NCBI GenBank assembly: GCA_020048055.1
Contig: JAIFNA010000007.1
Coordinates: forward strand, 1-64,000
Origin: Arcobacter sp.
GTDB taxonomy: Bacteria; Campylobacterota; Campylobacteria; Campylobacterales; Arcobacteraceae
Direction: 5' to 3'
DNA length: 64,000 bases
Shown here: one piece after another, positions 1 through 64,000 of the stretch
Position numbering within the stretch: position 1 is the stretch's first letter
How the letters are laid out: each line of letters opens with the position of its first letter
Made by a program: the position numbers and the translations under genes
Notes under the pieces: generated by a model
The model's input: the letters and a program-made list of their open reading frames with translations, nothing else
Databases searched by the model: none
What the model was told of the DNA's origin: nothing

Positions 1-89
1 GTGAAGCAAACAATGTAAGTAATATTGCAGCTGAAGTTAGAGTTATGGCTGATGAGCTTGTAAATGATGCTAAATCTAAACGATTTTAA
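1..89 (+). CDS. Methyl-accepting chemotaxis protein, C-terminal end (partial)
   Basis: The open frame starting at base 3 reads 28 codons to TAA. It encodes a helical tail (EANNVSNIAAEVRVMADEL) that ends in KSKRF. This fits the last turns of the cytoplasmic signalling coiled coil of a chemoreceptor; the rest lies outside the window. The PAS-only gene follows 18 bases later on the same strand. In Campylobacter jejuni a receptor (CetA) sits beside a PAS protein (CetB) in the energy-taxis locus, so this may be a CetA-type receptor. That identity is an inference, because no sensor domain is visible. Confidence 0.6.
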   Translation, partial: EANNVSNIAAEVRVMADELVNDAKSKRF

Positions 90-107
90 GAAAGTGAGAC
101 AATTAAA

Positions 108-497
108 ATGAACGAAACAATATTAGATGAATATTCTTTTTTGGTAAGTGAAACGGATAGCAAAGGTATAATAAATTTTGCAAATGATGACTTTTGTAAA
201 ATAGCCGGATATACAATTGATGAGCTGGTTGGTCAACCACATAGTATGGTAAGACACAGAGATATGCCAAAGGCTGCTTTTAAATCTCTTTGGGATACAG
301 TTCAAAGAGGTGAGATTTGGACAGGTTATGTGAAGAATGCAACAAAATCTGGTGGATACTACTGGGTATATGCAACTGTTTATCCATTTGAAACTTGTGA
401 TGGCGGAAAAGGTTATCTATCTTGCAGAAGAAAACCAAGTCGTGCTGAGATTGAAGAGCATGAAGCCTTATATAAAGTTTGGAAATTACAGGAGTAG
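108..497 (+). CDS. PAS-domain redox/energy-taxis sensor, Aer/CetB-like
   Basis: The 129-residue protein consists of essentially one PAS domain (about residues 5-115) of the Aer subtype. Aer-like hallmarks are GIINFANDDFCKIAGY, the MVRHRDMP segment and the W-x-GYVKN-x4-GGYYWV strand pair. Aer PAS domains bind FAD and report redox state. There is no membrane segment or output domain, as in CetB of Campylobacter, which signals by binding the receptor CetA. The gene lies 18 bases behind the tail of a chemoreceptor gene, which supports a two-protein energy-taxis unit. A strong terminator follows. FAD binding is inferred from the family. Confidence 0.75.
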   Translation: MNETILDEYSFLVSETDSKGIINFANDDFCKIAGYTIDELVGQPHSMVRHRDMPKAAFKSLWDTVQRGEIWTGYVKNATKSGGYYWVYATVYPFETCDGGKGYLSCRRKPSRAEIEEHEALYKVWKLQE

Positions 498-543
498 AGA
501 TTTTAAATTGCAAAATACGTATTTTATTAAAATATACGTGAAT

Positions 544-576
544 AAAAGCCCCAAACGAAAGTTTGGGGCTTTTTTG
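544..576 (+). terminator. Rho-independent terminator after the PAS gene
   Basis: A perfect 10-bp stem (547-556 with 561-570) closes on a GAAA tetraloop and is followed by a run of T. It separates the chemotaxis genes from yajQ. Confidence 0.9.
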
Positions 577-611
577 ATAGAATAAAAAAATTGTAATAAA
601 AGGATAAAGTA

Positions 612-1115
612 ATGGCAAAAGTCAAAGAGCATAGTTTTGATATATCAGCAAAGCTTGATATGCAGGAGATGAAAAATTCACTTATACAAGCCCAAAAAGA
701 GATAGATACAAGATATGATTTTAAAGGTATCGCCAAAGAGTATGATTTAAATATTGGTGCAAAAGTATTAACGCTTCTTTCGCAAAGTGATAATAAAATT
801 GATGCAATGAAAGATATATTGATTTCAAAAATGAACAAAAGAGGGGTTAATATCAATTCTCTCGAAGAGGTAAAAAGTGAAGATGCAAGTGGCGGAAATA
901 GAAAATTTACTTATAAAATAGTTGATACTATTGAAAGTGATGAAGCTAAAATTATCCAAAAAGAGATAAAAGGGCTAAATTTAAAAGTAACTGCTGTAAA
1001 TCAAGGGGATGAGATACGAGTTAGTAGTAAAAATCTTGACGATTTACAAGCTGTAATGAAGCACTTGAAAAGTTTGGAGCTTAAGGCTCCACTTGTGTTT
1101 GATAACTTTAGATAG
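612..1115 (+). CDS. yajQ: YajQ-family nucleotide/cyclic-di-GMP-binding protein
   Basis: The 167-residue protein has the normal family length. It starts with the typical EHSFDISAKLDMQEMKN segment and contains DTRYDFKG, followed by the second ferredoxin-like repeat (VRVSSK-like IRVSSKNLDDLQAVMK) and the C-terminal P-L-V-F-DNFR. YajQ proteins have two similar RNP-like folds; they bind nucleotides or RNA, and some bind cyclic di-GMP and act with transcription factors. The protein is soluble and cytoplasmic. A ribosome site (aaaggataaagta) precedes the ATG. It stands alone between two hairpin regions. The family call is firm; the ligand in this organism is unknown. Confidence 0.92.
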   Translation: MAKVKEHSFDISAKLDMQEMKNSLIQAQKEIDTRYDFKGIAKEYDLNIGAKVLTLLSQSDNKIDAMKDILISKMNKRGVNINSLEEVKSEDASGGNRKFTYKIVDTIESDEAKIIQKEIKGLNLKVTAVNQGDEIRVSSKNLDDLQAVMKHLKSLELKAPLVFDNFR

Positions 1116-1139
1116 GGATATAAAGAGGTAATTTCAAAC

Positions 1140-1225
1140 AAACAACTATTCACTAAGGCTTCACGGTGGGTACCCCACAATCAAAGATTGTGACCCTTCC
1201 GTTGCAGAATCGTTCATAGTAGTTT
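1140..1225. repeat. Long imperfect palindrome between yajQ and hemL
   Basis: The outer arms aaac-aactattcac and gttcatagtagttt pair with mismatches. The middle pairs partly (ggcttcacggtggg with cccttccgttgcag), and the tip is a perfect 7-bp stem, cacaatc-aaa-gattgtg (1176-1192). The whole forms one hairpin of about 86 bases. It could be a bidirectional terminator, a structured leader of hemL or a small mobile repeat. I found no second copy of the same sequence in the window. Confidence 0.5.
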
Positions 1226-1307
1226 ATTTAAAATTTTTTAAGTGATAGCTTTGAAACTTCACTTTTCAAGTATATAAATGGAATAGAAATTAAGGAAAAT
1301 AAATAAA

Positions 1308-2588
1308 ATGTTCAAAAAAAGTATAAAAGCATATGAAGATGCAAAAATAGTAATTCCAGGTGGAGTTGATAGTCCAGTTAGAGCTTTTGGTGGAGTTATC
1401 GGAACACCTCCATTTATCACAAAAGGGAAAGGGAGCTATCTTTATGATGTAGATGGCAATAAATATCTTGACTTTGTACAAAGTTGGGGACCACTTATTT
1501 TTGGTCATTGTGACAAAGACATAGAAAAAGCTGTTATTAAAACCGCAAAACTTGGACTTTCTTTTGGAGCTCCAACAGAGCTTGAAACAGAGTTAGCAAA
1601 TGAGATAGTTGAGATGTTTCCTCATATCGATAAAGTTAGATTTGTAAGTAGCGGTACGGAAGCTGTTATGAGTGCTATAAGACTTGCTCGTGGGGTAACT
1701 GGAAAAAATGACATTATCAAATTTGAGGGTTGTTATCATGGTCATAGCGATAGTTTACTTGTAAGTGCTGGAAGTGGAATGGCAACATTCGGAGCACCTA
1801 GTAGCCCAGGAGTTCCAAGTGACCTTATAAAGCACACAATCTTAAGTGAATACAATAATATCGAGCAACTAGAAAAGTGTTTTAAAGAATCTTCAGATAT
1901 CGCTTGTTTGATAATCGAGCCAATAGCTGGAAATATGGGACTAGTTCCTGCGACACAAGAATTTTTAAAAGCTTGTAGAGAACTTTGTACTAAACATGGA
2001 GCATTACTTATTTTTGATGAAGTTATGAGTGGATTTAGAGCGTCGCTTCACGGTTCTTATGGATCAAATAATATTCAAGCGGATATTATCACTTTTGGTA
2101 AAGTAATCGGTGCTGGGATGCCTGTGGGTGCTTTTGCTTCAAATGATTTTATTATGGGACATTTGAGTCCTCTTGGAAAAGTGTATCAAGCTGGAACTTT
2201 GAGTGGAAATCCTGTGGCGATGGCAGCTGGGTTAGTGAGTCTGCAAAAAATAAAGAAAGATAAAGAGTTGTATACAAAACTCAATGAAAAAGCAGTGATG
2301 CTCACATCTGGATTACAAAAAGTTGCACTTAAACACAATATCCCACTTCAAGTTGATACAAGAGGGAGTATGTTTGGATTTTTCTTTTGTGAAGAGGTTC
2401 CAGCAAATATGAAAGAGGTTGGAAAATGTGATTTTAAAAGATTTGCAACTTTCCACCATGAGATGCTCAAGCGTGGTTTTTACTTCGCTTGTAGCCAATA
2501 CGAAGCTGGATTTATCTGTGAAACGATGACAAAAAAAGAGATAAAAGCAACTATTAAAGCTGCAGATGTTGTGATGGGGATGCTATAA
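1308..2588 (+). CDS. hemL: Glutamate-1-semialdehyde 2,1-aminomutase
   Basis: The 426-residue cytoplasmic PLP enzyme converts glutamate-1-semialdehyde to 5-aminolevulinate in the C5 route to heme. It has the family start ([15 protein letters not shown]), the phosphate-binding [21 protein letters not shown], the FDEVMSGFR cofactor aspartate and the Schiff-base lysine in [14 protein letters not shown]. Length is typical. The start has an upstream AAGGAA-like ribosome site. hemE is encoded separately at 11.2-12.3 kb. All key residues are present, so the call is firm. Confidence 0.97.
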
Positions 2589-2924
2589 ATTAAACTCTCT
2601 TTTTCTTGATAACTTTTCATTAATTGGGAGTGAAGCAAGGTAAATGTTTAAAAATATCATATTTCAGGTATTTGTTATTGTTTTGATATAAGATATTTGA
2701 TGTAGGTTATTTGTTGATTTTCAGGGTGTTTTATATATAATACATGCTTGATAAATAGTCATAAGTATAAATGAATATGAAAGACTATATATTACTAAAA
2801 TTCAATAATTTATTTAATTTACCTCTAAAACCTTTCATACATAAATATAAGATAGAGTATAACGAAGCAATACGTAATAGACAAGTTTTTTAAAATATTT
2901 AAAAAATGGGAGACTAAACAGAAG
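2589..2924. other. 336-base AT-rich gap before the restriction gene
   Basis: No RNA gene or strong terminator is visible. It holds one short open frame on the plus strand (2771-2893, 40 codons from ATG to TAA, listed as a finding). The rest is AT-rich and probably carries the promoter of the restriction-modification pair, including TATAAT-like stretches near 2740-2750. This gap marks the left junction of a likely acquired unit. Confidence 0.5.
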
Positions 2925-3770
2925 ATGACAGAAAAAGAACAATTTATAAAAAAATTAAAAGAATTTACTGAAACACTTACAAAATACGTTTCAACACATG
3001 AGGGTGATTGGACTATTAAAGGTTTTATTGACATTGAGAAACAAATTTATACCATATCATCGGATACAAAAATAATTTCTAAAATATTAGAAATACAGTT
3101 ATTTTCTAAATTTAAAGAATTTGCACAAGAAAATGGATACAAAATAGTATTAGCTGAAAAACAAAACTGGTATCCAGATTTATCTTTTGTCAAAATAGAT
3201 GATGAAACTATTAAATTTGCTGTTGACATTAAAACAACATATAAACTTGATGGCTATAATGGTTTTTGTAATGGATTTACTTTAGGTTCTCATGGTGAAT
3301 ACTTTAGAACAAGAACAAGCAGTAAAAATATACAGTTTCCATATGCTGAATATGCTGCACATATATGTTTAGGAATTTTATATACCCGTGCAATATCAGC
3401 AGACATTGATGAAACAGAAATATTAAAATTATCTAATTTAGACACTATAAAATCTGTAATAAAAGATTTAATTTTTTTTGCTGAAGAAAAATGGAAAATA
3501 TCTAGCGATAGAGGTGGTAGTGGTAATACTGCTAATATAGGAAGTATTGACTGTATAGAAGATTTATTGAATGGGTATGGTGTCTTTAAAAATTTAGGAG
3601 AAGAAGTGTTTGATGCTTATTGGATAAACCAAGGTGTTTTACAAGTGCCAAAGAATAATTCAACAACTGAGTATAAAAAGCTTACTAAATTAACTGAATT
3701 TCTTAAATTTACAAATAAAGATATATCTCTTATAAATCAACCAAAACCTAAGAAGAAAACCAAAAAATGA
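2925..3770 (+). CDS. Type II restriction endonuclease, EcoRV-like (predicted GATATC)
   Basis: The 281-residue protein resembles EcoRV (about 245 residues) along its length. The PD-(D/E)xK core is YPDLSFV (Asp85) followed by AVDIKTTY (Asp101, Lys103), matching Asp74, Asp90 and Lys92 of EcoRV. A DNA-recognition loop [12 protein letters not shown] (about 197-208) corresponds to the R-loop GSGNTTN of EcoRV. The segments [10 protein letters not shown] and YTRA also match. The gene overlaps the following methyltransferase gene by 4 bases (ATGA). Because recognition loop and catalytic residues are both kept, the target is probably GATATC. Specificity is inferred. Extra residues at both ends are unexplained. 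Confidence 0.9.
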
Positions 3771-4699
3771 AAATATTTGTACCCCCAATAAAATCACAAG
3801 GTATTAAAACAAAGCTAGTACCTTGGATTAAAGAAGTTATTCCAAAAAAGATAAATGGCACTTGGATAGAGCCTTTTATGGGTACTGGTGTTGTAGCTTT
3901 TAATGTAAGACCAAATCAAGCTATATTAGCAGATACGAATCCTCATCTTATCAATTTTTATAATGAGATTAAGCATGACATAATTAATCCAAATATTGTA
4001 AAACATTATCTTGAAGAAGAGGGGGACAAACTTCTTAATATCGAAGGCTATTATTATGAAGTAAGGAAACGTTTTAATGATTTTCATAATCCACTAGATT
4101 TTTTATTTATTAATCGAGCTGGCTTCAATGGGATGATACGATTTAATAGAAAAGGTGGACACAATGTCCCTTTTTGTAAAAAACCAAATAGATTTGCTAA
4201 ATCTTATATAACAAAAATTGTAAATCAAGTGGATAATATTCAAAAAATTATTCAAAATAGCGATTACACTTTTATAAAGCAAAATTTTGAACAGACAATA
4301 GCAATGGCGAATAATGAAGATGTTATCTATTGTGATCCACCATATATAGACCGATATGTGGATTATTATAATGGTTGGAACGAAGATGATGAAAACAATT
4401 TGAAAATGCTATTAAGTCAGTTTGCAGGTAAATTTATATTATCTACTTGGCATAGTAATAAATATAGAGAAAATGAATATTTAAAAACAATTTGGAAGAA
4501 ATTTAATCTTTTGACAAAAGAGCATTTCTATCATCTTGGTGGAAGTGAAAACAACAGAAACTCCATGCTTGAGGCATTGATATTAAATCATCAACCACCA
4601 AAAATAGAAAATAAAATAGTAAAAACACAAAAATTATTTGAAAATTTATTGTACATGCCAACTTCTAACAAATCTTTGGAAAGAACAAGTATATGTTAA
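3767..4699 (+). CDS. DNA adenine N6-methyltransferase, M.EcoRV/Dam (D12) type
   Basis: The 310-residue D12-class methyltransferase transfers a methyl group from S-adenosylmethionine to adenine N6. The SAM motif EPFMGTGVV lies at about 35-43 and the catalytic DPPY at 190-193. Between them is the family segment [23 protein letters not shown]. The N-terminal [16 protein letters not shown] corresponds to the GxKxxL..I start of Dam-type enzymes. It is translationally coupled to the EcoRV-like nuclease gene and should protect its sites. It could be called Dam from domain alone; the partner makes GATATC more likely than GATC. Confidence 0.9.
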
Positions 4700-4707
4700 T
4701 AAAAATC

Positions 4708-4747
4708 AATGTAATTTGTTACATTGTTCCCAACTTTAAGTTGGGAA
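4708..4747. repeat. Two adjacent hairpins after the methyltransferase gene
   Basis: The first is aatgtaa-tttg-ttacatt (4708-4725). The second is an almost perfect palindrome, 10-bp arms around one T (4727-4747). Neither has a convincing T-run on the plus strand. They may end transcription of the restriction-modification pair and of the convergent gene at 4843. Confidence 0.45.
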
Positions 4748-4842
4748 TGCATACAAAAACTTATCGCTCTAATCAAGTATAAATAAATTCTAATCTACGC
4801 TCCGAAGAAAATCTTGGGAGCGACGAAACCTAAAAATCGCGA

Positions 4843-5682
4843 CTATTTCACATCGTAACACAAAATTCGATTATCAAAAAATGTAGGGATATAGAGTTTT
4901 TTACTTTTTCTATCGTACCAAATATCAGCAGCATTTATTTTTTCACCAGTTCTATCTAAAATTTGCTCTGTTTTATTTTTATCTGACACGAAAACTTTTC
5001 CAGCCCAATCAGAAGTTATAAAACTTTTTTTATCAAATGGTAAAATCCCATCTATTCCATTTTCGCCGATTTTTTCTTTAAAAATGCTCACCTCTTTTGT
5101 CTTTTGATTGGCACTAAATATTGTTCCCTCTTTTGTTCCGATTATAAGGTTCTCTTTTTGTACCCATAATCCATTTGGTCTTTGATCTTTAAGTGCATCA
5201 CTTTCTAGCCATTTTGTTATTTTTTTATTTTCAAGTTTGTAAATAGCTTGATTTGTTTGTGAATAATCAGAAACATATACGATTCCGTCTTTTGTAACTG
5301 CTACATCATTTAAAAATTGAGCCTCTTGTATTGGGTAGTTTTCGATAATCTTCCCACTTTTCATATCTACAACTCTAAGGGTGCTAATATCGCTCACATA
5401 CAATTTATTTTTATAAATTGCCATCCCTTTTGGTGCATCAAAACCTTTTGAAAATTCTAAAGTTTTAACTTTTCCATCAAGACCTAAGATGCTAATAAAA
5501 CCATTTCCATCAATATCAAGTGGATTGCCATTTATGTTGGCTACAAAAAGTCTTTTGTTTTTATTGTCCAGTAAAACACTCTCTGGAACTTTTAAGACCG
5601 CTTCTGATTCCCACACCTTAGTTACCTCTATTGCCACTCCATAAGAGATAAGTGTTGTTAGTAATAATAAATTTTTAAACAT
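4843..5682 (-). CDS. Exported SMP-30/NHL-like beta-propeller protein
   Basis: The 279-residue protein begins with a signal peptide (MFKNLLLLTTLISYGVAIE). The mature part contains repeated four-strand units such as VLLDNKNKRLFVAN, KGMAIYKNKLYVSD, DVAVTKDGIVYVSD and ADIWYDRKSKKLYIP. These are typical of six-bladed SMP-30/gluconolactonase or NHL propellers. I chose the ATG at 5682, which has an AAAAGGAG site, over an in-frame ATG 36 bases upstream without one. The protein is probably periplasmic. No catalytic assignment is possible; the family includes lactonases and scaffold proteins. Confidence 0.7.
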   Translation of the reverse strand: MFKNLLLLTTLISYGVAIEVTKVWESEAVLKVPESVLLDNKNKRLFVANINGNPLDIDGNGFISILGLDGKVKTLEFSKGFDAPKGMAIYKNKLYVSDISTLRVVDMKSGKIIENYPIQEAQFLNDVAVTKDGIVYVSDYSQTNQAIYKLENKKITKWLESDALKDQRPNGLWVQKENLIIGTKEGTIFSANQKTKEVSIFKEKIGENGIDGILPFDKKSFITSDWAGKVFVSDKNKTEQILDRTGEKINAADIWYDRKSKKLYIPTFFDNRILCYDVK

Positions 5683-5820
5683 TGAAACTCCTTTTAATTT
5701 GATTGAAAATTCTATCACAAAAAATCACAACAGATCGATTTTTTAACCATTAAGTGATAACTTGGTATACTTTATTACTAAATACGATAAATAAAATAAC
5801 TAAAAAAGATTGGAATAAAG

Positions 5821-6132
5821 ATGGAAGAAAATAAAGAGATAGATGAACAAATACCAAAACATAAAGACAAAATAGAAGCGCTTGATAATTTATCACTTGG
5901 TATCTCAATTGTTGTTGCACTTGCACTTGGTGTTGGTTTGGGATTACTATTAAAAGAGTGGACTGGATATGTTTGGACGCTTTGGTTGGGTATTGCTTAT
6001 GGTGTTGCAGCAGCTTTTTTAAATGTGTATAAAGCATATAAAAAAGCTAAAGCTTCACTTGATGAATTAGCAAATGACCCAAAATACAAATATCAAAAAG
6101 AGCATGGAATAAATAAAATAGATGAAAATTAG
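5821..6132 (+). CDS. AtpZ/AtpI-family small membrane protein
   Basis: The 103-residue protein has a charged N-terminus, two membrane helices (about 28-47 and 52-70) and a charged C-terminal tail. The helix pair ISIVVALALGVGLGLLLKEWTG with WLGIAYGVAAAFLNVYK fits the AtpZ/AtpI group, which assists assembly of the ATP synthase rotor ring or transports magnesium for it. No ATP synthase genes are adjacent. Its stop overlaps the start of the next gene by 11 bases, so the two are probably co-translated. The family call is fairly good; the function is inferred. Confidence 0.7.
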   Translation: MEENKEIDEQIPKHKDKIEALDNLSLGISIVVALALGVGLGLLLKEWTGYVWTLWLGIAYGVAAAFLNVYKAYKKAKASLDELANDPKYKYQKEHGINKIDEN

Positions 6133-6640
6133 AGAGCTTTTAAAGATATTTTTAACAATCGATTTTGTTTCATCGATTGTTGCTATTTTATTTTTTGATT
6201 TGACCATATTATTAAATATCCAAATTGCCTTTTTTAGTTCATTTTTAATTGTTATTGGCTCATATGTGGGGTTTAGAAATAATATTGTAAAGCAAAGTGA
6301 AACTTTTATAAACACAAATGATAGGGATACGATTGATGAGATTGATGATAAATTTGATCTTTATGGTGAGATAAACGAAAGTGAACTGAGTGATGATGAG
6401 ATACGACAAATTATCAAAGATGAAAAAGATAAAATTAAAATAAAAGATTCAATTACAAATACAATGAAAAGCTTTAAAGCTACAACTTCAGTATATAGAA
6501 TTGCTGGCTATTTGGTTTTGGTTGGTGGTTTTTTTTACCTAAACAACAATCATTTACTAAATCCAATCGCGTATTTATGCGGTTTTTTGATTGTTCCAAT
6601 TATGGCTTTAACTGTCAATTTAAAATATATTAAAAGTTAG
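6122..6640 (+). CDS. Integral membrane protein of unknown function
   Basis: The 172-residue protein has two hydrophobic helices near the N-terminus (about 8-28 and 30-50), an acidic soluble middle (about 60-115, rich in Asp and Glu) and two helices at the C-terminus (about 124-140 and 146-166). I do not recognise a named family. It overlaps the AtpZ/I-like gene, and both lie downstream of hemL; similar small membrane genes sit near hemL in other Campylobacterota. The role is unknown. Confidence 0.65.
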   Translation: MKIRELLKIFLTIDFVSSIVAILFFDLTILLNIQIAFFSSFLIVIGSYVGFRNNIVKQSETFINTNDRDTIDEIDDKFDLYGEINESELSDDEIRQIIKDEKDKIKIKDSITNTMKSFKATTSVYRIAGYLVLVGGFFYLNNNHLLNPIAYLCGFLIVPIMALTVNLKYIKS

Positions 6641-6793
6641 TTATAATCGCGACAATAAATACTAAAAATTGTAAAAATCTCTTTTATTATTTTTAGGATT
6701 GTTACTTTTAGCTTAAGTAATTTTAGCTTATTAGGGCAAATATCAAACAATAAGTTCCATAAGGTTTGGGACAAATTTTAAGGAAAAAATAAA

Positions 6794-8590
6794 TTGCAAA
6801 AAAATATTAGAAACTTTAGTATTATCGCTCATATAGACCATGGTAAATCAACTCTAGCAGATAGAATTATTCAAGAATGTGGATCAGTTACAGCAAGAGA
6901 GATGACTGCTCAAATGATGGATACAATGGATATTGAAAAAGAAAGAGGAATTACAATTAAGGCTCAATCTGTTAGACTTGATTATGTAAAAGATGGGCAA
7001 AACTATGTGTTAAATCTTATAGATACTCCAGGACATGTTGATTTTAGTTATGAAGTAAGTCGTAGTTTAGCTTCAAGTGAGGGTGCTTTACTCATTATCG
7101 ATAGTACTCAAGGTGTAGAAGCACAAACAATAGCAAATGTTTATATTGCTATGGAAAATGATTTAACACTTTTGCCTGTTGTAAATAAAATAGATTTGCC
7201 ATCGGCTGATCCTATGAGGGTTTTAGAAGAAGTTGAAGATGCTATTGGGATTGATTGTACTGAACACAATCTAATTAGTGCAAAAACTGGAGTAGGGGTT
7301 AAAGATTTGATAGATGCTATTGTTGATAGGATACCTGCTCCAAATGGCGATGAGGAAGCTCCAACAAAAGCACTCGTTTATGATAGTTGGTTTGATAACT
7401 ATTTGGGTGCTTTGGCACTTGTTAGAGTTTATGATGGAAGTATAAAAAAAGGGCAAAGTATCAAGCTTATGAATACGGAAGTTTCCCATCAAGTACTTGA
7501 CCTTATGTATCCTCACCCACTTCATAGAAAAAAAACAAATGAAATTAAAACTGGTGAAATAGGGATAGTTGTACTTGGGCTTAAAACAACAGAGGGGATA
7601 GCTGTTGGAGATACTATGACAGATTTGAAAAATCCAACTGCAATTGCAATTGATGGATTTGCACCTGCTAAACCTTTTGTTTTTGCTGGGATTTATCCGA
7701 TTGAAACTGATAAATTTGAAGATTTACGGGAAGCTTTAAATAAGCTTAAAATGAATGATAGCTCTATCTCTTATGAACCTGAAAGTTCAGTAGCTTTGGG
7801 AAGTGGATTTAGAACAGGATTTTTAGGGATGCTTCATATGGAAGTTATCAAAGAGAGACTCGAAAGAGAATTTGACCTTGAATTGATTGCTACTGCTCCA
7901 ACGGTTGTTTATGAAGTATTACAAACAAATGGTGAAACAATTATGATACAAAATCCTTATGATTTACCACCTCCAAATAAAATCACAACAATAAGTGAGC
8001 CGTATGTAAGAGCTACACTTCTTACACCAGATGAATACTTGGGAAATGTAATAAAGCTACTAAATGACAAAAGAGGAATGCAACTTAAGATGGATTATAT
8101 AAATCCAACTAGGGTTAAACTTGAATATGATATTCCTATGAATGAGATTGTTATGGATTTTTATGACAAACTAAAATCAACCACAAAAGGGTATGCTAGT
8201 TTTGATTATGACATTATTGGTTTTCGTCCAGGAAATTTAAAAAAACTTGATGTACTGGTTGCTGGAGAACCTGTTGATGCACTTAGTATTATTGTTCCCG
8301 AGGAGAAAGCTTTATCAAGGGGAAGAGTATTTGTTAAGCAGTTAAAAGAGTTGATTCCAAGACAACTTTTTGAAGTAGCTATTCAAGCAAGTATTGGAAG
8401 CACTGTAATCGCAAGGGAAACAGTAAAGTCTATGGGCAAAAATGTTACTGCTAAATGTTATGGTGGGGATATAACAAGAAAAAGAAAACTACTTGAAAAG
8501 CAAAAAGAGGGTAAAAAAAGGATGAAATCTATTGGAAAAGTAAATGTTCCGCAAGAAGCATTTATGGCAGTTTTAAAACTTGACGCATAG
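6794..8590 (+). CDS. lepA: Elongation factor 4 (back-translocating GTPase)
   Basis: The 598-residue translational GTPase has G1 [10 protein letters not shown]3 DTPGHVD, G4 NKIDLP and switch I with RGITIKAQS. The EF-G-like domains follow, then the LepA-specific C-terminal domain (YPAS-like [25 protein letters not shown]). EF-4 acts on stalled ribosomes. Length matches the family. The start codon is TTG at 6794, placed by alignment with the conserved N-terminus [22 protein letters not shown] lies just upstream. A DUF5718-type gene follows after 8 bases. Confidence 0.97.
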
Positions 8591-8598
8591 GAGTTTTT

Positions 8599-9438
8599 AT
8601 GAGTAAGAAGCATTTGCAAGAATTTATTGGATTTGGTGTTGCTGGAAATTTTGCACACCATTTGGTTCAAGCTGGTGAGGCTAGTGATTTTGTTAATGTA
8701 GTTACTAAAGAAGAAAATGCGCCAAAAGGGATGTTTCCTTTTTATTTACCAAATAGTGATACATTTTTGGGAACTTATCCTTTTTCAAGCCAAACAATAA
8801 TTTACCCAAAAGAGATCAAAGATGGAAATCTTCAAATGGAACCTGAGGTTGCTTTAATTTGTGAGATTATTTATGATGACAAAGGTAATGTTATTGATTT
8901 GATTCCAAATTATTTTACTGCTTATAACGATTGTAGTATTAGAAAACCAAATGCAAAGAAGATAAGTGAAAAGAAGAATTGGGGTGAAAGTACAAAAGGA
9001 ATCTCATCTCAAATTATTCAAATAGACAAGTTTGAACTTGGTGGCATCATGGATAATTATTTTATTGCATCATTTTTAAAGCGAGACGGAAAAATTTATC
9101 AATATGGTGAAAATAGTGGTGTTTTAACTTATAATTATTTTTATGAAAAATTAAACAATTGGATAGTTGATACTTTAAACAATCAAGAAGATTTTGGTCC
9201 ATTGGAGGATTTAAGAACTCATATTAAAAATAGTAATTTTCCAAAAGGCGCAGTGATTAGTATCGGTGCAACAAGCTACACAGAATTTGGTGAAAACACA
9301 TTTTTAGAGATTGGAGATGAGATTTTTGTAGTTGTTTATGATAAAAGCAAAAACAACTTTGATAAGATTTTTGAACTTGTAAAGTCTGGTGATTTATCAC
9401 TTATTAAAGGCTCAGTCTTGGCTCAAAAAATTATTTAA
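8599..9438 (+). CDS. DUF5718-type protein with FAH-like features
   Basis: The 279-residue soluble protein appears to belong to a family common in Campylobacterota that I know only as DUF5718. Parts resemble the fumarylacetoacetate hydrolase fold: MEPEVALICEIIYDD (metal-binding Glu strand), YNDCSIR (compare NDVSAR) and KNWGESTKG. It follows lepA by 8 bases with a GGAG ribosome site, so it shares that transcript, and a strong terminator follows. A hydrolase or isomerase on a small acid is possible but not shown. Confidence 0.65.
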   Translation: MSKKHLQEFIGFGVAGNFAHHLVQAGEASDFVNVVTKEENAPKGMFPFYLPNSDTFLGTYPFSSQTIIYPKEIKDGNLQMEPEVALICEIIYDDKGNVIDLIPNYFTAYNDCSIRKPNAKKISEKKNWGESTKGISSQIIQIDKFELGGIMDNYFIASFLKRDGKIYQYGENSGVLTYNYFYEKLNNWIVDTLNNQEDFGPLEDLRTHIKNSNFPKGAVISIGATSYTEFGENTFLEIGDEIFVVVYDKSKNNFDKIFELVKSGDLSLIKGSVLAQKII

Positions 9439-9450
9439 ATTTTTGGCATA

Positions 9451-9485
9451 AAAAAAGGAAGCATCGTTTTCGAGCTTCCTTTTTA
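9451..9485. terminator. Bidirectional terminator
   Basis: The stem aaaggaagc with gcttccttt is flanked by A-run and T-run. It lies between two convergent genes and can serve both. Confidence 0.85.
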
Positions 9486-9503
9486 ATTAAAAGAATTTAA
9501 TTT

Positions 9504-9779
9504 CTAGTATCTTTTGCTAGTAAATTCTCTTTTTGGTCTCTCTTCTCTTGGTTTAGCTTCATTAATTCTTAATGTTCTTCCGTCGAATTCTTTACCATTT
9601 AAAGCTTCGATAGCTTCATTTGCACCATTATCCATAGTTACAAATGCAAAACCTTTTGCTCTTCCTGTTTCTCTGTCTGTTACTAATTTCACAGATTCCA
9701 CTGTACCGAATTTTGAGAATAATGTCTCTAAATTTTCTTGAGTTGTTTTATATGACATATTGCCAACATAAATTTGCAT
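9504..9779 (-). CDS. RRM-type RNA-binding protein
   Basis: The 91-residue protein is one RNA-recognition motif. RNP2 is IYVGNM (residues 3-8) and RNP1 is KGFAFVTM, with the aromatic residues that stack on RNA. The C-terminal tail is basic ([16 protein letters not shown]). I chose the ATG at 9779, preceded by GGAAGAAG, over an in-frame start 33 bases upstream. Such small RRM proteins occur in cyanobacteria and Campylobacterota and bind single-stranded RNA; targets here are unknown. It is monocistronic, with a terminator at its 3' end. Confidence 0.9.
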
Positions 9780-9943
9780 AATCTTCTTCCTTTTTTTCTC
9801 TTTAGTTATCACTGATTATACACTTACTGTAAACGGTAGCCATATATCATTAATACTAGTGCGGACATTGTATCATAAAATTTTGAAATAGTTTCAAATT
9901 TTAAAAAAATAATCATCTTTAAGATTATTACAAAAAGCTTACT

Positions 9944-10861
9944 TTATAATGTTTTGTAAAAAATAACACCAGCTAAATTTATAATCTTGACTATATTTTC
10001 ATTAACCAGTTGATCGAGGATTAATTTAGAGTTTTCGTCAAATAAATTTAAAATATCATCATTTGTTAATGGTCTTTTGTTTAATAAATTTAATATCTCT
10101 AATTTTGAGTATTGAGCATTTTCTTTTGTGCTATTTTTGTGCGCAATTGTAATATTTATACCATCCATTTTGTTTGCAATCTCTTCTAGTTTCTCTTTGC
10201 TTAATGGTTTTACGTCATAGGCTGGCGGTCTATCTATTGTTCCAATGTCAACTCTTAAAGGATTAACTTTTTTAATAATTTCATAAATTTTACCAATCTC
10301 TTCATTATTGTCATTTATATCTTTAACAAACAAAACTTCCAAAATTAGTTCATTTTTAAATATCTTAGAAAAATGTATTATTCCTTGAATCATCTCGTCA
10401 GAATTTAGACTTTTATCAATTTTGTCAAGTTTTTTAAAACATTTTTTCGTTGCACAATCAAGAGACAACTTTACTATATCAATTTTTAGCAGAGCAGATG
10501 AAATTTCAGACTTACCTATCAGAGATGAGTTGGATAAAATTAACAACTTTGAATTTTTTTTGATACTATTTATTTCATCTATAAGTTCATCAAGATATGG
10601 ATACATTGTAGGTTCGCCATTAGCTGTAAGTGTAATTACATCAATATGTGGGTATTTATTTAGCGCATCTTTTATCTCTTTAATATAGTATTTTGGCAGA
10701 ATGGAAATAGTTTGTTTCTCCATGGTTTTACTTTTTGTAAGCTCACAGTATAAGCAATCAAAATTACATTGTTTGCTATTTGGTGATAAATCAACTCCAA
10801 GACTTCTACCAAATCTTCTTGAGTTAATTGGACCAAAAGTTAGTGGTTTATTGTTTTCCAT
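9944..10861 (-). CDS. Radical SAM protein with C-terminal winged-helix region (COG0731-like)
   Basis: The 305-residue protein carries the CxxxCxxC cluster motif as CNFDCLYCE (about residues 33-41). It has the SAM-binding TLTANGEPTMYP motif and a TIM-barrel pattern ending with DIGTIDRPPAYDV. The last 80 residues (LEILNLLNKRPLTNDDILNLF) look like a winged-helix domain. This matches the COG0731 Fe-S oxidoreductases related to TYW1; the substrate is unknown. The start overlaps the upstream lipoprotein gene by 22 bases. It is the last gene of the gyrA-asd-yqhA-hemE operon. Confidence 0.85.
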   Translation of the reverse strand: MENNKPLTFGPINSRRFGRSLGVDLSPNSKQCNFDCLYCELTKSKTMEKQTISILPKYYIKEIKDALNKYPHIDVITLTANGEPTMYPYLDELIDEINSIKKNSKLLILSNSSLIGKSEISSALLKIDIVKLSLDCATKKCFKKLDKIDKSLNSDEMIQGIIHFSKIFKNELILEVLFVKDINDNNEEIGKIYEIIKKVNPLRVDIGTIDRPPAYDVKPLSKEKLEEIANKMDGINITIAHKNSTKENAQYSKLEILNLLNKRPLTNDDILNLFDENSKLILDQLVNENIVKIINLAGVIFYKTL

Positions 10862-11283
10862 AATATGCTGTATCCTTTTTTTATTTCATCTGCAATATCT
10901 TCATCTTCTAAATCTTTGTAGATTATATGTATAAGCTTATCATTTTCGAGTAAATTAAGTTCTATAAAAGATTTAAATTGTTTGTTCGTGTTAAATTGAC
11001 TATTACAAATTATGTTTGTTTTGTATTTTATTTCCAAAACTCTTTGGCAATTATTGTCAAAATTAGAAATGTTTTTTATCTCATTGTAGAGTTCTTTTGA
11101 ATAGGGATTTAGTTTTAGTTTTAAACATTTTGTTGGTTCGGATAGAAGTTTTTCATTGTAGGTTGTACTTGTAAAACTTCTATCTTGACAACTAGAAAAT
11201 AAGATTATTAAAGAGGCAAAAAGAAGTGTTTTATAACTACTTTTTACTAACTCTTTGACATTCACTAACAAAGTGGATTGCAT
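10840..11283 (-). CDS. Small predicted lipoprotein, unknown function
   Basis: The protein has a hydrophobic signal segment, [15 protein letters not shown], that ends in a lipobox (FSSC). The mature part is about 115 charged residues with several cysteines. The start is uncertain: ATG at 11283 gives 147 residues, and a GTG at 11265 would give a more standard signal peptide; neither has a strong ribosome site. The gene overlaps the 3' end of hemE by about 47 bases and the next gene by 22 bases, which indicates translational coupling. I recognise no family. Confidence 0.55.
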
Positions 11284-12283
11284 TTTCAACTGGTACATCA
11301 GGTAGTATCCCATGACCTAAATTAAAGATATGTCTTTTTCCGCCCATAATATTTTGAATCCCTTCAACACAAGCAGTTGTTGCTGCTTTGTCGTATAATC
11401 TACAAGGCTCCATGTTTCCTTGAAGTACATATTTTTCCCCAAGTTTCTCTTTTGCCATCGCCATTGGAGTTCCCCAGTCAACTCCAAATACATCAAAGTT
11501 ACCATAAACCAATCCTCTTTCGATAAATGCACTAACACCTTTTGGGAACATTATTATTGGAGTTTCTGGATATTTTGATTTTAGATAATCAGCAATCTCA
11601 ACCATATATGACCAGCTAAATTCGTTGTATTTTGATGGCTCAATCGCAGCAGCCCAACTATCAAAGATTTGAACAACATCAATTCCGCTTTCGATTTGTT
11701 TTTCCATGTAAAGCTTAACAACTTCAGTTACTTTTTTTAGGATTTTGTGTAGAAGTTCAGGATTGCTATACATCATTTTTTTACAAATATTGTATGTTTT
11801 TGTCCCTTGCCCCTCAATCATATATGTAGCCAAAGTCCAAGGAGCGCCAGTAAATCCAATAAGTGCTTTATTGTCACCCCTTGCATCAAGTTGCTCTCTT
11901 AATAATTTAATCGTATCGTAAACATAAGTCAATTTTGAGGCAGCATCTTCCCCACCAATTAAGTTATCCAAATCAGATTGTGTTGCTATTGGTTTATCAA
12001 ATACTGGTCCTTCGCCGGCTAAAAATTCTAGCTTCATTCCCATTTCATTTGGGACAACTAAAATATCACTAAATAAAATAGCAGCATCAACACCAACTAT
12101 ATCAAGTGGTTGAATTGTTACTTCAGCAGCTAGTTTTGGGTTATGACAGAGATTTAAAAAATTTCCAGCCTCTTTTCGCACAGCCATATATTGTGGTAAA
12201 TATCTTCCAGCTTGTCTCATCATCCAAACTGGTGTATAAGGTGTTTCTAGCCCCTTACAAGCATCTACAAATATTTTACCCAT
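11237..12283 (-). CDS. hemE: Uroporphyrinogen decarboxylase
   Basis: The 348-residue enzyme removes four carboxyl groups from uroporphyrinogen III to give coproporphyrinogen III. Signature 1 is seen as [15 protein letters not shown] with the catalytic Arg. The substrate-binding [24 protein letters not shown] and the C-terminal [12 protein letters not shown] are all present. Length is normal. The start ATG overlaps the stop of yqhA by one base. It shares the minus-strand operon with gyrA and asd. Confidence 0.97.
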
Positions 12284-12801
12284 TAGTGTTTACCTACTTT
12301 ACCAAGAAAAAATAACCCAACTGCTAAAGCTGTGATTGATAGTGCAAAATATAACATTTCAAGCGGCGTTGCAAAATTTGTATGTAATACTTTTTGAAAA
12401 AAGCTTACAACTAATACCATGATAATTACTTTTGCTATTTTATCTTTAAGTTGATCAAGCGAGTGAATTGCTAAAATTGTACTTCCGTTTTGCTCATCTC
12501 CATCATCTGCTGCATCGATTTTTGAGATAAAAAGTTCATATATCCCAAAAGCAAAGATAAGCATAACAACAGCTATTAGATATAAATCAACAGCCCCAAT
12601 AATTCCAGCTACTATATCTTCATGAAAATGTTCAGGGTGCGCTCCTGTTGCTATTGTTTCAAATGTGTAAGCAGCAACACCAAAAATATCCATACTAGCA
12701 ACTATAAAAAGTACAATTGAACCAAGTAGACCAAATATTACAGCTAAAATAACTATAAATCTACTTTTCCAAAGTCCACCTTCAAAAATTCTTTCTAACA
12801 T
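12283..12801 (-). CDS. yqhA: YqhA/UPF0114-family membrane protein
   Basis: The 172-residue protein has four membrane helices (about 14-36, 70-90, 115-135 and 145-165). It starts with the family pattern [23 protein letters not shown] and includes [30 protein letters not shown]. This is the UPF0114 (YqhA) family of inner-membrane proteins of unknown function. The start overlaps the asd stop by 7 bases and the stop overlaps hemE by one base. The family call is good; the role is unknown. Confidence 0.85.
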
Positions 12802-13835
12802 TTTTCAGCCTCCATTTCAATCCACTTAAATGCAATTCTAATTGCATTTGTTGCAGCCCCAACTCTAACTTGATCGGCAACATTAAAAAAATGTAAAACA
12901 TTTGGTTTGTAAATATCTTTTCTAATTCGCCCTACATATGTAAAATCTGTGTCAGTTGCGATAATTGGCATTGGGTAGATACTGTTTTCTAAATCATCGA
13001 TAACTTTCATATTTTCAAAATTTTCTAAAACTTCTCTACATCTCTCAACATCAACATCAATATTTTCACCAAAAGTTACAGTTACAGACTCACTATGGCT
13101 TCGTAAAACAGGAACCCTGACACAAGTGGCAGCTACTTGAAGATTTTTGTGTAGTATTTTTTGAGTTTCATACACCATCTTCTCCTCTTCTTTTGTAAAA
13201 CCACTTGGCATAGCTTTGTCAACTTGAGGGATTACGTTTAGTGCGATTTGATGTGCAAATGCTTCGATTTTACTCTCATCAAGTCTAAATGCAAAAAAGT
13301 CTTGCATTTGTAAAACTAACTCCTCCATCCCTTTTTTCCCAGCTCCACTTGTAGCTTGATATGTGCTAACATCAACCCTTGTAATTCCGTATAAGTCATC
13401 AAGTGGTTTTAATGCTTGTACCATTTGAATTGTTGAACAATTTGGATTTGCAATAATTCCACTTTCTCTCCAAAGTGAAATGTCTTCAGGATTTACTTCA
13501 GGCACAACAAGTGGAATATGTGCATCCATTCTAAAATGGCTAGTGTTGTCAATAACAACAGCACCACCCTCAACAGCAAATTTTGCAAATTTTGCACTAA
13601 TACTTCCACCAGCACTAAAAAAAGCTATATCAACATCATTTTCTTCAAAAACTGTTTCTGTAAGCTCAACAACTGGATATTCTTTCCCTCTAAATTCAAT
13701 ATTTGTTCCAATGCTTCTAGCGCTTGCCAATGGAAGTAGATTTCCAACAGGAAAATCCATCTCATCTAATATTCTAAATAACTCTTCCCCAACGGCTCCA
13801 GTAGCCCCAACAACAGCAACATTATATTTTTTCAT
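12795..13835 (-). CDS. asd: Aspartate-semialdehyde dehydrogenase
   Basis: The 346-residue enzyme reduces aspartyl phosphate to aspartate semialdehyde for lysine, threonine, methionine and diaminopimelate synthesis. NADP-binding VGATGAVGEE is at the N-terminus. The catalytic cysteine lies in IANPNCSTIQM, and EVNPE, the GAGKKG segment and the substrate-binding RVPVLRSHSESV are present. Length is normal. The start codon overlaps the gyrA stop (TAATG). Confidence 0.96.
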   Translation of the reverse strand: MKKYNVAVVGATGAVGEELFRILDEMDFPVGNLLPLASARSIGTNIEFRGKEYPVVELTETVFEENDVDIAFFSAGGSISAKFAKFAVEGGAVVIDNTSHFRMDAHIPLVVPEVNPEDISLWRESGIIANPNCSTIQMVQALKPLDDLYGITRVDVSTYQATSGAGKKGMEELVLQMQDFFAFRLDESKIEAFAHQIALNVIPQVDKAMPSGFTKEEEKMVYETQKILHKNLQVAATCVRVPVLRSHSESVTVTFGENIDVDVERCREVLENFENMKVIDDLENSIYPMPIIATDTDFTYVGRIRKDIYKPNVLHFFNVADQVRVGAATNAIRIAFKWIEMEAEKC

Positions 13836-16396
13836 TATTTATCATCTCCATTATTATCATCTCCATCGTCAATATTAAGCAAATTTATATTTTCGTTAGT
13901 ATTTATTGTTTCTTCTGTTCCGTTTAGATCATCAAGATTTAAGTTTTCTAGTTCATCATCTTTCTCTTTAGGACATTTTGCAATACTTACAACTCTATCA
14001 CCTTTGTCCACATCAACAATATTTACTCCACTTGTATTTCTACCAGCCTTTCTGATTGTTTGCATATCAACTCTTATCATTTTTCCAATACTTGTAAGTG
14101 CCATAAGGTCTTGATTTTCATCTACAATGACATTTCCAACAACAGTTTTACCTGTTTTTGCAGATAATTTCATAGAGATTACACCACTACCAGCTCTATT
14201 TGTAATTCTGTATTCTTCGACAGTCGTCCGTTTACCAACACCACTTTCACTAACTGTAAGTAGTTCTTGTTCCTCGTTTTCAACAACTTCAGCATCAACA
14301 ACATAATCTTTAGGGTCTTTGAATTTAATCCCTCTCACCCCTCTTGTTGTTCTGCCTTGAGTTCTTGTTTTTTCAGTTTCAAATCTAATAACTTGCCCAA
14401 GAGCTGTAAAAATCATAAGATATTTAGATTCAGGAAGTGTAATTTGAGCTGTTATTACTTCATCTTCATCATCTAGTACAATTGCTCTAACACCATTGCT
14501 TCTGATGTTGCTAAATTCACTAAGTTCAGTTCGTTTTACAATACCATTTTTTGTGAAGAATGCTAAAGATTTTGAACTATCAAAATCGCTTGTTGGAATT
14601 ATTGCCATAATCTTTTCATCCTCTTTAAGGTTGATTAGATTTACAACAGCTTTCCCTTTTGCAATTCTGCTACCCTCAGGTATTTTGTAAACTTTCAGCC
14701 AGTAAAGTTGCCCAAGATTTGTAACAAACATTAAAGTATCATGAGTGTTACTTACAAAGAATTTTTCTATAAAATCATCATCATGTGTAGTGACTGCGAT
14801 TTTACCTTTTCCACCACGGCGTTGCATCTCATAAGCTTTTATTGGAACTCTTTTTACATATCCATTGTGTGTTATTGTAACTACCATTGGCTCATTTGGT
14901 ATTAAGTCTTCAACATCAATATCATCATAACTATCTTCAATTTCAGTTCGTCGTGCGTCTGCGTATTTCTCTTTCGTTTCTTCCAATTCTTCTCTTATGA
15001 TTGTATTTAGTTTTTCTTCAGATTTTAAAATCGCTTCAAGTTCAGCTATAAGCTCAAGAAGTGCTTTTAGTTCCTCTTCTAGTTTTTCCCTTTGAAGTCC
15101 AGTTAATCTTCCAAGTCGCATATCAAGAATAGCTTTTGCTTGAATTTCACTTAGTCCAAATCGCATCCTTAATTTATCATTTGCATCAGCATCGTTTTGA
15201 CTTCCTCTGATGATTTTTACAACTTCATCAATATTGTCTAAAGCAATTTTTAAACCTTCTAATATGTGTGCTCTTGCTCTTGCTTTTTCAAGGTCAAAAA
15301 TTGTTCTTCTAATAATTACCGTTTTTCTGTGATTTAAAAATACTGTTAATACTTCAGGTAGTGTAAAAATCTTTGGCTCTTTGTTGTGTACTGCTAGAAG
15401 GATTGTTCCAAAAGTTATCTGCATCGGTGTTGTTTTGTAAAGATTGTTTAAAACTATTTCGGCCATAGCCTCTTTTTTAAGTTCAATTACAACTCTCATT
15501 CCATCTCTATCAGATTCATCTCTTACTTCACTTACACCATCAAGAATTTTATCTTTCGCTAGAGTTGCTATTTGCTCAACTAATCTTGCTTTATTTACTT
15601 GATATGGAAGCTCATCAATAACAATAATATCTTTTTTATTTTTGATCTCTATGTGATGTTTTGCTCTAACTCTAACTCTTCCTCTACCAGTTGTGTATGC
15701 ATCAATAATACCTCTTCTGCCAAAAATCGTTCCACCAGTTGGAAAATCTGGTCCTTGGATAAATGCCATTAGATCCTCAGCAGTTGCTTTTGGATTTTCA
15801 ACCATATGAAGTAGGGCATTCATAACTTCTGTTGGATTATGTGGTGGGATTTTTGTAGCCATACCAACCGCAATTCCTTCACTTCCATTTATGAGTAAAG
15901 ATGGAATTCTAGTTGGTAGAACAGATGGTTCTTTCCCTGCATCATCGTAAGTTGGAATAAAATTTACTGTATCTTTGTCTATATCTCTTAAGATATCTTC
16001 ACTTATTTTTGTCATTCTAGCTTCTGTATATCTCATGGCAGCAGCACTATCACCATCAACTGAACCAAAGTTTCCTTGACCATCAACAAGCGGTGTTCTC
16101 ATTGAAAATTCTTGAGCCATTCTAACAAGCGCATCATAAACAGAGCTATCCCCATGCGGGTGATATTTACCAATTACATCCCCTACGATTCTTGCTGATT
16201 TTTTGTAAGCTGCTCTTGAAGTTAGATTTAACTCATTCATAGCATATAGTATTCTTCTGTGAACTGGTTTTAAGCCATCTCTTGAGTCTGGTAAAGCACG
16301 ACCTATAATTACACTCATTGAGTAATCAAGATACGAGGCTTTCACTGAGTCTTCAATTTTTATTTCCCTTATATCTTGTTGGAAAAGATCATCCAT
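13835..16396 (-). CDS. gyrA: DNA gyrase subunit A
   Basis: The 853-residue subunit has the breakage-reunion domain with catalytic Tyr123 in [11 protein letters not shown], six beta-pinwheel repeats in the C-terminal half and an acidic tail ([14 protein letters not shown]). The GyrA-box occurs as QRRGGKGK. The quinolone-region residues are Ser84 and Asp88 (HGDSSVYD), equivalent to Ser83 and Asp87 of E. coli, so the usual resistance changes are absent. It is the first gene of a minus-strand operon running on through asd, yqhA, hemE, a lipoprotein and a radical SAM gene. An AAGGAG site precedes the ATG. Confidence 0.98.
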
Positions 16397-16503
16397 TTAA
16401 TCTCCTTAATTTTTTTTCAAATGAAATTCATCCATTTGGATTATGTTTTATCTATTTAATGTCTATAAAAAAGTGTTGGAGTTTATCTAAAATATATATA
16501 AAA

Positions 16504-16533
16504 AAAGGTTAAGATAAATATATCTTAACCTTT
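16504..16533 (-). terminator. Terminator of the YdcH-like gene
   Basis: A 13-bp stem (aaaggttaagata with its complement) closes on a 4-base loop. The T-run lies on the minus strand, just after the stop of the small gene at 16554. Confidence 0.85.
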
Positions 16534-16553
16534 CATTTTATTTTTACAATTTA

Positions 16554-16787
16554 CTATTGTTTGCTATGTTTGTGGTCCATAATCATTGCATAAGCTTCAT
16601 CTTTTAATTTTAACTTAGCTTTTTTCATTCTTTCAATTTCAAGATGATCAATATGATCAACTCCGCCAACTTCTGCTTTTTCTAATTTATCATGTAAATC
16701 ATTATGTTCTTCAAAAATTTTTTTGAAATGAGCGTTTGTAGTTTTTAATTCTGTAACTAAATCTCTGTATTCGTGAAACATTTTCAT
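16554..16787 (-). CDS. YdcH/DUF465-family small coiled-coil protein
   Basis: The 77-residue protein is fully helical and charged: MFHEYRDLVTELKTTNAHFKKIFEEHNDLHDKLEK and then LEIERMKKAKLKLKDEAYAMIMDHK. This is the DUF465 (YdcH) pattern, in which the K-x-x-LKDE-x-x-MI element is conserved. The function of the family is not established. It is a single gene with its own terminator. The ATG is preceded by a weak AAAGGATG. Confidence 0.85.
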   Translation of the reverse strand: MKMFHEYRDLVTELKTTNAHFKKIFEEHNDLHDKLEKAEVGGVDHIDHLEIERMKKAKLKLKDEAYAMIMDHKHSKQ

Positions 16788-16850
16788 CCTTTGTTGTTAA
16801 ATTTTTGGATTGTAGCTAATGGCTACTAAAAGTTGGTTTAATGGTTAGCC

Positions 16851-16917
16851 TACGATGATACCTTCGGTATAACATCTTCGGTTTCTATCCTAGAAAAGCA
16901 AAGCAGTTTGCTTTTCT
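16851..16917. repeat. Two hairpins in the argJ-ydcH gap
   Basis: The first has a UUCG-type tetraloop (gatgatacc-ttcg-gtataacatc). The second is agaaaagcaaa-gcag-tttgcttttct (16892-16917). The second lies 10 bases after the argJ stop on the minus strand and probably ends argJ transcription, though its T-run is poor. Confidence 0.5.
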
Positions 16918-16926
16918 TAACGGATT

Positions 16927-18114
16927 TCATGTTCTATAATCGGCGTTTATCTTAACATATTCATAGCCTAAATCACACCCATAAGCTGTAAATTTACCGT
17001 TTCCAAGACCTATGTCACAAGTTATTTTAAATGAATCTTGCTGAAGAATGGTTGCTGCTTTTGCTTCTAATTCTTTTGTGAAAAGTATCTCACCTTTCCT
17101 ATAAACAATAACATTTTCAAAGCTGATTGTAAGTGCATTTTCATCACAATTAGCTCCACTTGCACCAATTGTAGAGGCAATTCTTCCCCAGTTTGGATCT
17201 TCACCAAAAAGAGCAGTTTTTACCAAAAGTGAATTAGAAAGATTTTTTGCTATTAATTCTGCTTCATTATCATTGCTAGCTCCAATTACCTCAAATCCAA
17301 CAGATTTTTTTGCACCTTCGCCATCGCTTACAACAAGCATTGCCATATCGTTCATTACTAACCTAAGAGCTTCTTTGAAAGCAGTTTTGTTATAACAATA
17401 GGCTTTTTTGTTTGCCATCAAGATAACAGTGTCGTTTGTTGAAGTGTCCCCATCAACACTTATTGCATTAAAAGTTGTATGCGCATTTTCCAAAAGAGCC
17501 TGTTTCATATCTTCTTTTGGAACATCGGCATCCGTACAAATAAAGCAAAGCATTGTTGCTAAATTTGGATTTATCATCCCAGCACCTTTTGCAACTGCTC
17601 CAATTCTAAAACTATGACCATTTTTCATAGTAACTTCATAAAGACAACTTTTTGGATACGCATCGGTTGTCATAATTGCACGAGTTAGATTTTCACCGTT
17701 TTTGTTTTCTAAGTTAAAAGTTTTAGCACCTTCTAAAATCTTATCTTTTGGTAATCTTACCCCTATTACTCCTGTGCTACTCATTATTGGGTTGTCAATT
17801 TGTGGTAAAGATTCTCTAAGTTCTAAAAATAACTCATTTATATCATCAATTCCGCTTTGTCCAGTCATAGCGTTTGCATTTTTAGAATTTATCAAAACAA
17901 AATTTGATTGTGTATATCTTCGTTGATTGAAATGTTTAAGTGGAGCGGCTTGAAATTTATTTTTTGTAAAAATTGATTCAACTTCGCACATTGCGTCACT
18001 ATAAATAAAGCCAATATCTAGTTGATTATTTGCTTTTAATCCAGCGCTTATACCATCACAATGAAATCCTTTGATGTCGCTAATGTACCCCTTGATTGGT
18101 AGTATTGAAAACAT
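16927..18114 (-). CDS. argJ: Bifunctional glutamate N-acetyltransferase / amino-acid N-acetyltransferase
   Basis: The 395-residue ArgJ recycles the acetyl group from N-acetylornithine to glutamate in arginine synthesis. The precursor is self-cleaved before a threonine: here NPNLATMLCF carries the A-T-M-L site after the KGAGMI loop. TQSNFVLINSKNANAMTGQSG, SSTGVIGVRLP and DGEGAKK are also conserved. Length is normal. The gene stands alone, with a rpmB terminator upstream. Whether it can also make acetylglutamate from acetyl-CoA cannot be read from the sequence. Confidence 0.95.
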   Translation of the reverse strand: MFSILPIKGYISDIKGFHCDGISAGLKANNQLDIGFIYSDAMCEVESIFTKNKFQAAPLKHFNQRRYTQSNFVLINSKNANAMTGQSGIDDINELFLELRESLPQIDNPIMSSTGVIGVRLPKDKILEGAKTFNLENKNGENLTRAIMTTDAYPKSCLYEVTMKNGHSFRIGAVAKGAGMINPNLATMLCFICTDADVPKEDMKQALLENAHTTFNAISVDGDTSTNDTVILMANKKAYCYNKTAFKEALRLVMNDMAMLVVSDGEGAKKSVGFEVIGASNDNEAELIAKNLSNSLLVKTALFGEDPNWGRIASTIGASGANCDENALTISFENVIVYRKGEILFTKELEAKAATILQQDSFKITCDIGLGNGKFTAYGCDLGYEYVKINADYRT

Positions 18115-18150
18115 AATTTACCCCTTGTTTATAAATTGATTAGTAATAAA

Positions 18151-18182
18151 AAAAGGTGTATTGCAAGAGCAACACACCTTTT
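18151..18182 (-). terminator. Terminator of rpmB
   Basis: The stem aaaaggtgt / acacctttt has an inner tgc/gca pair. The T-run is on the minus strand, 18 bases after the rpmB stop. Confidence 0.85.
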
Positions 18183-18199
18183 ATGTCAAATTTAAAAGC

Positions 18200-18388
18200 T
18201 TATGAACTTTTTTTCAATGTTCTTAATTCTTTTGCACAAATTCTAATTTTAGTAGAAGTTCCATCTTCAAGTTGTATTCTAACACTTCTTAAGTTTGGTA
18301 AAAATCTTCTTTTAGTTTTGTTTTTAGCATGACTTACATTGTTTCCGCTCATTGGACCTTTTCCAGATATCATACATCTTCTTGCCAT
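18200..18388 (-). CDS. rpmB: 50S ribosomal protein L28
   Basis: The 62-residue protein begins [32 protein letters not shown], the classic bL28 pattern, and ends with [12 protein letters not shown] chose the ATG at 18388 (preceded by AAAAGGGAATAAA) over an in-frame ATG 45 bases upstream, because the family starts at MARRC. Only one CxxC-like cysteine pair remnant is left, so this is the zinc-free form. It has its own terminator. Confidence 0.97.
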
Positions 18389-18472
18389 TTTATTCCCTTT
18401 TGTATAATCGTATCGATTAAAAAATTTTCGCAATACTACTTAAAAATATTTAAATTATTGCTTAAATTTCTC

Positions 18473-19360
18473 TTATTTTTTTATTTTCTGTTCATTTTGC
18501 TTATCAGTCTGAAATCTATCTTTGTAAGTACATTTTTTACATAACTCTTCGTGTGCAATATTTTTAGCAAAATCATCAATAATTCTTTTAGATTTTTCAC
18601 TGCTTAAGATATTGTTTAATGTTTCATCTTTGATATTTCCGAGATTTATAATTCCAAAACCATCGAGGCAACATGGCACAACAACACCGTTACTTAGTAT
18701 TCCAAAATGTGAACTCAATCCTTGACAATAGCCGTCTGTTAAAATATTTGATTGTAAAGTGGGCCAGCTAAAGTAATTGTCAAAATGTAACAATATCTGA
18801 TTTTCTAACCTTATTTGTTTCTCTAATTTCTTATCTTCTAGTTTGATTTTAAAGTGATTTTCTAAAATATGAAATACTTTTTTATTGAAATCATTTTCGC
18901 TATTGCTATCATCTAAATTCCAAAGTCTAAGATTTATAAAGTTATGAATTTGATTTTTTAATTTTAACTCACATAGATTTAGTATTGGAGTCATAAACTG
19001 TTCGAGTGATACTTTCATCTCGTTTTTATTATAACTATTTAGTGAGAAATTTATTTGTCTGATTGCTGGATTTAAAAAAAGATTTGCATCGAAATTTGTA
19101 AGAAAATATCCAGTAGTTGTGATCTCAACTTTTAAATTGTGTGCCTTTATTAGATTGATGTAGTCTTCTAGGTTTGATAGCGTAAGTGGATCGCCAAAAA
19201 TATGCAAAGTTATTATTTTTGTATAGTTTTTGACTTGTGATAATATGCTATCAAAAAATTCTAAACTCATGGTTTGTGGTTTTGAAATTTTTGTTGGGCA
19301 AAATGTGCAAGACAACCCACAGATATTTGTGATTTCAATATAAACTTTATTAAATTTCAT
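18473..19360 (-). CDS. Radical SAM protein with SPASM-like C-terminus
   Basis: The 295-residue protein has the cluster motif CGLSCTFC (about residues 14-21), a HIFGDPLTL SAM-binding strand and a C-terminal cysteine region. That region has GYCQG, VVPCCLDG and ELCKKCTY, which resemble an auxiliary-cluster (SPASM/twitch) domain. SPASM enzymes mature peptides or modify proteins, but no peptide substrate gene is visible nearby. It lies between rpmB and a superoxide reductase gene, with a terminator upstream. The substrate is unknown. Confidence 0.8.
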   Translation of the reverse strand: MKFNKVYIEITNICGLSCTFCPTKISKPQTMSLEFFDSILSQVKNYTKIITLHIFGDPLTLSNLEDYINLIKAHNLKVEITTTGYFLTNFDANLFLNPAIRQINFSLNSYNKNEMKVSLEQFMTPILNLCELKLKNQIHNFINLRLWNLDDSNSENDFNKKVFHILENHFKIKLEDKKLEKQIRLENQILLHFDNYFSWPTLQSNILTDGYCQGLSSHFGILSNGVVVPCCLDGFGIINLGNIKDETLNNILSSEKSKRIIDDFAKNIAHEELCKKCTYKDRFQTDKQNEQKIKK

Positions 19361-19390
19361 GTTTTAACTTCTGCATGAATTAAGATAAAT

Positions 19391-19423
19391 AAAAAAAGGA
19401 AAGTCAAAAGACTTTCCTTTTTT
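19391..19423 (-). terminator. Terminator of the superoxide reductase gene
   Basis: The stem aaaggaaagtc-aaaa-gactttccttt has a T-run on the minus strand, 20 bases after the stop. Confidence 0.9.
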
Positions 19424-19441
19424 GTTTTTTGTGGCTTCAAA

Positions 19442-19858
19442 TTAGCTACAGTGCCCGCCACCACAACATGTAGAAGCTTCAGTTGCTTCAACAGTTACAG
19501 GTGTTGATTCCCAGATTCCATGTTTTGTACAGTAAGCATGAGCAACTAGGTTTAATTTACCCATTGCTCTGATGCTAAATGTTACTTCACAATGTGATTT
19601 TTCATTTCCTAAAGTTCCTGGTACAAAATCAGCTCTAGCTAATAACGTTTCACCGTTAAAAAGTGAGATATTTGCTATATAGTGATCAAAGTCATCTGGA
19701 TGTGTGTATTCATTTCCCATTTTTACAGTTACTTTAAACATTTCTCCTTTTGTAACACTAGAATCACAATGGATAAATGGAGAGTGTCTATCTATGTAAT
19801 CTTTTTTAGCTTCCCTTTCAACTGTATCAATATCTACATATTTATTAATTTTTGGCAT
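19442..19858 (-). CDS. Superoxide reductase (neelaredoxin/desulfoferrodoxin class) with Cys-rich tail
   Basis: The 138-residue protein has the iron site of superoxide reductases. Histidines are seen in DRHSPFI and THPDDFDHYI, and the cysteine and last histidine in YCTKHGIW, giving the Fe(His)4Cys centre that reduces superoxide to hydrogen peroxide. There is no N-terminal desulforedoxin domain, so it is the one-iron type. The C-terminus ends CCGGGHCS, outside the known fold. I chose the ATG at 19858 with its AAAAGGAA site over one 30 bases upstream. It is probably cytoplasmic and monocistronic. Confidence 0.85.
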   Translation of the reverse strand: MPKINKYVDIDTVEREAKKDYIDRHSPFIHCDSSVTKGEMFKVTVKMGNEYTHPDDFDHYIANISLFNGETLLARADFVPGTLGNEKSHCEVTFSIRAMGKLNLVAHAYCTKHGIWESTPVTVEATEASTCCGGGHCS

Positions 19859-20040
19859 TTTTTTTCCTTTTTTAAATGAATTTTTCATTTTGTTCTATCC
19901 ACTTTGCCTTGATTGCACCTTAGCAAAATCACCTATGCGCTTCTTATTTTAAAGTTGATAAGTGTACTATAATTTTTTTTAAGTCATCTGGGTCAAACAT
20001 CATTTAATTGTTAACTTTAAGAAAAGAGATATTTTTTGTC

Positions 20041-20340
20041 TTATTTAGCTATAAAAGATGCTATAGCAGATATCTGGGCATCTGATAAGTTCTTAACTTG
20101 CCCTTGCATAACCACTTTTTGAGCTCCTCCATAAGTTCCAGCCTTATAGCCTTTTAGAGCAGAGATAAATTGTCCTTTTTTAAAATCTTTGATAATTTTA
20201 CTTTTGCCAAGTGCTGCTTTTTCACCTTTTGTTCCATGGCACCCTGCACATTTTTTGTATAGTGATGCTCCATTTTCAGCAGCTAAAAGTGTAGTTGTAA
20301 GTGTCAGAGATAATATAGCAGTTGTTAATTTTTTATTCAT
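20041..20340 (-). CDS. Small class I cytochrome c (c553-like)
   Basis: The 99-residue protein has a signal peptide (MNKKLTTAILSLTLTTTLLAAE). The heme motif CAGCHG is near residue 32, and the distal methionine is probably in VVMQGQV. The C-terminal helix SDAQISAIASFI is typical. It should carry electrons in the periplasm, like the c553 proteins of Campylobacter and Helicobacter. It is encoded 15 bases after the phosphorelay gene, on the same strand, but no functional link is known. Confidence 0.92.
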   Translation of the reverse strand: MNKKLTTAILSLTLTTTLLAAENGASLYKKCAGCHGTKGEKAALGKSKIIKDFKKGQFISALKGYKAGTYGGAQKVVMQGQVKNLSDAQISAIASFIAK

Positions 20341-20355
20341 AGTTTCCCTTTTTGT

Positions 20356-21186
20356 TTAGATTGCTAGCACTTTTTCAAGAACTATTGAAAATTTCTCTTT
20401 ATTAAATGGTTTAATCATCCAAGCTTTAACACCTAGTGATTTTCCTAAATTTTTTAACTCTTCTTTGTTTTCTGTTGTAAGCATAATAATTGGCGTGTAT
20501 TGATGCCCATCTAATTTCCTAATAGCTTCAATCATTTCTAGCCCACTCATTTGTGGCATATTGACATCACTAAAGATTAGGTCAAATTTTTGATGTTTTG
20601 CTTTTGCTAATCCTTCGTACCCATCAGTTGCTGTAACAACATTTAGTCCAGCTTCAAAGGCAGCCTTACTTGATAAATTTCTTATCAGGCTTGAATCATC
20701 AACAATTAAAATTGTTTTTTGAGTCCCAAGTTTTTTATTTATTTCTTTATTTATTTTCATATCATTAATATAATGAGCATTTTGTTTAATCCGTTTGGTG
20801 TTTGTTGGTAGGAGTTGCACTTTCAGTTCATCTTCTATGCTTTCAATAATTGATTGAGTGTAGTTGTCTATAATTTTATTATTAACATTTTTTTCACTTA
20901 GTGTTTCCAAGACATCAGTTAAATTTAGGATAATATCTTTTAATTCATTATCAAATATTATTTCCCCCATTCTAATCTGATCGAGTAAATCCTCAGCAAG
21001 ATGTGATAGTTCAATTATGTTGTTAAATCCAAAAAAGCTAGCATTCCCTTTAATGGTATGAATGGCTCTAAAAATATCTTTAATGCAATTTGTGTAATCT
21101 GTAAAATCTATATTTTCTATGTCATCTCTTATTGTGTCAAGTAATTCAGTAGTGTCATCATAAAATATACTTGCATCAATCTCCAT
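20356..21186 (-). CDS. Hpt-REC phosphorelay protein
   Basis: The 276-residue soluble protein joins an N-terminal histidine phosphotransfer domain to a C-terminal receiver. The Hpt histidine is His43 in RAIHTIKGNASFFGF. The receiver (about 157-276) has the acidic pair Asp163-Asp164, the phosphoacceptor Asp207 in FSDVNMP and the lysine in WMIKPF. There is no kinase core or DNA-binding domain. Hpt domains of this sort resemble CheA P1, so the protein may take phosphate from a kinase and pass or sink it in chemotaxis. No kinase gene is adjacent. Confidence 0.85.
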   Translation of the reverse strand: MEIDASIFYDDTTELLDTIRDDIENIDFTDYTNCIKDIFRAIHTIKGNASFFGFNNIIELSHLAEDLLDQIRMGEIIFDNELKDIILNLTDVLETLSEKNVNNKIIDNYTQSIIESIEDELKVQLLPTNTKRIKQNAHYINDMKINKEINKKLGTQKTILIVDDSSLIRNLSSKAAFEAGLNVVTATDGYEGLAKAKHQKFDLIFSDVNMPQMSGLEMIEAIRKLDGHQYTPIIMLTTENKEELKNLGKSLGVKAWMIKPFNKEKFSIVLEKVLAI

Positions 21187-21292
21187 TTGTGTGCCTTTGT
21201 TGTAATGTATCTGGTGATACTAACTCAAAAGGAATAAGACAACGCTTAAAAATCTTTGGCTACAATTTATCAATTAACACAGGAGAAAAAAA

Positions 21293-21814
21293 TTGAAAAT
21301 CGGAATACTAACAGTAAGTGATAGAGCAAGTGCAGGGATTTATGAGGATATAAGCGGTTTATCTATAATTGACACATTAAATGAATATTTGTTATCAGAA
21401 TGGGAGAAATTTTATGAAGTTATACCAGATGATAGGGAGCTTATTGAATCAACCCTTATTAAAATGACTGATGAATTTGACTGTGCATTGATTGTTACAA
21501 CTGGTGGAACAGGACCATCATTGAGAGATGTTACACCAGAAGCAACAGAGGCAGTTTGCAATAGAATGATGCCAGGCTTTGGAGAACTTATGCGAAGTGT
21601 AAGTTTGAAATATGTACCAACTGCTATTTTATCAAGACAAACAGCAGGACTTAGAGGGGATACGCTTATTATTAATTTACCAGGTAAACCAAAATCAATT
21701 CGTGAATGTTTAGATGCTGTTTTTCCAGCTGTTCCTTATTGCTTGGATTTAATGGGGAGAGATTTTATGATTTGTAATGAAAATGTTGTAAAAGCTTTTA
21801 GGCCAAAAGGTTAA
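21293..21814 (+). CDS. mog: Molybdopterin adenylyltransferase
   Basis: The 173-residue MoaB/Mog-type protein adenylates molybdopterin before molybdenum insertion. It contains IGILTVSDRASAGIYED, the TTGGTGPSLRDVTPEAT motif, FGELMR and the LPGKPKSIRECLDAVFPAVPYC end. The start codon is TTG at 21293, after AGGAG, and fits the family N-terminus. It is convergent with the next gene, the two overlapping by 4 bases at their stops. Confidence 0.93.
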   Translation: MKIGILTVSDRASAGIYEDISGLSIIDTLNEYLLSEWEKFYEVIPDDRELIESTLIKMTDEFDCALIVTTGGTGPSLRDVTPEATEAVCNRMMPGFGELMRSVSLKYVPTAILSRQTAGLRGDTLIINLPGKPKSIRECLDAVFPAVPYCLDLMGRDFMICNENVVKAFRPKG

Positions 21815-22755
21815 TTATTTTTTGTATTTTCAAAATTTGGTCTTTTCGCAAAAAGGTATCTTTTTTTGAAATATGCATCATCTAAGTCATCAACTGCAAC
21901 ACCTTTTTGCGTTGATGCATGTATCATTTTATTGTCACCAATATATATTCCAACATGTGAGACAGTTTTTCTATAAGTTGTAAAAAAAAGTAAATCCCCA
22001 ACTACTAGATTTTCTTTTGATACTTTTTTACCTAATGCTGCTTGTTCGATTGAGCTGCGTGGCAGTTTGAGTCCAATTTTTGCAAAAGTTCTCTGAGTGA
22101 AAAGTGAGCAATCGTAAGTTTTATCTCTATTGTTTGAGCCAAACTTATAAGCACTCCCAATTAAACTAAATGCATTTTTAACCATCTTGGTAACTTTATC
22201 ATAGTAATTTGCACCTTTTTCAAATGTTATCTCTTTTGTGTATTCACTATAATCTTCATCTTCGTCATCAATTTTTGGTTTTTTTGTTAGTGTTGTTATG
22301 ATTTTATTTTTAGGTTTAATCAAAATTGGTTTGTCGTTATCGAATTCGAAAAATTTTAAATCGTCATCTCGCCAATCATTTCCTTGAGTGAGTATAGTTT
22401 CTTGTTTTTTTACAATTTCAATCTTCTCTGATTTTTTTGCGACTTCAACTTTTTCAGGTTTCTCTTTTTCAATCTTCTCTGATTTTTTCGCTAATTCTTG
22501 AGGTGCTTCTTTCTCTTTTTGTATCTCTTTTGATGAGTATTTTTGCTTCATGTCTTGTTTTATTTTTGGCTTTTCATCTAATTGCACACCATCAAAAAGA
22601 TTGATGAGTTTTGCTGTTGATTTTTTTGGTACTACTTCTGATTCATTGGTGCCAAAAAGTGAAATTAATTTCTTTCTATCACTTTTTTCCAAAGCATTTA
22701 GAGGTGTAAAGTATGAAACTAAAAATAATAATATTATCAATTTAAAAGCTTTCAT
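21811..22755 (-). CDS. Exported NlpC/P60 peptidoglycan endopeptidase
   Basis: The 314-residue protein has a signal peptide (KAFKLIILLFLVSYFTPLNA), a long lysine/glutamate-rich linker (about 40-165, with repeated KKSEKIE units) and a C40 peptidase domain from about 190. The catalytic Cys is in YDCSLFTQ, the His in SHVGIYIG and the third polar residue in MIHAST. Such enzymes cut stem peptides between D-Glu and diaminopimelate. The linker repeats may have expanded by slippage. The enzyme should act in the periplasm. Confidence 0.88.
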   Translation of the reverse strand: MKAFKLIILLFLVSYFTPLNALEKSDRKKLISLFGTNESEVVPKKSTAKLINLFDGVQLDEKPKIKQDMKQKYSSKEIQKEKEAPQELAKKSEKIEKEKPEKVEVAKKSEKIEIVKKQETILTQGNDWRDDDLKFFEFDNDKPILIKPKNKIITTLTKKPKIDDEDEDYSEYTKEITFEKGANYYDKVTKMVKNAFSLIGSAYKFGSNNRDKTYDCSLFTQRTFAKIGLKLPRSSIEQAALGKKVSKENLVVGDLLFFTTYRKTVSHVGIYIGDNKMIHASTQKGVAVDDLDDAYFKKRYLFAKRPNFENTKNN

Positions 22756-22898
22756 AATTTTAACCTTTGCTTATTTTTTATTTTGAAAGTAGAGAAAAAA
22801 TACCAATAAATGGCGTAAAATCTGTTTCATATGAACTATACCAAAGATTTATTTTTTTTTTGATAAAATCATTTTAACTTGGAAAAGGATAAAAAGTA

Positions 22899-23912
22899 AT
22901 GATTTATACAAATATGGATTTCAATGGCAAAGATATTTTAATTACAGGGGGAGCAGGATTTATAGGGAGCAATATTGCATTTTATTTTCAAAAAAATTAT
23001 CCTGATGCAAATATAGTTGTATTTGATAAGTTTAGGAGTGGAAGAACATTAGGCAACGGAAATCCTGAGAGCTTCGGACACTATAAAAATCTTTTAGGTT
23101 TTTTAGGAACTGTTATTAGTGGGGATATTAATTGCAGTAGTGATTTGGAGAATTTAGAAAAAAATTATAAATTTGACTATATTTTTCACGAAGCGGCAAT
23201 TAGTGATACAACCGTAAGTGAACAAGATTTGATGATAAGTACAAATGTAAATGCTTATGAAAATCTACTTAAAATTGCAATTAAACACAAAGCAAATATG
23301 ATATATGCAAGTAGTGCAGCTACTTATGGTGATAGTGATAGATTTGAGGTTGGTTATGAGAGTCCAAATAATGTTTATGGTTTTAGTAAATTGATGATGG
23401 ACAATATCACAAACAAATATATTAAAAGTGGTGTTGATATAAGTATCGTTGGACTTAGATATTTCAATGTCTATGGAAAAGGTGAGTTTTTCAAAAACAA
23501 AACAGCTTCAACGGTAATCCAGTTTGGACACCAAATTTTAGGTGGAAATGCACCTAAGCTTTTTGAAGGAAGCGATAAGATTTTAAGAGATTTTATATAT
23601 ATTGATGATGTTATTCAAGCAAATATCTTAGGTTGTACTCCTAAAAAAAGTGGAGTTTACAATGTTGGAACTGCAAAAGCTAGAAGTTTTCAAGATATAA
23701 GTGACATCGTGCAATCTGAACTTAAAACAACTTATGAGACTTTATATATTCAGAATCCATTTATTGGGCAATATCAATTTTTTACAGAAGCCAATATAGA
23801 AACAACAAAAGAATTTTTAGGGTATGAGCCACAGTTTTCACTTGAAGATGGTATTAAAGCCTATATTCCTGAGATAGAAAAAGTTTATAAAATAGAGGTG
23901 AAAAAATGTTAA
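22899..23912 (+). CDS. hldD: ADP-L-glycero-D-manno-heptose 6-epimerase
   Basis: The 337-residue SDR-type epimerase makes the final heptose donor for lipopolysaccharide inner core. It has the NAD motif GGAGFIGSN, the catalytic YGFSK tyrosine-lysine (VYGFSKLMMDN), the HldD signature RYFNVYGKGEFFKNKTAS and DFIYIDDV. It begins the operon hldD-hldE-OMP-gmhA. The stop overlaps hldE by 7 bases. Confidence 0.94.
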   Translation: MIYTNMDFNGKDILITGGAGFIGSNIAFYFQKNYPDANIVVFDKFRSGRTLGNGNPESFGHYKNLLGFLGTVISGDINCSSDLENLEKNYKFDYIFHEAAISDTTVSEQDLMISTNVNAYENLLKIAIKHKANMIYASSAATYGDSDRFEVGYESPNNVYGFSKLMMDNITNKYIKSGVDISIVGLRYFNVYGKGEFFKNKTASTVIQFGHQILGGNAPKLFEGSDKILRDFIYIDDVIQANILGCTPKKSGVYNVGTAKARSFQDISDIVQSELKTTYETLYIQNPFIGQYQFFTEANIETTKEFLGYEPQFSLEDGIKAYIPEIEKVYKIEVKKC

Positions 23913-25330
23913 TAGGAGGAGCAAAGCCAAGAATTTTAGTTGTTGGAGATCTTATGATTGATCACTATTTGTGGGGAAATTGTAATCGAATATCCCCTGA
24001 AGCACCTGTCCAAGTAGTTGATATCAAAAAAGAAACAACAGTTTTGGGTGGTGCTGGAAATGTTGTAAATAATCTGAGGGCTTTGGGTGCTGATGTTATG
24101 GTGATGTCTGTTGTTGGAGATGATGAGGTTGCAGGCGAACTATCTTTGATGTTGGATAATGCTGGTTGCGATAGATTTTTGATACTTGATGAAAACAGAA
24201 AAACAACAAAAAAAAGTAGAATAATAGCCTCACACCAACAAGTTGTCAGGTATGATAAAGAGTCAAAGCTACAAATTGATGAGCTTTGTGAGAGGGAGCT
24301 TGTGATTAAAATCTTTGAAACTATTCATCAATACGACCTTGTGATATTGTCTGATTATGGAAAAGGTGTTTTGAATGAGAGTTTGGTTCATAAAATAATA
24401 TTTGCTGCAAGTGGGGCCGAGATAAAAGTTTTGGTTGACCCTAAAGGGGAAGACTATAGTAAATATAGAGGTGCATATCTTTTAACACCAAATAAAACAG
24501 AAGCTTCATTAGCAACAGGCATAGATATAGTTGATGATGCAACTTTATTAAAAGCACTTAAAAAACTAAGAGAAGTTGCTAGCTTAGAAGTCCCTATGAT
24601 TACACTTAGTGAAGATGGCATTGCAATTTTAGATGGTGAAATAATTATAAAAAAACCAACAGTTGCTAGAGAAGTCTATGATGTAACTGGTGCAGGAGAT
24701 ACTGTTATTGCTAGTTTGGGATATTGTTTGGCAAAAAATAACAATATTGAAAAATGTATCGAGTTTGCAAATTTAGCTGCTGGAGTTGTTGTTGGTAAAT
24801 TAGGAAGTGCAACAGCAACTTTAGATGAAATCGAAGAGTATAAAAGCACTTTACATAAAAGTAGTATAGAATCACACATAAAAACATTTGATGAAATTAG
24901 GAAAATATCACAAAAATTAAAAGTAAAAGGTAAAAAAATAGTTTTTACTAATGGTTGTTTTGACATACTTCATCGTGGACATGTTAGTTATCTTGATGTT
25001 GCTAAATCTTTTGGTGATATATTAATACTTGGATTAAATTCTGATCAAAGTGTAAAAAGAATAAAAGGTAAAGATAGACCAATTAATAATCAAGAAGATA
25101 GAGGATTTATTTTAGCAGCTTTGGAAAGCGTTGATTATGTGGTTAATTTTAGTGAAGATACTCCTCTTGAGCTTATTAAAGTAATTTGTCCAGATATTTT
25201 GGTAAAAGGTGCTGATTATGAGGGGAAAGAGGTTGTAGGAAGTGAAATTGTAAATGAAGTGAAACTTGTAACTTTTATTGATGGTAAAAGCACAACAAGT
25301 ACAATTGAAAAAATAAAAAATAAATTATAA
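23906..25330 (+). CDS. hldE: Bifunctional heptose-7-phosphate kinase / heptose-1-phosphate adenylyltransferase
   Basis: The 474-residue fusion has a PfkB-type kinase (1 to about 315) with GGAGNVVNNL and the catalytic DVTGAGDTV. A nucleotidyltransferase follows (about 340-474) with FTNGCFDILHRGHVSYL and the KGKDRPI region. It phosphorylates heptose-7-phosphate and later adenylates heptose-1-phosphate. The gmhB phosphatase that acts between these steps is not in the window. Length and domain order equal those of E. coli HldE. Confidence 0.96.
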   Translation: MLIGGAKPRILVVGDLMIDHYLWGNCNRISPEAPVQVVDIKKETTVLGGAGNVVNNLRALGADVMVMSVVGDDEVAGELSLMLDNAGCDRFLILDENRKTTKKSRIIASHQQVVRYDKESKLQIDELCERELVIKIFETIHQYDLVILSDYGKGVLNESLVHKIIFAASGAEIKVLVDPKGEDYSKYRGAYLLTPNKTEASLATGIDIVDDATLLKALKKLREVASLEVPMITLSEDGIAILDGEIIIKKPTVAREVYDVTGAGDTVIASLGYCLAKNNNIEKCIEFANLAAGVVVGKLGSATATLDEIEEYKSTLHKSSIESHIKTFDEIRKISQKLKVKGKKIVFTNGCFDILHRGHVSYLDVAKSFGDILILGLNSDQSVKRIKGKDRPINNQEDRGFILAALESVDYVVNFSEDTPLELIKVICPDILVKGADYEGKEVVGSEIVNEVKLVTFIDGKSTTSTIEKIKNKL

Positions 25331-25347
25331 TAAAATAGGAGAAAAAA

Positions 25348-25929
25348 ATGTTCAAAAAAATTGTATTAGGAAGTGTTTTAAGTAGTGGTTTAGCTTTTGG
25401 TATGGGGAGTGCAGATATTAATATCAACAATAATACTCTACAAATTGGTGCTGAATTTGGTTTAAACAATAGCTACAATCTTAACAACAACAGTAATTAT
25501 TTTATGACGGCTAGTTATTTAAGAAGTGAAGATGACAAAGATGCAAAAAATACACAAACTCTATCATCGGTTGGGTTAAAAATTGTAAACCCTTATGTTG
25601 ATAATTATGGCTTTAGTCTTGGGCTTGGGATAAAAGGTGTTATTGCTGATGGTGGTGTAAAAACTGCAGTTGCTGCTCCACTTGGCTTATTTGCAAGTTA
25701 TATGGTTAATGAGCAAATTCATATTGATGGTGAATTTGGTTATGCACCTAAAGTTTTATCATTTAATGATGGAGAAACATATAGAGAATGGAATTTGAAA
25801 GCTAACTATAAAGTTATAGACAATGGTTTTGCTTATATTGGTGGAAGAGGTATAGATACAAAATTTACAAACAATACAGAAGTTTCGTATGATAAAACTG
25901 TTTTCTTTGGATTTAAAGTTCAATTTTAA
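25348..25929 (+). CDS. YfaZ-like outer-membrane beta-barrel protein
   Basis: The 193-residue protein has a signal peptide ending near GLAFGMGSA. The rest is an alternating beta pattern with a C-terminal phenylalanine (FFGFKVQF), as in outer-membrane barrels. Segments such as GLGIKGVIADGGVKTAVAAPLGLFASY and FGYAPKVLSF fit the YfaZ family. It is inserted between hldE and gmhA with short gaps (17 and 9 bases), so it is co-expressed with the heptose genes. Function unknown. Confidence 0.8.
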   Translation: MFKKIVLGSVLSSGLAFGMGSADININNNTLQIGAEFGLNNSYNLNNNSNYFMTASYLRSEDDKDAKNTQTLSSVGLKIVNPYVDNYGFSLGLGIKGVIADGGVKTAVAAPLGLFASYMVNEQIHIDGEFGYAPKVLSFNDGETYREWNLKANYKVIDNGFAYIGGRGIDTKFTNNTEVSYDKTVFFGFKVQF

Positions 25930-25938
25930 GGAATTATT

Positions 25939-26505
25939 GTGTTAAAAGCTATACAAGATGAGTTTGCAAACCATATAGAAACAATAAAAATGGTTCAAGA
26001 AACTATGGAAAATGATTTGATGTTTGCATCAAAAATGGTGATTGAAACTCTTAAAAATGGAAATAAAATTTTGATTTGTGGAAATGGAGGCAGTGCAGCT
26101 GATGCACAACATTTTGCTGCTGAACTTACAGGGCGATACAAAACCGAAAGAAGAGGGCTACCTGCAATTGCACTCACAACAGATACAAGCGCAATTACAG
26201 CTATTGGAAACGATTATGGATATGAAAGAATTTTTGATAGACAAACAGAGGCACTAGCAAATAAAGGTGATTTGCTTATAGGTATTAGTACAAGTGGAAA
26301 TAGTAAAAATGTTATCAATGCTTTTAAAGTAGGATCAGCTTTAGGTTGTCGGACACTTGGTATTAGTGGGCGAGATGGTGGTGCAATGAACAACGAGTGT
26401 GAATTTAATTTGGTTGTACGAAGTGATAATACACCTAGGATTCAAGAGATGCATATCCTTTTTATCCATACCATTTGTCAAATTATCGACAACAACTTTA
26501 AGTGA
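25939..26505 (+). CDS. gmhA: Sedoheptulose-7-phosphate isomerase
   Basis: The 188-residue SIS-domain enzyme starts ADP-heptose synthesis by isomerising sedoheptulose-7-phosphate. It has [25 protein letters not shown], the [16 protein letters not shown] segment, GISTSGNS and the metal/active-site residues in [18 protein letters not shown]. The start is GTG at 25939, after AAGGAATT. It ends the heptose operon; a long hairpin follows. Confidence 0.95.
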
Positions 26506-26516
26506 TATTCTCTTTT

Positions 26517-26605
26517 GATATTTTTTCGTTGAAGCGGAACATTTTAAAACTCATTTACTTGAAGTAAACTTCGTTTTAAAATAACCCACCCCGCCTGAAA
26601 ATATC
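26517..26605. repeat. Long imperfect palindrome after gmhA
   Basis: The outer arms gatatttt and aaaatatc, inner arms attttaaaac (26541-26550) and gttttaaaat (26573-26582) and tip tttactt-g-aagtaaa form one 89-base hairpin. gcgg also pairs with ccgc. It may be the operon terminator or a small mobile repeat. It resembles the hairpin at 1140-1225 in size and form, not in sequence. Confidence 0.5.
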
Positions 26606-26676
26606 TAAAAAAATAATATCATTTTAATTACATAAAAAGAAATTATTATTATATTTGTAATGAAAAAAGGGACACA

Positions 26677-27225
26677 ATGGAAACTTTAACAACCCAACAA
26701 CAATCTTTTTTACTAAGTACCCTTAGGGATGTTCCTGATTTTCCAAAAGACGGAATAGTTTTTAAAGATATAACAACATTACTAAACAATCATGAAGCAT
26801 TCAATCTTTTGATGAGTCATCTTGAATCGAAGTATAAAAATCAAGGTTTAGAATATATAGCTGGGATTGATAGTAGAGGATTTATATTTGGCTCAGCTCT
26901 TGCTACAAGGCTTGGTATTGGATTTGTACCTGTTAGAAAAAAAGGGAAACTCCCATCTAAAACAATATGTGAAAAATATGAACTCGAGTATGGTTTTGAT
27001 GAGGTTGAGATACATATTGATGCATTTAAAAATAAAGTTGGTGCAAAAGTTCTTTTGATTGATGATTTGTGTGCAACAGGTGGAACAGCTGAAGCATCTG
27101 CTAAACTTATAATCGAGACAAAAGCAACTCTAGTAGAGGTTTGCTTTTTAATTAATCTTTCATTTTTAGATGGTAAAAATAAAATTGAAAAATATGCACC
27201 AGTTTATAGTGTACTTAATATTTAA
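26677..27225 (+). CDS. apt: Adenine phosphoribosyltransferase
   Basis: The 182-residue salvage enzyme joins adenine to PRPP to give AMP. It has [38 protein letters not shown] and the PRPP motif [14 protein letters not shown]. Length is normal. The ATG at 26677 follows AAAGGGACAC. trpB follows after 10 bases. Confidence 0.95.
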
Positions 27226-27235
27226 AGGAAAATAA

Positions 27236-28453
27236 ATGACAATTGCTAATAACTATATCCCAAAACCCTCAAAATTTGACCCAGATGAAAATGGGCATTT
27301 TGGAATTTTTGGCGGACGATATGTTCCAGAAACACTTATGCCAATCCTTTTGGAACTCGAAGAGAGCTATAAAAAATATAGATTTGATAAAATTTTTTGG
27401 GGTGAAGTAAATGCACTTTTAAAAGATTATGTAGGGCGACCAAATCCGTTATATTTTGCAAAAAATATCAGTGATGAACTTGGAAGCAAGGTTTATCTCA
27501 AAAGGGAAGATTTAAATCATACAGGCGCACACAAAGTAAATAATACAATAGCTCAAGGACTTTTAGCTAAAAGACTTGGTAAAACAAAGGTTATAGCCGA
27601 AACAGGAGCTGGACAACATGGTGTTGCAACAGCAACTATTGCAGCTCTTATGGGATTGGAGTGTACTATTTTTATGGGTGCCAAAGATGTTAAAAGACAA
27701 GAACTAAATGTATTTAGAATGAAACTTTTGGGTGCTAAAGTTGTTGCTGTTGAGAGTGGAAGTCGTTCGCTTAAAGATGCCATGAACGATGCGATAAGAT
27801 ACTGGGTAACAAACGCAAGGGATACTTTTTATATTATCGGAACAGTTGCGGGACCTCACCCATATCCAATGATGGTTCGTGATTTTCAAGCTATTATTGG
27901 GTGGGAAGCACGGGCTCAATTTTTGGATATTGAGGGCAAATTACCAGATTATGTTCTTGCTTGTATTGGCGGTGGTAGCAATGCTATTGGGATGTTTAGT
28001 CACTTTTTAGAAGATGAGAGTGTTGAGTGTATAGGTATTGAAGCTGGTGGACATGGGATAGAAACCGATATGCATGGTTGTAGTCTTAAAAAAGGGAAAC
28101 CTGGAATTTTACATGGGCAATGTAGTTATCTCTTGCAAGATGAAGATGGACAAGTTACTGAAGCTCATAGTATAAGTGCTGGACTTGATTATCCTGGAAT
28201 TGGACCAGAACATAGTTATCATCATGATTTGGGAACTGTAACATATGACAATATTACAGATGATGAGGCTATGGAGGCTTTTATATGGCTCAGTAGAAAA
28301 GAGGGTATTATCCCAGCTTTTGAATCAGCGCACGCTATTGCATATCTTAAAAAAGCAAAAGATAAATTTCTTGGGAAAACAGTTATTATAAGTTTGAGTG
28401 GTAGAGGTGATAAAGATATGGTTCAAGCCAAAGAAATTTTAAAGTTTGATTAA
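27236..28453 (+). CDS. trpB: Tryptophan synthase beta chain
   Basis: The 405-residue PLP enzyme condenses indole with serine. It has the TrpB1-type N-terminus [18 protein letters not shown], the Schiff-base lysine in [24 protein letters not shown] and the phosphate loop GGGSNAIG. No other trp gene lies in the window; the neighbours are apt and a DedA protein, so trp genes are scattered or another copy exists elsewhere. Stop and next start overlap by one base. Confidence 0.95.
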
Positions 28454-29151
28454 TGGTAAATTTTTTTAAAAACCACTCTGGAAAAATAAGTTTTGTTCTT
28501 TTTTTGTTTTTGTTCTCGTATTTAGGATATAACTTATATCATGCTCCTGTTTCTGGATTGGAAAATAAATTTTTGTATCTTATGAAAGAATATGGATATA
28601 TAATACTTTTTGCTTGGAGTGTTTTAGAGGGTGAATCTGGGCTTATTATGGCTGGTTTGCTTTGTAGTACTGGTGATATGAACTTGTATTTGGCTATTTT
28701 TATAGCTGGACTCGGTGGCTTTGTCGGGGATCAAATATATTTTTATATTGGTAGGTACAATAAAAAATATGTGTATGCAAAATTTAAAGGTCAAAGGAGA
28801 AAATTTGCTTTTGCTCATTTGCTTCTAAAAAAATATGGTTGGCCAATAATTTTTGCTCAAAGATATATGTATGGAATGAGGACAGTAATACCAATTTCAA
28901 TTGGTCTTACAAGGTATGATGCAAAAGCATTCGCTTTTATAAATCTTATTAGTGCTTGGTGTTGGGCAGCTATTACAATAGTACCTGTGTGGTATTTTGG
29001 AGATGAGATTTTGGATTTATTAAAAATAGCAAAAGAGCATTGGTATTTTGCTTTACCTTTTGCTGGACTTTTATTATGGAGTTTTGTGTCATTTTTTAAT
29101 AGAGCTACCAAAATACCTGACAGAAACAATAGAAGACAAAATTTGAATTAG
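28453..29151 (+). CDS. DedA-family membrane protein
   Basis: The 232-residue protein belongs to the DedA/VTT family. It has an N-terminal helix, the re-entrant region with GGFVGDQIYFYIGRY and the conserved FAQRYMYGMRTVIPISIG, then C-terminal helices. The G-x-x-x-G and R-x-x-P-x-x-G residues are characteristic. Members support membrane lipid scrambling (undecaprenyl phosphate or phosphatidylethanolamine recycling) and proton-dependent homeostasis. It is coupled to trpB by a one-base overlap, but no shared function is apparent. Confidence 0.9.
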   Translation: MVNFFKNHSGKISFVLFLFLFSYLGYNLYHAPVSGLENKFLYLMKEYGYIILFAWSVLEGESGLIMAGLLCSTGDMNLYLAIFIAGLGGFVGDQIYFYIGRYNKKYVYAKFKGQRRKFAFAHLLLKKYGWPIIFAQRYMYGMRTVIPISIGLTRYDAKAFAFINLISAWCWAAITIVPVWYFGDEILDLLKIAKEHWYFALPFAGLLLWSFVSFFNRATKIPDRNNRRQNLN

Positions 29152-29160
29152 GAGAAAGAT

Positions 29161-30573
29161 ATGAAACTGAATTTAATAGAAGAGAAAATAGAAGTTGAAT
29201 TAGAGATCATTTTAGTTAAAAATAAAAACATCACAAACGATATCGAAATTTTAGAGAAGCTTGATTTTCAAGGTGAAGCTGATACAACAGCACTTTTACC
29301 AGAACTTGGAAAACTTTATGTAGGGTGTGGAGAGCCACAGAGTGATAATATTAGATGTGCTGTTGCTGGGGCTATGAGGATATTTGCAACTACAAATTTT
29401 AATGAAGCTTTGATTGAGGCTTCAAATGATGAATTTTTGAGAGAGATAGTTGAGGGGATTGAACTTGGAAGCTATGAATTTAAAAAATACAAAAGTAAAA
29501 AAGATGATAAGAAAAAAACTAAAAAAACTATCAATATTTTGGTAAGCAAGGTTGAGCCAAATATAATTGAAATCTTTGAAGATGCTATAAATCTTACAAA
29601 TAGTGTAAATATGGTTAGGGATTTTGTAAATACAACCCCTGAAGATTTTTACCCAAAAATAATGGCCAAAAAAGCAAAAAAGATCGCAACTCAAAATAAT
29701 CTTGAACTTAAAATATTTGGTGAAAAGTATTTTAAAGAGGAAAATATGGGGGCAATAAGTGCCGTTGGAAGAGCTAGTCGACATGATTCAAGACTTATAC
29801 ACTTGACATACAAACCAGAAAATGCTCTTAAAAAAATAGTTCTTGTTGGTAAGGGTTTAACCTATGATAGTGGTGGACTTAGTTTAAAACCAGCTGATTT
29901 TATGGTTACTATGAAAGCTGATAAAAGTGGTGGAAGTGCAGTTTTAGGGATTATTAATGCGGTTTCTAAAATGAAATTACCTATTGAGATTCATGCCATT
30001 GTTGGTGCAGTTGAAAATATGATTGGTGGCGATGCTTACAAACCTGATGATGTTTTAGTAGCTCGTAATGGAAAAACAATTGAAGTTAGAAATACAGATG
30101 CTGAAGGTAGACTTGTTTTAGCTGATTGTCTTTGTTATGCTCAAGATGAGATAAAAGATTTTGACTACATCATCGACTATGCAACACTAACTGGTGCTTG
30201 TGTTGTTGGTGTTGGACATTATACAACTGGAATTATGGGGAACAATATTGAACTAAACAACAAACTTCAAGAGTGTGCTTTAAGAAGTGGAGAGTTGGCA
30301 ACGGTACTCCATTTTAATAAGTACCTTAAAAAAACAATCAAAAGTAAAATAGCTGATATTTGTAATATTTCAAATACAAGATATGGTGGAGCAATAACTG
30401 CTGGTATGTTTTTAGATGAGTTTATAAAAGATGAAAACAAACAAAAATGGATACATTGTGATATAGCTGGACCTGCTTATGTTGAAGAGGTTTGGGGATG
30501 CAATCCACATGGGGCTAGTGGAGCTGGGGTTAGATTTAGCGTGGAGTTTATAAAAAATCTTATTTCGGAGTAA
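29161..30573 (+). CDS. pepA: Leucyl aminopeptidase (M17)
   Basis: The 470-residue cytosolic dizinc aminopeptidase has the signature NTDAEGRLVLADCL. Metal ligands are seen in VGKGLTYDSGGLSLKPADFMVTMKADKSGG, and catalytic Lys and Arg are in place. The C-terminal domain ends ASGAGVRFSVEF. Length is typical of the family. It follows the DedA gene by 9 bases with GGAGAAAG, and is followed after 3 bases by a rhodanese gene. Confidence 0.95.
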   Translation: MKLNLIEEKIEVELEIILVKNKNITNDIEILEKLDFQGEADTTALLPELGKLYVGCGEPQSDNIRCAVAGAMRIFATTNFNEALIEASNDEFLREIVEGIELGSYEFKKYKSKKDDKKKTKKTINILVSKVEPNIIEIFEDAINLTNSVNMVRDFVNTTPEDFYPKIMAKKAKKIATQNNLELKIFGEKYFKEENMGAISAVGRASRHDSRLIHLTYKPENALKKIVLVGKGLTYDSGGLSLKPADFMVTMKADKSGGSAVLGIINAVSKMKLPIEIHAIVGAVENMIGGDAYKPDDVLVARNGKTIEVRNTDAEGRLVLADCLCYAQDEIKDFDYIIDYATLTGACVVGVGHYTTGIMGNNIELNNKLQECALRSGELATVLHFNKYLKKTIKSKIADICNISNTRYGGAITAGMFLDEFIKDENKQKWIHCDIAGPAYVEEVWGCNPHGASGAGVRFSVEFIKNLISE

Positions 30574-30576
30574 TTT

Positions 30577-31038
30577 GTGGCAAAAAATGAATACAAAAAA
30601 TTACAGAAGTTAGCTGATGAGAGAGCTGAAGTATATTTAAGTGAGCAATTTAAAGCTCTAATTGATGAAGCAGAAGCACAAATTGAGCAGATTGAACCTG
30701 CTGATTTGTATGCTTTGGGTAAAAATTTTGTATTGGTGGATGTTAGGGAATTTGAGGAGTTTGGAAGTGGATATATAAATGCCCATCATAATCTAACAAT
30801 ACCACGAGGTAAATTAGAATTTATGGCTATTAAAAAAATAGCAGAAGTTTATGGAACTGATGCAAATATTGTAACTTATTGTTTAAAAGGTCCAAGGGGA
30901 AGTTTGGCTGGTTATCAGCTTAAAAAGATGGGTTTTACAAATGTTAAAAATCTAAAAGGCGGGATACTGAATTGGCTGGAGCAAGGTAATACAATCCATA
31001 GCTATTTGGGTGAACTTACTTTGGCACACAAGATTTAG
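30577..31038 (+). CDS. Rhodanese-domain sulfurtransferase
   Basis: The 153-residue protein has a helical N-terminus (1-40, charged) and one rhodanese domain from about 44. DVREFEEFGSGYINAHHNLTIPRG precedes the active-site loop TYCLKGPRG with the catalytic cysteine. The start is GTG at 30577. There is no signal peptide, so it is cytoplasmic. It may relay sulfane sulfur, but the acceptor is not evident from the neighbours (pepA and a two-component system). Confidence 0.85.
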   Translation: MAKNEYKKLQKLADERAEVYLSEQFKALIDEAEAQIEQIEPADLYALGKNFVLVDVREFEEFGSGYINAHHNLTIPRGKLEFMAIKKIAEVYGTDANIVTYCLKGPRGSLAGYQLKKMGFTNVKNLKGGILNWLEQGNTIHSYLGELTLAHKI

Positions 31039-31052
31039 CCATTGGTTTTTGT

Positions 31053-31709
31053 ATGATAAAAGTTTTACTCCTTGAAGATGACGTGTTATTCAGTGAGACA
31101 TTAATTGATAGTTTTGATGGAAGTGATTTTGCTTTTACACATGTTAGTGATGGGGAAAAATTTTTAAATTTGGCTTACGAGGAGAATTTTGATATTTTTC
31201 TACTTGATATTAATGTACCTTTAGTTGATGGCATATCAAGTTTAAATCAAATAAGAGGAGTTGGAAATACAACACCTGCTATTTTTATAACTTCCTATAA
31301 AGATAAAGAGACTTTGAAAAATTGTTTTTTAAGTGGTTGTGATGATTATCTTACTAAACCATTTGATAGTGACGAACTACAACTTAGGATAGTTTCTGTT
31401 TTGAAACGAAGTGGTAAGGCTATTGATATTTTAAAATTTGATAATCTTATTTATAATCCATCAAATAACACAATTTATAGAGATGATGAATTGGTTATAG
31501 ATGGCGGAAAAGTAGCTGAACTTTTTAAACTTTGCTATGAAAACAGAGGTAAAATAGTCACAAAAGAGATGATAGCTTCAAGACTTTGGAGTTTTGATGC
31601 GGATTATAGTGAAGGTTCACTGAGGGTTTATGTTACAAAACTTCAAAAGCTTTTTCTTAATAAAAAAATTCATAATGTAAAAAATATTGGCTATAAAATT
31701 GAGTTCTAA
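31053..31709 (+). CDS. OmpR/PhoB-family response regulator
   Basis: The 218-residue regulator has a receiver (1-120) with acidic Asp9 and Asp10, phosphoacceptor Asp52 in FLLDINVP and Lys in LTKPFD. A winged-helix DNA-binding domain follows (about 130-218): KIVTKEMIASRLWSFDADYSEGSLRVYVTKLQKLF. The partner kinase gene begins inside its last codons. The regulated genes cannot be told from sequence. Confidence 0.92.
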   Translation: MIKVLLLEDDVLFSETLIDSFDGSDFAFTHVSDGEKFLNLAYEENFDIFLLDINVPLVDGISSLNQIRGVGNTTPAIFITSYKDKETLKNCFLSGCDDYLTKPFDSDELQLRIVSVLKRSGKAIDILKFDNLIYNPSNNTIYRDDELVIDGGKVAELFKLCYENRGKIVTKEMIASRLWSFDADYSEGSLRVYVTKLQKLFLNKKIHNVKNIGYKIEF

Positions 31710-32565
31710 GTATAAAAATTTTCTAATCTCAAATTATATAATCGTTGGTTTTATCATATTAATTTCACTTGCTTTAAACTATCTTTTGATGAGTGAATTT
31801 GGTTTTTCACAAGTTTTATTTTTCCCATTTACTTTTTGTTTGATTTTTGGCGGATTGATTTTGTATAAATATCTTAGTAGTTCGATTTTTGATGAGTTTT
31901 TCAAAAGTGATAAACAAATCGATGATATGATAAAAAAAACACTTCACGAACTCAACACTCCTGTTGCTACAATCAAGATGAATATCAAAATGCTTCAAAA
32001 AAATATAATAGACGAAAAAGATATAAAACGGCTTCAAAGGGTTAATGATGCTTGTGAAAACTTACTTGATTTGTATCAAAATATGGAATATGAGATAAGT
32101 TCAAAAATTGATAAAATTAAAGTTCAAGAGTTTGATATTGGAGAAATTGTCCAAAAAGCTATTTTAAAAGTTGAAGATATAAAAGGTGATATAAAAATTA
32201 TAAATAATATTAAAAGTGAGATTTTGTATGGAGATAAATTTGGCTTTTTAGTGATGGTTGATAATCTTATCTCAAACGCTATAAAGTACAACAAACAAGA
32301 TGGAATGATTATTTTAAGTAACGAAAATCATATTTTAAAAATAGAAGATACGGGTTTTGGTATTGGTACAAAAAGTATATTTAAAATTTATGATAAATAC
32401 TTTCAAGTTGATGTTGAAAATAGTGGAATAGGGCTTGGGCTTAGTGTTGTAAAAGAGTATTGTGATAAAAATAATATCGTGATAAAAATAGATTCAAAAG
32501 AGGGAATCGGCTCTAGCTTTTATCTAAATTATGAATTTTGCATATCTAATAAAATCAAATATTAA
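31687..32565 (+). CDS. Sensor histidine kinase without periplasmic sensor domain
   Basis: The 292-residue kinase has two membrane helices (about 16-35 and 43-62) joined by a loop of only some seven residues. The phosphoacceptor His87 is in TLHELNTPVATIK, the N-box in DNLISNAIKYN, the G1 in EDTGFGIG and the G2 in GIGLGLSVV. It is an intramembrane-sensing type. The likely start is TTG at 31687, overlapping the response regulator by 23 bases; a second TTG at 31699 is possible, and the first ATG would delete helix 1. Confidence 0.88.
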   Translation: MAIKLSSKYKNFLISNYIIVGFIILISLALNYLLMSEFGFSQVLFFPFTFCLIFGGLILYKYLSSSIFDEFFKSDKQIDDMIKKTLHELNTPVATIKMNIKMLQKNIIDEKDIKRLQRVNDACENLLDLYQNMEYEISSKIDKIKVQEFDIGEIVQKAILKVEDIKGDIKIINNIKSEILYGDKFGFLVMVDNLISNAIKYNKQDGMIILSNENHILKIEDTGFGIGTKSIFKIYDKYFQVDVENSGIGLGLSVVKEYCDKNNIVIKIDSKEGIGSSFYLNYEFCISNKIKY

Positions 32566-32739
32566 ATTAAAATCACACGATAGCAATTTAATATTAAATG
32601 TACAAACCTTATTTATTTTTTAAACTCTCATATATAATTTTATATTTTACAAATGAATATTCAGTCTTATAAATTATAAAAAGTTCAATAAAAATATTTA
32701 TTGACACTAATTACGCCACTTTTAGCTATTTTTCATAGT

Positions 32740-32773
32740 ATATTAAATATACAATATGTTGTTTATTTAATAT
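32740..32773. promoter_or_regulatory. Inverted repeat in the leader of the CheW-sensor gene
   Basis: The arms atattaaata (32740-32749) and tatttaatat (32764-32773) are perfect 10-base inverted repeats with a 14-base spacer. They lie about 55-88 bases before the start, a plausible operator position. The sequence is very AT-rich, so chance is possible. Confidence 0.3.
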
Positions 32774-32827
32774 ATATTCTGTTAAAATTAATTATTATTT
32801 AAATTTAAAAGCTAAAAAGGTAAATCA

Positions 32828-35506
32828 ATGACTATAAATCCAAAGGATATATCTGAAAGAATCCCACAAGTATTGTATTATAAAAAGATTTTAGGCGATT
32901 TGGGACAAAATTGGAATACTTTAAATTTGCTAAATCAAGTAAATGATAGTGGCGAAAGTATGGAAAAAACCCAGAGTGAATTCCATTTTCTTAGTGAAGA
33001 GTTGTTGTTACACTTAACTAATGAGAGTTTAAAACAACTTTCAAATCAAATTAATTCAAAGTCTCAAGTTGTTATTGATATTTTGGTTAGAAATTTATTT
33101 GAACGTACTGCTGATATTGGTTTCTTAGCTACAGATGATTCGATAAGGGAATTTATTAATGAATATACTACATATTATCATGAAATTCAATCTTATAGTC
33201 AGTTTAATGAAAGCCACGATGGTTGTCAAAAATGCCCAGAACCTTTTAAGAGCGAATGTGAATCAAATAATAATAGTTTAATTTTAAATTCAATAAAAGA
33301 TATTTTATGTACTAAAAATAATCCAACAAGACAACGGGCTTTAAAGCAAAAACTTGACTTGCTAAGTAAAACAATAAAACAAAGGTTTAGGGAGTATGTT
33401 GAAAAATATTCTGTTTATTTTGATGTTATTGTCACTGATCCATCCGGAAATGTTTTAGCCTCATTAGATGAATCAAATAAAGTTACAAAAAGTACCGACA
33501 AAATTATTAATGAATCTTTAAATACAAAAGATGAATTTGTTGAATATTATGGGATAAGCGATTTTTCAAAAAATAATCAGCCGTTATTGTTGTATGGCTT
33601 TAAGATTTATGAAACAAATGAGAAAATTGGTAACCCAATAGGTGTTTTAATATTATGCTTTAAATTTGAAGATGAAATGGAAGGGATATTTTCTTTTTTA
33701 AATAGTGGGACACAGAATTTTACGATGGGAGTATTGGATAATACCAATTCTTTGATTTCTACTAGTAATAAATTTATTTTTCCTATTGGAACTAAAGTAA
33801 AATCATTAGTAAGCAAAGATGTTGAACTTATAGAATATGGCGGTAAAAAATATCTAGCTAAAATTTCTCAAACAAGAGGTTATCAAGAATTTTATGGGCT
33901 TGGATGGAGAGGTTGTTGTTTTGTGTCTTTGGAAGATGGATTTCATGATACTCATTCAAATATTTTGCATTCAATAGACAATAAAATTTTAGATTCAGTT
34001 ATGAGTTCCCCCTCATTATTTTCGAAAGAATTGCAAGATATTCCAATGAAAGCTAAAAAAATACAAGACGATTTAAGTAGAACTGTTTGGAATGGCAGCC
34101 TAAAACAGCAAACACTGATTGCAAAAAAACTTCTTAGTCAGGTAGCTTCAACAGGACAAAAAACAAATTTGATATTTAATGATTCGATAGAATCACTTCA
34201 TGAAACAGTTTTAAACACAATGCTCGGAGTAGTTACTTTTGAAGCTGCTCTTGCTATTGATATTATGGATAGAAATTTGTACGAAAGGGCTAATGATTGT
34301 AGATGGTGGGCATTAACTGACAAATTTAAAACTATTTTGTCTAAAGAAAATATAACACATGACGATAAAAAAATTTTGCACAATATTTTGCACAATATCA
34401 ACAATCTTTATACTGTCTATGTGAATATTTTTTTATATGACTGTAATGGAACTATCATTTCGGTTTCAAATGATGAGTATAGTGAATTTGTTGGGTTTGA
34501 ACTAAGTAGTAATGCTGTTAAAAATACTCTTCAAAATAGGGATTCGCAAAAATATTTTGTAACAAACTTTGAATCAACAGAGCTATATAGAAAAGGGTAT
34601 ACATATATTTATAATGCATCAATAACAAATCAAGCTCAAGATAAAAATATTGGCGGAATAGGGATTGTATTTGATGCTTCAGAACAGTTTAAAACTATTT
34701 TGGAAGATATATTACCACAAAGAAATTCAAAAAACTATTTTTCAGTTTTTGCTGATCGTTCAAAAAAAGTAATATCAACATCGAAAGAGCAAATTATGAT
34801 TGATTCTTATTTGGACATCCCGAGTGATTTTTTTAATCTTGAAAAAGGTCAAAGTTATAGCTCGATAGTTAAATACGAAGGGTGTTACTATGCTGTTGGT
34901 TCGCATGCTTCAAAAGGTTATCGGGAGTACAAAAATAAAGACGGATATATTAATGAAGTTATAGCGATTTCATTTTCAATGTTAAGTTGCGAAAATGAAT
35001 CTGGCGATCTATTGCAAAAAAAAGAAAGTCATTTTTCTACTGCACTTTATCCAAAAACTACGCAATCAATAGTTGAAGTCGGTACTTTCTTTTTGGGCAA
35101 CTACTGGTACGGTTTTGAAACACAAAATCTTGATGGTGTAGTTAGTATGGATGAAGTTCAAAGGGATACTAACTCTAAAATTTTTATTGGTAGGATTTTT
35201 TATAAAAATCAATTTGTGGAGATTGTAAATTTGCACAACTATTTAAATATTACCGATTCAAGTGATAATCAAGTTATTATTTTTAAAGATAGTGAATCTA
35301 AATTAGTTGGATTAATAATTGATTTTCTTGGACCAATTTGTGAAATACCACAAGACATGATTGGCGATCCAAAAGGAATCTTTACATCAAGAGAGAGTTT
35401 TGTAGAGATGATTGCAAAACCACCTCAAGGGGTTACAAATAAAATCTTATCAATAATAAACCCAAATAAATTAATTGAAACTTTGAGTAAATTAGTTGAC
35501 TACTAA
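32828..35506 (+). CDS. Large soluble protein: two Cache-like sensor units plus CheW domain
   Basis: The 892-residue protein has no signal peptide or membrane helix. Two related units are visible. Unit 1 has RNLFERTADIGFLATDD (about 89-105), then a strand pair FDVIVTDPSGNVLAS. Unit 2 has DRNLYERANDCRWWALTD (about 481-498), then VNIFLYDCNGTIISVSN. Each looks like a Cache/PAS-fold sensor. Residues about 745-850 fit CheW (FFLGNYWYGFE, FIGRIFYKNQFVEIVNLHNYL, VGLIIDFLGPICEIP). It probably couples an intracellular signal to CheA arrays. Unit 1 also has a C-x-x-C-x7-C group (133-144). The gene has its own leader and a terminator. Confidence 0.7.
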   Translation: MTINPKDISERIPQVLYYKKILGDLGQNWNTLNLLNQVNDSGESMEKTQSEFHFLSEELLLHLTNESLKQLSNQINSKSQVVIDILVRNLFERTADIGFLATDDSIREFINEYTTYYHEIQSYSQFNESHDGCQKCPEPFKSECESNNNSLILNSIKDILCTKNNPTRQRALKQKLDLLSKTIKQRFREYVEKYSVYFDVIVTDPSGNVLASLDESNKVTKSTDKIINESLNTKDEFVEYYGISDFSKNNQPLLLYGFKIYETNEKIGNPIGVLILCFKFEDEMEGIFSFLNSGTQNFTMGVLDNTNSLISTSNKFIFPIGTKVKSLVSKDVELIEYGGKKYLAKISQTRGYQEFYGLGWRGCCFVSLEDGFHDTHSNILHSIDNKILDSVMSSPSLFSKELQDIPMKAKKIQDDLSRTVWNGSLKQQTLIAKKLLSQVASTGQKTNLIFNDSIESLHETVLNTMLGVVTFEAALAIDIMDRNLYERANDCRWWALTDKFKTILSKENITHDDKKILHNILHNINNLYTVYVNIFLYDCNGTIISVSNDEYSEFVGFELSSNAVKNTLQNRDSQKYFVTNFESTELYRKGYTYIYNASITNQAQDKNIGGIGIVFDASEQFKTILEDILPQRNSKNYFSVFADRSKKVISTSKEQIMIDSYLDIPSDFFNLEKGQSYSSIVKYEGCYYAVGSHASKGYREYKNKDGYINEVIAISFSMLSCENESGDLLQKKESHFSTALYPKTTQSIVEVGTFFLGNYWYGFETQNLDGVVSMDEVQRDTNSKIFIGRIFYKNQFVEIVNLHNYLNITDSSDNQVIIFKDSESKLVGLIIDFLGPICEIPQDMIGDPKGIFTSRESFVEMIAKPPQGVTNKILSIINPNKLIETLSKLVDY

Positions 35507-35513
35507 ATACATT

Positions 35514-35552
35514 CCTAACTACATATGATTTTTATTTGTTGTTAGGTTTTTT
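35514..35552 (+). terminator. Probable terminator after the CheW-sensor gene
   Basis: The stem cctaac (35514-35519) pairs with gttagg (35541-35546) across a long AT-rich loop, and six T follow. The stem is short. Confidence 0.55.
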
Positions 35553-36335
35553 CTAAATCTGTGGGCAAGAAATATGTAGCCCTATTTCATCAAATTTATT
35601 TTTTACTTTCTCAATCGTTTGAAAGTTAACTCCCCAATAATTTTCACTTTTTACCCAAACACGAACCATAAGAGTTATTGAACTTTCACCCAATTCTTTG
35701 ACTGCTACAAAAGGTAATTCTGGTTCAAAAAGTATCCTTGAATCATCGTTTAAAACTTCTAAAATAGCTTCTTTTACAAGTTTGATGTTGTTGTTGTAGT
35801 TGATTTCAAAAACCATATCAACTCTTCTTGTTGGTTTTCTTGAATAGTTTATAATTTTGCCACTTATGATGCTTGCATTTCCTAAAATTATCATTTTATT
35901 GTCACCAGTTTTCATAAATGTATGGAAAATATTGATCTCTTCAACTGTTCCACTAACACCTCCAACTTCAACAAACTCATCAATTTTAATTGGCTGAAAT
36001 AAAATAATCATAATCCCAGCACTGATATTTGATAATGTACTTTGAAATGCCAAACCAATAGCTAAACCAACAGCTCCAAGAACAGCGATAAATGAAGTAG
36101 TTTCTATCCCAATTTGGCTAAGTGAAGCTAGAGCTACAATTACAAGCAAAAGTCCGTAGATGACACTTGAGAGAAATTTCCCTAAAGTTTTATCAAAATC
36201 TGGTGTTTTACTTAACCCTTTTATGATTATGTCTGTGAATACTCGTGCTAATTTTTTACCAATATAAAAAATCAAAACACCAATTGCAATTTGAACGGAA
36301 TGGCTAATAATAAGATCAAAAGTGATATTTCCCAT
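35553..36335 (-). CDS. MscS-family mechanosensitive channel
   Basis: The 260-residue protein has three N-terminal membrane helices. The pore-lining helix contains VLGAVGLAIGLAFQSTLSNISAGIMIILFQP, the conserved MscS pattern. The beta domain follows (VGGVSGTVEEINIFHTFMKTGDNKMIILGNASI), then the C-terminal alpha/beta domain. It is about the size of E. coli MscS and should open under membrane tension. It is a single gene, divergent from the protease gene, with AGGAG before the ATG. Confidence 0.94.
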   Translation of the reverse strand: MGNITFDLIISHSVQIAIGVLIFYIGKKLARVFTDIIIKGLSKTPDFDKTLGKFLSSVIYGLLLVIVALASLSQIGIETTSFIAVLGAVGLAIGLAFQSTLSNISAGIMIILFQPIKIDEFVEVGGVSGTVEEINIFHTFMKTGDNKMIILGNASIISGKIINYSRKPTRRVDMVFEINYNNNIKLVKEAILEVLNDDSRILFEPELPFVAVKELGESSITLMVRVWVKSENYWGVNFQTIEKVKNKFDEIGLHISCPQI

Positions 36336-36423
36336 ACAATCTCCTAATTTAAAGTATGAGATTATAGTTAAATATTATGTAATATCTGATAATGTGTCAA
36401 TTCTATGATTTTAAAAAGGTTTT

Positions 36424-38400
36424 ATGGTGAGAATTTTATTTGTAAATATTTTTGTATTGTTGTTTTTTATCGGCTGTGGTGGTGGTAGTTCTACAACTTC
36501 AACTACCGGAGGTGGTGGTTCTAGCAACAATACGCCCACTATCAAAAAAGGTATTTTTGTTGATTCACCGGCTTATGGTCTTTATTATAAAACTGCAACA
36601 CAAAGTGGATACACGGATGATAAAGGTGAGTTTACCTACATAGATGGTGAAACCATAGAATTTAAATTGGGTAATTTATCTTTTGGAAGTGTAAGAGGAG
36701 GTGAGTTAATCACCCCCTATACCATTTCAAATGACACTAATAGTGATACTCCAAGTAATAATACAATCAATATGGCTATTTTGCTTCAAAGTTTTGATAG
36801 CAATAGAAGTGATAATATTTTGGATATGAGACAGCTAAAAGATGTTAATTTTAGTGACATAACATTAAATGCAACCCCAGAAGATTTAGGTTTAAAAGTC
36901 ACAACTTTTCTTAGTAATAATAGCAATATTGGCGACACTAATTTTAGAACAAGCATTTCGGCTGATGATGCAAAAACTAATCTTAGAGATTATGTGGTTT
37001 TTTCAGATAAATCACTTGCCGATCCAAAGCGTTCAAATCAATGGCATATTGATAGCTTAGGATTGTCAAATATTTACGGAAAAAGTAATGCAAAAACTTA
37101 TATTCAAATTGTCGACGATGGTTTTGATAGTAACCATGAGGATTTAAAAGCGAATTATGATGCAAATAGGTCGTGGAATTTTGGAACAAACCAAAATGAT
37201 CCAACATCAGCTTCAGATGAGTTAAGCCATGGTACTAAAGTTGCTGGAATAATTGGAGCTAGGGGATTTAATGGTATAGGAATTAGGGGGATAGTCCCTT
37301 ATGGTAAAATTTCAGGTTATACATATTTGGGTGAAGATATAAATGGAGCTAGTATGGGTGGAATAGAGAATCTTGAAAAAGCTTGGTTTAGTGGTGATAA
37401 TGCTAATGATATATTAGTTAGCAATAATAGCTGGGGATATTCTATTGAATCATATTATGACAATGAAGATATTTTAGAAAAAGGTGCCACGCTGTTAAGA
37501 AACGGCAAGGGTAGAGTGTATGTTTTTGCTGCTGGAAATGATAGAGTTGATATAGATACTCCAACTAAAAAATTATATGGAAATTCAAATCTTTCCAACA
37601 CTGCTAATGGACCTTATTCTATTGCTGTTGCTGGGGTTGGATATAATGGTAAATTTGCTTCATACTCTTCACCTGGATCAAATATTTTAGTTAGTGGATA
37701 TACTAATGACATAACAACAACAGATAAAAAAAATGGCTATACAAATTATTTTAATGGAACAAGTGCCTCAGCACCAATGGTTAGTGGAATTTTGGGACTT
37801 GTTCTTGAAAATTGTCCAGATTTAACTTACCGAGATGTTAAGTATCTCCTTGCAACTACTTCAAAAAGAACAGATACAACCAATTCAACTTGGGTAAAAA
37901 ATTATGCTAATTTATGGCATAGCACAGATTATGGATATGGAATAATTGATGGTGAAAAAATTATTAATAGTTGCAAAAGTAACTACACTCTTTTGCCAGA
38001 TGAGATACAAGTAGAAAGTGAAGCTTTTATTGAAGATGTTTGGAATCCTACTATTGTTAATGATACAGCCAGTGTAGTTTTGGATTTAAATATTTCAGAT
38101 AATAACATCACAAAAACAGAGTGGATTGGCGTCTATATTGATTTCATTCATCATCGTCCAGCTGATTTACAAATTCTTTTAACATCACCAAAAGGGACTA
38201 AAACTGAATTGTTAAATAGTGAAAATGCACTTGATGAGAGTGAAGGATACTATCAAAAATATGTTAGTTTTAGACTAGCAAGTCAAGCGTTTTATAATGA
38301 AAAGCCAAAAGGGATATGGAAATTGGAATTTAAAGATAATAGATTAAATGGCAAAAACGGTGACATAATATATGCGAAGCTTGAAGTTAGGGGACACTAA
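36424..38400 (+). CDS. Kexin-like S8 serine protease lipoprotein with P domain
   Basis: The 658-residue protein has a lipobox (FFIGC, Cys18), then a Gly/Ser/Thr-rich spacer and a small beta domain (about 41-100, FVDSPAYGLYY and GEFTYIDGETIEFKLG). The S8 catalytic domain runs from about 203 to 520: Asp231 in IVDDGFD, His269 in LSHGTKVAG, oxyanion Asn372 in FAAGND and Ser447 in NGTSASAP. The VDDG form is that of kexin/furin. A P/homoB domain (about 530-657) ends IWKLEFKDNRLNGKNGDI. No I9-type propeptide is visible before the catalytic domain; the next gene, 1 base on, looks like one. Confidence 0.88.
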   Translation: MVRILFVNIFVLLFFIGCGGGSSTTSTTGGGGSSNNTPTIKKGIFVDSPAYGLYYKTATQSGYTDDKGEFTYIDGETIEFKLGNLSFGSVRGGELITPYTISNDTNSDTPSNNTINMAILLQSFDSNRSDNILDMRQLKDVNFSDITLNATPEDLGLKVTTFLSNNSNIGDTNFRTSISADDAKTNLRDYVVFSDKSLADPKRSNQWHIDSLGLSNIYGKSNAKTYIQIVDDGFDSNHEDLKANYDANRSWNFGTNQNDPTSASDELSHGTKVAGIIGARGFNGIGIRGIVPYGKISGYTYLGEDINGASMGGIENLEKAWFSGDNANDILVSNNSWGYSIESYYDNEDILEKGATLLRNGKGRVYVFAAGNDRVDIDTPTKKLYGNSNLSNTANGPYSIAVAGVGYNGKFASYSSPGSNILVSGYTNDITTTDKKNGYTNYFNGTSASAPMVSGILGLVLENCPDLTYRDVKYLLATTSKRTDTTNSTWVKNYANLWHSTDYGYGIIDGEKIINSCKSNYTLLPDEIQVESEAFIEDVWNPTIVNDTASVVLDLNISDNNITKTEWIGVYIDFIHHRPADLQILLTSPKGTKTELLNSENALDESEGYYQKYVSFRLASQAFYNEKPKGIWKLEFKDNRLNGKNGDIIYAKLEVRGH

Positions 38401-38401
38401 A

Positions 38402-38776
38402 ATGGTAAAAATAATATTGCTAGTTATGGTTTTTATGTTAAATCTATTTGCTACAAATATCACTATCAAAGATAAAGGGCGACTTGAAACACTTGATGTT
38501 GTTAGAAATGGAATTTCAAATGATGTTAGATATCGATATGGTGAGTATAAGTTTTATAACAATTCATTTCTTTTGGTTAAATTTAATCAGATAACACCAG
38601 AACTTATATCTTCATTTGAAGATAAATTTGGATTAAAATTGGTTCAAATTTTGGTAATTGGATATTATGTTTATCAATTTGATGGAGATATAAATGAAAA
38701 AGTTTCGTTAATATCAAAAGAGGAAAATGTCCTGAGTGTAAAACCAAATTGGATTTCAAAACCAAATAAATATTAA
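38402..38776 (+). CDS. Small exported protein resembling a detached subtilase propeptide (I9-like)
   Basis: The 124-residue protein has a signal peptide (MVKIILLVMVFMLNLFA). I chose the ATG at 38402, just after the protease stop, over an ATG 30 bases upstream inside the protease gene; its ribosome site is GGGGACACTAAA. Residues about 58-122 show the beta-alpha-beta-beta-alpha-beta order of subtilase propeptides: FLLVKFN, ITPELISSFEDKFG, LKLVQILVIGYYVYQF, a short helix, and NVLSVKPNWI (compare the V-x-x-VEPN end of prodomains). I infer a folding helper or inhibitor of the neighbouring protease, acting in trans. Confidence 0.6.
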   Translation: MVKIILLVMVFMLNLFATNITIKDKGRLETLDVVRNGISNDVRYRYGEYKFYNNSFLLVKFNQITPELISSFEDKFGLKLVQILVIGYYVYQFDGDINEKVSLISKEENVLSVKPNWISKPNKY

Positions 38777-38792
38777 ATATTTAGGGTAAATT

Positions 38793-39365
38793 ATGAGATG
38801 TGTAACTTGTGAAAAATTATCTTTTTATATGATTTGCAAATCTTGTCAGGCGAGGTTTTTTACACCTGTATTTAATAAAAGAGAGATTAGTAAAAACTTT
38901 TTTGTTTATAGTTTTTATGAATATGATGTGGTTAAAGATTTATTAAATAGTAAATATCAATTTTACGGAGATAGAATATATAATATTTTAGCAAAGTTAT
39001 CTTTTGCAAAATTTGCTTTAAATTTTGATTTTATAGATAGTGTTGATGTGGTTGCCATTGATGATCACACAAGACACGATTTTTCCCATACAGCAATATT
39101 GGCAAAACATCTAAAGTCAAAACTTTTAAACTATAAAATTGATATTTTAAAAGCAAACAATCAAATAAAATACGCAGGTAAAACACTAAAATTTAGAAAA
39201 GAAAATCCAAGAGATTTTGTCTACAAAGGGTTAAAAAATAGGATTGTCATCCTAGTAGATGACATAATTACAACAGGTACAACGATACTTGAAGCAAAAA
39301 AAGTTTTGGAAAAAAATGGCTGTAAAGTCCTTTTTGCTTTAACGCTAAGCGATGCAAAATTTTGA
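38793..39365 (+). CDS. ComF-family phosphoribosyltransferase-like protein (CtsW-like)
   Basis: The 190-residue protein starts with a zinc-finger-like pair of CxxC motifs (CVTC and CKSC) and ends with a type I phosphoribosyltransferase core that has the PRPP motif VILVDDIITTGTT. ComF proteins act in the cytoplasm in natural transformation; in Campylobacter the equivalent is CtsW. It follows the propeptide-like gene by 16 bases. No other competence gene is adjacent, so the role is inferred from the family. Confidence 0.85.
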   Translation: MRCVTCEKLSFYMICKSCQARFFTPVFNKREISKNFFVYSFYEYDVVKDLLNSKYQFYGDRIYNILAKLSFAKFALNFDFIDSVDVVAIDDHTRHDFSHTAILAKHLKSKLLNYKIDILKANNQIKYAGKTLKFRKENPRDFVYKGLKNRIVILVDDIITTGTTILEAKKVLEKNGCKVLFALTLSDAKF

Positions 39366-39410
39366 TTTTCATTAATTGATACTATTGGAATTGTATGTTA
39401 TCCTTGCCTT

Positions 39411-40313
39411 ATGAAAAATATAATCGAAGAAATTTTTAATAAAGTAAGTTATTGGCAAGAGAAACGATTGCTATTAGGTGCAATTGATCCTTCTTATTTT
39501 CAAAATAAAAAGATTATGGTTTCACTTTTAAATATCTCTTCACAGCTTGTTTCGGCTGAAAATAGTGCGAAAAAAGATATGTGGAATCACCAAATAAAAA
39601 AATACAATATGGGTGATGATATTTTAATAAGTGTAAGCAAAGAACTTTTGAGTGATGAGGATTTTGCATCAAGTGCTATTGTTAAATACAATAGAACATA
39701 TATTTATTTAACACAAGAACTAAAGTCAAACAGAGATTTGGCTGTAATGGCGGCTCAAAATGAAACAACAGATAATCCAAATAATGAGCCAATTTTAAAA
39801 TATATGTCTGAAAAACTTCAAGATGATATTGAAATTTCAGCGTTAGCTACTATGAGAAATATAGAAAATTTAAGATATTCAAGACAACTCCAAAATAATA
39901 AGTATTTTTTAGCAGATATGATAAATCTACTCTATGAAGATGATTTGAAATATAAAATTTTAAAATATATGAATCCAGAACTTCTAAAAGATAAAAGATT
40001 TATAAGTAAACTTGGTTGTTTTGATGGGCTTTGTGAAAATTTTAGGGGTGACATGTTGTTTGTTGCTTATTCGGTTGAAAACGATATTAAGATATTAAGA
40101 AAAACAGAAATTTTTGATGAAAGAATTGTGGAAGCAGTATTTAATTCAAAAGATTATGCAAGGGATAAACATAAGTCTTTGGTGATATTGTTTAGATATA
40201 TTGAGAGATTTAATAGTGATTTTGAAGAGCTTGATGGGAAAATAAAAGATAAGAAACTCCTTGGGAGACTTTTTTGGGAATTAGCACAAGTTGCAGTTGA
40301 TGACTTATTGTAG
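39411..40313 (+). CDS. Helical repeat protein, unknown function (DUF4116-like repeats)
   Basis: The 300-residue soluble protein is helical and repetitive. Segments such as SDEDFASSAIVKYNRTYIYLTQELKSNRDLAVMAA resemble the short DUF4116 repeats, which have the form D-x-x-hh-x-A-hh-x5-L-x-x-h-x-x-x-L. It has no signal peptide or catalytic motif. It lies between comF and hisH. I do not recognise it further. Confidence 0.5.
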   Translation: MKNIIEEIFNKVSYWQEKRLLLGAIDPSYFQNKKIMVSLLNISSQLVSAENSAKKDMWNHQIKKYNMGDDILISVSKELLSDEDFASSAIVKYNRTYIYLTQELKSNRDLAVMAAQNETTDNPNNEPILKYMSEKLQDDIEISALATMRNIENLRYSRQLQNNKYFLADMINLLYEDDLKYKILKYMNPELLKDKRFISKLGCFDGLCENFRGDMLFVAYSVENDIKILRKTEIFDERIVEAVFNSKDYARDKHKSLVILFRYIERFNSDFEELDGKIKDKKLLGRLFWELAQVAVDDLL

Positions 40314-40345
40314 TTAAAAATATTTGTAAGATTTAAGGAGAGATA

Positions 40346-40954
40346 TTGGTAGGAATTATAGATTATAACATCGGAAATTTGGCATCTGTTTACAATGCTT
40401 GTAGCCTAATTGATACAAAAGCAGTAATAGTAAGCAATCCAGATGATGTTAGAAAATACGATAGAGTTATTTTACCAGGTGTTGGTGCTTATGGTGATGC
40501 GATGGAGTATTTAAAAAAAACAGGGATGGATATAGCTGTTTTAGAGTTTGCTAAAAGTGGGAAACCTATGATTGGGATTTGTCTTGGGATGCAACTTTTA
40601 TTTGATAGTAGTGAGGAGTTTGGATTTACCAAAGGGCTTGGACTTATTTCTGGTGAAGTTGTGTCATTTGATAAAACAAAAATGGATATGGAAAATCACA
40701 AAATACCACATATGGGATGGAATAAAATTTTTAATAAAAACAATAAGCTTTTTGATGGATTGGAAAATCCATATTTGTATTTTGTCCACTCTTATCATGT
40801 AAAAACTGATGATAAATACACAATTGGAACTACACATTATGGTTATGATTTTGTTAGTGCGGTACAAAAAGATAATATTTATGGTTTTCAACCACACCCT
40901 GAAAAAAGTCATGATAATGGGATAAAGATACTTAAAAATTTTATGAAACTATAA
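40346..40954 (+). CDS. hisH: Imidazole glycerol phosphate synthase, glutaminase subunit
   Basis: The 202-residue class I amidotransferase has GIIDYNIGNLASV, the oxyanion strand PGVGAYGDAM, the nucleophile cysteine in GICLGMQLLF and the His-Glu pair in FQPHPEKSHDNG. It supplies ammonia to HisF in histidine synthesis; hisF is not in the window. The start is TTG at 40346 after AAGGAGAG. A sugar-epimerase gene lies between hisH and hisA. Confidence 0.95.
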   Translation: MVGIIDYNIGNLASVYNACSLIDTKAVIVSNPDDVRKYDRVILPGVGAYGDAMEYLKKTGMDIAVLEFAKSGKPMIGICLGMQLLFDSSEEFGFTKGLGLISGEVVSFDKTKMDMENHKIPHMGWNKIFNKNNKLFDGLENPYLYFVHSYHVKTDDKYTIGTTHYGYDFVSAVQKDNIYGFQPHPEKSHDNGIKILKNFMKL

Positions 40955-41026
40955 AAGTATGAGTAGCCAAAAAACAACTACAAGTTTGAGTTATCAAATT
41001 CTAAAATATTTCTAAAAAGGGAAAAA

Positions 41027-41884
41027 ATGAAAAAAATAGTTATAACAGGTGCTAGTGGATTTGTAGGGACAAGCTTGACAAAGGTGTTTAAAAATGAAGG
41101 GTATGAAGTTGTTGCAGTTGATAGAAAAGATTTAAGTGATATTGGAAAACTTGCTTTAGTTTTAGATGGTGCAAGTGCTATTGTAAATCTAGCTGGAGCA
41201 AATATCGTTGCAAGATGGAGTGATGAGTATAAAAAATTACTTTATAGCAGTAGATTAAATACTACATCTGCATTAATTGAAACAATTGGGCTTTGCGAGA
41301 ATAAACCTGAAGTTTTAATCTCAACTTCAGCAGTTGGAATTTACAAAAACGATAAAGAATACAATGAAGAAAATATTGAGTATTGTGATGATTTTTTAGG
41401 AAATCTTTGTAAAGAGTGGGAAGCTAAAGCACTTGAAGCTGAGAATTTTGGAGTGCGAACTGTGATATTTAGATTTGGGATAGTGATGGGAGATGGTGGA
41501 GCGTTGGCAAAAATGTTGCCACCTTTTAAATTTGGCGTTGGTGGAACTATAGGTGATGGAAGTCAAGCGTTTTCATTTATCCATATAGAAGATTTAATGA
41601 ACTGCTATCTATTTGCTCTAAATAACACTTTAAGTGGAGCTTACAATTTAACTGCCCCAGTTCCAACAACAAATAAAGGACTCACAAAGGCTCTTGGAAA
41701 AACATTGCATCGTCCTACAATCTTCCCTGTGCCAGAATTTGTTTTAAGGCTAATTTTTGGAGAAGGTGCAAAAGTTTTAACAGATGGACAGAGTGTTGTG
41801 CCAAAAAGATTACTTGATGCTGGGTTTAAGTTTGGATTTAAAACGATAGAAGAGACGATTGAAAATTTAGTAGGAGAAAAATAA
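41027..41884 (+). CDS. TIGR01777-family NAD-dependent epimerase (YfcH/SDR39U1-like)
   Basis: The 285-residue atypical SDR has the NAD(P) motif GASGFVGTSL, then GANIVARWSDEYKKLLYSSRLNTT, STSAVGIYKN and RFGIVMGDGGALAKMLPPFKFGVGGTIGDGSQ. This is the YfcH pattern. The substrate is unknown for the family; in plants a related protein acts at cell division or chloroplast development. It is set within the histidine genes, with hisA following after 3 bases, so it is co-expressed with them. Confidence 0.88.
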   Translation: MKKIVITGASGFVGTSLTKVFKNEGYEVVAVDRKDLSDIGKLALVLDGASAIVNLAGANIVARWSDEYKKLLYSSRLNTTSALIETIGLCENKPEVLISTSAVGIYKNDKEYNEENIEYCDDFLGNLCKEWEAKALEAENFGVRTVIFRFGIVMGDGGALAKMLPPFKFGVGGTIGDGSQAFSFIHIEDLMNCYLFALNNTLSGAYNLTAPVPTTNKGLTKALGKTLHRPTIFPVPEFVLRLIFGEGAKVLTDGQSVVPKRLLDAGFKFGFKTIEETIENLVGEK

Positions 41885-41887
41885 AAT

Positions 41888-42601
41888 ATGGAAATATTAC
41901 CAGCGATAGATTTAAAAGATGGAAAAGCGGTTAGGCTTAGTAAAGGGCTTATGGAGAGTGCGAAGATTTATAGTGATGAACCTTGGCAGGTTGCTAAAAG
42001 ATTTGAAGAGCTTGGGAGTAAGTGGATACATATAGTTGACCTTAATGGTGCTTTTGCGGGAGTTCCTGCAAATTTGGAACAGATACGAAAAATCAGAGAA
42101 AATTGTAATCTTAAGATGGAGCTAGGCGGTGGAATACGAGATGAAGAGACTATTAAAATGTATCTTGAACTTGGTGTTGATAGATTGATTCTTGGGAGCA
42201 TTGCTGTTAAAAATCCGCAGTTTGTAAAAGATATGGCTTCAAAATATCCAATTGCTGTTGGGATTGATGCACTTGATGGAATGGTTGCTGTTGAAGGCTG
42301 GGCTGAGGTTTCAACTATGAAAGCTACCGATTTGGCAAGAGAGTTTGCAAATGTTGGAGTTGAAGCGATTATTTGTACAGACATCTCAAAAGACGGGATG
42401 CTTTGCGGTGTAAATGTTGAGTTTACTGAAGAAATCGCCCTTGCTAGTGGAGTTGAAACAATAGCAAGTGGCGGAGTAAAAGATATAAATGACATCATTA
42501 ATTGTAAAGCAAATGGAAATATCGCTGGAGTTATCGTTGGGAAAGCATTTTATGAGGGAACTTTGGAGTTAGAAGAGGGATTTAGAATATTAAATGACTA
42601 A
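41888..42601 (+). CDS. hisA: ProFAR isomerase (phosphoribosylformimino-AICAR isomerase)
   Basis: The 237-residue TIM barrel catalyses the Amadori rearrangement in histidine synthesis. The general base is Asp8 in [14 protein letters not shown], and the second acidic residue is in [10 protein letters not shown]. The phosphate-binding GGIRDE and ASGGVKD motifs are present. The stop overlaps the start of the permease gene by 8 bases. Length and motifs are normal. Confidence 0.96.
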
Positions 42602-43802
42602 CAACCTAATCAATTTTATAATCAAAAAATATTTAAAATATGACAATAAAAACCCATTTATAAGTATCACAGCACTACTGTCTTTTTTTGGGGTGGCTAT
42701 TGGTGTGATGGTTTTGATTGTTGCGATGTCTATTATGAATGGTGTTTCAAAAGAGTTTCAAGATAAGCTTTTTACTATGAATTATCCACTTAGTATCTAC
42801 CCAAAACTTGAGCCAACTGTTAGTAAAGAGTTGCTTTTAAATCTTGAAGCAAAGTTTCCAGATATGTCATTTTCTCCATATATTAGTTCTCAAGTGATGA
42901 TTCAAAAAGAGGGTATGATGAGTGGAGGGCTTTTATTTGGTGTTGATATGTTAAAAGAAGCAAAGATAAATAAAATTTACAAAGAGGCTTTGCCACCTAA
43001 TGCTACACAAAACAAATTTGACATCATAACAGGTGCTGGGATAAGCGATGAGCTTTTACTTGTAAATGGCGATAAAACCACTTTATTTTTTAGTAGCCTT
43101 GATCCAAATGGATTTAGTATGATGCCTAAAATGAAAAGATTTAACTATCAAGGTAGTTTTATATCGGGACTTACTGCTTATGATAATGCTTATATGTTTA
43201 CATCTATTGAGGCGCTTCAAACTATTTTGCAAAGAGATGAAGATACTTATGATGGAATTCATATCTACTGTGCAAATCCTATGGTTGATATTGAAAGAAT
43301 TAGAAAAGAGTTACCTGAGTTTGAAGTTGGCGTGATTGGCTGGTGGCAACAAAATGGAAACTTCTTTAGTGCGATGGAGCTTGAAAAACAAGCGCTCTTT
43401 CTTGTGTTGATGTTGATTATTTTGATTGCTTCACTAAATATCATAAGTTCACTTCTTATGACGGTAATGAGTAGAAGAAAAGAGATAGCACTATTACTTT
43501 CAATGGGTGCCAGTGAAAATGAGGTTAAACAAGTATTTTTTCGATTAGGGATGATTATTGGTGTTGGCGGGATATTTTTTGGACTAATTCTTGGATTTAT
43601 CGGAATGTATATTTTGGGTAATTTTGACATTATTTCACTACCTGCTGATGTTTATGGAACAACAAAATTACCAGTTTCACTTGATATTTTAGATTTTGTA
43701 TTTATTATTTTAGGCTCATTTAGTATTGTTTTTTTATCCTCTTATTACCCTGCTTATAAAGCTACAAAGATTGATGTTTTAGAGGTTTTAAGAAACGAAT
43801 AA
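42594..43802 (+). CDS. LolC/LolE-family lipoprotein-releasing permease
   Basis: The 402-residue protein has an N-terminal helix (about 22-50), a large periplasmic domain (about 50-265) and three C-terminal helices in the FtsX domain: [33 protein letters not shown], then [20 protein letters not shown] and the last helix before [17 protein letters not shown]. This is the LolC/E family, which with LolD moves lipoproteins toward the outer membrane. Only one permease gene is present; Campylobacterota often use a single LolC/E-type homodimer. LolD is not in the window. Confidence 0.9.
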
Positions 43803-43891
43803 ACTCATCTCAATCATCAGTTATTAAGCAACTTTTGCATATAATCTTCAAATTTTTTGTAATATAAAATCAAATTTAATAAGGAAAACAA

Positions 43892-46800
43892 ATGCCAAAA
43901 AGAGAAGATATAAAAACCATTTTGCTTATAGGCTCTGGTCCTATTGTTATAGGTCAGGCATGTGAGTTTGATTATAGTGGTACTCAGAGTGTTAAAACTT
44001 TAAAAGAATTAGGTTATAGAGTAGTTCTTATTAATTCAAATCCAGCAACTATTATGACAGACCCAGAATTTGCAGATAAAACATATATAGAGCCAATCAC
44101 TGAAGATGTGATTGCAAAAATTATTGAAATTGAGAAAGTTGATGCAATTTTGCCAACAATGGGTGGACAAACTGCACTCAATGTTGCTACAAGTATGTAT
44201 GACAAAGGTATGTTAAAGGGAATAGAGTTTTTAGGTGCTCATCCTGATGCTATTAAAAAAGGGGAAGACAGGCACCTTTTTAATGAAGCTATGAGAAAAA
44301 TTGGTATGGATTTACCTAGAAGTGCAAATGCTTACAATCTTGAGGAGGCTATTAAGGTTGTTAAAGACATAGGCTTCCCTGTAATAAGTCGTGCTTCATT
44401 TACACTTGCAGGTGGTGGAAGTGGAGTTGCGTATAATATGGAAGAGTTTAAAGCTCTTGCAACCGCTGGACTTGAAGCTAGTCCAATTAGTGAAATTGAG
44501 ATTATGGAATCTATGCTTGGTTGGAAAGAGTATGAGATGGAAGTTATCAGAGATAAAAAAGATAACTGCATCATAGTTTGTTCAATCGAAAATCTTGACC
44601 CAATGGGTGTTCACACAGGTGATAGTATCACTATTGCACCAGCACTTACTTTGACAGATAAAGAATATCAAAATATGAGAAATGCATCTTTTGCAATTCT
44701 AAGAGAGATTGGTGTTGATACTGGTGGATCAAACGTACAATTTTCAATTTGCCCAAATACAGGTAGAATGATAGTAATTGAGATGAATCCAAGGGTAAGT
44801 AGAAGTTCGGCACTTGCTTCAAAAGCAACTGGTTATCCAATAGCAAAAGTTGCAACACTATTAGCAGTTGGGTTTACACTTGATGAGATTGAAAATGATA
44901 TCACAGGTACTACTGCTTCGTTTGAACCTGTTATTGATTATATTGTTACAAAAATTCCAAGATTTACTTTTGAAAAATTTCCTAAAGCAAACTCAACTTT
45001 AACAACTTCTATGAAATCTGTTGGTGAAGTTATGGCAATGGGGAGAACATTTAAAGAATCTATTCAAAAGGCACTTTGTTCACTTGAAACTGGACTTTAT
45101 GGATTTAATCCAATTGAAGCAGATATGGAAACAATAAAAAAAGAGATAATTAGACCAAATTGTGATAGGTTGCAATATCTTATGCAAGGTATGAGAGAAG
45201 GGCTTACAAATCAAGATATTTTTGAATTATCAAAAATTGACCCTTGGTTTTTAACTCAGTTTAGAGAAATTTGTGATTTAGAGCATAGTATTAAAAAATT
45301 TGGTACATCAATTTTAAGTGATGAAAAAAATCTAAGATTGGCTAAAACTTTTGGATTTAGTGACAAAATGATTAGCACGCTTATTGGTTGTGTTGAAGAT
45401 GATATTTATGAGGCTAGAAAAAAATTAGATATCACTTTTGAATACAATGAAGTTGATACTTGTGCGGCTGAATTTAAAGCTCTAACTCCATATCTTTATT
45501 CAACAACAAATATAACATCATTACCAAAAAAATCTGTTTGCGAAGATAAGCAATCAAAAGTTTTAATTATTGGTGGCGGACCAAATAGAATAGGGCAAGG
45601 GATAGAGTTTGATTACTGTTGTGTTCATGCTTCTTTTGCGTTGGCTGAGATGGGGATAAAAACAATTATGTACAATTGTAATCCTGAAACTGTAAGTACA
45701 GACTATGATACAAGTGATGTTCTTTATTTTGAGCCTATTGATTTTGAGCATGTAAGAAGTGTGATAGAGCATGAGCAACCTGATGGTATTATTGTGCATT
45801 TTGGTGGACAAACTCCGTTAAAATTGTCAAATGCAATTCATAACATGGGTGGGAAAATAATTGGGACAACCGCTGAAGTTATTGATTTGGCAGAAGATAG
45901 AAAAAAATTCTCTACATTTGTTGAAAAAGCTGGATTATTGCAACCAGAGAATGGAACAGCTGTAACATTACATGAAGCTTTAGAAATTGCTCAAAGAATA
46001 GGTTATCCAGTCCTTGTTAGACCATCTTTTGTGCTTGGTGGAAGAGGTATGAAAATTGTTTATAATGAAGCTGAACTTAAACTTTATATGGATGAAGCAG
46101 TTAGCGTTAGTAATGACGCACCAGTTTTGGTTGATAAATTCTTGGATCGTGCGATTGAGCTTGATGTTGATTGTATTACTGATGGTGTTGATGTTTATAT
46201 AGGTGGAATTATGCAACATATTGAAGAAGCTGGAATTCACAGTGGAGATAGTGCTTGTAGCTTGCCACCGATTAGTTTAGATGATGAGATGCTAAAAGAG
46301 GTTGAAGAGAAAACAAAAACTATGGCACTTCTCCTTGGTGTTAAGGGTTTGATGAATACTCAATATGCAATCCATCAAGGTAAGATTTATCTAATTGAAG
46401 TTAATCCAAGAGCTAGCAGAACAGTACCATTTGTTAGTAAAGCAACAGGAATCCCTTTGGCTAAAGTAGCTACTAGAGTTATGTGGGGCGAGAGTTTAAA
46501 AGATGCTTTAAATGTCTATGATAAAAATCAAAAAATTGTTAAACTAAATACTACAAATAATATTTTAAAACCTATCCTGAAAGGTCATGTAGCTGTTAAA
46601 GAAGCTGTTTTTCCATTTAATAAACTGATTGGAGCTGACCTTATTTTAGGACCAGAGATGAAAAGTACTGGTGAAGTTATGGGGATTAGTAGTAATTTTG
46701 GAAGAGCTTTTGCAAAAGCACAATGTGCAGCTAAAAATCTACTTCCTGATAATGGTGGAAAAGTCTTCTTGTCATTAGCTAGTCTTGATAAAGAGTTTGC

Positions 46801-47158
46801 GCCAAAAATTGCATCTGAACTTATATCTTTAGGTTTTAGTGTTGTGGCAACTGGAGGAACTTACAATGTTATCAAAGAGGCAAATGTTGAATGCACTAAA
46901 GTTTTAAAAGTTAGTGAAGGTCGACCAAATATTACAGATAGTCTTATGAATAATGAAATAGTTATGGCCATAAATACAAGTGATGGGAAAGAGGTGAGTA
47001 AAGAGGATGGAATGACAATAAGAAGAACAGTGCTTAGAATGAATATCCCGTATGTTACTACTGTTGCTGGTGCAATGGCTTCTATCGAAGCTATAAAATC
47101 TCAAAAAGATAAAACAGCACTTTATCCAAAATCAATTCAAGATTTTTTGGCTGATTAA
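43892..47158 (+). CDS. carB: Carbamoyl-phosphate synthase large chain
   Basis: The 1088-residue subunit makes carbamoyl phosphate from ammonia, bicarbonate and ATP. It has two ATP-grasp halves, each with a preATP motif ([18 protein letters not shown] and [18 protein letters not shown]). The C-terminal allosteric MGS domain (about 940-1088) contains [19 protein letters not shown]. Length is usual. It serves pyrimidine and arginine synthesis; carA is not in the window. A Sua5-like gene follows after 9 bases. Confidence 0.97.
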
Positions 47159-47167
47159 AGAATAAAT

Positions 47168-47611
47168 ATGGACAAAAATAAAATTTATTTAGTCCAAAGT
47201 GACACAACTGTTGGCTTTTCATCTCTTAATAATGAAAAGTTAGCAGAGGTAAAAAATAGAGATATAAATCAAAAAACTCTTATGGTGATAGATTGTTTTA
47301 AAAAGCTAAAATCTCAAACTCGTATCCCAAGCAAATACAAAAAAATTGTTAGAAAATCAAAATTTACAACTTTTATATATCCAAATCAAAGGTCATTTAG
47401 AGTTGTTTTACAAGATATGGAGCATTTTAATTTTGTTGAAAAGTTTAATGCAATATTTTCAACATCAGCAAATGAGACAAAAAAATCATTTTCATACCAA
47501 TATGCATATAATAAATCTGATGTAATCGTTTTTCAAAAAGATGATTTTATAGAGACTAATGGTTCAAAGATTTTCAAATTTTCAAATTTTCAAATCAAAA
47601 AAATAAGATAA
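47168..47611 (+). CDS. Short Sua5/YrdC-like protein
   Basis: The 147-residue protein matches the short, divergent Sua5/YciO/YrdC group of Campylobacterota. It shows IYLVQSDTTVGFSSLNNEKLAEVKNR at the N-terminus (compare PTDTVYGL), F-x-Y-P-N-Q-R and FSTSANET (compare TSANxSG). It lacks much of the full YrdC domain (about 180 residues), so threonylcarbamoyl-AMP synthesis is doubtful. The 3' end (47570-47597) has three near-identical copies of attttcaa. It is convergent with the FtsL-like gene, with no gap. Confidence 0.65.
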   Translation: MDKNKIYLVQSDTTVGFSSLNNEKLAEVKNRDINQKTLMVIDCFKKLKSQTRIPSKYKKIVRKSKFTTFIYPNQRSFRVVLQDMEHFNFVEKFNAIFSTSANETKKSFSYQYAYNKSDVIVFQKDDFIETNGSKIFKFSNFQIKKIR

Positions 47612-47911
47612 CTATTCCTCTTTCTCTTTTGGCTGATCTTCTAAATTTTGCATAATAAGTGAGTCTGTAATTTGATTTTTAAATTTTGCATCTTCTAGTT
47701 GTTGGATTAGAAATTTATTCTCTTCTTTGAGTGACATATAGTGTGCATACAGTCTATTTATATCTTTACTTACATAGTATATATTGTTGCTTAGGTATAT
47801 TTTCGGCAATGATAAAAGCATAATCGCACCAAATATAATCCCTATAAAATATACAGATCCCTTTGGCGTAAAGATAACTTTTTTATCTATATGATGTTTA
47901 ATATTAATCAA
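47612..47911 (-). CDS. FtsL-like small division membrane protein
   Basis: The 99-residue protein has one membrane helix (about 21-40, GSVYFIGIIFGAIMLLSLPKIYL), then a coiled-coil region (YVSKDINRLYAHYMSLKEENKFLIQQLED) in the periplasm. Its place just behind rsmH, with an 8-base overlap, is that of ftsL in the dcw clusters of many bacteria. FtsL is poorly conserved in sequence, so topology and context carry the call. FtsI and other dcw genes are not next to it. Confidence 0.65.
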   Translation of the reverse strand: MINIKHHIDKKVIFTPKGSVYFIGIIFGAIMLLSLPKIYLSNNIYYVSKDINRLYAHYMSLKEENKFLIQQLEDAKFKNQITDSLIMQNLEDQPKEKEE

Positions 47912-48809
47912 ATTTAAAAACCCTCATTTTTGAACTTCTACTTCTTGGATTTTTTTTAATTTCATCATTTGTTGGTATTATTGGTTTTTTTGTGATTATT
48001 TTCCCTTTTTGGTTATTGTTACCACATTCACAACGAAAAACATTTTGAGGGCAAATGCACTTTTGACTCCATTTTTTAAAATAGTTTTTCACTATCCTAT
48101 CTTCTAATGAATGAAATGAAATAATAGCCACGGTACATCCTTTAATATTTGCCATTTCAAGTGCTTTAAATAGGTCTTCAAGTACATCTAATTCGTGATT
48201 TACTTCAATTCTTATTGCTTGAAATGGAAGCGTTGCTGGGTGAAGTTTACCTCTATGCATATTTTTTTCAAGCATTAAAGAGAGTTCTTTTGCACTATTA
48301 AATGGTCTATTTTTTATAATCAGTGATGCAACTTTTTTATACTCTGCAACTTCACCATATTCTTTTAGGATATATTCAAGTTGATTGATTGAGTAGGTAT
48401 TGACAACTTCATAAGCACTCAGTTTGTTTGTTTTATCCATTCTCATATCTAAAACATCACTATGAAAACCAAATCCTCTGTCATCTTTGTCAAGTTGTAA
48501 TGATGACACACCAATATCAGCTAGTAAGCCAGTTATTTTTTTATCAACAGTTAAAGAGATGATATCTTTAAAATTTCCTTTGTTGAAGATTATTCTGTCA
48601 CCGTGTTTACTAAGTCTATCTTTTGAGAATATTAATGCTTCATCATCTTGGTCGTTACAAATCATTTTTATATTTTTATTATTTTCTAATATACCATTTG
48701 TATGTCCACCATAACCAAGTGTACAGTCAATTATATACCCATCATCAATATGATTAAATGTTTTAACAACTTCGTCGTATAAAACTGGAATGTGCGGTAT
48801 CTGGTTCAA
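47904..48809 (-). CDS. rsmH: 16S rRNA (cytosine-1402-N4)-methyltransferase
   Basis: The 301-residue RsmH (MraW) methylates C1402 of 16S rRNA. It has HIPVLYDEVV, the SAM motif DCTLGYGGHTNGIL, GLLADIGVSSLQLDKDDRGFGF and the end FHSLEDRIVKNYFKK. A cysteine cluster CICPQNVFRCECG follows near residues 258-270. The start ATG is at 48809. It is followed by the FtsL-like gene. Confidence 0.96.
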   Translation of the reverse strand: MNQIPHIPVLYDEVVKTFNHIDDGYIIDCTLGYGGHTNGILENNKNIKMICNDQDDEALIFSKDRLSKHGDRIIFNKGNFKDIISLTVDKKITGLLADIGVSSLQLDKDDRGFGFHSDVLDMRMDKTNKLSAYEVVNTYSINQLEYILKEYGEVAEYKKVASLIIKNRPFNSAKELSLMLEKNMHRGKLHPATLPFQAIRIEVNHELDVLEDLFKALEMANIKGCTVAIISFHSLEDRIVKNYFKKWSQKCICPQNVFRCECGNNNQKGKIITKKPIIPTNDEIKKNPRSRSSKMRVFKFD

Positions 48810-48953
48810 AATATTCCTTTATGAAATTAATGGATTTAAAATTCGCGGATTATATCATATAAATGCTATAAACTATTGTAATATAGGGATATTAAGGAAA
48901 TACAAAGGTTGAATAGTATAAAGTTTTACACAAAAAAATTAAAGGATTATAAT

Positions 48954-49226
48954 ATGAACAAAGCTGAATTCATAGATGCTGTTGCTGAAAAAACTGGTTT
49001 ATCTAAAAAAGACTCTAAACTTGCTCTTGAGGCAACTTTAGAAACTATCACTGAAGCACTTGCTAAAGGTGATTCTGTATCTTTCATTGGATTTGGAACA
49101 TTCTCTGTTTCTACAAGAGCTGCAAGAACTGCAAGGGTTCCTGGGACTGGCGCTGAAGTTAAAGTTCCTGAGACTAAAGTTGCTAAATTTAAAGTTGGAA
49201 AAGCTTTAAAAGATTCAGTAAAATAA
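48954..49226 (+). CDS. hup: HU-family DNA-binding protein
   Basis: The 90-residue protein starts MNKAEFIDAVAEKTGLSKKDSKLALEATLETITEAL and carries the DNA-arm region FIGFGTFSVSTRAARTARVPGTGAEVKVPETKVAKFKVGK. This is HU (histone-like protein), with the normal length of about 90. I chose the ATG at 48954 after AAAGGATTATAAT; an in-frame ATG 45 bases upstream has no ribosome site. It has its own terminator, and tRNA-Leu follows. Confidence 0.95.
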   Translation: MNKAEFIDAVAEKTGLSKKDSKLALEATLETITEALAKGDSVSFIGFGTFSVSTRAARTARVPGTGAEVKVPETKVAKFKVGKALKDSVK

Positions 49227-49238
49227 TCTTCCTTTTCT

Positions 49239-49275
49239 AAAGCTTGTCTTTTTTTTTAAAAGACAAGCTTTTTTA
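49239..49275 (+). terminator. Terminator of HU gene
   Basis: The stem aaagcttgtctttt / aaaagacaagcttt is followed by a T-run. It lies between the HU stop and tRNA-Leu. Confidence 0.9.
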
Positions 49276-49281
49276 TTTTAT

Positions 49282-49365
49282 GCCCGTGTGGAGAAATGGT
49301 AAACTCAGTTGATTCAAAATCAACCGCTTCACGGCTTGGCGGTTCGAGTCCGCCCACGGGTACCA
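49282..49365 (+). tRNA. tRNA-Leu (anticodon CAA)
   Basis: The acceptor stem gcccgtg pairs with cacgggt (G1-U72 wobble), discriminator A and an encoded CCA follow. The anticodon stem gttga/tcaac holds loop ttcaaaa, giving CAA. A long variable arm (cgcttcacggcttggcg) and T arm ggttcgagtcc confirm a class II leucine tRNA. A broken integrase gene begins 154 bases downstream, so this is a likely integration site. Confidence 0.95.
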
Positions 49366-49519
49366 TTAACTCATCTAATACAATCCAAATACACCTCATA
49401 AACCCCCAAAATATAATCTTCCTTGAGATATTAATCGTCTAAACAAATCTAACTTAATTCAATACCAACCACCACTAAAAATGGGGGTCAAAGTGGGGAT
49501 TGATTTTGAAGTGTAAAAT

Positions 49520-50114
49520 ATGGCTAAAGATACAATAAGTACAGATAATATAATTTTGAGTTTGAAAAATAAAGTACTTAATAAAATAACAGATAAAGAA
49601 ATTGAAGCATTAATAAAATTTTGTTTAGATAATGATACAAAAACATTTAACTTTCGTGGTGGATTTTCTTTAGCTATGAAATCAAATAATTTATTATGGC
49701 GGTATCGCTACTCAATGGATTTAAAAAAGTACGATACAAATTTTGGAAAATATCCGAGTGTATCACTCAAACAGGCACGGGATAAATGAAAGTTATATAA
49801 GAAAAAAATAGAAGAGGGGATAAATCTGATTTTAGAAAATAAAGAAAAAATAGAAACAATCAAAAAAGAAAATGAACTAAAAAACGCTTATGAAGTCAAT
49901 ACTATTTATTTTATATCTGAAAAATATCTCACTACAAAACAAAATCATTAAAAATTTAAAAGATATAACTATTGATAAAGCACGGGCAAGATTGAATGAA
50001 CATTTTTTTAATTATCTTCTAAAAAAAGAAAATACCCCAATTTATGAAATTACTTTGGAGCATATAATAAGAGCTTTAGAGATTATCCAAGATGATTTTC
50101 AAACGAACTGCTAA
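49520..50114 (+). pseudogene. Broken tyrosine-recombinase (integrase) gene next to tRNA-Leu
   Basis: Residues 1-89 of the first frame (MAKDTISTDNIILSLKNK, then KTFNFRGGFSLAMK, then WRYRYSMDLKKYDTNFGKYPSVSLKQARDK) match the arm-binding domain of P4-type integrases. A TGA at 49787 interrupts the frame, and the same frame goes on as KLYKKKIEEGINL to about 49950. A frameshift is then needed to reach NLKDITIDKARARLNEHFF and IYEITLEHIIRALEIIQDD, the core-binding domain. The catalytic domain is missing, so it is inactive. The orientation and position follow the classic tRNA-int arrangement. Confidence 0.8.
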
Positions 50115-50179
50115 AATAGGCAGTCAATAAATCATCAAAAGTTATATTTTTTTTGAACCTTAAACTAAGAGATTAGTTT

Positions 50180-50640
50180 TTGATAAACTCTTATAATGAG
50201 AATGTCAAAGAGATTCTAAAAAATTTAGATTTAAATTTAAAACATTATATTCATGTGTTACAGCATATAAAACAGCACAATATTCCAATGAGAGATGTTG
50301 AGCTAAAAACTACAATAAAAGCTAGTGAGCAATAATAACTCAAACTTTTAAGACATGAAAATAAGATACTTGAACAAGAGTGCAAGATCCTCTTGTGAAG
50401 GAAAGCTGTTTCCTTAGTAAATCACTCCCTGTTAGAAAAAAGCAACAACATAATGAGCTTATAAAATTTATATTTGTTTTTAGTAGAAATAATTATGTCA
50501 CCAGAAGGATTAAAGATAAACTAAAAGATTTGAATATACTGAATTTTATTACAATAGAACAAGATCGCATATTTATTTATGAAATATGTCGCCTGCTGGT
50601 TTTGAAGAAATTAATTTAGTGCTACAAAAGGAAATATCTG
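50180..50640 (+). mobile_element. Decayed IS3-family remnant (orfA end and orfB start)
   Basis: One frame reads YIHVLQHIKQHNIPMRDVE, then two stops, then LKLLRHENKILEQECKILL, the leucine-zipper end of an IS3 OrfA. Another frame (from 50380) reads KQQHNELIKFIFVFSRNNYVTRRIKDKLKDLNI, like the start of the OrfB region (ELIKEIHEES-type then YGYRRI-type). Frames are broken, so the element is dead. It cuts off the integrase gene. Downstream, to 50733, I see no further gene. Confidence 0.6.
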
Positions 50641-50733
50641 GATAGAATCATCAAAAAAGTGTCTTAAATTAAGTTAGCACTTCAGTTCTTATAGATTTTA
50701 TTCCACCTATTAAAAATATTCTAGCCTCACCAA

Positions 50734-51264
50734 TTACTCTTTAATTATCGTAATAACAAGCTCTCCAACTTCGATACCAAATTTTTTCATTTTAGAATGG
50801 TTTAGTATAACGCCATCATTTTGGAGGTGGAGCCAGTCCTTTACATCAATATCAATGGTTCTATTTCCATAAGGGATACGCATAGTGTAGTCAATCATCA
50901 CTGTATTCCCATTAGCAATCATTGAGGCATTACCGACTATATCGCCAGCAGTAGCTATGAATTTTTTATCTCCATCAGGTTTCATTGTCCAAGTACGGTG
51001 AAGTTTTTCGCCATCATTATAGAGGAAATTTTCATCTAGCGTTCCGACACCGTTTTCGTCCCAACTTCCTACTAAATCCCCCTTAAATGTACGAATAATT
51101 TTGCCGTTACGGTCTTTTACCATTCCATATGCTTTAAGATTGCCATTAAAATAGCTTTGCGGGATAAATTCTGGGGTAGTGTTTTTAAAATCCTCAATTT
51201 GAATCGATGAACATCCAGTAAAAAAGGTACAAAGACCTAGTGTTAGAATAGTTTTTAGCTTCAT
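50734..51264 (-). CDS. DUF3833-family lipoprotein
   Basis: The 176-residue protein has a lipobox (FFTGC, Cys18). Its mature domain is a beta barrel-like fold with FNGNLKAYGMVKDRNGKIIRTF, TRTWTM-like HRTWTMKPDGD and DYTMRIPYGNRTIDIDVKDWLHL. DUF3833 proteins often sit with DUF1365 and cyclopropane synthase genes; they are lipocalin-like and may bind lipids. Start and end overlap: the ATG overlaps the upstream methyltransferase stop by 4 bases. It is the last gene of the minus-strand cluster. Confidence 0.85.
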   Translation of the reverse strand: MKLKTILTLGLCTFFTGCSSIQIEDFKNTTPEFIPQSYFNGNLKAYGMVKDRNGKIIRTFKGDLVGSWDENGVGTLDENFLYNDGEKLHRTWTMKPDGDKKFIATAGDIVGNASMIANGNTVMIDYTMRIPYGNRTIDIDVKDWLHLQNDGVILNHSKMKKFGIEVGELVITIIKE

Positions 51265-52487
51265 TGTTGCAATCCTACATTAAGATGGTGATTTGCATCA
51301 CGGGTAAATACAACTTGAACTAGGTTAAGATTACGGGTTAAAAATCCAGCTTCACAGTATGTTAGGTAAAGCCTCCACATACGGATAAAATACTCATCAA
51401 ATCCAAGTTTTTTTATTTCATAAAGTTTTGCATGGAAGTTTTCGTTCCAGAGTCTAAGTGTCTTTGCGTAATCTTCAGTGAACTCTTCCATATGTAACAA
51501 ATTGAGTCGTGTATGGAGTGAAGTTGTCTCTAAGAGTTTTGCAACGCTAGGTAGATGTCCACCAGGGAAAATATATTTTTGAATAAAATCAGTCCCTTTG
51601 CAATAAGCATCATAGCGTTGATCTGGCATCGTTATAATCTGCATCGTAATGACCCCATGAGGTGCTAGAAGTAATTCACATTTTTTGAAAAACACATCAA
51701 AATATTCCCTTCCTACTGCCTCAAACATCTCAACAGCTATAATTGCGTCAAATTGACCCTCCATGTCTCGATAGTCTTTGAGCATAATGTCAATATTATC
51801 TTCCACTCCGTTAGTTTTAAATTGCTCTTGTGAATGCTTGAGTTGTTCAATTGAAAGGGTTAGAGTACTTACATGCACACCATACTCTTTTGCCAAGTGG
51901 GTTGCCATTGATCCCCATCCTGAACCAATCTCAAGCACTTTATAGCCTGGTTTGAGGCGGAGCTTTTTAGCTAAAATATCAATTTTTCGCTTTTGAGCAT
52001 CATGGAGTGATTCTTCTGGGGAATCAAAAATAGCCGAGGAATACATCATCGTCTTATCAAGCATTAAAGCAAAAAAATCGTTTGATAGATCATAATGTTC
52101 TGAAATATTTTTACGCGACCTTGTGCGAGAATTTTTACGCATCCAGTGACGAATTTTATTGAACTGAGGAAGAAGATTGTAGAGTGAAAAAGATTTTTCA
52201 TGCTCACTTAGAGTTTCTAGTTGTTTGGCATTTATCATTGCTATTGAAAGAAGTGCAGTGAGATTATCGCATTCAAAATCCCCATCCATATAACTCTCTG
52301 CAAATCCTATATCTCCATATAGAGCAAGGCGTTTGAAAAAAGCACTCGATTTTATAGTGAGGTGTACTACCGTACCGCTTTTATCTCCGTAATTTTTTAG
52401 TTCATTGTTTGGATAAGTGACTATTATATTACCAACTTCTAATTTTGATAAATACTTATGACCTTGACGGTTCCAAAATCCTTTCAT
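51261..52487 (-). CDS. Cyclopropane-fatty-acid-synthase-like SAM methyltransferase
   Basis: The 408-residue protein has an N-terminal lipid-binding part (from about 30, VTYPNN, FFKRLALYGDIGFAESYMDGDFE) and a methyltransferase domain with ISEHYDLSNDFFALMLDKTMMYS, the SAM motif VLEIGSGWGSMATHLAKEYG, the active-site EMFEAVG and FIQKYIFPGGHLPS. Cfa enzymes add a methylene across lipid double bonds; related enzymes in this cluster type (such as UfaM) add a methyl group toward furan fatty acids. Arginine is often CGN here (CGT, CGT, CGC, AGG, CGT in one short stretch), unlike the AGA-rich core genes. Confidence 0.88.
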   Translation of the reverse strand: MKGFWNRQGHKYLSKLEVGNIIVTYPNNELKNYGDKSGTVVHLTIKSSAFFKRLALYGDIGFAESYMDGDFECDNLTALLSIAMINAKQLETLSEHEKSFSLYNLLPQFNKIRHWMRKNSRTRSRKNISEHYDLSNDFFALMLDKTMMYSSAIFDSPEESLHDAQKRKIDILAKKLRLKPGYKVLEIGSGWGSMATHLAKEYGVHVSTLTLSIEQLKHSQEQFKTNGVEDNIDIMLKDYRDMEGQFDAIIAVEMFEAVGREYFDVFFKKCELLLAPHGVITMQIITMPDQRYDAYCKGTDFIQKYIFPGGHLPSVAKLLETTSLHTRLNLLHMEEFTEDYAKTLRLWNENFHAKLYEIKKLGFDEYFIRMWRLYLTYCEAGFLTRNLNLVQVVFTRDANHHLNVGLQQ

Positions 52488-53233
52488 ATTGATTCCTTTT
52501 TAATTTGATCTTGTGGGCGTGGTGAATTAAACCTTAAACCTTTTAGTTTAAGAATAAACGATTGCCAAAGTGTGCGTGTCACAACAAACATTGATAAAAA
52601 TTTGTGTTTATACAATAAAGAACGAATAGTTGATACTGAATAATCTCTTGCTGTTCCTTTGAAATTGGAAATCAGCATATTTTTCCCCCCTTCAAATAGA
52701 GTAATTTTAAGTCCAAAGTGATCACCTGTATAGTCAAGTTCAAATTCATAAGTTCCTTCATATCCCATAAATGGGGAAACATACATACTTTTAGAACACT
52801 TTGCAACAAATCTACCATAATTATTTTTTTCAAAATTGAGTGGATAAAGTACCCGTCCACCGTTGTAATTATGTACTTCAGCAATAGCGTGTTGTACATC
52901 ATTGTGTTCATCTAATAACAACAACATACTAATTGGATTAAATACAAAATGAAACATTCTAGGCAAAGTAATAAACCGTAATTTTGATGGATTTTCCCAG
53001 TCCATATTTTTTATTATCTCTGTTGTGTTGTTAAAAAAATTATCACTTTCCCCAAAATGATCTTCTGTTAAAAACCCCATAATACCAGCTTTGTTAATTT
53101 TAAAAAGAGAATTTTTTAGTGAAGCAATATCAAATACATCAATATCAAGAAAAAAATAATCATACGTAAAGGTGTGTATTTTTGGAAAGAATCGCTTATG
53201 AAAAATCTCTCCTTGATAAAAGCTATGGCTCAT
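52484..53233 (-). CDS. DUF1365-family protein
   Basis: The 249-residue protein fits DUF1365: HSFYQGEIFHKRFFPKIHTFTYDYFFLDID, then LRFITLPRMFHFVFNPISMLLLLD, IAEVHNYNGGRV and a C-terminal LKLKGLRFNSPRP. The ATG at 53233 overlaps the preceding stop by 4 bases and has an AGGAGA site; an ATG 42 bases further up was not used for that reason. The family is almost always found beside an FAD-dependent oxidoreductase and a Cfa-like enzyme. Its biochemical role is unknown. Confidence 0.9.
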   Translation of the reverse strand: MSHSFYQGEIFHKRFFPKIHTFTYDYFFLDIDVFDIASLKNSLFKINKAGIMGFLTEDHFGESDNFFNNTTEIIKNMDWENPSKLRFITLPRMFHFVFNPISMLLLLDEHNDVQHAIAEVHNYNGGRVLYPLNFEKNNYGRFVAKCSKSMYVSPFMGYEGTYEFELDYTGDHFGLKITLFEGGKNMLISNFKGTARDYSVSTIRSLLYKHKFLSMFVVTRTLWQSFILKLKGLRFNSPRPQDQIKKESI

Positions 53234-54465
53234 AAAGGTTCTCCTAACTCTTCTGCAATACGGTTGGCACTCCACAAACCATCTTCATGAAACCCATAAC
53301 GCCAATAAGCTCCTGCATAGTAAGTATGGTTGTGCCCACTTATCTCATTGTAACGCTTTTGAGCATCTATTGCTTTTGTATCAAACTGAGGATGTTCATA
53401 TGAGATTGTTTCGATTACATTACCAATAGATGCCGTTTCATTTAGAGATACGAAATACTCTTTTTTGGAGGTAAGATTTTGAAGACGATTAAGCCAATAT
53501 GATAGTGTCACCAAATTTGCATTAGCACCTTTTTTATAGTTCCATGCGGCATATATTTTTTTATCAGGATATAGAGCTTTTTGGTCGGTATGCAATACCG
53601 CATCATTTGCTTTGTACCAAAAAGCTCCCAAAATATCATGCTCTAAAGAAGTTGCATCATCGATTAGTTTGAGAGCATCCGGAGCATGAAGCGCCATAAT
53701 AACTGCATCATAATGTAATGTTTCCCCATTAGCACGAATGAGTTCTACTCCATTTTCATAACGCCTTACACCAATAATATCAGAAGATGTAATGATTTTA
53801 CCAGATATATGTGGGATTATTTTCTCAACATAGTGTTTACTTCCACCACTAACAGTAAGCCACTGGTGTTGCGTACTTACTCCGAGCAAACCGTGGTTTT
53901 TAAAAAACTGCAAAAAAGTACGAGCAGGAAAATCATTCATTTTATCAGATGGTGTTGACCATATCGCAGCACCCATAGGTATTATGTATCTATTTTTGAA
54001 AACTTCTGAGTAACCTTTTAAATACTCTCCTAGACTTTTATCAAGTGCTAAAGAATTGGAATCGACATCACGATTTGCATTAGAATTAAATCGAAATATA
54101 TCGTAAATCATACGATAATGGGAGATAGACAATAGATTCTTTTTTTGAAAAAATAGCCCTCTAAGAGTCTGTGCATTATATGCAACATTAGAGATTGTAT
54201 CCCAAAATCCAAAACTCATATCACTATTTTCTATTTTGACACCTAAACGCTCAAAAAGTTTGGTAAGGAGCGGATAGGTTGGATAATTAAAAACTAAAAA
54301 TCCGGTATCTACCCCAAAGATTTTACCTTCCTCTTTCACCATGGAGGTACGAGCATGTCCACCTAGTCGCGATTCTTTTTCATATAAATCAACAGTATGT
54401 TTTCTACTAAGAAGATAAGCAGATCCCAAACCGCTTATACCTGCTCCTATAACAGCTATTTTCAT
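53230..54465 (-). CDS. FAD-dependent amine-oxidase-like oxidoreductase
   Basis: The 411-residue flavoprotein begins with the Rossmann motif KIAVIGAGISGLGSAYLL, then YEKESRLGGHARTSMV. It belongs to the group of NAD/FAD-binding proteins linked to DUF1365 and Cfa genes; GVDTGFLVFNYPTYPLL and the end THYAGAYWRYGFHEDGL (seen as TYYAGAYWRYGFHEDG) are typical. I used the ATG at 54465, which has AAGGG 8 bases before, rather than an ATG 6 bases upstream. It may oxidise or desaturate an acyl chain, like UfaD of the furan fatty acid route; this is inference. Confidence 0.88.
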   Translation of the reverse strand: MKIAVIGAGISGLGSAYLLSRKHTVDLYEKESRLGGHARTSMVKEEGKIFGVDTGFLVFNYPTYPLLTKLFERLGVKIENSDMSFGFWDTISNVAYNAQTLRGLFFQKKNLLSISHYRMIYDIFRFNSNANRDVDSNSLALDKSLGEYLKGYSEVFKNRYIIPMGAAIWSTPSDKMNDFPARTFLQFFKNHGLLGVSTQHQWLTVSGGSKHYVEKIIPHISGKIITSSDIIGVRRYENGVELIRANGETLHYDAVIMALHAPDALKLIDDATSLEHDILGAFWYKANDAVLHTDQKALYPDKKIYAAWNYKKGANANLVTLSYWLNRLQNLTSKKEYFVSLNETASIGNVIETISYEHPQFDTKAIDAQKRYNEISGHNHTYYAGAYWRYGFHEDGLWSANRIAEELGEPL

Positions 54466-54566
54466 TAACATATCCCTTTTAAATAGAATTTAGACATGAT
54501 ATTAACGGGAGAAGAGTATTTTTCATAGTCTTTTTTAGGCAGTTCATAAACTTTTTATAAGTTATT

Positions 54567-55832
54567 TTAAAAATATCCATGATATTTTCTCATAATTGAT
54601 ACAGCAAGAAGTTTTAAAACGACTGGTGCTGTGCCGTACAAAAAGGTAAGGATTAAAATAGAGTTCTGGGAAGGATTTTTGGGTTCAAACTCAACTATTC
54701 CTAAAGCTACAAATCCAATCCCTACTGCCAGTGCGATCGAAATCTTGGTAAGCATTGCCCAAATACCAAAAAGTAATCCTGATAAATTTGTATCAGTTGT
54801 TTGGAGGTTTTGGACTATATCAGCTTGAATTGATGATGGTAGAGCCATATCTGCACCCAATGATAGTCCTGATAAGATGGTGATAATGATAAAAGGATAA
54901 ACATCCCCTGAATCTAAAAATGGGACAAAAGCAAAAGCAACAGAGGCCAAAATCATCGATATATTCCAGCTTTTAGCTTTTCCAAGTGTACGAGATAAGT
55001 TTGTCCAAAATGGTAGGGCAACAATACCTGCAATAAAATATAGCAATAAAAAGATACCTGTTTTTTCAGGAACTTTTAGAACAAATTCAACATAAAACAA
55101 AAACAATGTTGCAGGTAGCGCGTTAGCAAGAGAATTTAGGACAAAAGCACTCTGTAATCGTAAAAGGTGTGGGGAGTTTGTCCAAAGTATTTTAAGTGAG
55201 TAGAATGATAAGTTTGATTGGGATGATGTTTTATTAGAAGATATACCTAGTAGTGCAAATGGCAATACACATACCAAAATAATTATAAATGAATCAAATA
55301 ACAATCCCAAACTTTTATTTGCATCTTCAGATATATTGTAAAGATATGGAATTAGAAGTGCTAAAACTAGTCCCAGTAAAGCAAACAATTCACGCGCTGA
55401 ACTTAGACGGGTTTTTTGATATACATCTGATGATATTTCAGCATTTAGTGCAAGATAAGGGATAGATACTAGACTCCAGCTTACATATACTAGTGTTGCA
55501 AAGAACCAAAGCCATAGGGCTTGATATTGTTGTGGTGGGTTGATGATGGCATAAAAACTAACCGCAAGTATCAAAGAACCAATTGCAATAAATGGTTTTC
55601 TTTTACCAAAACGACTTACTAGTGAATCACTTTTGTAACCTATAAATGGATCAATAAACACATCAGATAGTCGTGCTAAAAACAGCACAATCCCTACAAT
55701 AGCAATATCCATACCAATTGTTTGAGAATAATAAGTTGGTAAATAAATATACAAAGGTAAGCCCAACATTGCTAAAGGGGCAGCAAGGGAACCATAAATA
55801 AGAAGACTTTTTAATGTTAGATGATGATTCAA
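54567..55832 (-). CDS. MFS transporter of the GPH (MFS_2) type
   Basis: The 421-residue protein has about 12 membrane helices. The A-like loop FIDPFIGYKSDSLVSRFGKRKPFIAIG is typical of glycoside-pentoside-hexuronide:cation symporters. Homologues occur in the same lipid cluster in other Proteobacteria, where the substrate is not a sugar and could be a lipid. The start overlaps the SnoaL-like gene by 4 bases. A 101-base gap separates it from the FAD gene, the largest gap in the 3' part of the cluster. Confidence 0.88.
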   Translation of the reverse strand: MNHHLTLKSLLIYGSLAAPLAMLGLPLYIYLPTYYSQTIGMDIAIVGIVLFLARLSDVFIDPFIGYKSDSLVSRFGKRKPFIAIGSLILAVSFYAIINPPQQYQALWLWFFATLVYVSWSLVSIPYLALNAEISSDVYQKTRLSSARELFALLGLVLALLIPYLYNISEDANKSLGLLFDSFIIILVCVLPFALLGISSNKTSSQSNLSFYSLKILWTNSPHLLRLQSAFVLNSLANALPATLFLFYVEFVLKVPEKTGIFLLLYFIAGIVALPFWTNLSRTLGKAKSWNISMILASVAFAFVPFLDSGDVYPFIIITILSGLSLGADMALPSSIQADIVQNLQTTDTNLSGLLFGIWAMLTKISIALAVGIGFVALGIVEFEPKNPSQNSILILTFLYGTAPVVLKLLAVSIMRKYHGYF

Positions 55833-56233
55833 GCGCGTAACTTCCGTTTTATGAGTCTTATGATTAGGCCAATAAATGGTATTTTCTCATAAACATTAGC
55901 TCCAGTGTCCCAGTAATCAATGTGTGAAGTGACTTTTCCATCTTCATTAAACATAACATAACTAACCCCATCAAAATGTGTTTTATTGTAGAAAAAGCTC
56001 CATCTAAGATATCCATGACGCTCAGTTCCTACTATATCAAGTAATAAAAATCTAGGATTTTCAAGTTTTGCATACATATGTCTAAAGATTTTTAAAATAG
56101 CGTCAATCCCTACAACTTCTTGGAAAGGGTCTTTGAAATAAATACTATCTGCGAATATTTCAGTAAATCTCTCATCGCTAAAATCGGCTGTAAGAGTTGA
56201 AAAAAAATTACCATAAACTTCTATATTTTTCAT
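55829..56233 (-). CDS. SnoaL/NTF2-like protein
   Basis: The 134-residue protein has the NTF2-like pattern FFSTLTADFSDERFTEIFADSIYFKDPFQEVVGIDAILKIFRHMYAKL, then a curved sheet ending VTSHIDYWDTG. The ATG at 56233 overlaps the SDR stop by one base; a longer reading from 56302 lies inside the SDR gene. Members are isomerases, dehydratases or ligand-binding proteins. The position next to SDR and MFS genes fits a lipid or polyketide step. No catalytic residues can be assigned. Confidence 0.82.
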   Translation of the reverse strand: MKNIEVYGNFFSTLTADFSDERFTEIFADSIYFKDPFQEVVGIDAILKIFRHMYAKLENPRFLLLDIVGTERHGYLRWSFFYNKTHFDGVSYVMFNEDGKVTSHIDYWDTGANVYEKIPFIGLIIRLIKRKLRA

Positions 56234-56988
56234 TAAAGTGCCTTTTGTGTTATAAAGAGTGATATTTTGTATGGAAGGTGTCGAATCAGAGATAAAAACC
56301 ATGAAAGTGCCCTAGGAAATCGTATTTCAAATCCTGATGAATTTTTAAGTTCAGAAGCTATCTTATTTGCAGCGTCATAAGGCTCCATGAGCTGAGGCAT
56401 TTTAAAGTTATTCTTACTTGTAAGGCGCGTTTTTACAAATCCATGATTAATAATTTTAATGGCAATATTTTTAGATGCAAGCTCTGGTTGAATTGATTCT
56501 GCTAGATTAATTAGTGCTGCTTTTGGGGCGCTGTATGCTCCTCCATATGGAAGTCCAAAATAACTAGATAAGCTAACATTCCATACCCACTCACCATATC
56601 CTTGTAGAAGAAACTTTTTAGAAAGTGGTATCATAAGTCGCACTGCACCAAGGTAATTTGTAGAGTTCATTTCCTCAAAAGCTTGTACATTCCATTCTTC
56701 TATTTTCATAACATCATAGCTTCCTGCATTGTAAAACCAACGATCTATTTGTCCATATCTACTCCATACTTGCTCTACCAATGTGTCCATAAAAATAGGT
56801 TTAGATACATCTACATCGATTAGTTCAAGAGTGCAAGGATAGCTAAATTGGAGTTCATTTAAGACTTGTGAAGTGGAAGATTCTCGGGAACTAGCAATAA
56901 TATTGTGTCCATCTTTTAGCCAAATTTTTACTAGTTCCAAACCGATGCCACTACTCGCACCGACTATCCAAATTGTGAGTTTTTTCAT
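56233..56988 (-). CDS. Short-chain dehydrogenase/reductase
   Basis: The 251-residue classical SDR has the NAD(P) motif GASSGIGLEL, NAG (FYNAGSYD), the catalytic Ser in NVSLSSYFG and YGGAYSAPKAA with the catalytic tyrosine and lysine (Y-x3-K). It is probably NADPH-linked, since ASSRESS follows the second strand. It follows the DCC gene after about 119 bases. It may reduce a keto group of a modified fatty acid; the substrate is unknown. Confidence 0.9.
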   Translation of the reverse strand: MKKLTIWIVGASSGIGLELVKIWLKDGHNIIASSRESSTSQVLNELQFSYPCTLELIDVDVSKPIFMDTLVEQVWSRYGQIDRWFYNAGSYDVMKIEEWNVQAFEEMNSTNYLGAVRLMIPLSKKFLLQGYGEWVWNVSLSSYFGLPYGGAYSAPKAALINLAESIQPELASKNIAIKIINHGFVKTRLTSKNNFKMPQLMEPYDAANKIASELKNSSGFEIRFPRALSWFLSLIRHLPYKISLFITQKAL

Positions 56989-57107
56989 CTTGTATTCTTT
57001 TTATTGTTTATTTAAAATATATGGTAGGAAATAATTTGTCATTTTCGTATAAATTTTTTGTTTGTTGGTATGGGAAAAATTACATTTTTTTATATTTAGG
57101 TGTGTTG

Positions 57108-57476
57108 CTAAATTTTAGCTTTGATGCCAAGAAAATAAAGGACTACTTTACGAATATTCAAAATAACAGTGTAGATAATCTTCGAGAAAAGATTATTTTT
57201 TTGAAAGATTTTTTGGATAAAAGCAATAGCTCCTTTATTGCAAGTAAGCCTATTCAATAAGACAAGGGCATCAACCCCTTGATAACACCTCTTTTGATAT
57301 ACAACAATAAACCCATCATTTATATTAATATATTGGCATAGTAATAAAAGTTCTTGAGGCTCATCTCTAGCATTTTTTAAATCCAATATATAGTTTTCTT
57401 TGAGCTTAATATAATGTGCATATGCATTACAAAACGGGCATTCCTTGTCATAATATATACTCAAAAGCTGTTTCAT
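57108..57476 (-). CDS. DCC1-like thiol-disulfide oxidoreductase
   Basis: The 122-residue protein starts with the DCC signature: YYDKECPFCNAYAHYIKLKENY, with the CPFC redox pair near residue 15. DGFIVVYQKRCYQGVDALVLL follows. The family has a thioredoxin-like fold. The start overlaps the stop of DUF2071 gene by 4 bases. A short plus-strand reading frame overlaps it, but this gene has the recognised family. Confidence 0.88.
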   Translation of the reverse strand: MKQLLSIYYDKECPFCNAYAHYIKLKENYILDLKNARDEPQELLLLCQYININDGFIVVYQKRCYQGVDALVLLNRLTCNKGAIAFIQKIFQKNNLFSKIIYTVILNIRKVVLYFLGIKAKI

Positions 57477-58174
57477 ATTCTAGTCCATATTGGGTTATAA
57501 GCTGTAATCTCTATGCTCTTGCAAAAAAGTATATCTGGGTGTTGTTCTCCTAGATTGTAGGAATTTAAAAGTTGAAGTGAATGGTTGGTACACTTTGCTT
57601 TTGAGAGGTTCCATGGCTTATGGGAAATTGATGCTTTAAGGGTAAAACCTAATTTTTGAGTTGTGAAATAATAACGCTCAGTTGTCCAAAAAGCAAATGT
57701 ATCTTTCTCGTATAGTTTTGGCTTTGATACAACAGAAAAGTTTGCTTTGAATTGGACTTTACCACTCTTATAGCAGGTCACATTGTCATCATCACAATCA
57801 TAAAATCTTCTAAATCTATAAGGTAAGCCATAAAGTAATCTAGCTCCAATAACAGATAGTAAACTATCAACATCCAAAGAGAGAAAAAATACACCCCTAT
57901 CCCCATGTTCATCTATAACATAGGTTCTTACATTAAGCTCATGATATTTTTTCCACAAAACAAAATCTCCAAGAAAAGGGTGGCGAACATTGTGCATTTC
58001 CATCGATACAAGCCCTAGCCAAGAATGATTGTCAAAAAAATCTAATGAGTATCCCTTTGGTAAAAGTGACATAAAATAATCGGTATTTTTAATAATAAAA
58101 TGTTGGAAAAGTAGATTTTTCCATGTTTGTTTCCATGCAATAGATTTCAATATAACTCCTTTGTTTGTAGCCAT
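57473..58174 (-). CDS. DUF2071 (YqjF-like) protein
   Basis: The 233-residue protein fits DUF2071: WLGLVSMEMHNVRHPFLGD, ELNVRTYVIDEHGDRGVFFLSLDVDSLLSVIGARLLYGLPYRF. The fold is like acetoacetate decarboxylase. The role is unknown. It is the first gene of the nine-gene cluster, with the start only 20 bases after the end of an IS3 orfA remnant on the same strand; the IS may supply the promoter. Next gene overlaps by 4 bases. Confidence 0.85.
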   Translation of the reverse strand: MATNKGVILKSIAWKQTWKNLLFQHFIIKNTDYFMSLLPKGYSLDFFDNHSWLGLVSMEMHNVRHPFLGDFVLWKKYHELNVRTYVIDEHGDRGVFFLSLDVDSLLSVIGARLLYGLPYRFRRFYDCDDDNVTCYKSGKVQFKANFSVVSKPKLYEKDTFAFWTTERYYFTTQKLGFTLKASISHKPWNLSKAKCTNHSLQLLNSYNLGEQHPDILFCKSIEITAYNPIWTRI

Positions 58175-58194
58175 TATATATATTTTAAAATTAT

Positions 58195-58446
58195 TTATGT
58201 GTATCGATTCTGTTGTTTCATTTTTGTTGTGTTTTTGGAAGCTATTGTTATAGTTGATTTTTGGGTAGAAGATATTGGAATATTGTTGTTTTGTTTATAT
58301 ATTCTCATCCAATTGTAGAGTGTTTTTTCATTAACATCTAAATCTTTAGCAACTTGTATTGCTGGTTTATTACCGTTCAATACTAACTGAATTATTGTAT
58401 CTCGAAATTCTTTTGTGTATTTACTTTGCTCAATTTTAGCCCTCAA
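58195..58446 (-). mobile_element. IS3-family orfA fragment (N-terminal part)
   Basis: The 83-residue frame (TTG start) has the helix-turn-helix of IS3-type OrfA: KYTKEFRDTIIQLVLNGNKPAIQVAKDLDVNEKTLYNWMRIYKQ, then NNIPISSTQKSTITIASKN, and stops at KMKQQNRYT where a leucine zipper should continue. OrfB is absent. It lies inverted relative to the remnant at 50180-50640 and shares the KQ-x-NIP element with it. The two bracket the minus-strand gene cluster. Confidence 0.8.
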
Positions 58447-58735
58447 TTATTCATTTATTTTAACTCAGAGTTACTTTTATTCTGAGTATGAATTAGTGTA
58501 GCCGGATCAGTTTTTGAGATATAAAATTCCCTATAAATTCTCTCCGTATTTGATATACAACATCAATACTTTAAAAACTTATTGATAATACTTGTAAAAA
58601 TAAAATCAACAGTAAAGTATTAAATAAATATTTATTAAATTGTATAAAAAATAGTTTTTAGATAGTTTGGACACCTTATATAAAACCTTGTAGTTTTGAA
58701 AGCTTTGTAAGTATGTTAATGATGGGATTTATAAG
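58447..58735. other. 289-base gap between IS fragment and tRNA operon
   Basis: AT-rich with no gene. It should hold remains of the IS left end; the stretch tgatccggctac (minus strand, near 58500-58513) could be a terminal-inverted-repeat relic, but no partner was found. It also contains downstream sequence of tRNA-Leu(TAG). Confidence 0.4.
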
Positions 58736-58820
58736 TGGTGCGGATGAAAAGACTTGAACTTTCACACCTTTCGGCACCAGATCCTAAGTCTGGCGTGTAT
58801 ACCAATTTCACCACATCCGC
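58736..58820 (-). tRNA. tRNA-Leu (anticodon TAG)
   Basis: The acceptor stem gcggatg/catccgc is perfect, discriminator A and CCA are encoded. The anticodon stem ccaga/tctgg holds loop cttagga, giving TAG. A long variable arm (tgccgaaaggtgt) marks the leucine class. It is the last of four tRNA genes read Pro-His-Arg-Leu. Confidence 0.95.
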
Positions 58821-58827
58821 ATATAAG

Positions 58828-58904
<77 letters not shown>

Positions 58905-58945
58905 TTAAAAAAATGAAATTTTAACTAAATAAACTTAAAATATAA

Positions 58946-59023
58946 TGGGGTAAGCAACGGGGCTCGAACCCGCGACCCTCGGAACCACAACCCGATGCTC
59001 TAACCAACTGAGCTATGCCTACC
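58946..59023 (-). tRNA. tRNA-His (anticodon GTG)
   Basis: The stem gtaggca/tgcttac has one wobble pair. An extra G at the 5' end pairs with discriminator C, the histidine identity element. The anticodon loop ttgtggt gives GTG. CCA is encoded. Confidence 0.95.
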
Positions 59024-59060
59024 ATATAAAATAAGACCTATAAAAATTTAAAATAACTAA

Positions 59061-59138
59061 TGGTCGGAGTGAGAGGATTCGAACCTCCGACCCCCTGGTC
59101 CCAAACCAGGTGCGCTAACCAGGCTGCGCTACACTCCG
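59061..59138 (-). tRNA. tRNA-Pro (anticodon TGG)
   Basis: The acceptor stem cggagtg/cactccg is perfect, discriminator A and CCA are encoded. The anticodon stem cctgg/ccagg has loop tttggga, giving TGG. It is the first tRNA of the operon. Confidence 0.95.
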
Positions 59139-59245
59139 AAAAAATAACATCATTTAAAATGGAGTGGAATAATATCTTATTTTTTTTTAGTTGTCAAGTG
59201 TTTTTCAAGAAACTTTGAAAAATTATAAAATTTCTTGAAAAGTAT

Positions 59246-60028
59246 TTAAAATTGAATTAATCCATCAATGGGAGAACTAGCTGTTGCATAAGGTTTTTTA
59301 GGAATTCTTCCTGCTTTGTAACCCATTCTTCCTGAGATAACTGCATACTTCATAGCTTCTGCCATTAGTATAGGATTTGTTGCACAAGCAATTGCGGTAT
59401 TTGTTAAAACAGCTTCAGCTCCAAGTTCCATAGCAATGGCTGCATCACTTGCACATCCAACTCCAGCATCTACAATAACAGGCACTTTTACAGCATCTTT
59501 TATGAATGCAATGTTGTATCTATTTTGAATACCAAGTCCAGAACCAATTGGTGCAGCAAGTGGCATAATAGCATCAGCTCCAGCATCTTCAAGTTTTTTT
59601 GCAATGATCGGATCATCACTTGTATATGCCATAATTGTAAAACCATCTTTTTTTAGAATTTCACAAGCTTTTATAGTTTCAATAACATCTGGATATAAAG
59701 TTTTTTGCGCATCCCCAATAACTTCAAGTTTGATAATATCAATTCCAGTAGCCTCTCTCATAAGTCTAAATGTGGTAACAGCTTCCTCGGCTGTAAAACA
59801 TCCTGCACTATTTGGTAAAAGTTTTACATTTGTGTCTTTAAAATAATCAAGAAGATTTTCTTCGTTTGGATTTGTTATATTAACTCTTCTAATAGCAACA
59901 GTGATAAGTTCGCTCCCACTTGCAAGTGTTGCATCTTTTGTCGTTTGAAAATCTTTATATTTACCACTTCCAACAATTAATCTACTATTAAACTCATATT
60001 TACCAATTTTTAAAATGTTGTCATTCAT
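59246..60028 (-). CDS. thiG: Thiazole synthase
   Basis: The 260-residue TIM barrel forms the thiazole phosphate of thiamine from dehydroglycine, deoxyxylulose phosphate and ThiS thiocarboxylate. It has [15 protein letters not shown], the Schiff-base lysine in [24 protein letters not shown] and [25 protein letters not shown]. No other thi gene and no TPP riboswitch is visible nearby. It follows the SUI1 gene after 43 bases. Confidence 0.95.
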
Positions 60029-60071
60029 ATTTTGTCCTATTTTTTATTTATAATTTGAAAATCGATGTTAG

Positions 60072-60362
60072 CTATTTTTTTCTAAATTTCCAACCATCTT
60101 GCGTGAGTATTTCTATAATTTTATCTTTTTTGTCACCTTGAATCTCAATCCATTCATCATTAATTGTCCCACCACATGCAAGTTTTTTCTTTAGTAAGGA
60201 TAAAATCTCCTTCTTCGCTTTGTCTTCAATATTAAATTGCCCAACTAATGTAACTGGCTTCCCTTTTCTTTTTTCATACTTAAAAACCAATTGATGTTGA
60301 TTTTTTGTTGAAGTCCCATTGTTTGGTGTGATTTCATTTAGTTTTGCACCCATTTCGAACAT
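60072..60362 (-). CDS. SUI1/YciH-family translation factor-like protein
   Basis: The 96-residue protein shows the eIF1/SUI1 fold pattern: RKGKPVTLVGQFNIEDKAKKEILSLLKKKLACGGTINDEWIEIQGDKKDKIIEILTQDGWKFRKK. The G-K-x-V-T-x-V-x-G-f start and CGGT loop are family hallmarks. YciH may influence start-codon choice in bacteria. An AAAGGATG site supports the ATG at 60362. The gene lies just upstream of thiG, same strand. Confidence 0.93.
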   Translation of the reverse strand: MFEMGAKLNEITPNNGTSTKNQHQLVFKYEKRKGKPVTLVGQFNIEDKAKKEILSLLKKKLACGGTINDEWIEIQGDKKDKIIEILTQDGWKFRKK

Positions 60363-60503
60363 TATTTCATCCTTTTGTTTAGATTAATATATTTATTTTA
60401 GAAGGTGTAATAATAGCATTAAAAATGCTCATATTAAGAAATCTTTTGATAAAATCCACCCTCAAATTCTATAAAATATTTTGATTAAAAAGGTAGTAGT
60501 AGC

Positions 60504-62888
60504 ATGTCAATAATGATTAAAAAAAGAAACGGTCGAAAAGAGATTTTGGATATAACAAAAATTCAAAAACATACAATAGCAGCTACGGAGGGACTTGATG
60601 GTGTTAGTCAAAGTGAATTAGAGATTGACGCTCAAATTAAATTTATAAATGGTATGAGTTCTATTGATATTCAAGATGCACTGATTAAAACAGCAGTTGA
60701 AAAAATAGATATAGATGTTCCAAATTGGACTTTTGTTGCATCAAGATTATTCCTTTATGATTTATATCATAGGGCTGGAAAAGCAACGCACGGTATAAAA
60801 GGTTCAGCCTATTGTCACTTAAAAGACTATATTAAAAATGGTCAAAATGAGGGGAGAATTATCCCTGAACTCGAAGTTGGTTATGATTTAGATGACTTAA
60901 ATGAAACACTTGTTCCTTGTAGAGATAAGCTTTTTTCATACCTCGGGATTAAAACATTAAATGACAGATATTTATTAAAAAATTCAAATGGAGAGCCTAT
61001 CGAACTTCCACAACAAATGTTTATGGGAATTGCGATGTTTTTGGCTCAAAATGAAATCGACAAGCAAGAGAAAGCAAAACAGTTTTATCATGTAATTTCA
61101 CAATTTGAAGTTATGCTTGCTACCCCAACATTATCAAATGCAAGAACAAATAGACATCAACTAAGTAGTTGTTATATAGGAAGTAGCCCTGATAATATCG
61201 AGGGTATTTTTGATGGTTATAAAGAGATGGGATTGTTGTCAAAATTTGGTGGTGGAATTGGCTGGGATTGGAATAGTATACGAGCACTTGGTGGTGTTAT
61301 AGACAATCACAAAAGTGCAGCAGGAGGGGTAGTTCCATTTTTAAAAATCACAAATGATATTGCTTTGGCAGTAGATCAGTTAGGTACAAGAAAAGGTGCG
61401 ATTGCTGTTTATCTTGAGCCTTGGCATATGGATATTATTGATTTTATTGATTTAAAGAAAAATAGTGGTGAAGAGAGACGAAGAGCTCATGATCTTTTCC
61501 CTGCACTCTGGATAAGCGACCTATTTATGCAAAGAGTTGTTTCGGATAGTCATTGGACTTTATTTGATCCTTATGAGGTAAAAGATTTAAGCACACTTAG
61601 TGGTGAAGAATTTATCAAGCAATATGAAATATATGAAAATGATGAATCAATTACTAAAAATCAAATAAAAGCAAAAGACTTATGGAAAAAAATATTAACT
61701 TCATATTTTGAAAGTGGGAGTCCATTTTTATGTTTTAAAGATAATGCAAACCGAGCAAATCCAAATAATCATACAGGATTTATTAGAAGTTCAAATCTTT
61801 GTACTGAAATTTTTCAAAACACATCACCAAATTATTATAAAGTAAGAATCGAATTTGATGATGGAAGTGTAAATCTTTATCATGAAGATGAAAATGTTAT
61901 AGTTGATAGTGGCGTGGTTAAAAAAGCGAATAAAATTACTTCACTTGATAGATTAGACGGGAAAAAAATTTATATTGTTGAGAAAGAAAAAATTGATGGA
62001 AAAACAGCAGTTTGTAATCTTGCTTCGGTAAATTTAAGTAAAATAAATACGAAAGCTGATATTGAAAGGGTTGTGCCTATTGCTATTAGAATGCTTGACA
62101 ATGTTATCGATTTAAATTTTTATCCACTCAGAAAAGTTAAAGTTACAAATAGTGCAACAAGAGCTATTGGACTTGGTGTTATGGGTGAGGCCCAAATGCT
62201 TGCTGAATCATTTATCCATTGGGGTTCAAATGAGCATTTTAAGAAGATAGATACAATTATGGAATCTATTAGTTATAATGCGATTCTTTCCTCTTCTAAA
62301 TTGGCGGTTGAAAAAGGTAAATATCCTGAATTTGAAGGAAGTAACTGGTCAAAAGGGATAATGCCACAAGATTTTGCACCATCTGCTGTTGATGTTTTGG
62401 TTGATAAAGATCTATTTGATACAAATTATGACTGGCTGGCTTTACGAGAAGAGGTTAAAAAGAATGGTATGCGAAATGGCTATTTGATGGCAATTGCGCC
62501 TACAAGTTCAATTTCAATACTTGTTGGAACTACTCAAGCTATTGAGCCTGTATATAAAAGAAAATGGTATGAGGAGAATTTATCTGGATTGATTCCAGTT
62601 GTTGTCCCAAATCTTAGTCCATCAACTTGGGAATACTATAAGCCTGCTTATGAGATTGATCAATTGGATTTAATAAGAGCTGCATCTATTAGACAAAAAT
62701 GGATAGATCAAGGTCAAAGTACAAATATATTTATGAGTCTTGATAAAGCTAGTGGAAGATATTTGCATGAAATTTATACTTTGGCTTGGCAACTCGGACT
62801 CAAATCTACATATTATCTAAGGGGTCAATCACCAGAAGCTGTTAAAGAAGTAGCAGATAGAAGCACAGAGTGTGTTGGCTGTCAATAA
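60504..62888 (+). CDS. nrdA: Ribonucleoside-diphosphate reductase, class I alpha subunit
   Basis: The 794-residue subunit reduces ribonucleotides. The N-terminal ATP-cone (1-95) starts MIKKRNGRKEILDITKIQKHT. The redox cysteine is in SSCYIGSS, the thiyl cysteine in SSNLCTEIF and its partner in AVCNLASVNLSK. PTSSISILVGTTQAIEP and the C-terminal Cys pair (TECVGCQ) are present. Length is usual. nrdB follows after 26 bases. The promoter lies in the 141-base gap upstream, which holds a short agcat-taaaa-atgct hairpin. Confidence 0.97.
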   Translation: MSIMIKKRNGRKEILDITKIQKHTIAATEGLDGVSQSELEIDAQIKFINGMSSIDIQDALIKTAVEKIDIDVPNWTFVASRLFLYDLYHRAGKATHGIKGSAYCHLKDYIKNGQNEGRIIPELEVGYDLDDLNETLVPCRDKLFSYLGIKTLNDRYLLKNSNGEPIELPQQMFMGIAMFLAQNEIDKQEKAKQFYHVISQFEVMLATPTLSNARTNRHQLSSCYIGSSPDNIEGIFDGYKEMGLLSKFGGGIGWDWNSIRALGGVIDNHKSAAGGVVPFLKITNDIALAVDQLGTRKGAIAVYLEPWHMDIIDFIDLKKNSGEERRRAHDLFPALWISDLFMQRVVSDSHWTLFDPYEVKDLSTLSGEEFIKQYEIYENDESITKNQIKAKDLWKKILTSYFESGSPFLCFKDNANRANPNNHTGFIRSSNLCTEIFQNTSPNYYKVRIEFDDGSVNLYHEDENVIVDSGVVKKANKITSLDRLDGKKIYIVEKEKIDGKTAVCNLASVNLSKINTKADIERVVPIAIRMLDNVIDLNFYPLRKVKVTNSATRAIGLGVMGEAQMLAESFIHWGSNEHFKKIDTIMESISYNAILSSSKLAVEKGKYPEFEGSNWSKGIMPQDFAPSAVDVLVDKDLFDTNYDWLALREEVKKNGMRNGYLMAIAPTSSISILVGTTQAIEPVYKRKWYEENLSGLIPVVVPNLSPSTWEYYKPAYEIDQLDLIRAASIRQKWIDQGQSTNIFMSLDKASGRYLHEIYTLAWQLGLKSTYYLRGQSPEAVKEVADRSTECVGCQ

Positions 62889-62914
62889 ACATAATAGTTT
62901 AAAGGAAAAAATAA

Positions 62915-63943
62915 ATGGGCATCATAGAAAAAAAAACTATATATAATCCAGATTCGCAAGAGAATCTGAACGATAGAAGAACGTTTGGTGGAAATCCAGA
63001 TGGGATGATAAATTTTACTAGATGTAAATATGAATGGGCAACAAAACTTTGGGATATGATGGAAGCTAATACATGGTTTCCAAGGGAAGTTCAGATGACA
63101 GGCGATGCTAAAGACTATAAATATCTTACACCAGCAGAAAAAAGGATGTATGATTTGGTTTTATCTCAACTTATTTTTATGGATAGTTTGCAAACAAATA
63201 ATCTTATGGATAATATTAATCCATACATCACTGCACCAGAAGTTAATGCTTGTCTAAGTCGTCAAAGTTATGAAGAAGCAAATCATAGCAAATCTTATGC
63301 TGTGATGGTTGAGTCGATTAGTGATAATACTGATGAGATTTATAATATGTGGAAAACAGATGCAAAACTTCGAGAAAAAAATAATTTTATTGCTGGAGTG
63401 TATAAAAATCTAAGTGGTGATATTACTGATGAAAAAATAGTTTTAGCAATGTTTGCCAATCAACTTCTTGAAGGTCTTTATTTTTATTCTGGTTTTGCTG
63501 CGATGTATGCACTCGGAAAATCAGGAAAAATGTTGGGTTCAAGTCAAATGATAAGATTTATCCAAAGGGATGAAGTTACGCATCTTTTGATTTTTCAAAA
63601 TCTAATCAATAGTACCAGAAAAGAGAGACCTGAACTTTTTACACCTGAACTTGAAGAAACAGTTAAAGATATGTTTAGAAAAGCTGTTGACCTTGAAGCA
63701 TCCTGGGGTGAATATATCACTCAAGGGCAAATTCTAGGGTTTACAGATAAAATAATTAGACAATATATTGAGTATTTAGCTGATCAAAGGCTAGAGGCTG
63801 TTGGATATAAAAGTATGTATAATGTAAAGCATCCAATTCCTTGGGTTGATGGTTATGCATCTTTTAATGACCAAAGAACAAACTTTTTTGAAGGAAATGT
63901 GGTAAATTATTCAAAAGGTTCACTTGATTTTGATGATTTTTAA
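62915..63943 (+). CDS. nrdB: Ribonucleoside-diphosphate reductase, class I beta subunit
   Basis: The 342-residue subunit carries the diiron-tyrosyl radical cofactor. Metal ligands are seen in the helices with [23 protein letters not shown] (with the radical tyrosine), [11 protein letters not shown] and [11 protein letters not shown]. The C-terminal tail GSLDFDDF should bind NrdA. A ribosome site (AAAGGAAAAAATAA) precedes the ATG. It forms an operon with nrdA. Confidence 0.96.
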
Positions 63944-63946
63944 TAG

Positions 63947-64000
63947 ATGAATTTAATAGCTCTTCAATCAAAAACAACGGAGGATTTCGCTAGAAATCTT
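63947..64000 (+). CDS. Start of a further gene (partial), possibly carbon-nitrogen hydrolase
   Basis: An open frame of 18 codons begins with ATG 3 bases after the nrdB stop and runs off the window. It reads MNLIALQSKTTEDFARNL. This resembles the first strand of nitrilase-family proteins (A-x-L-Q-x-x-x-x-D-x-x-x-N-L), but 18 residues are too few for certainty. The gene is likely co-transcribed with nrdAB. Confidence 0.45.
   Translation, partial: MNLIALQSKTTEDFARNL

Follow-up and report, generated by a model that had tools for sequence, protein, structure and literature searches.

Subtilases are the textbook case of folding with the help of an intramolecular chaperone. The locus described here lies in a window of 64,000 nucleotides (the whole stretch of DNA analysed, positions 1 to 64,000 of contig JAIFNA010000007.1 from Arcobacter sp., assembly GCA_020048055.1) and raises the question of how a subtilase that carries no propeptide of its own is folded and held in check, and whether the small exported protein encoded immediately after it serves that role in trans. 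A precedent exists in Aeromonas sobria, where the kexin-like protease ASP lacks a propeptide and ORF2, an external chaperone and temporary inhibitor, is encoded just downstream (PMC5638518).

The protease gene (36424..38400, forward strand) starts with an ATG at 36424, ends with a TAA stop at 38398-38400 and encodes a 658-residue kexin/furin-like subtilase lipoprotein without a cis propeptide, an assignment based on Pfam, PDB sequence matches and fold matches. It is the sole S8 protease that we found in the genome. The signal peptide (36424..36477) ends in the lipobox FIGC, recognized by inspection and by a lipobox scan; Cys18 is predicted to be lipidated, making the enzyme a predicted membrane-anchored lipoprotein. 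Pfam places Peptidase_S8 at residues 224-492 (37093..37899; E 4.7e-40), with the triad D231/H269/S447, also located in the AF2 model, showing no variation across our alignments, and a P domain at residues 566-647 (38119..38364; PF01483, E 1.1e-13). Sequence searches of the PDB returned furin, ASP (3hjr, 3wqb) and Kex2 as the closest solved structures, and the same three proteins were fold matches over the catalytic and P domains of an AF2 model built on a 30-sequence alignment (pLDDT 80). The gene boundaries, triad, P domain and lipobox described in an earlier note on this DNA are thereby confirmed by sequence, Pfam and alignments. Because the aspartates of the furin S1 pocket apparently have no counterpart in this protease and the partner ends in Tyr, we tentatively consider cleavage after paired basic residues unlikely.

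The region ahead of the catalytic domain was scrutinized for a propeptide. No Pfam family matched residues 1-199, and a cis propeptide looked for in residues 100-200 with both Pfam and the AF2 model was not found. The model instead contains a small all-beta domain of six short strands (residues 40-91; 36541..36696, forward strand), distinct from the propeptide fold, followed by helices (112-165) and disorder (167-196), so that the earlier description of the N-terminus as a lipobox plus an unrelated small beta domain is upheld. NCBIfam NF037974 matched residues 48-132 (8.3e-07, far under its cut-off), and at low score the beta domain appears related to one common to SslE/AcfD-type lipoproteins. 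Among relatives, the catalytic domain of the L055 protease begins directly after the lipobox, with the N-terminal region absent, and in others this region is swapped for TSP3, cadherin or PKD domains. A Pfam prodomain was detected in none of the 30 aligned proteases (0/30), whereas the positive control, the P-domain protease L170 from a Chloroflexaceae genome, returned the cis S8 pro-domain PF16470 at 7.7e-15 and has no adjoining partner. A PF16470 scan of the whole class gave zero matches, but the control genomes likewise gave none. The window protease, tested in these ways, has no propeptide of its own. Two P-domain subtilases, L136 (Verrucomicrobia) and L170 (Chloroflexi), have N-termini resembling cis prodomains and no partner alongside; Pfam confirms the prodomain for L170 only, and both are usable as cis counterparts.

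The partner gene (38402..38776, forward strand) is separated from the protease stop by one base, 38401, and encodes an exported protein of 124 residues, as the earlier note had described. Sequence, Pfam, AF2 and Foldseek together suggest an external propeptide of the ORF2 type, and this is the sole partner-like gene that we found in the genome. Close to its 3' end the protease gene contains a Shine-Dalgarno-like AGGGGA (38389..38394, forward strand), spaced 7 nt from the partner ATG; promoter and terminator scans of the locus gave chance-level results. The signal peptide, predicted by eye at residues 1-17 (38402..38452, forward strand), coincides with a modelled helix at 2-13. In the AF2 model, derived from 29 aligned homologues (pLDDT 82, core >90), residues 56-115 (38567..38746, forward strand; pLDDT mostly >90) form a beta-alpha-beta-beta-alpha-beta body comprising strand 56-61, helix 66-76, strands 79-83 and 89-92, helix 97-105 and strand 110-115, with an N-terminal hairpin before it and a short tail after it. 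The propeptide-like strand-helix order that had been proposed for the C-terminal part is upheld by this model.

Foldseek ranked 3wqb_B, ORF2 bound to ASP, as the top PDB match of the partner model (prob 0.99, E 0.055), followed by furin-bound PC1/3 prodomains (prob 1.00), pro-subtilisin E, a prosubtilisin complex and fervidolysin, the last being the fold named in the earlier note. The E-values are weak, 0.055 being the best, with probabilities of 0.99-1.00; weak E-values are usual for so short a fold, so we rely more on the ranking and on the probabilities. The sole Pfam match of the window partner is Fervidolysin_NPro-like (PF22148; E 0.014, 16.2 bits against a gathering cut-off of 21), and that cut-off is exceeded by L176, L181 and a Stenotrophomonas partner. 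The Pfam family ORF_2_N (PF18492), which takes its name from ORF2, matched 8 of the 29 partner homologues (best 5.9e-06), with all individually viewed scores under the gathering cut-off, and gave no match to the window partner itself. Sequence searches of the PDB, whether made with the partner itself or with either of two partner profiles, failed to bring up ORF2; what they returned instead (haemagglutinin, neurotoxin E, carbonate dehydratase and choline kinase) was dismissed as chance. Since these searches yielded chance matches only, the link between the partner and ORF2 rests on the fold and Pfam evidence, and at the level of the predicted structure the subtilase-propeptide fold is borne out.

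The partner ends in a seven-residue tail after W117 (38753..38773, forward strand), terminating in SKPNKY. When homologues were compared, the tail beyond the W117 column was 7 residues long in 28 of 29 sequences, a constancy that may be slightly favoured by how the alignment treats sequence ends; in the same 29 sequences the part preceding the core varied from 29 to 100 residues. Such constancy is as expected if the partner C-terminus fits a pocket, and it is consistent with a tail located at the catalytic centre.

Scanning 397 genomes of the Campylobacterota class, we found a P domain in 33 of them, and an exported protein of 97-171 aa adjoins nearly every P-domain subtilase at the loci recovered, at an intergenic distance mostly between -4 and +18 bases. 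A second, independent scan, overlapping the first in that some loci come from the same genomes, found the partner adjacent in 37 of 41 scorable Campylobacterota proteases; the four lacking it (L101, L102, L104 and L115) all belong to one Sulfurovum-like clade. In two genomes of this clade, a partner-like gene sits beside soxZ with no protease adjoining (L083:3694-4077 and L084:3997-4380), and the P-domain protease of these genomes is encoded at another place, next to a SurA-like gene (L062, L065), possibly forming an unlinked pair. Outside the class, profile searches detected partners in Desulfobotulus, Bdellovibrio, Burkholderiaceae, a gammaproteobacterium and Hydrogenovibrio. An exported protein of 180-225 aa also occupies the partner position in Xanthomonas, Stenotrophomonas, Luteibacter, Lysobacter and Pigmentiphaga, as judged by position and signal peptide only, with the PF22148 match as an additional criterion for Stenotrophomonas.

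In a blind test, a profile of the 29 partners was run over the 397 genomes with proteases ignored. It hit 44 places, 31 of them training members or their duplicates and 13 new. At 10 of the 13, the gene immediately downstream encodes a lipoprotein subtilase that has neither a P domain nor a visible cis propeptide; the remaining three hits score poorly (2.6e-4 to 3.3e-4) and are unconvincing. Given this result and the near-universal adjacency in the 397-genome scan, the pairing exceeds chance. The conserved gene pair that the earlier note had suggested seeking in Campylobacterota is thus present, and its view of the arrangement as unusual in bacteria does not hold within this class. A second subtype, represented by L175-L184 (e.g. 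L176:3093-4557) in nine Campylobacterota genomes, places the partner first and a lipoprotein subtilase without a P domain next. This partner-first, P-domain-less form is apparently undescribed so far, and a search of the literature available to us for trans-propeptides in Campylobacterota found nothing. The L177 and L182 proteases of this subtype seem to possess the N-terminal beta domain of the window protease.

Several individual loci show rearranged or interrupted forms of the unit. L054 and L055, from one genome, encode proteases of 489 aa that are identical where compared, each with the partner upstream and a one-base overlap; they are two copies of one unit in which the gene order is reversed. 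L082:2431-4742 (G035) has an in-frame TAA within the protease P domain beside an intact partner gene, and its protease is a decaying or misassembled copy. At L132:6667-8478 (Xanthomonas arboricola), proteases and partners form a tandem array in which one protease begins with an apparent partner-protein signal peptide, suggesting recombination between protease and partner genes.

The two genes are also co-inherited, and their trees mirror each other. Across 27 pairs, partner-tree and catalytic-domain-tree distances are correlated (r = 0.727), a value reached by 12 of 1536 permutations in which swaps were confined to pairs of one genome and species history was thereby held fixed. At the window locus, an insertion of ~2.4 kb between mscS and comF (36388..38790, approximate ends) contains exactly the two genes, and in four other genomes of the genus (L188-L191) mscS and comF are directly adjacent, ~55 bp apart in the clearest case. 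These empty sites show the gain or loss of exactly the protease and its partner. The closest relatives of the pair are found in Sulfurimonas (52-53% protease identity): the same bicistron is present in two genomes of that genus, flanked there on one side by a transglutaminase-like gene and on the other by a glutamate dehydrogenase-like gene. In view of the empty mscS-comF sites and this different context, the pair behaves as a single transferable unit. As the flanks at 36380-36424 and 38777-38793 indicate, the insertion parts comF from its ancestral promoter-like region, and comF expression may consequently rely on transcription running through from the protease and partner genes. Elsewhere in the window, the 892-aa product of 32828-35506 ends in a CheW domain; the long part before it is possibly Cache-like and has no obvious membrane segments.

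We consider it highly probable that protease and partner genes constitute one bicistronic unit, an external-propeptide protease system of the ASP/ORF2 type, in which the partner would act in trans as both folding helper and inhibitor. In outline, both proteins would be exported through their own signal peptides, as read from their sequences, and the protease is predicted to be kept at the membrane as a lipoprotein. From the behaviour of ASP and ORF2, we infer that the partner binds the catalytic domain in trans and templates its folding, and that its free C-terminal tail would occupy the active-site cleft much as a bound product does, with Tyr124 predicted at P1, temporarily holding the protease inactive. 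Active enzyme would be obtained once the partner is released or degraded. The one-base gap further suggests that overlapping translation signals may cause both proteins to be made together. Counted against this explanation are the weak Foldseek E-values, the lack of a PF18492 match and the sub-cut-off PF22148 match of the partner, the failure of sequence profiles to retrieve ORF2 and the partner-less Sulfurovum-like proteases. Neither of the two findings that the earlier note had named as refuting its reading was made, as the partner does match the propeptide fold and protease residues 100-200 yielded no cis propeptide. The folding-helper or inhibitor role advanced in that note stands as the best explanation, with the qualification that the arrangement is less novel than thought, ASP/ORF2 being the same (PMC5638518).

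The best-surviving alternative, which we regard as unlikely, is that the partner is a dedicated inhibitor that protects the periplasm, the protease folding alone. Stand-alone propeptide-like inhibitors of subtilases do exist: POIA1 bound to subtilisin (1v5i) is one, Plasmodium SUB1 has another (PMC6993865), and mirolase occurs with the inhibitor potempin C (8ehe), both PDB entries being fold matches of the protease. The constant length of the partner tail would fit inhibition. However, as all 30 aligned proteases lack a cis propeptide, their folding must depend on something else, and ORF2, the one clear precedent with the same gene order, serves maturation as well as inhibition (PMC5638518).

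Far less probable is an unrecognized cis prodomain in protease residues 100-198, with the partner as an accessory subunit like PrcB for dentilisin PrtP. Dentilisin is indeed a lipoprotein subtilase whose PrtP requires the small lipoprotein PrcB for expression (PMC8167434), and the catalytic region of the window protease has a weak match to denti_PrtP (NCBIfam; 43.8 bits, with the cut-off of 300 not reached). Yet the model shows helices and disorder at residues 112-196, with no strand-helix-strand arrangement, Pfam found no prodomain, and the region is replaced or missing in relatives; PrtP, moreover, has its own propeptide (residues 19-158), and PrcB homologues are confined to oral treponemes (PMC8167434). 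A chance neighbourhood, in which the partner would be some unrelated exported protein of small size with a common ferredoxin-like fold, draws on the commonness of that fold and the weak sequence matches and is the least probable reading by far, already refuted by conservation: the blind profile result, the mirrored trees, the two-gene insertion and a pairing kept across many families and phyla.

Returning to the external-propeptide reading, its mechanism is already known from ASP/ORF2, and what is new in the window pair is the phylum and the membrane anchor. More novelty lies in the wider spread of such pairs and in the second subtype. ASP is regarded as one of very few subtilases without an intramolecular chaperone, and a subtilase survey listed AspA as one of two without a propeptide (PMC9549277). 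Taken jointly, our observations make it reasonably likely that separate propeptides are the rule for P-domain subtilases of Campylobacterota and for those of several further lineages of proteobacterial type (Xanthomonadaceae, Desulfobotulus, Bdellovibrio and Burkholderiales), with L175-L184 as a second subtype, and that this two-gene way of making a protease is widespread and mobile. External propeptides across a whole class, varied in gene order, linkage and domains and accompanied by cis relatives, offer natural test material for propeptide action in trans, for the matching of cognate pairs that coexist in one cell and for how the cis and trans forms interconvert.

Among known systems, POIA1 and the SUB1 inhibitor resemble the window partner in presenting the propeptide fold as a separate subtilase-acting protein (PMC6993865 for the SUB1 inhibitor). 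They differ in not being members of co-encoded pairs. Their target proteases also carry cis propeptides. The PrcB-PrcA-PrtP system of Treponema denticola shares a membrane-anchored subtilase that needs a small co-encoded lipoprotein, whereas PrtP retains its propeptide, PrcB has no homologues elsewhere and the gene order is different (PMC8167434). The fervidolysin prodomain (PF22148) is alike in fold and gives a weak profile match, but it acts in cis there and is a separate gene here, with the window partner under the family cut-off. Furin and Kex2 share the protease architecture and the prodomain fold (PF16470); their prodomain is in cis, and the S1-pocket aspartates of furin appear absent from the window protease.

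The closest known system is ASP/ORF2. ORF2 is needed for ASP maturation, inhibits ASP with an IC50 of 84 nM and touches its catalytic residue with the C-terminus, and a PSI-BLAST survey found the arrangement in Vibrio, Shewanella, Chromobacterium and Pseudoalteromonas besides Aeromonas (PMC5638518). The window pair differs in several respects: ASP is secreted, whereas the window protease is predicted to be a lipoprotein and carries an additional beta domain at its N-terminus; the C-terminal residue is Lys in ORF2 and Tyr in the window partner; fold-alignment identity is low (partner 16%, protease 26%); and the phylum is another. In both systems, nonetheless, a kexin-like protease with catalytic and P domains and no N-terminal propeptide is followed by an immediately 3' gene for a small exported propeptide-fold protein with an N-terminal extension and a C-terminal tail.
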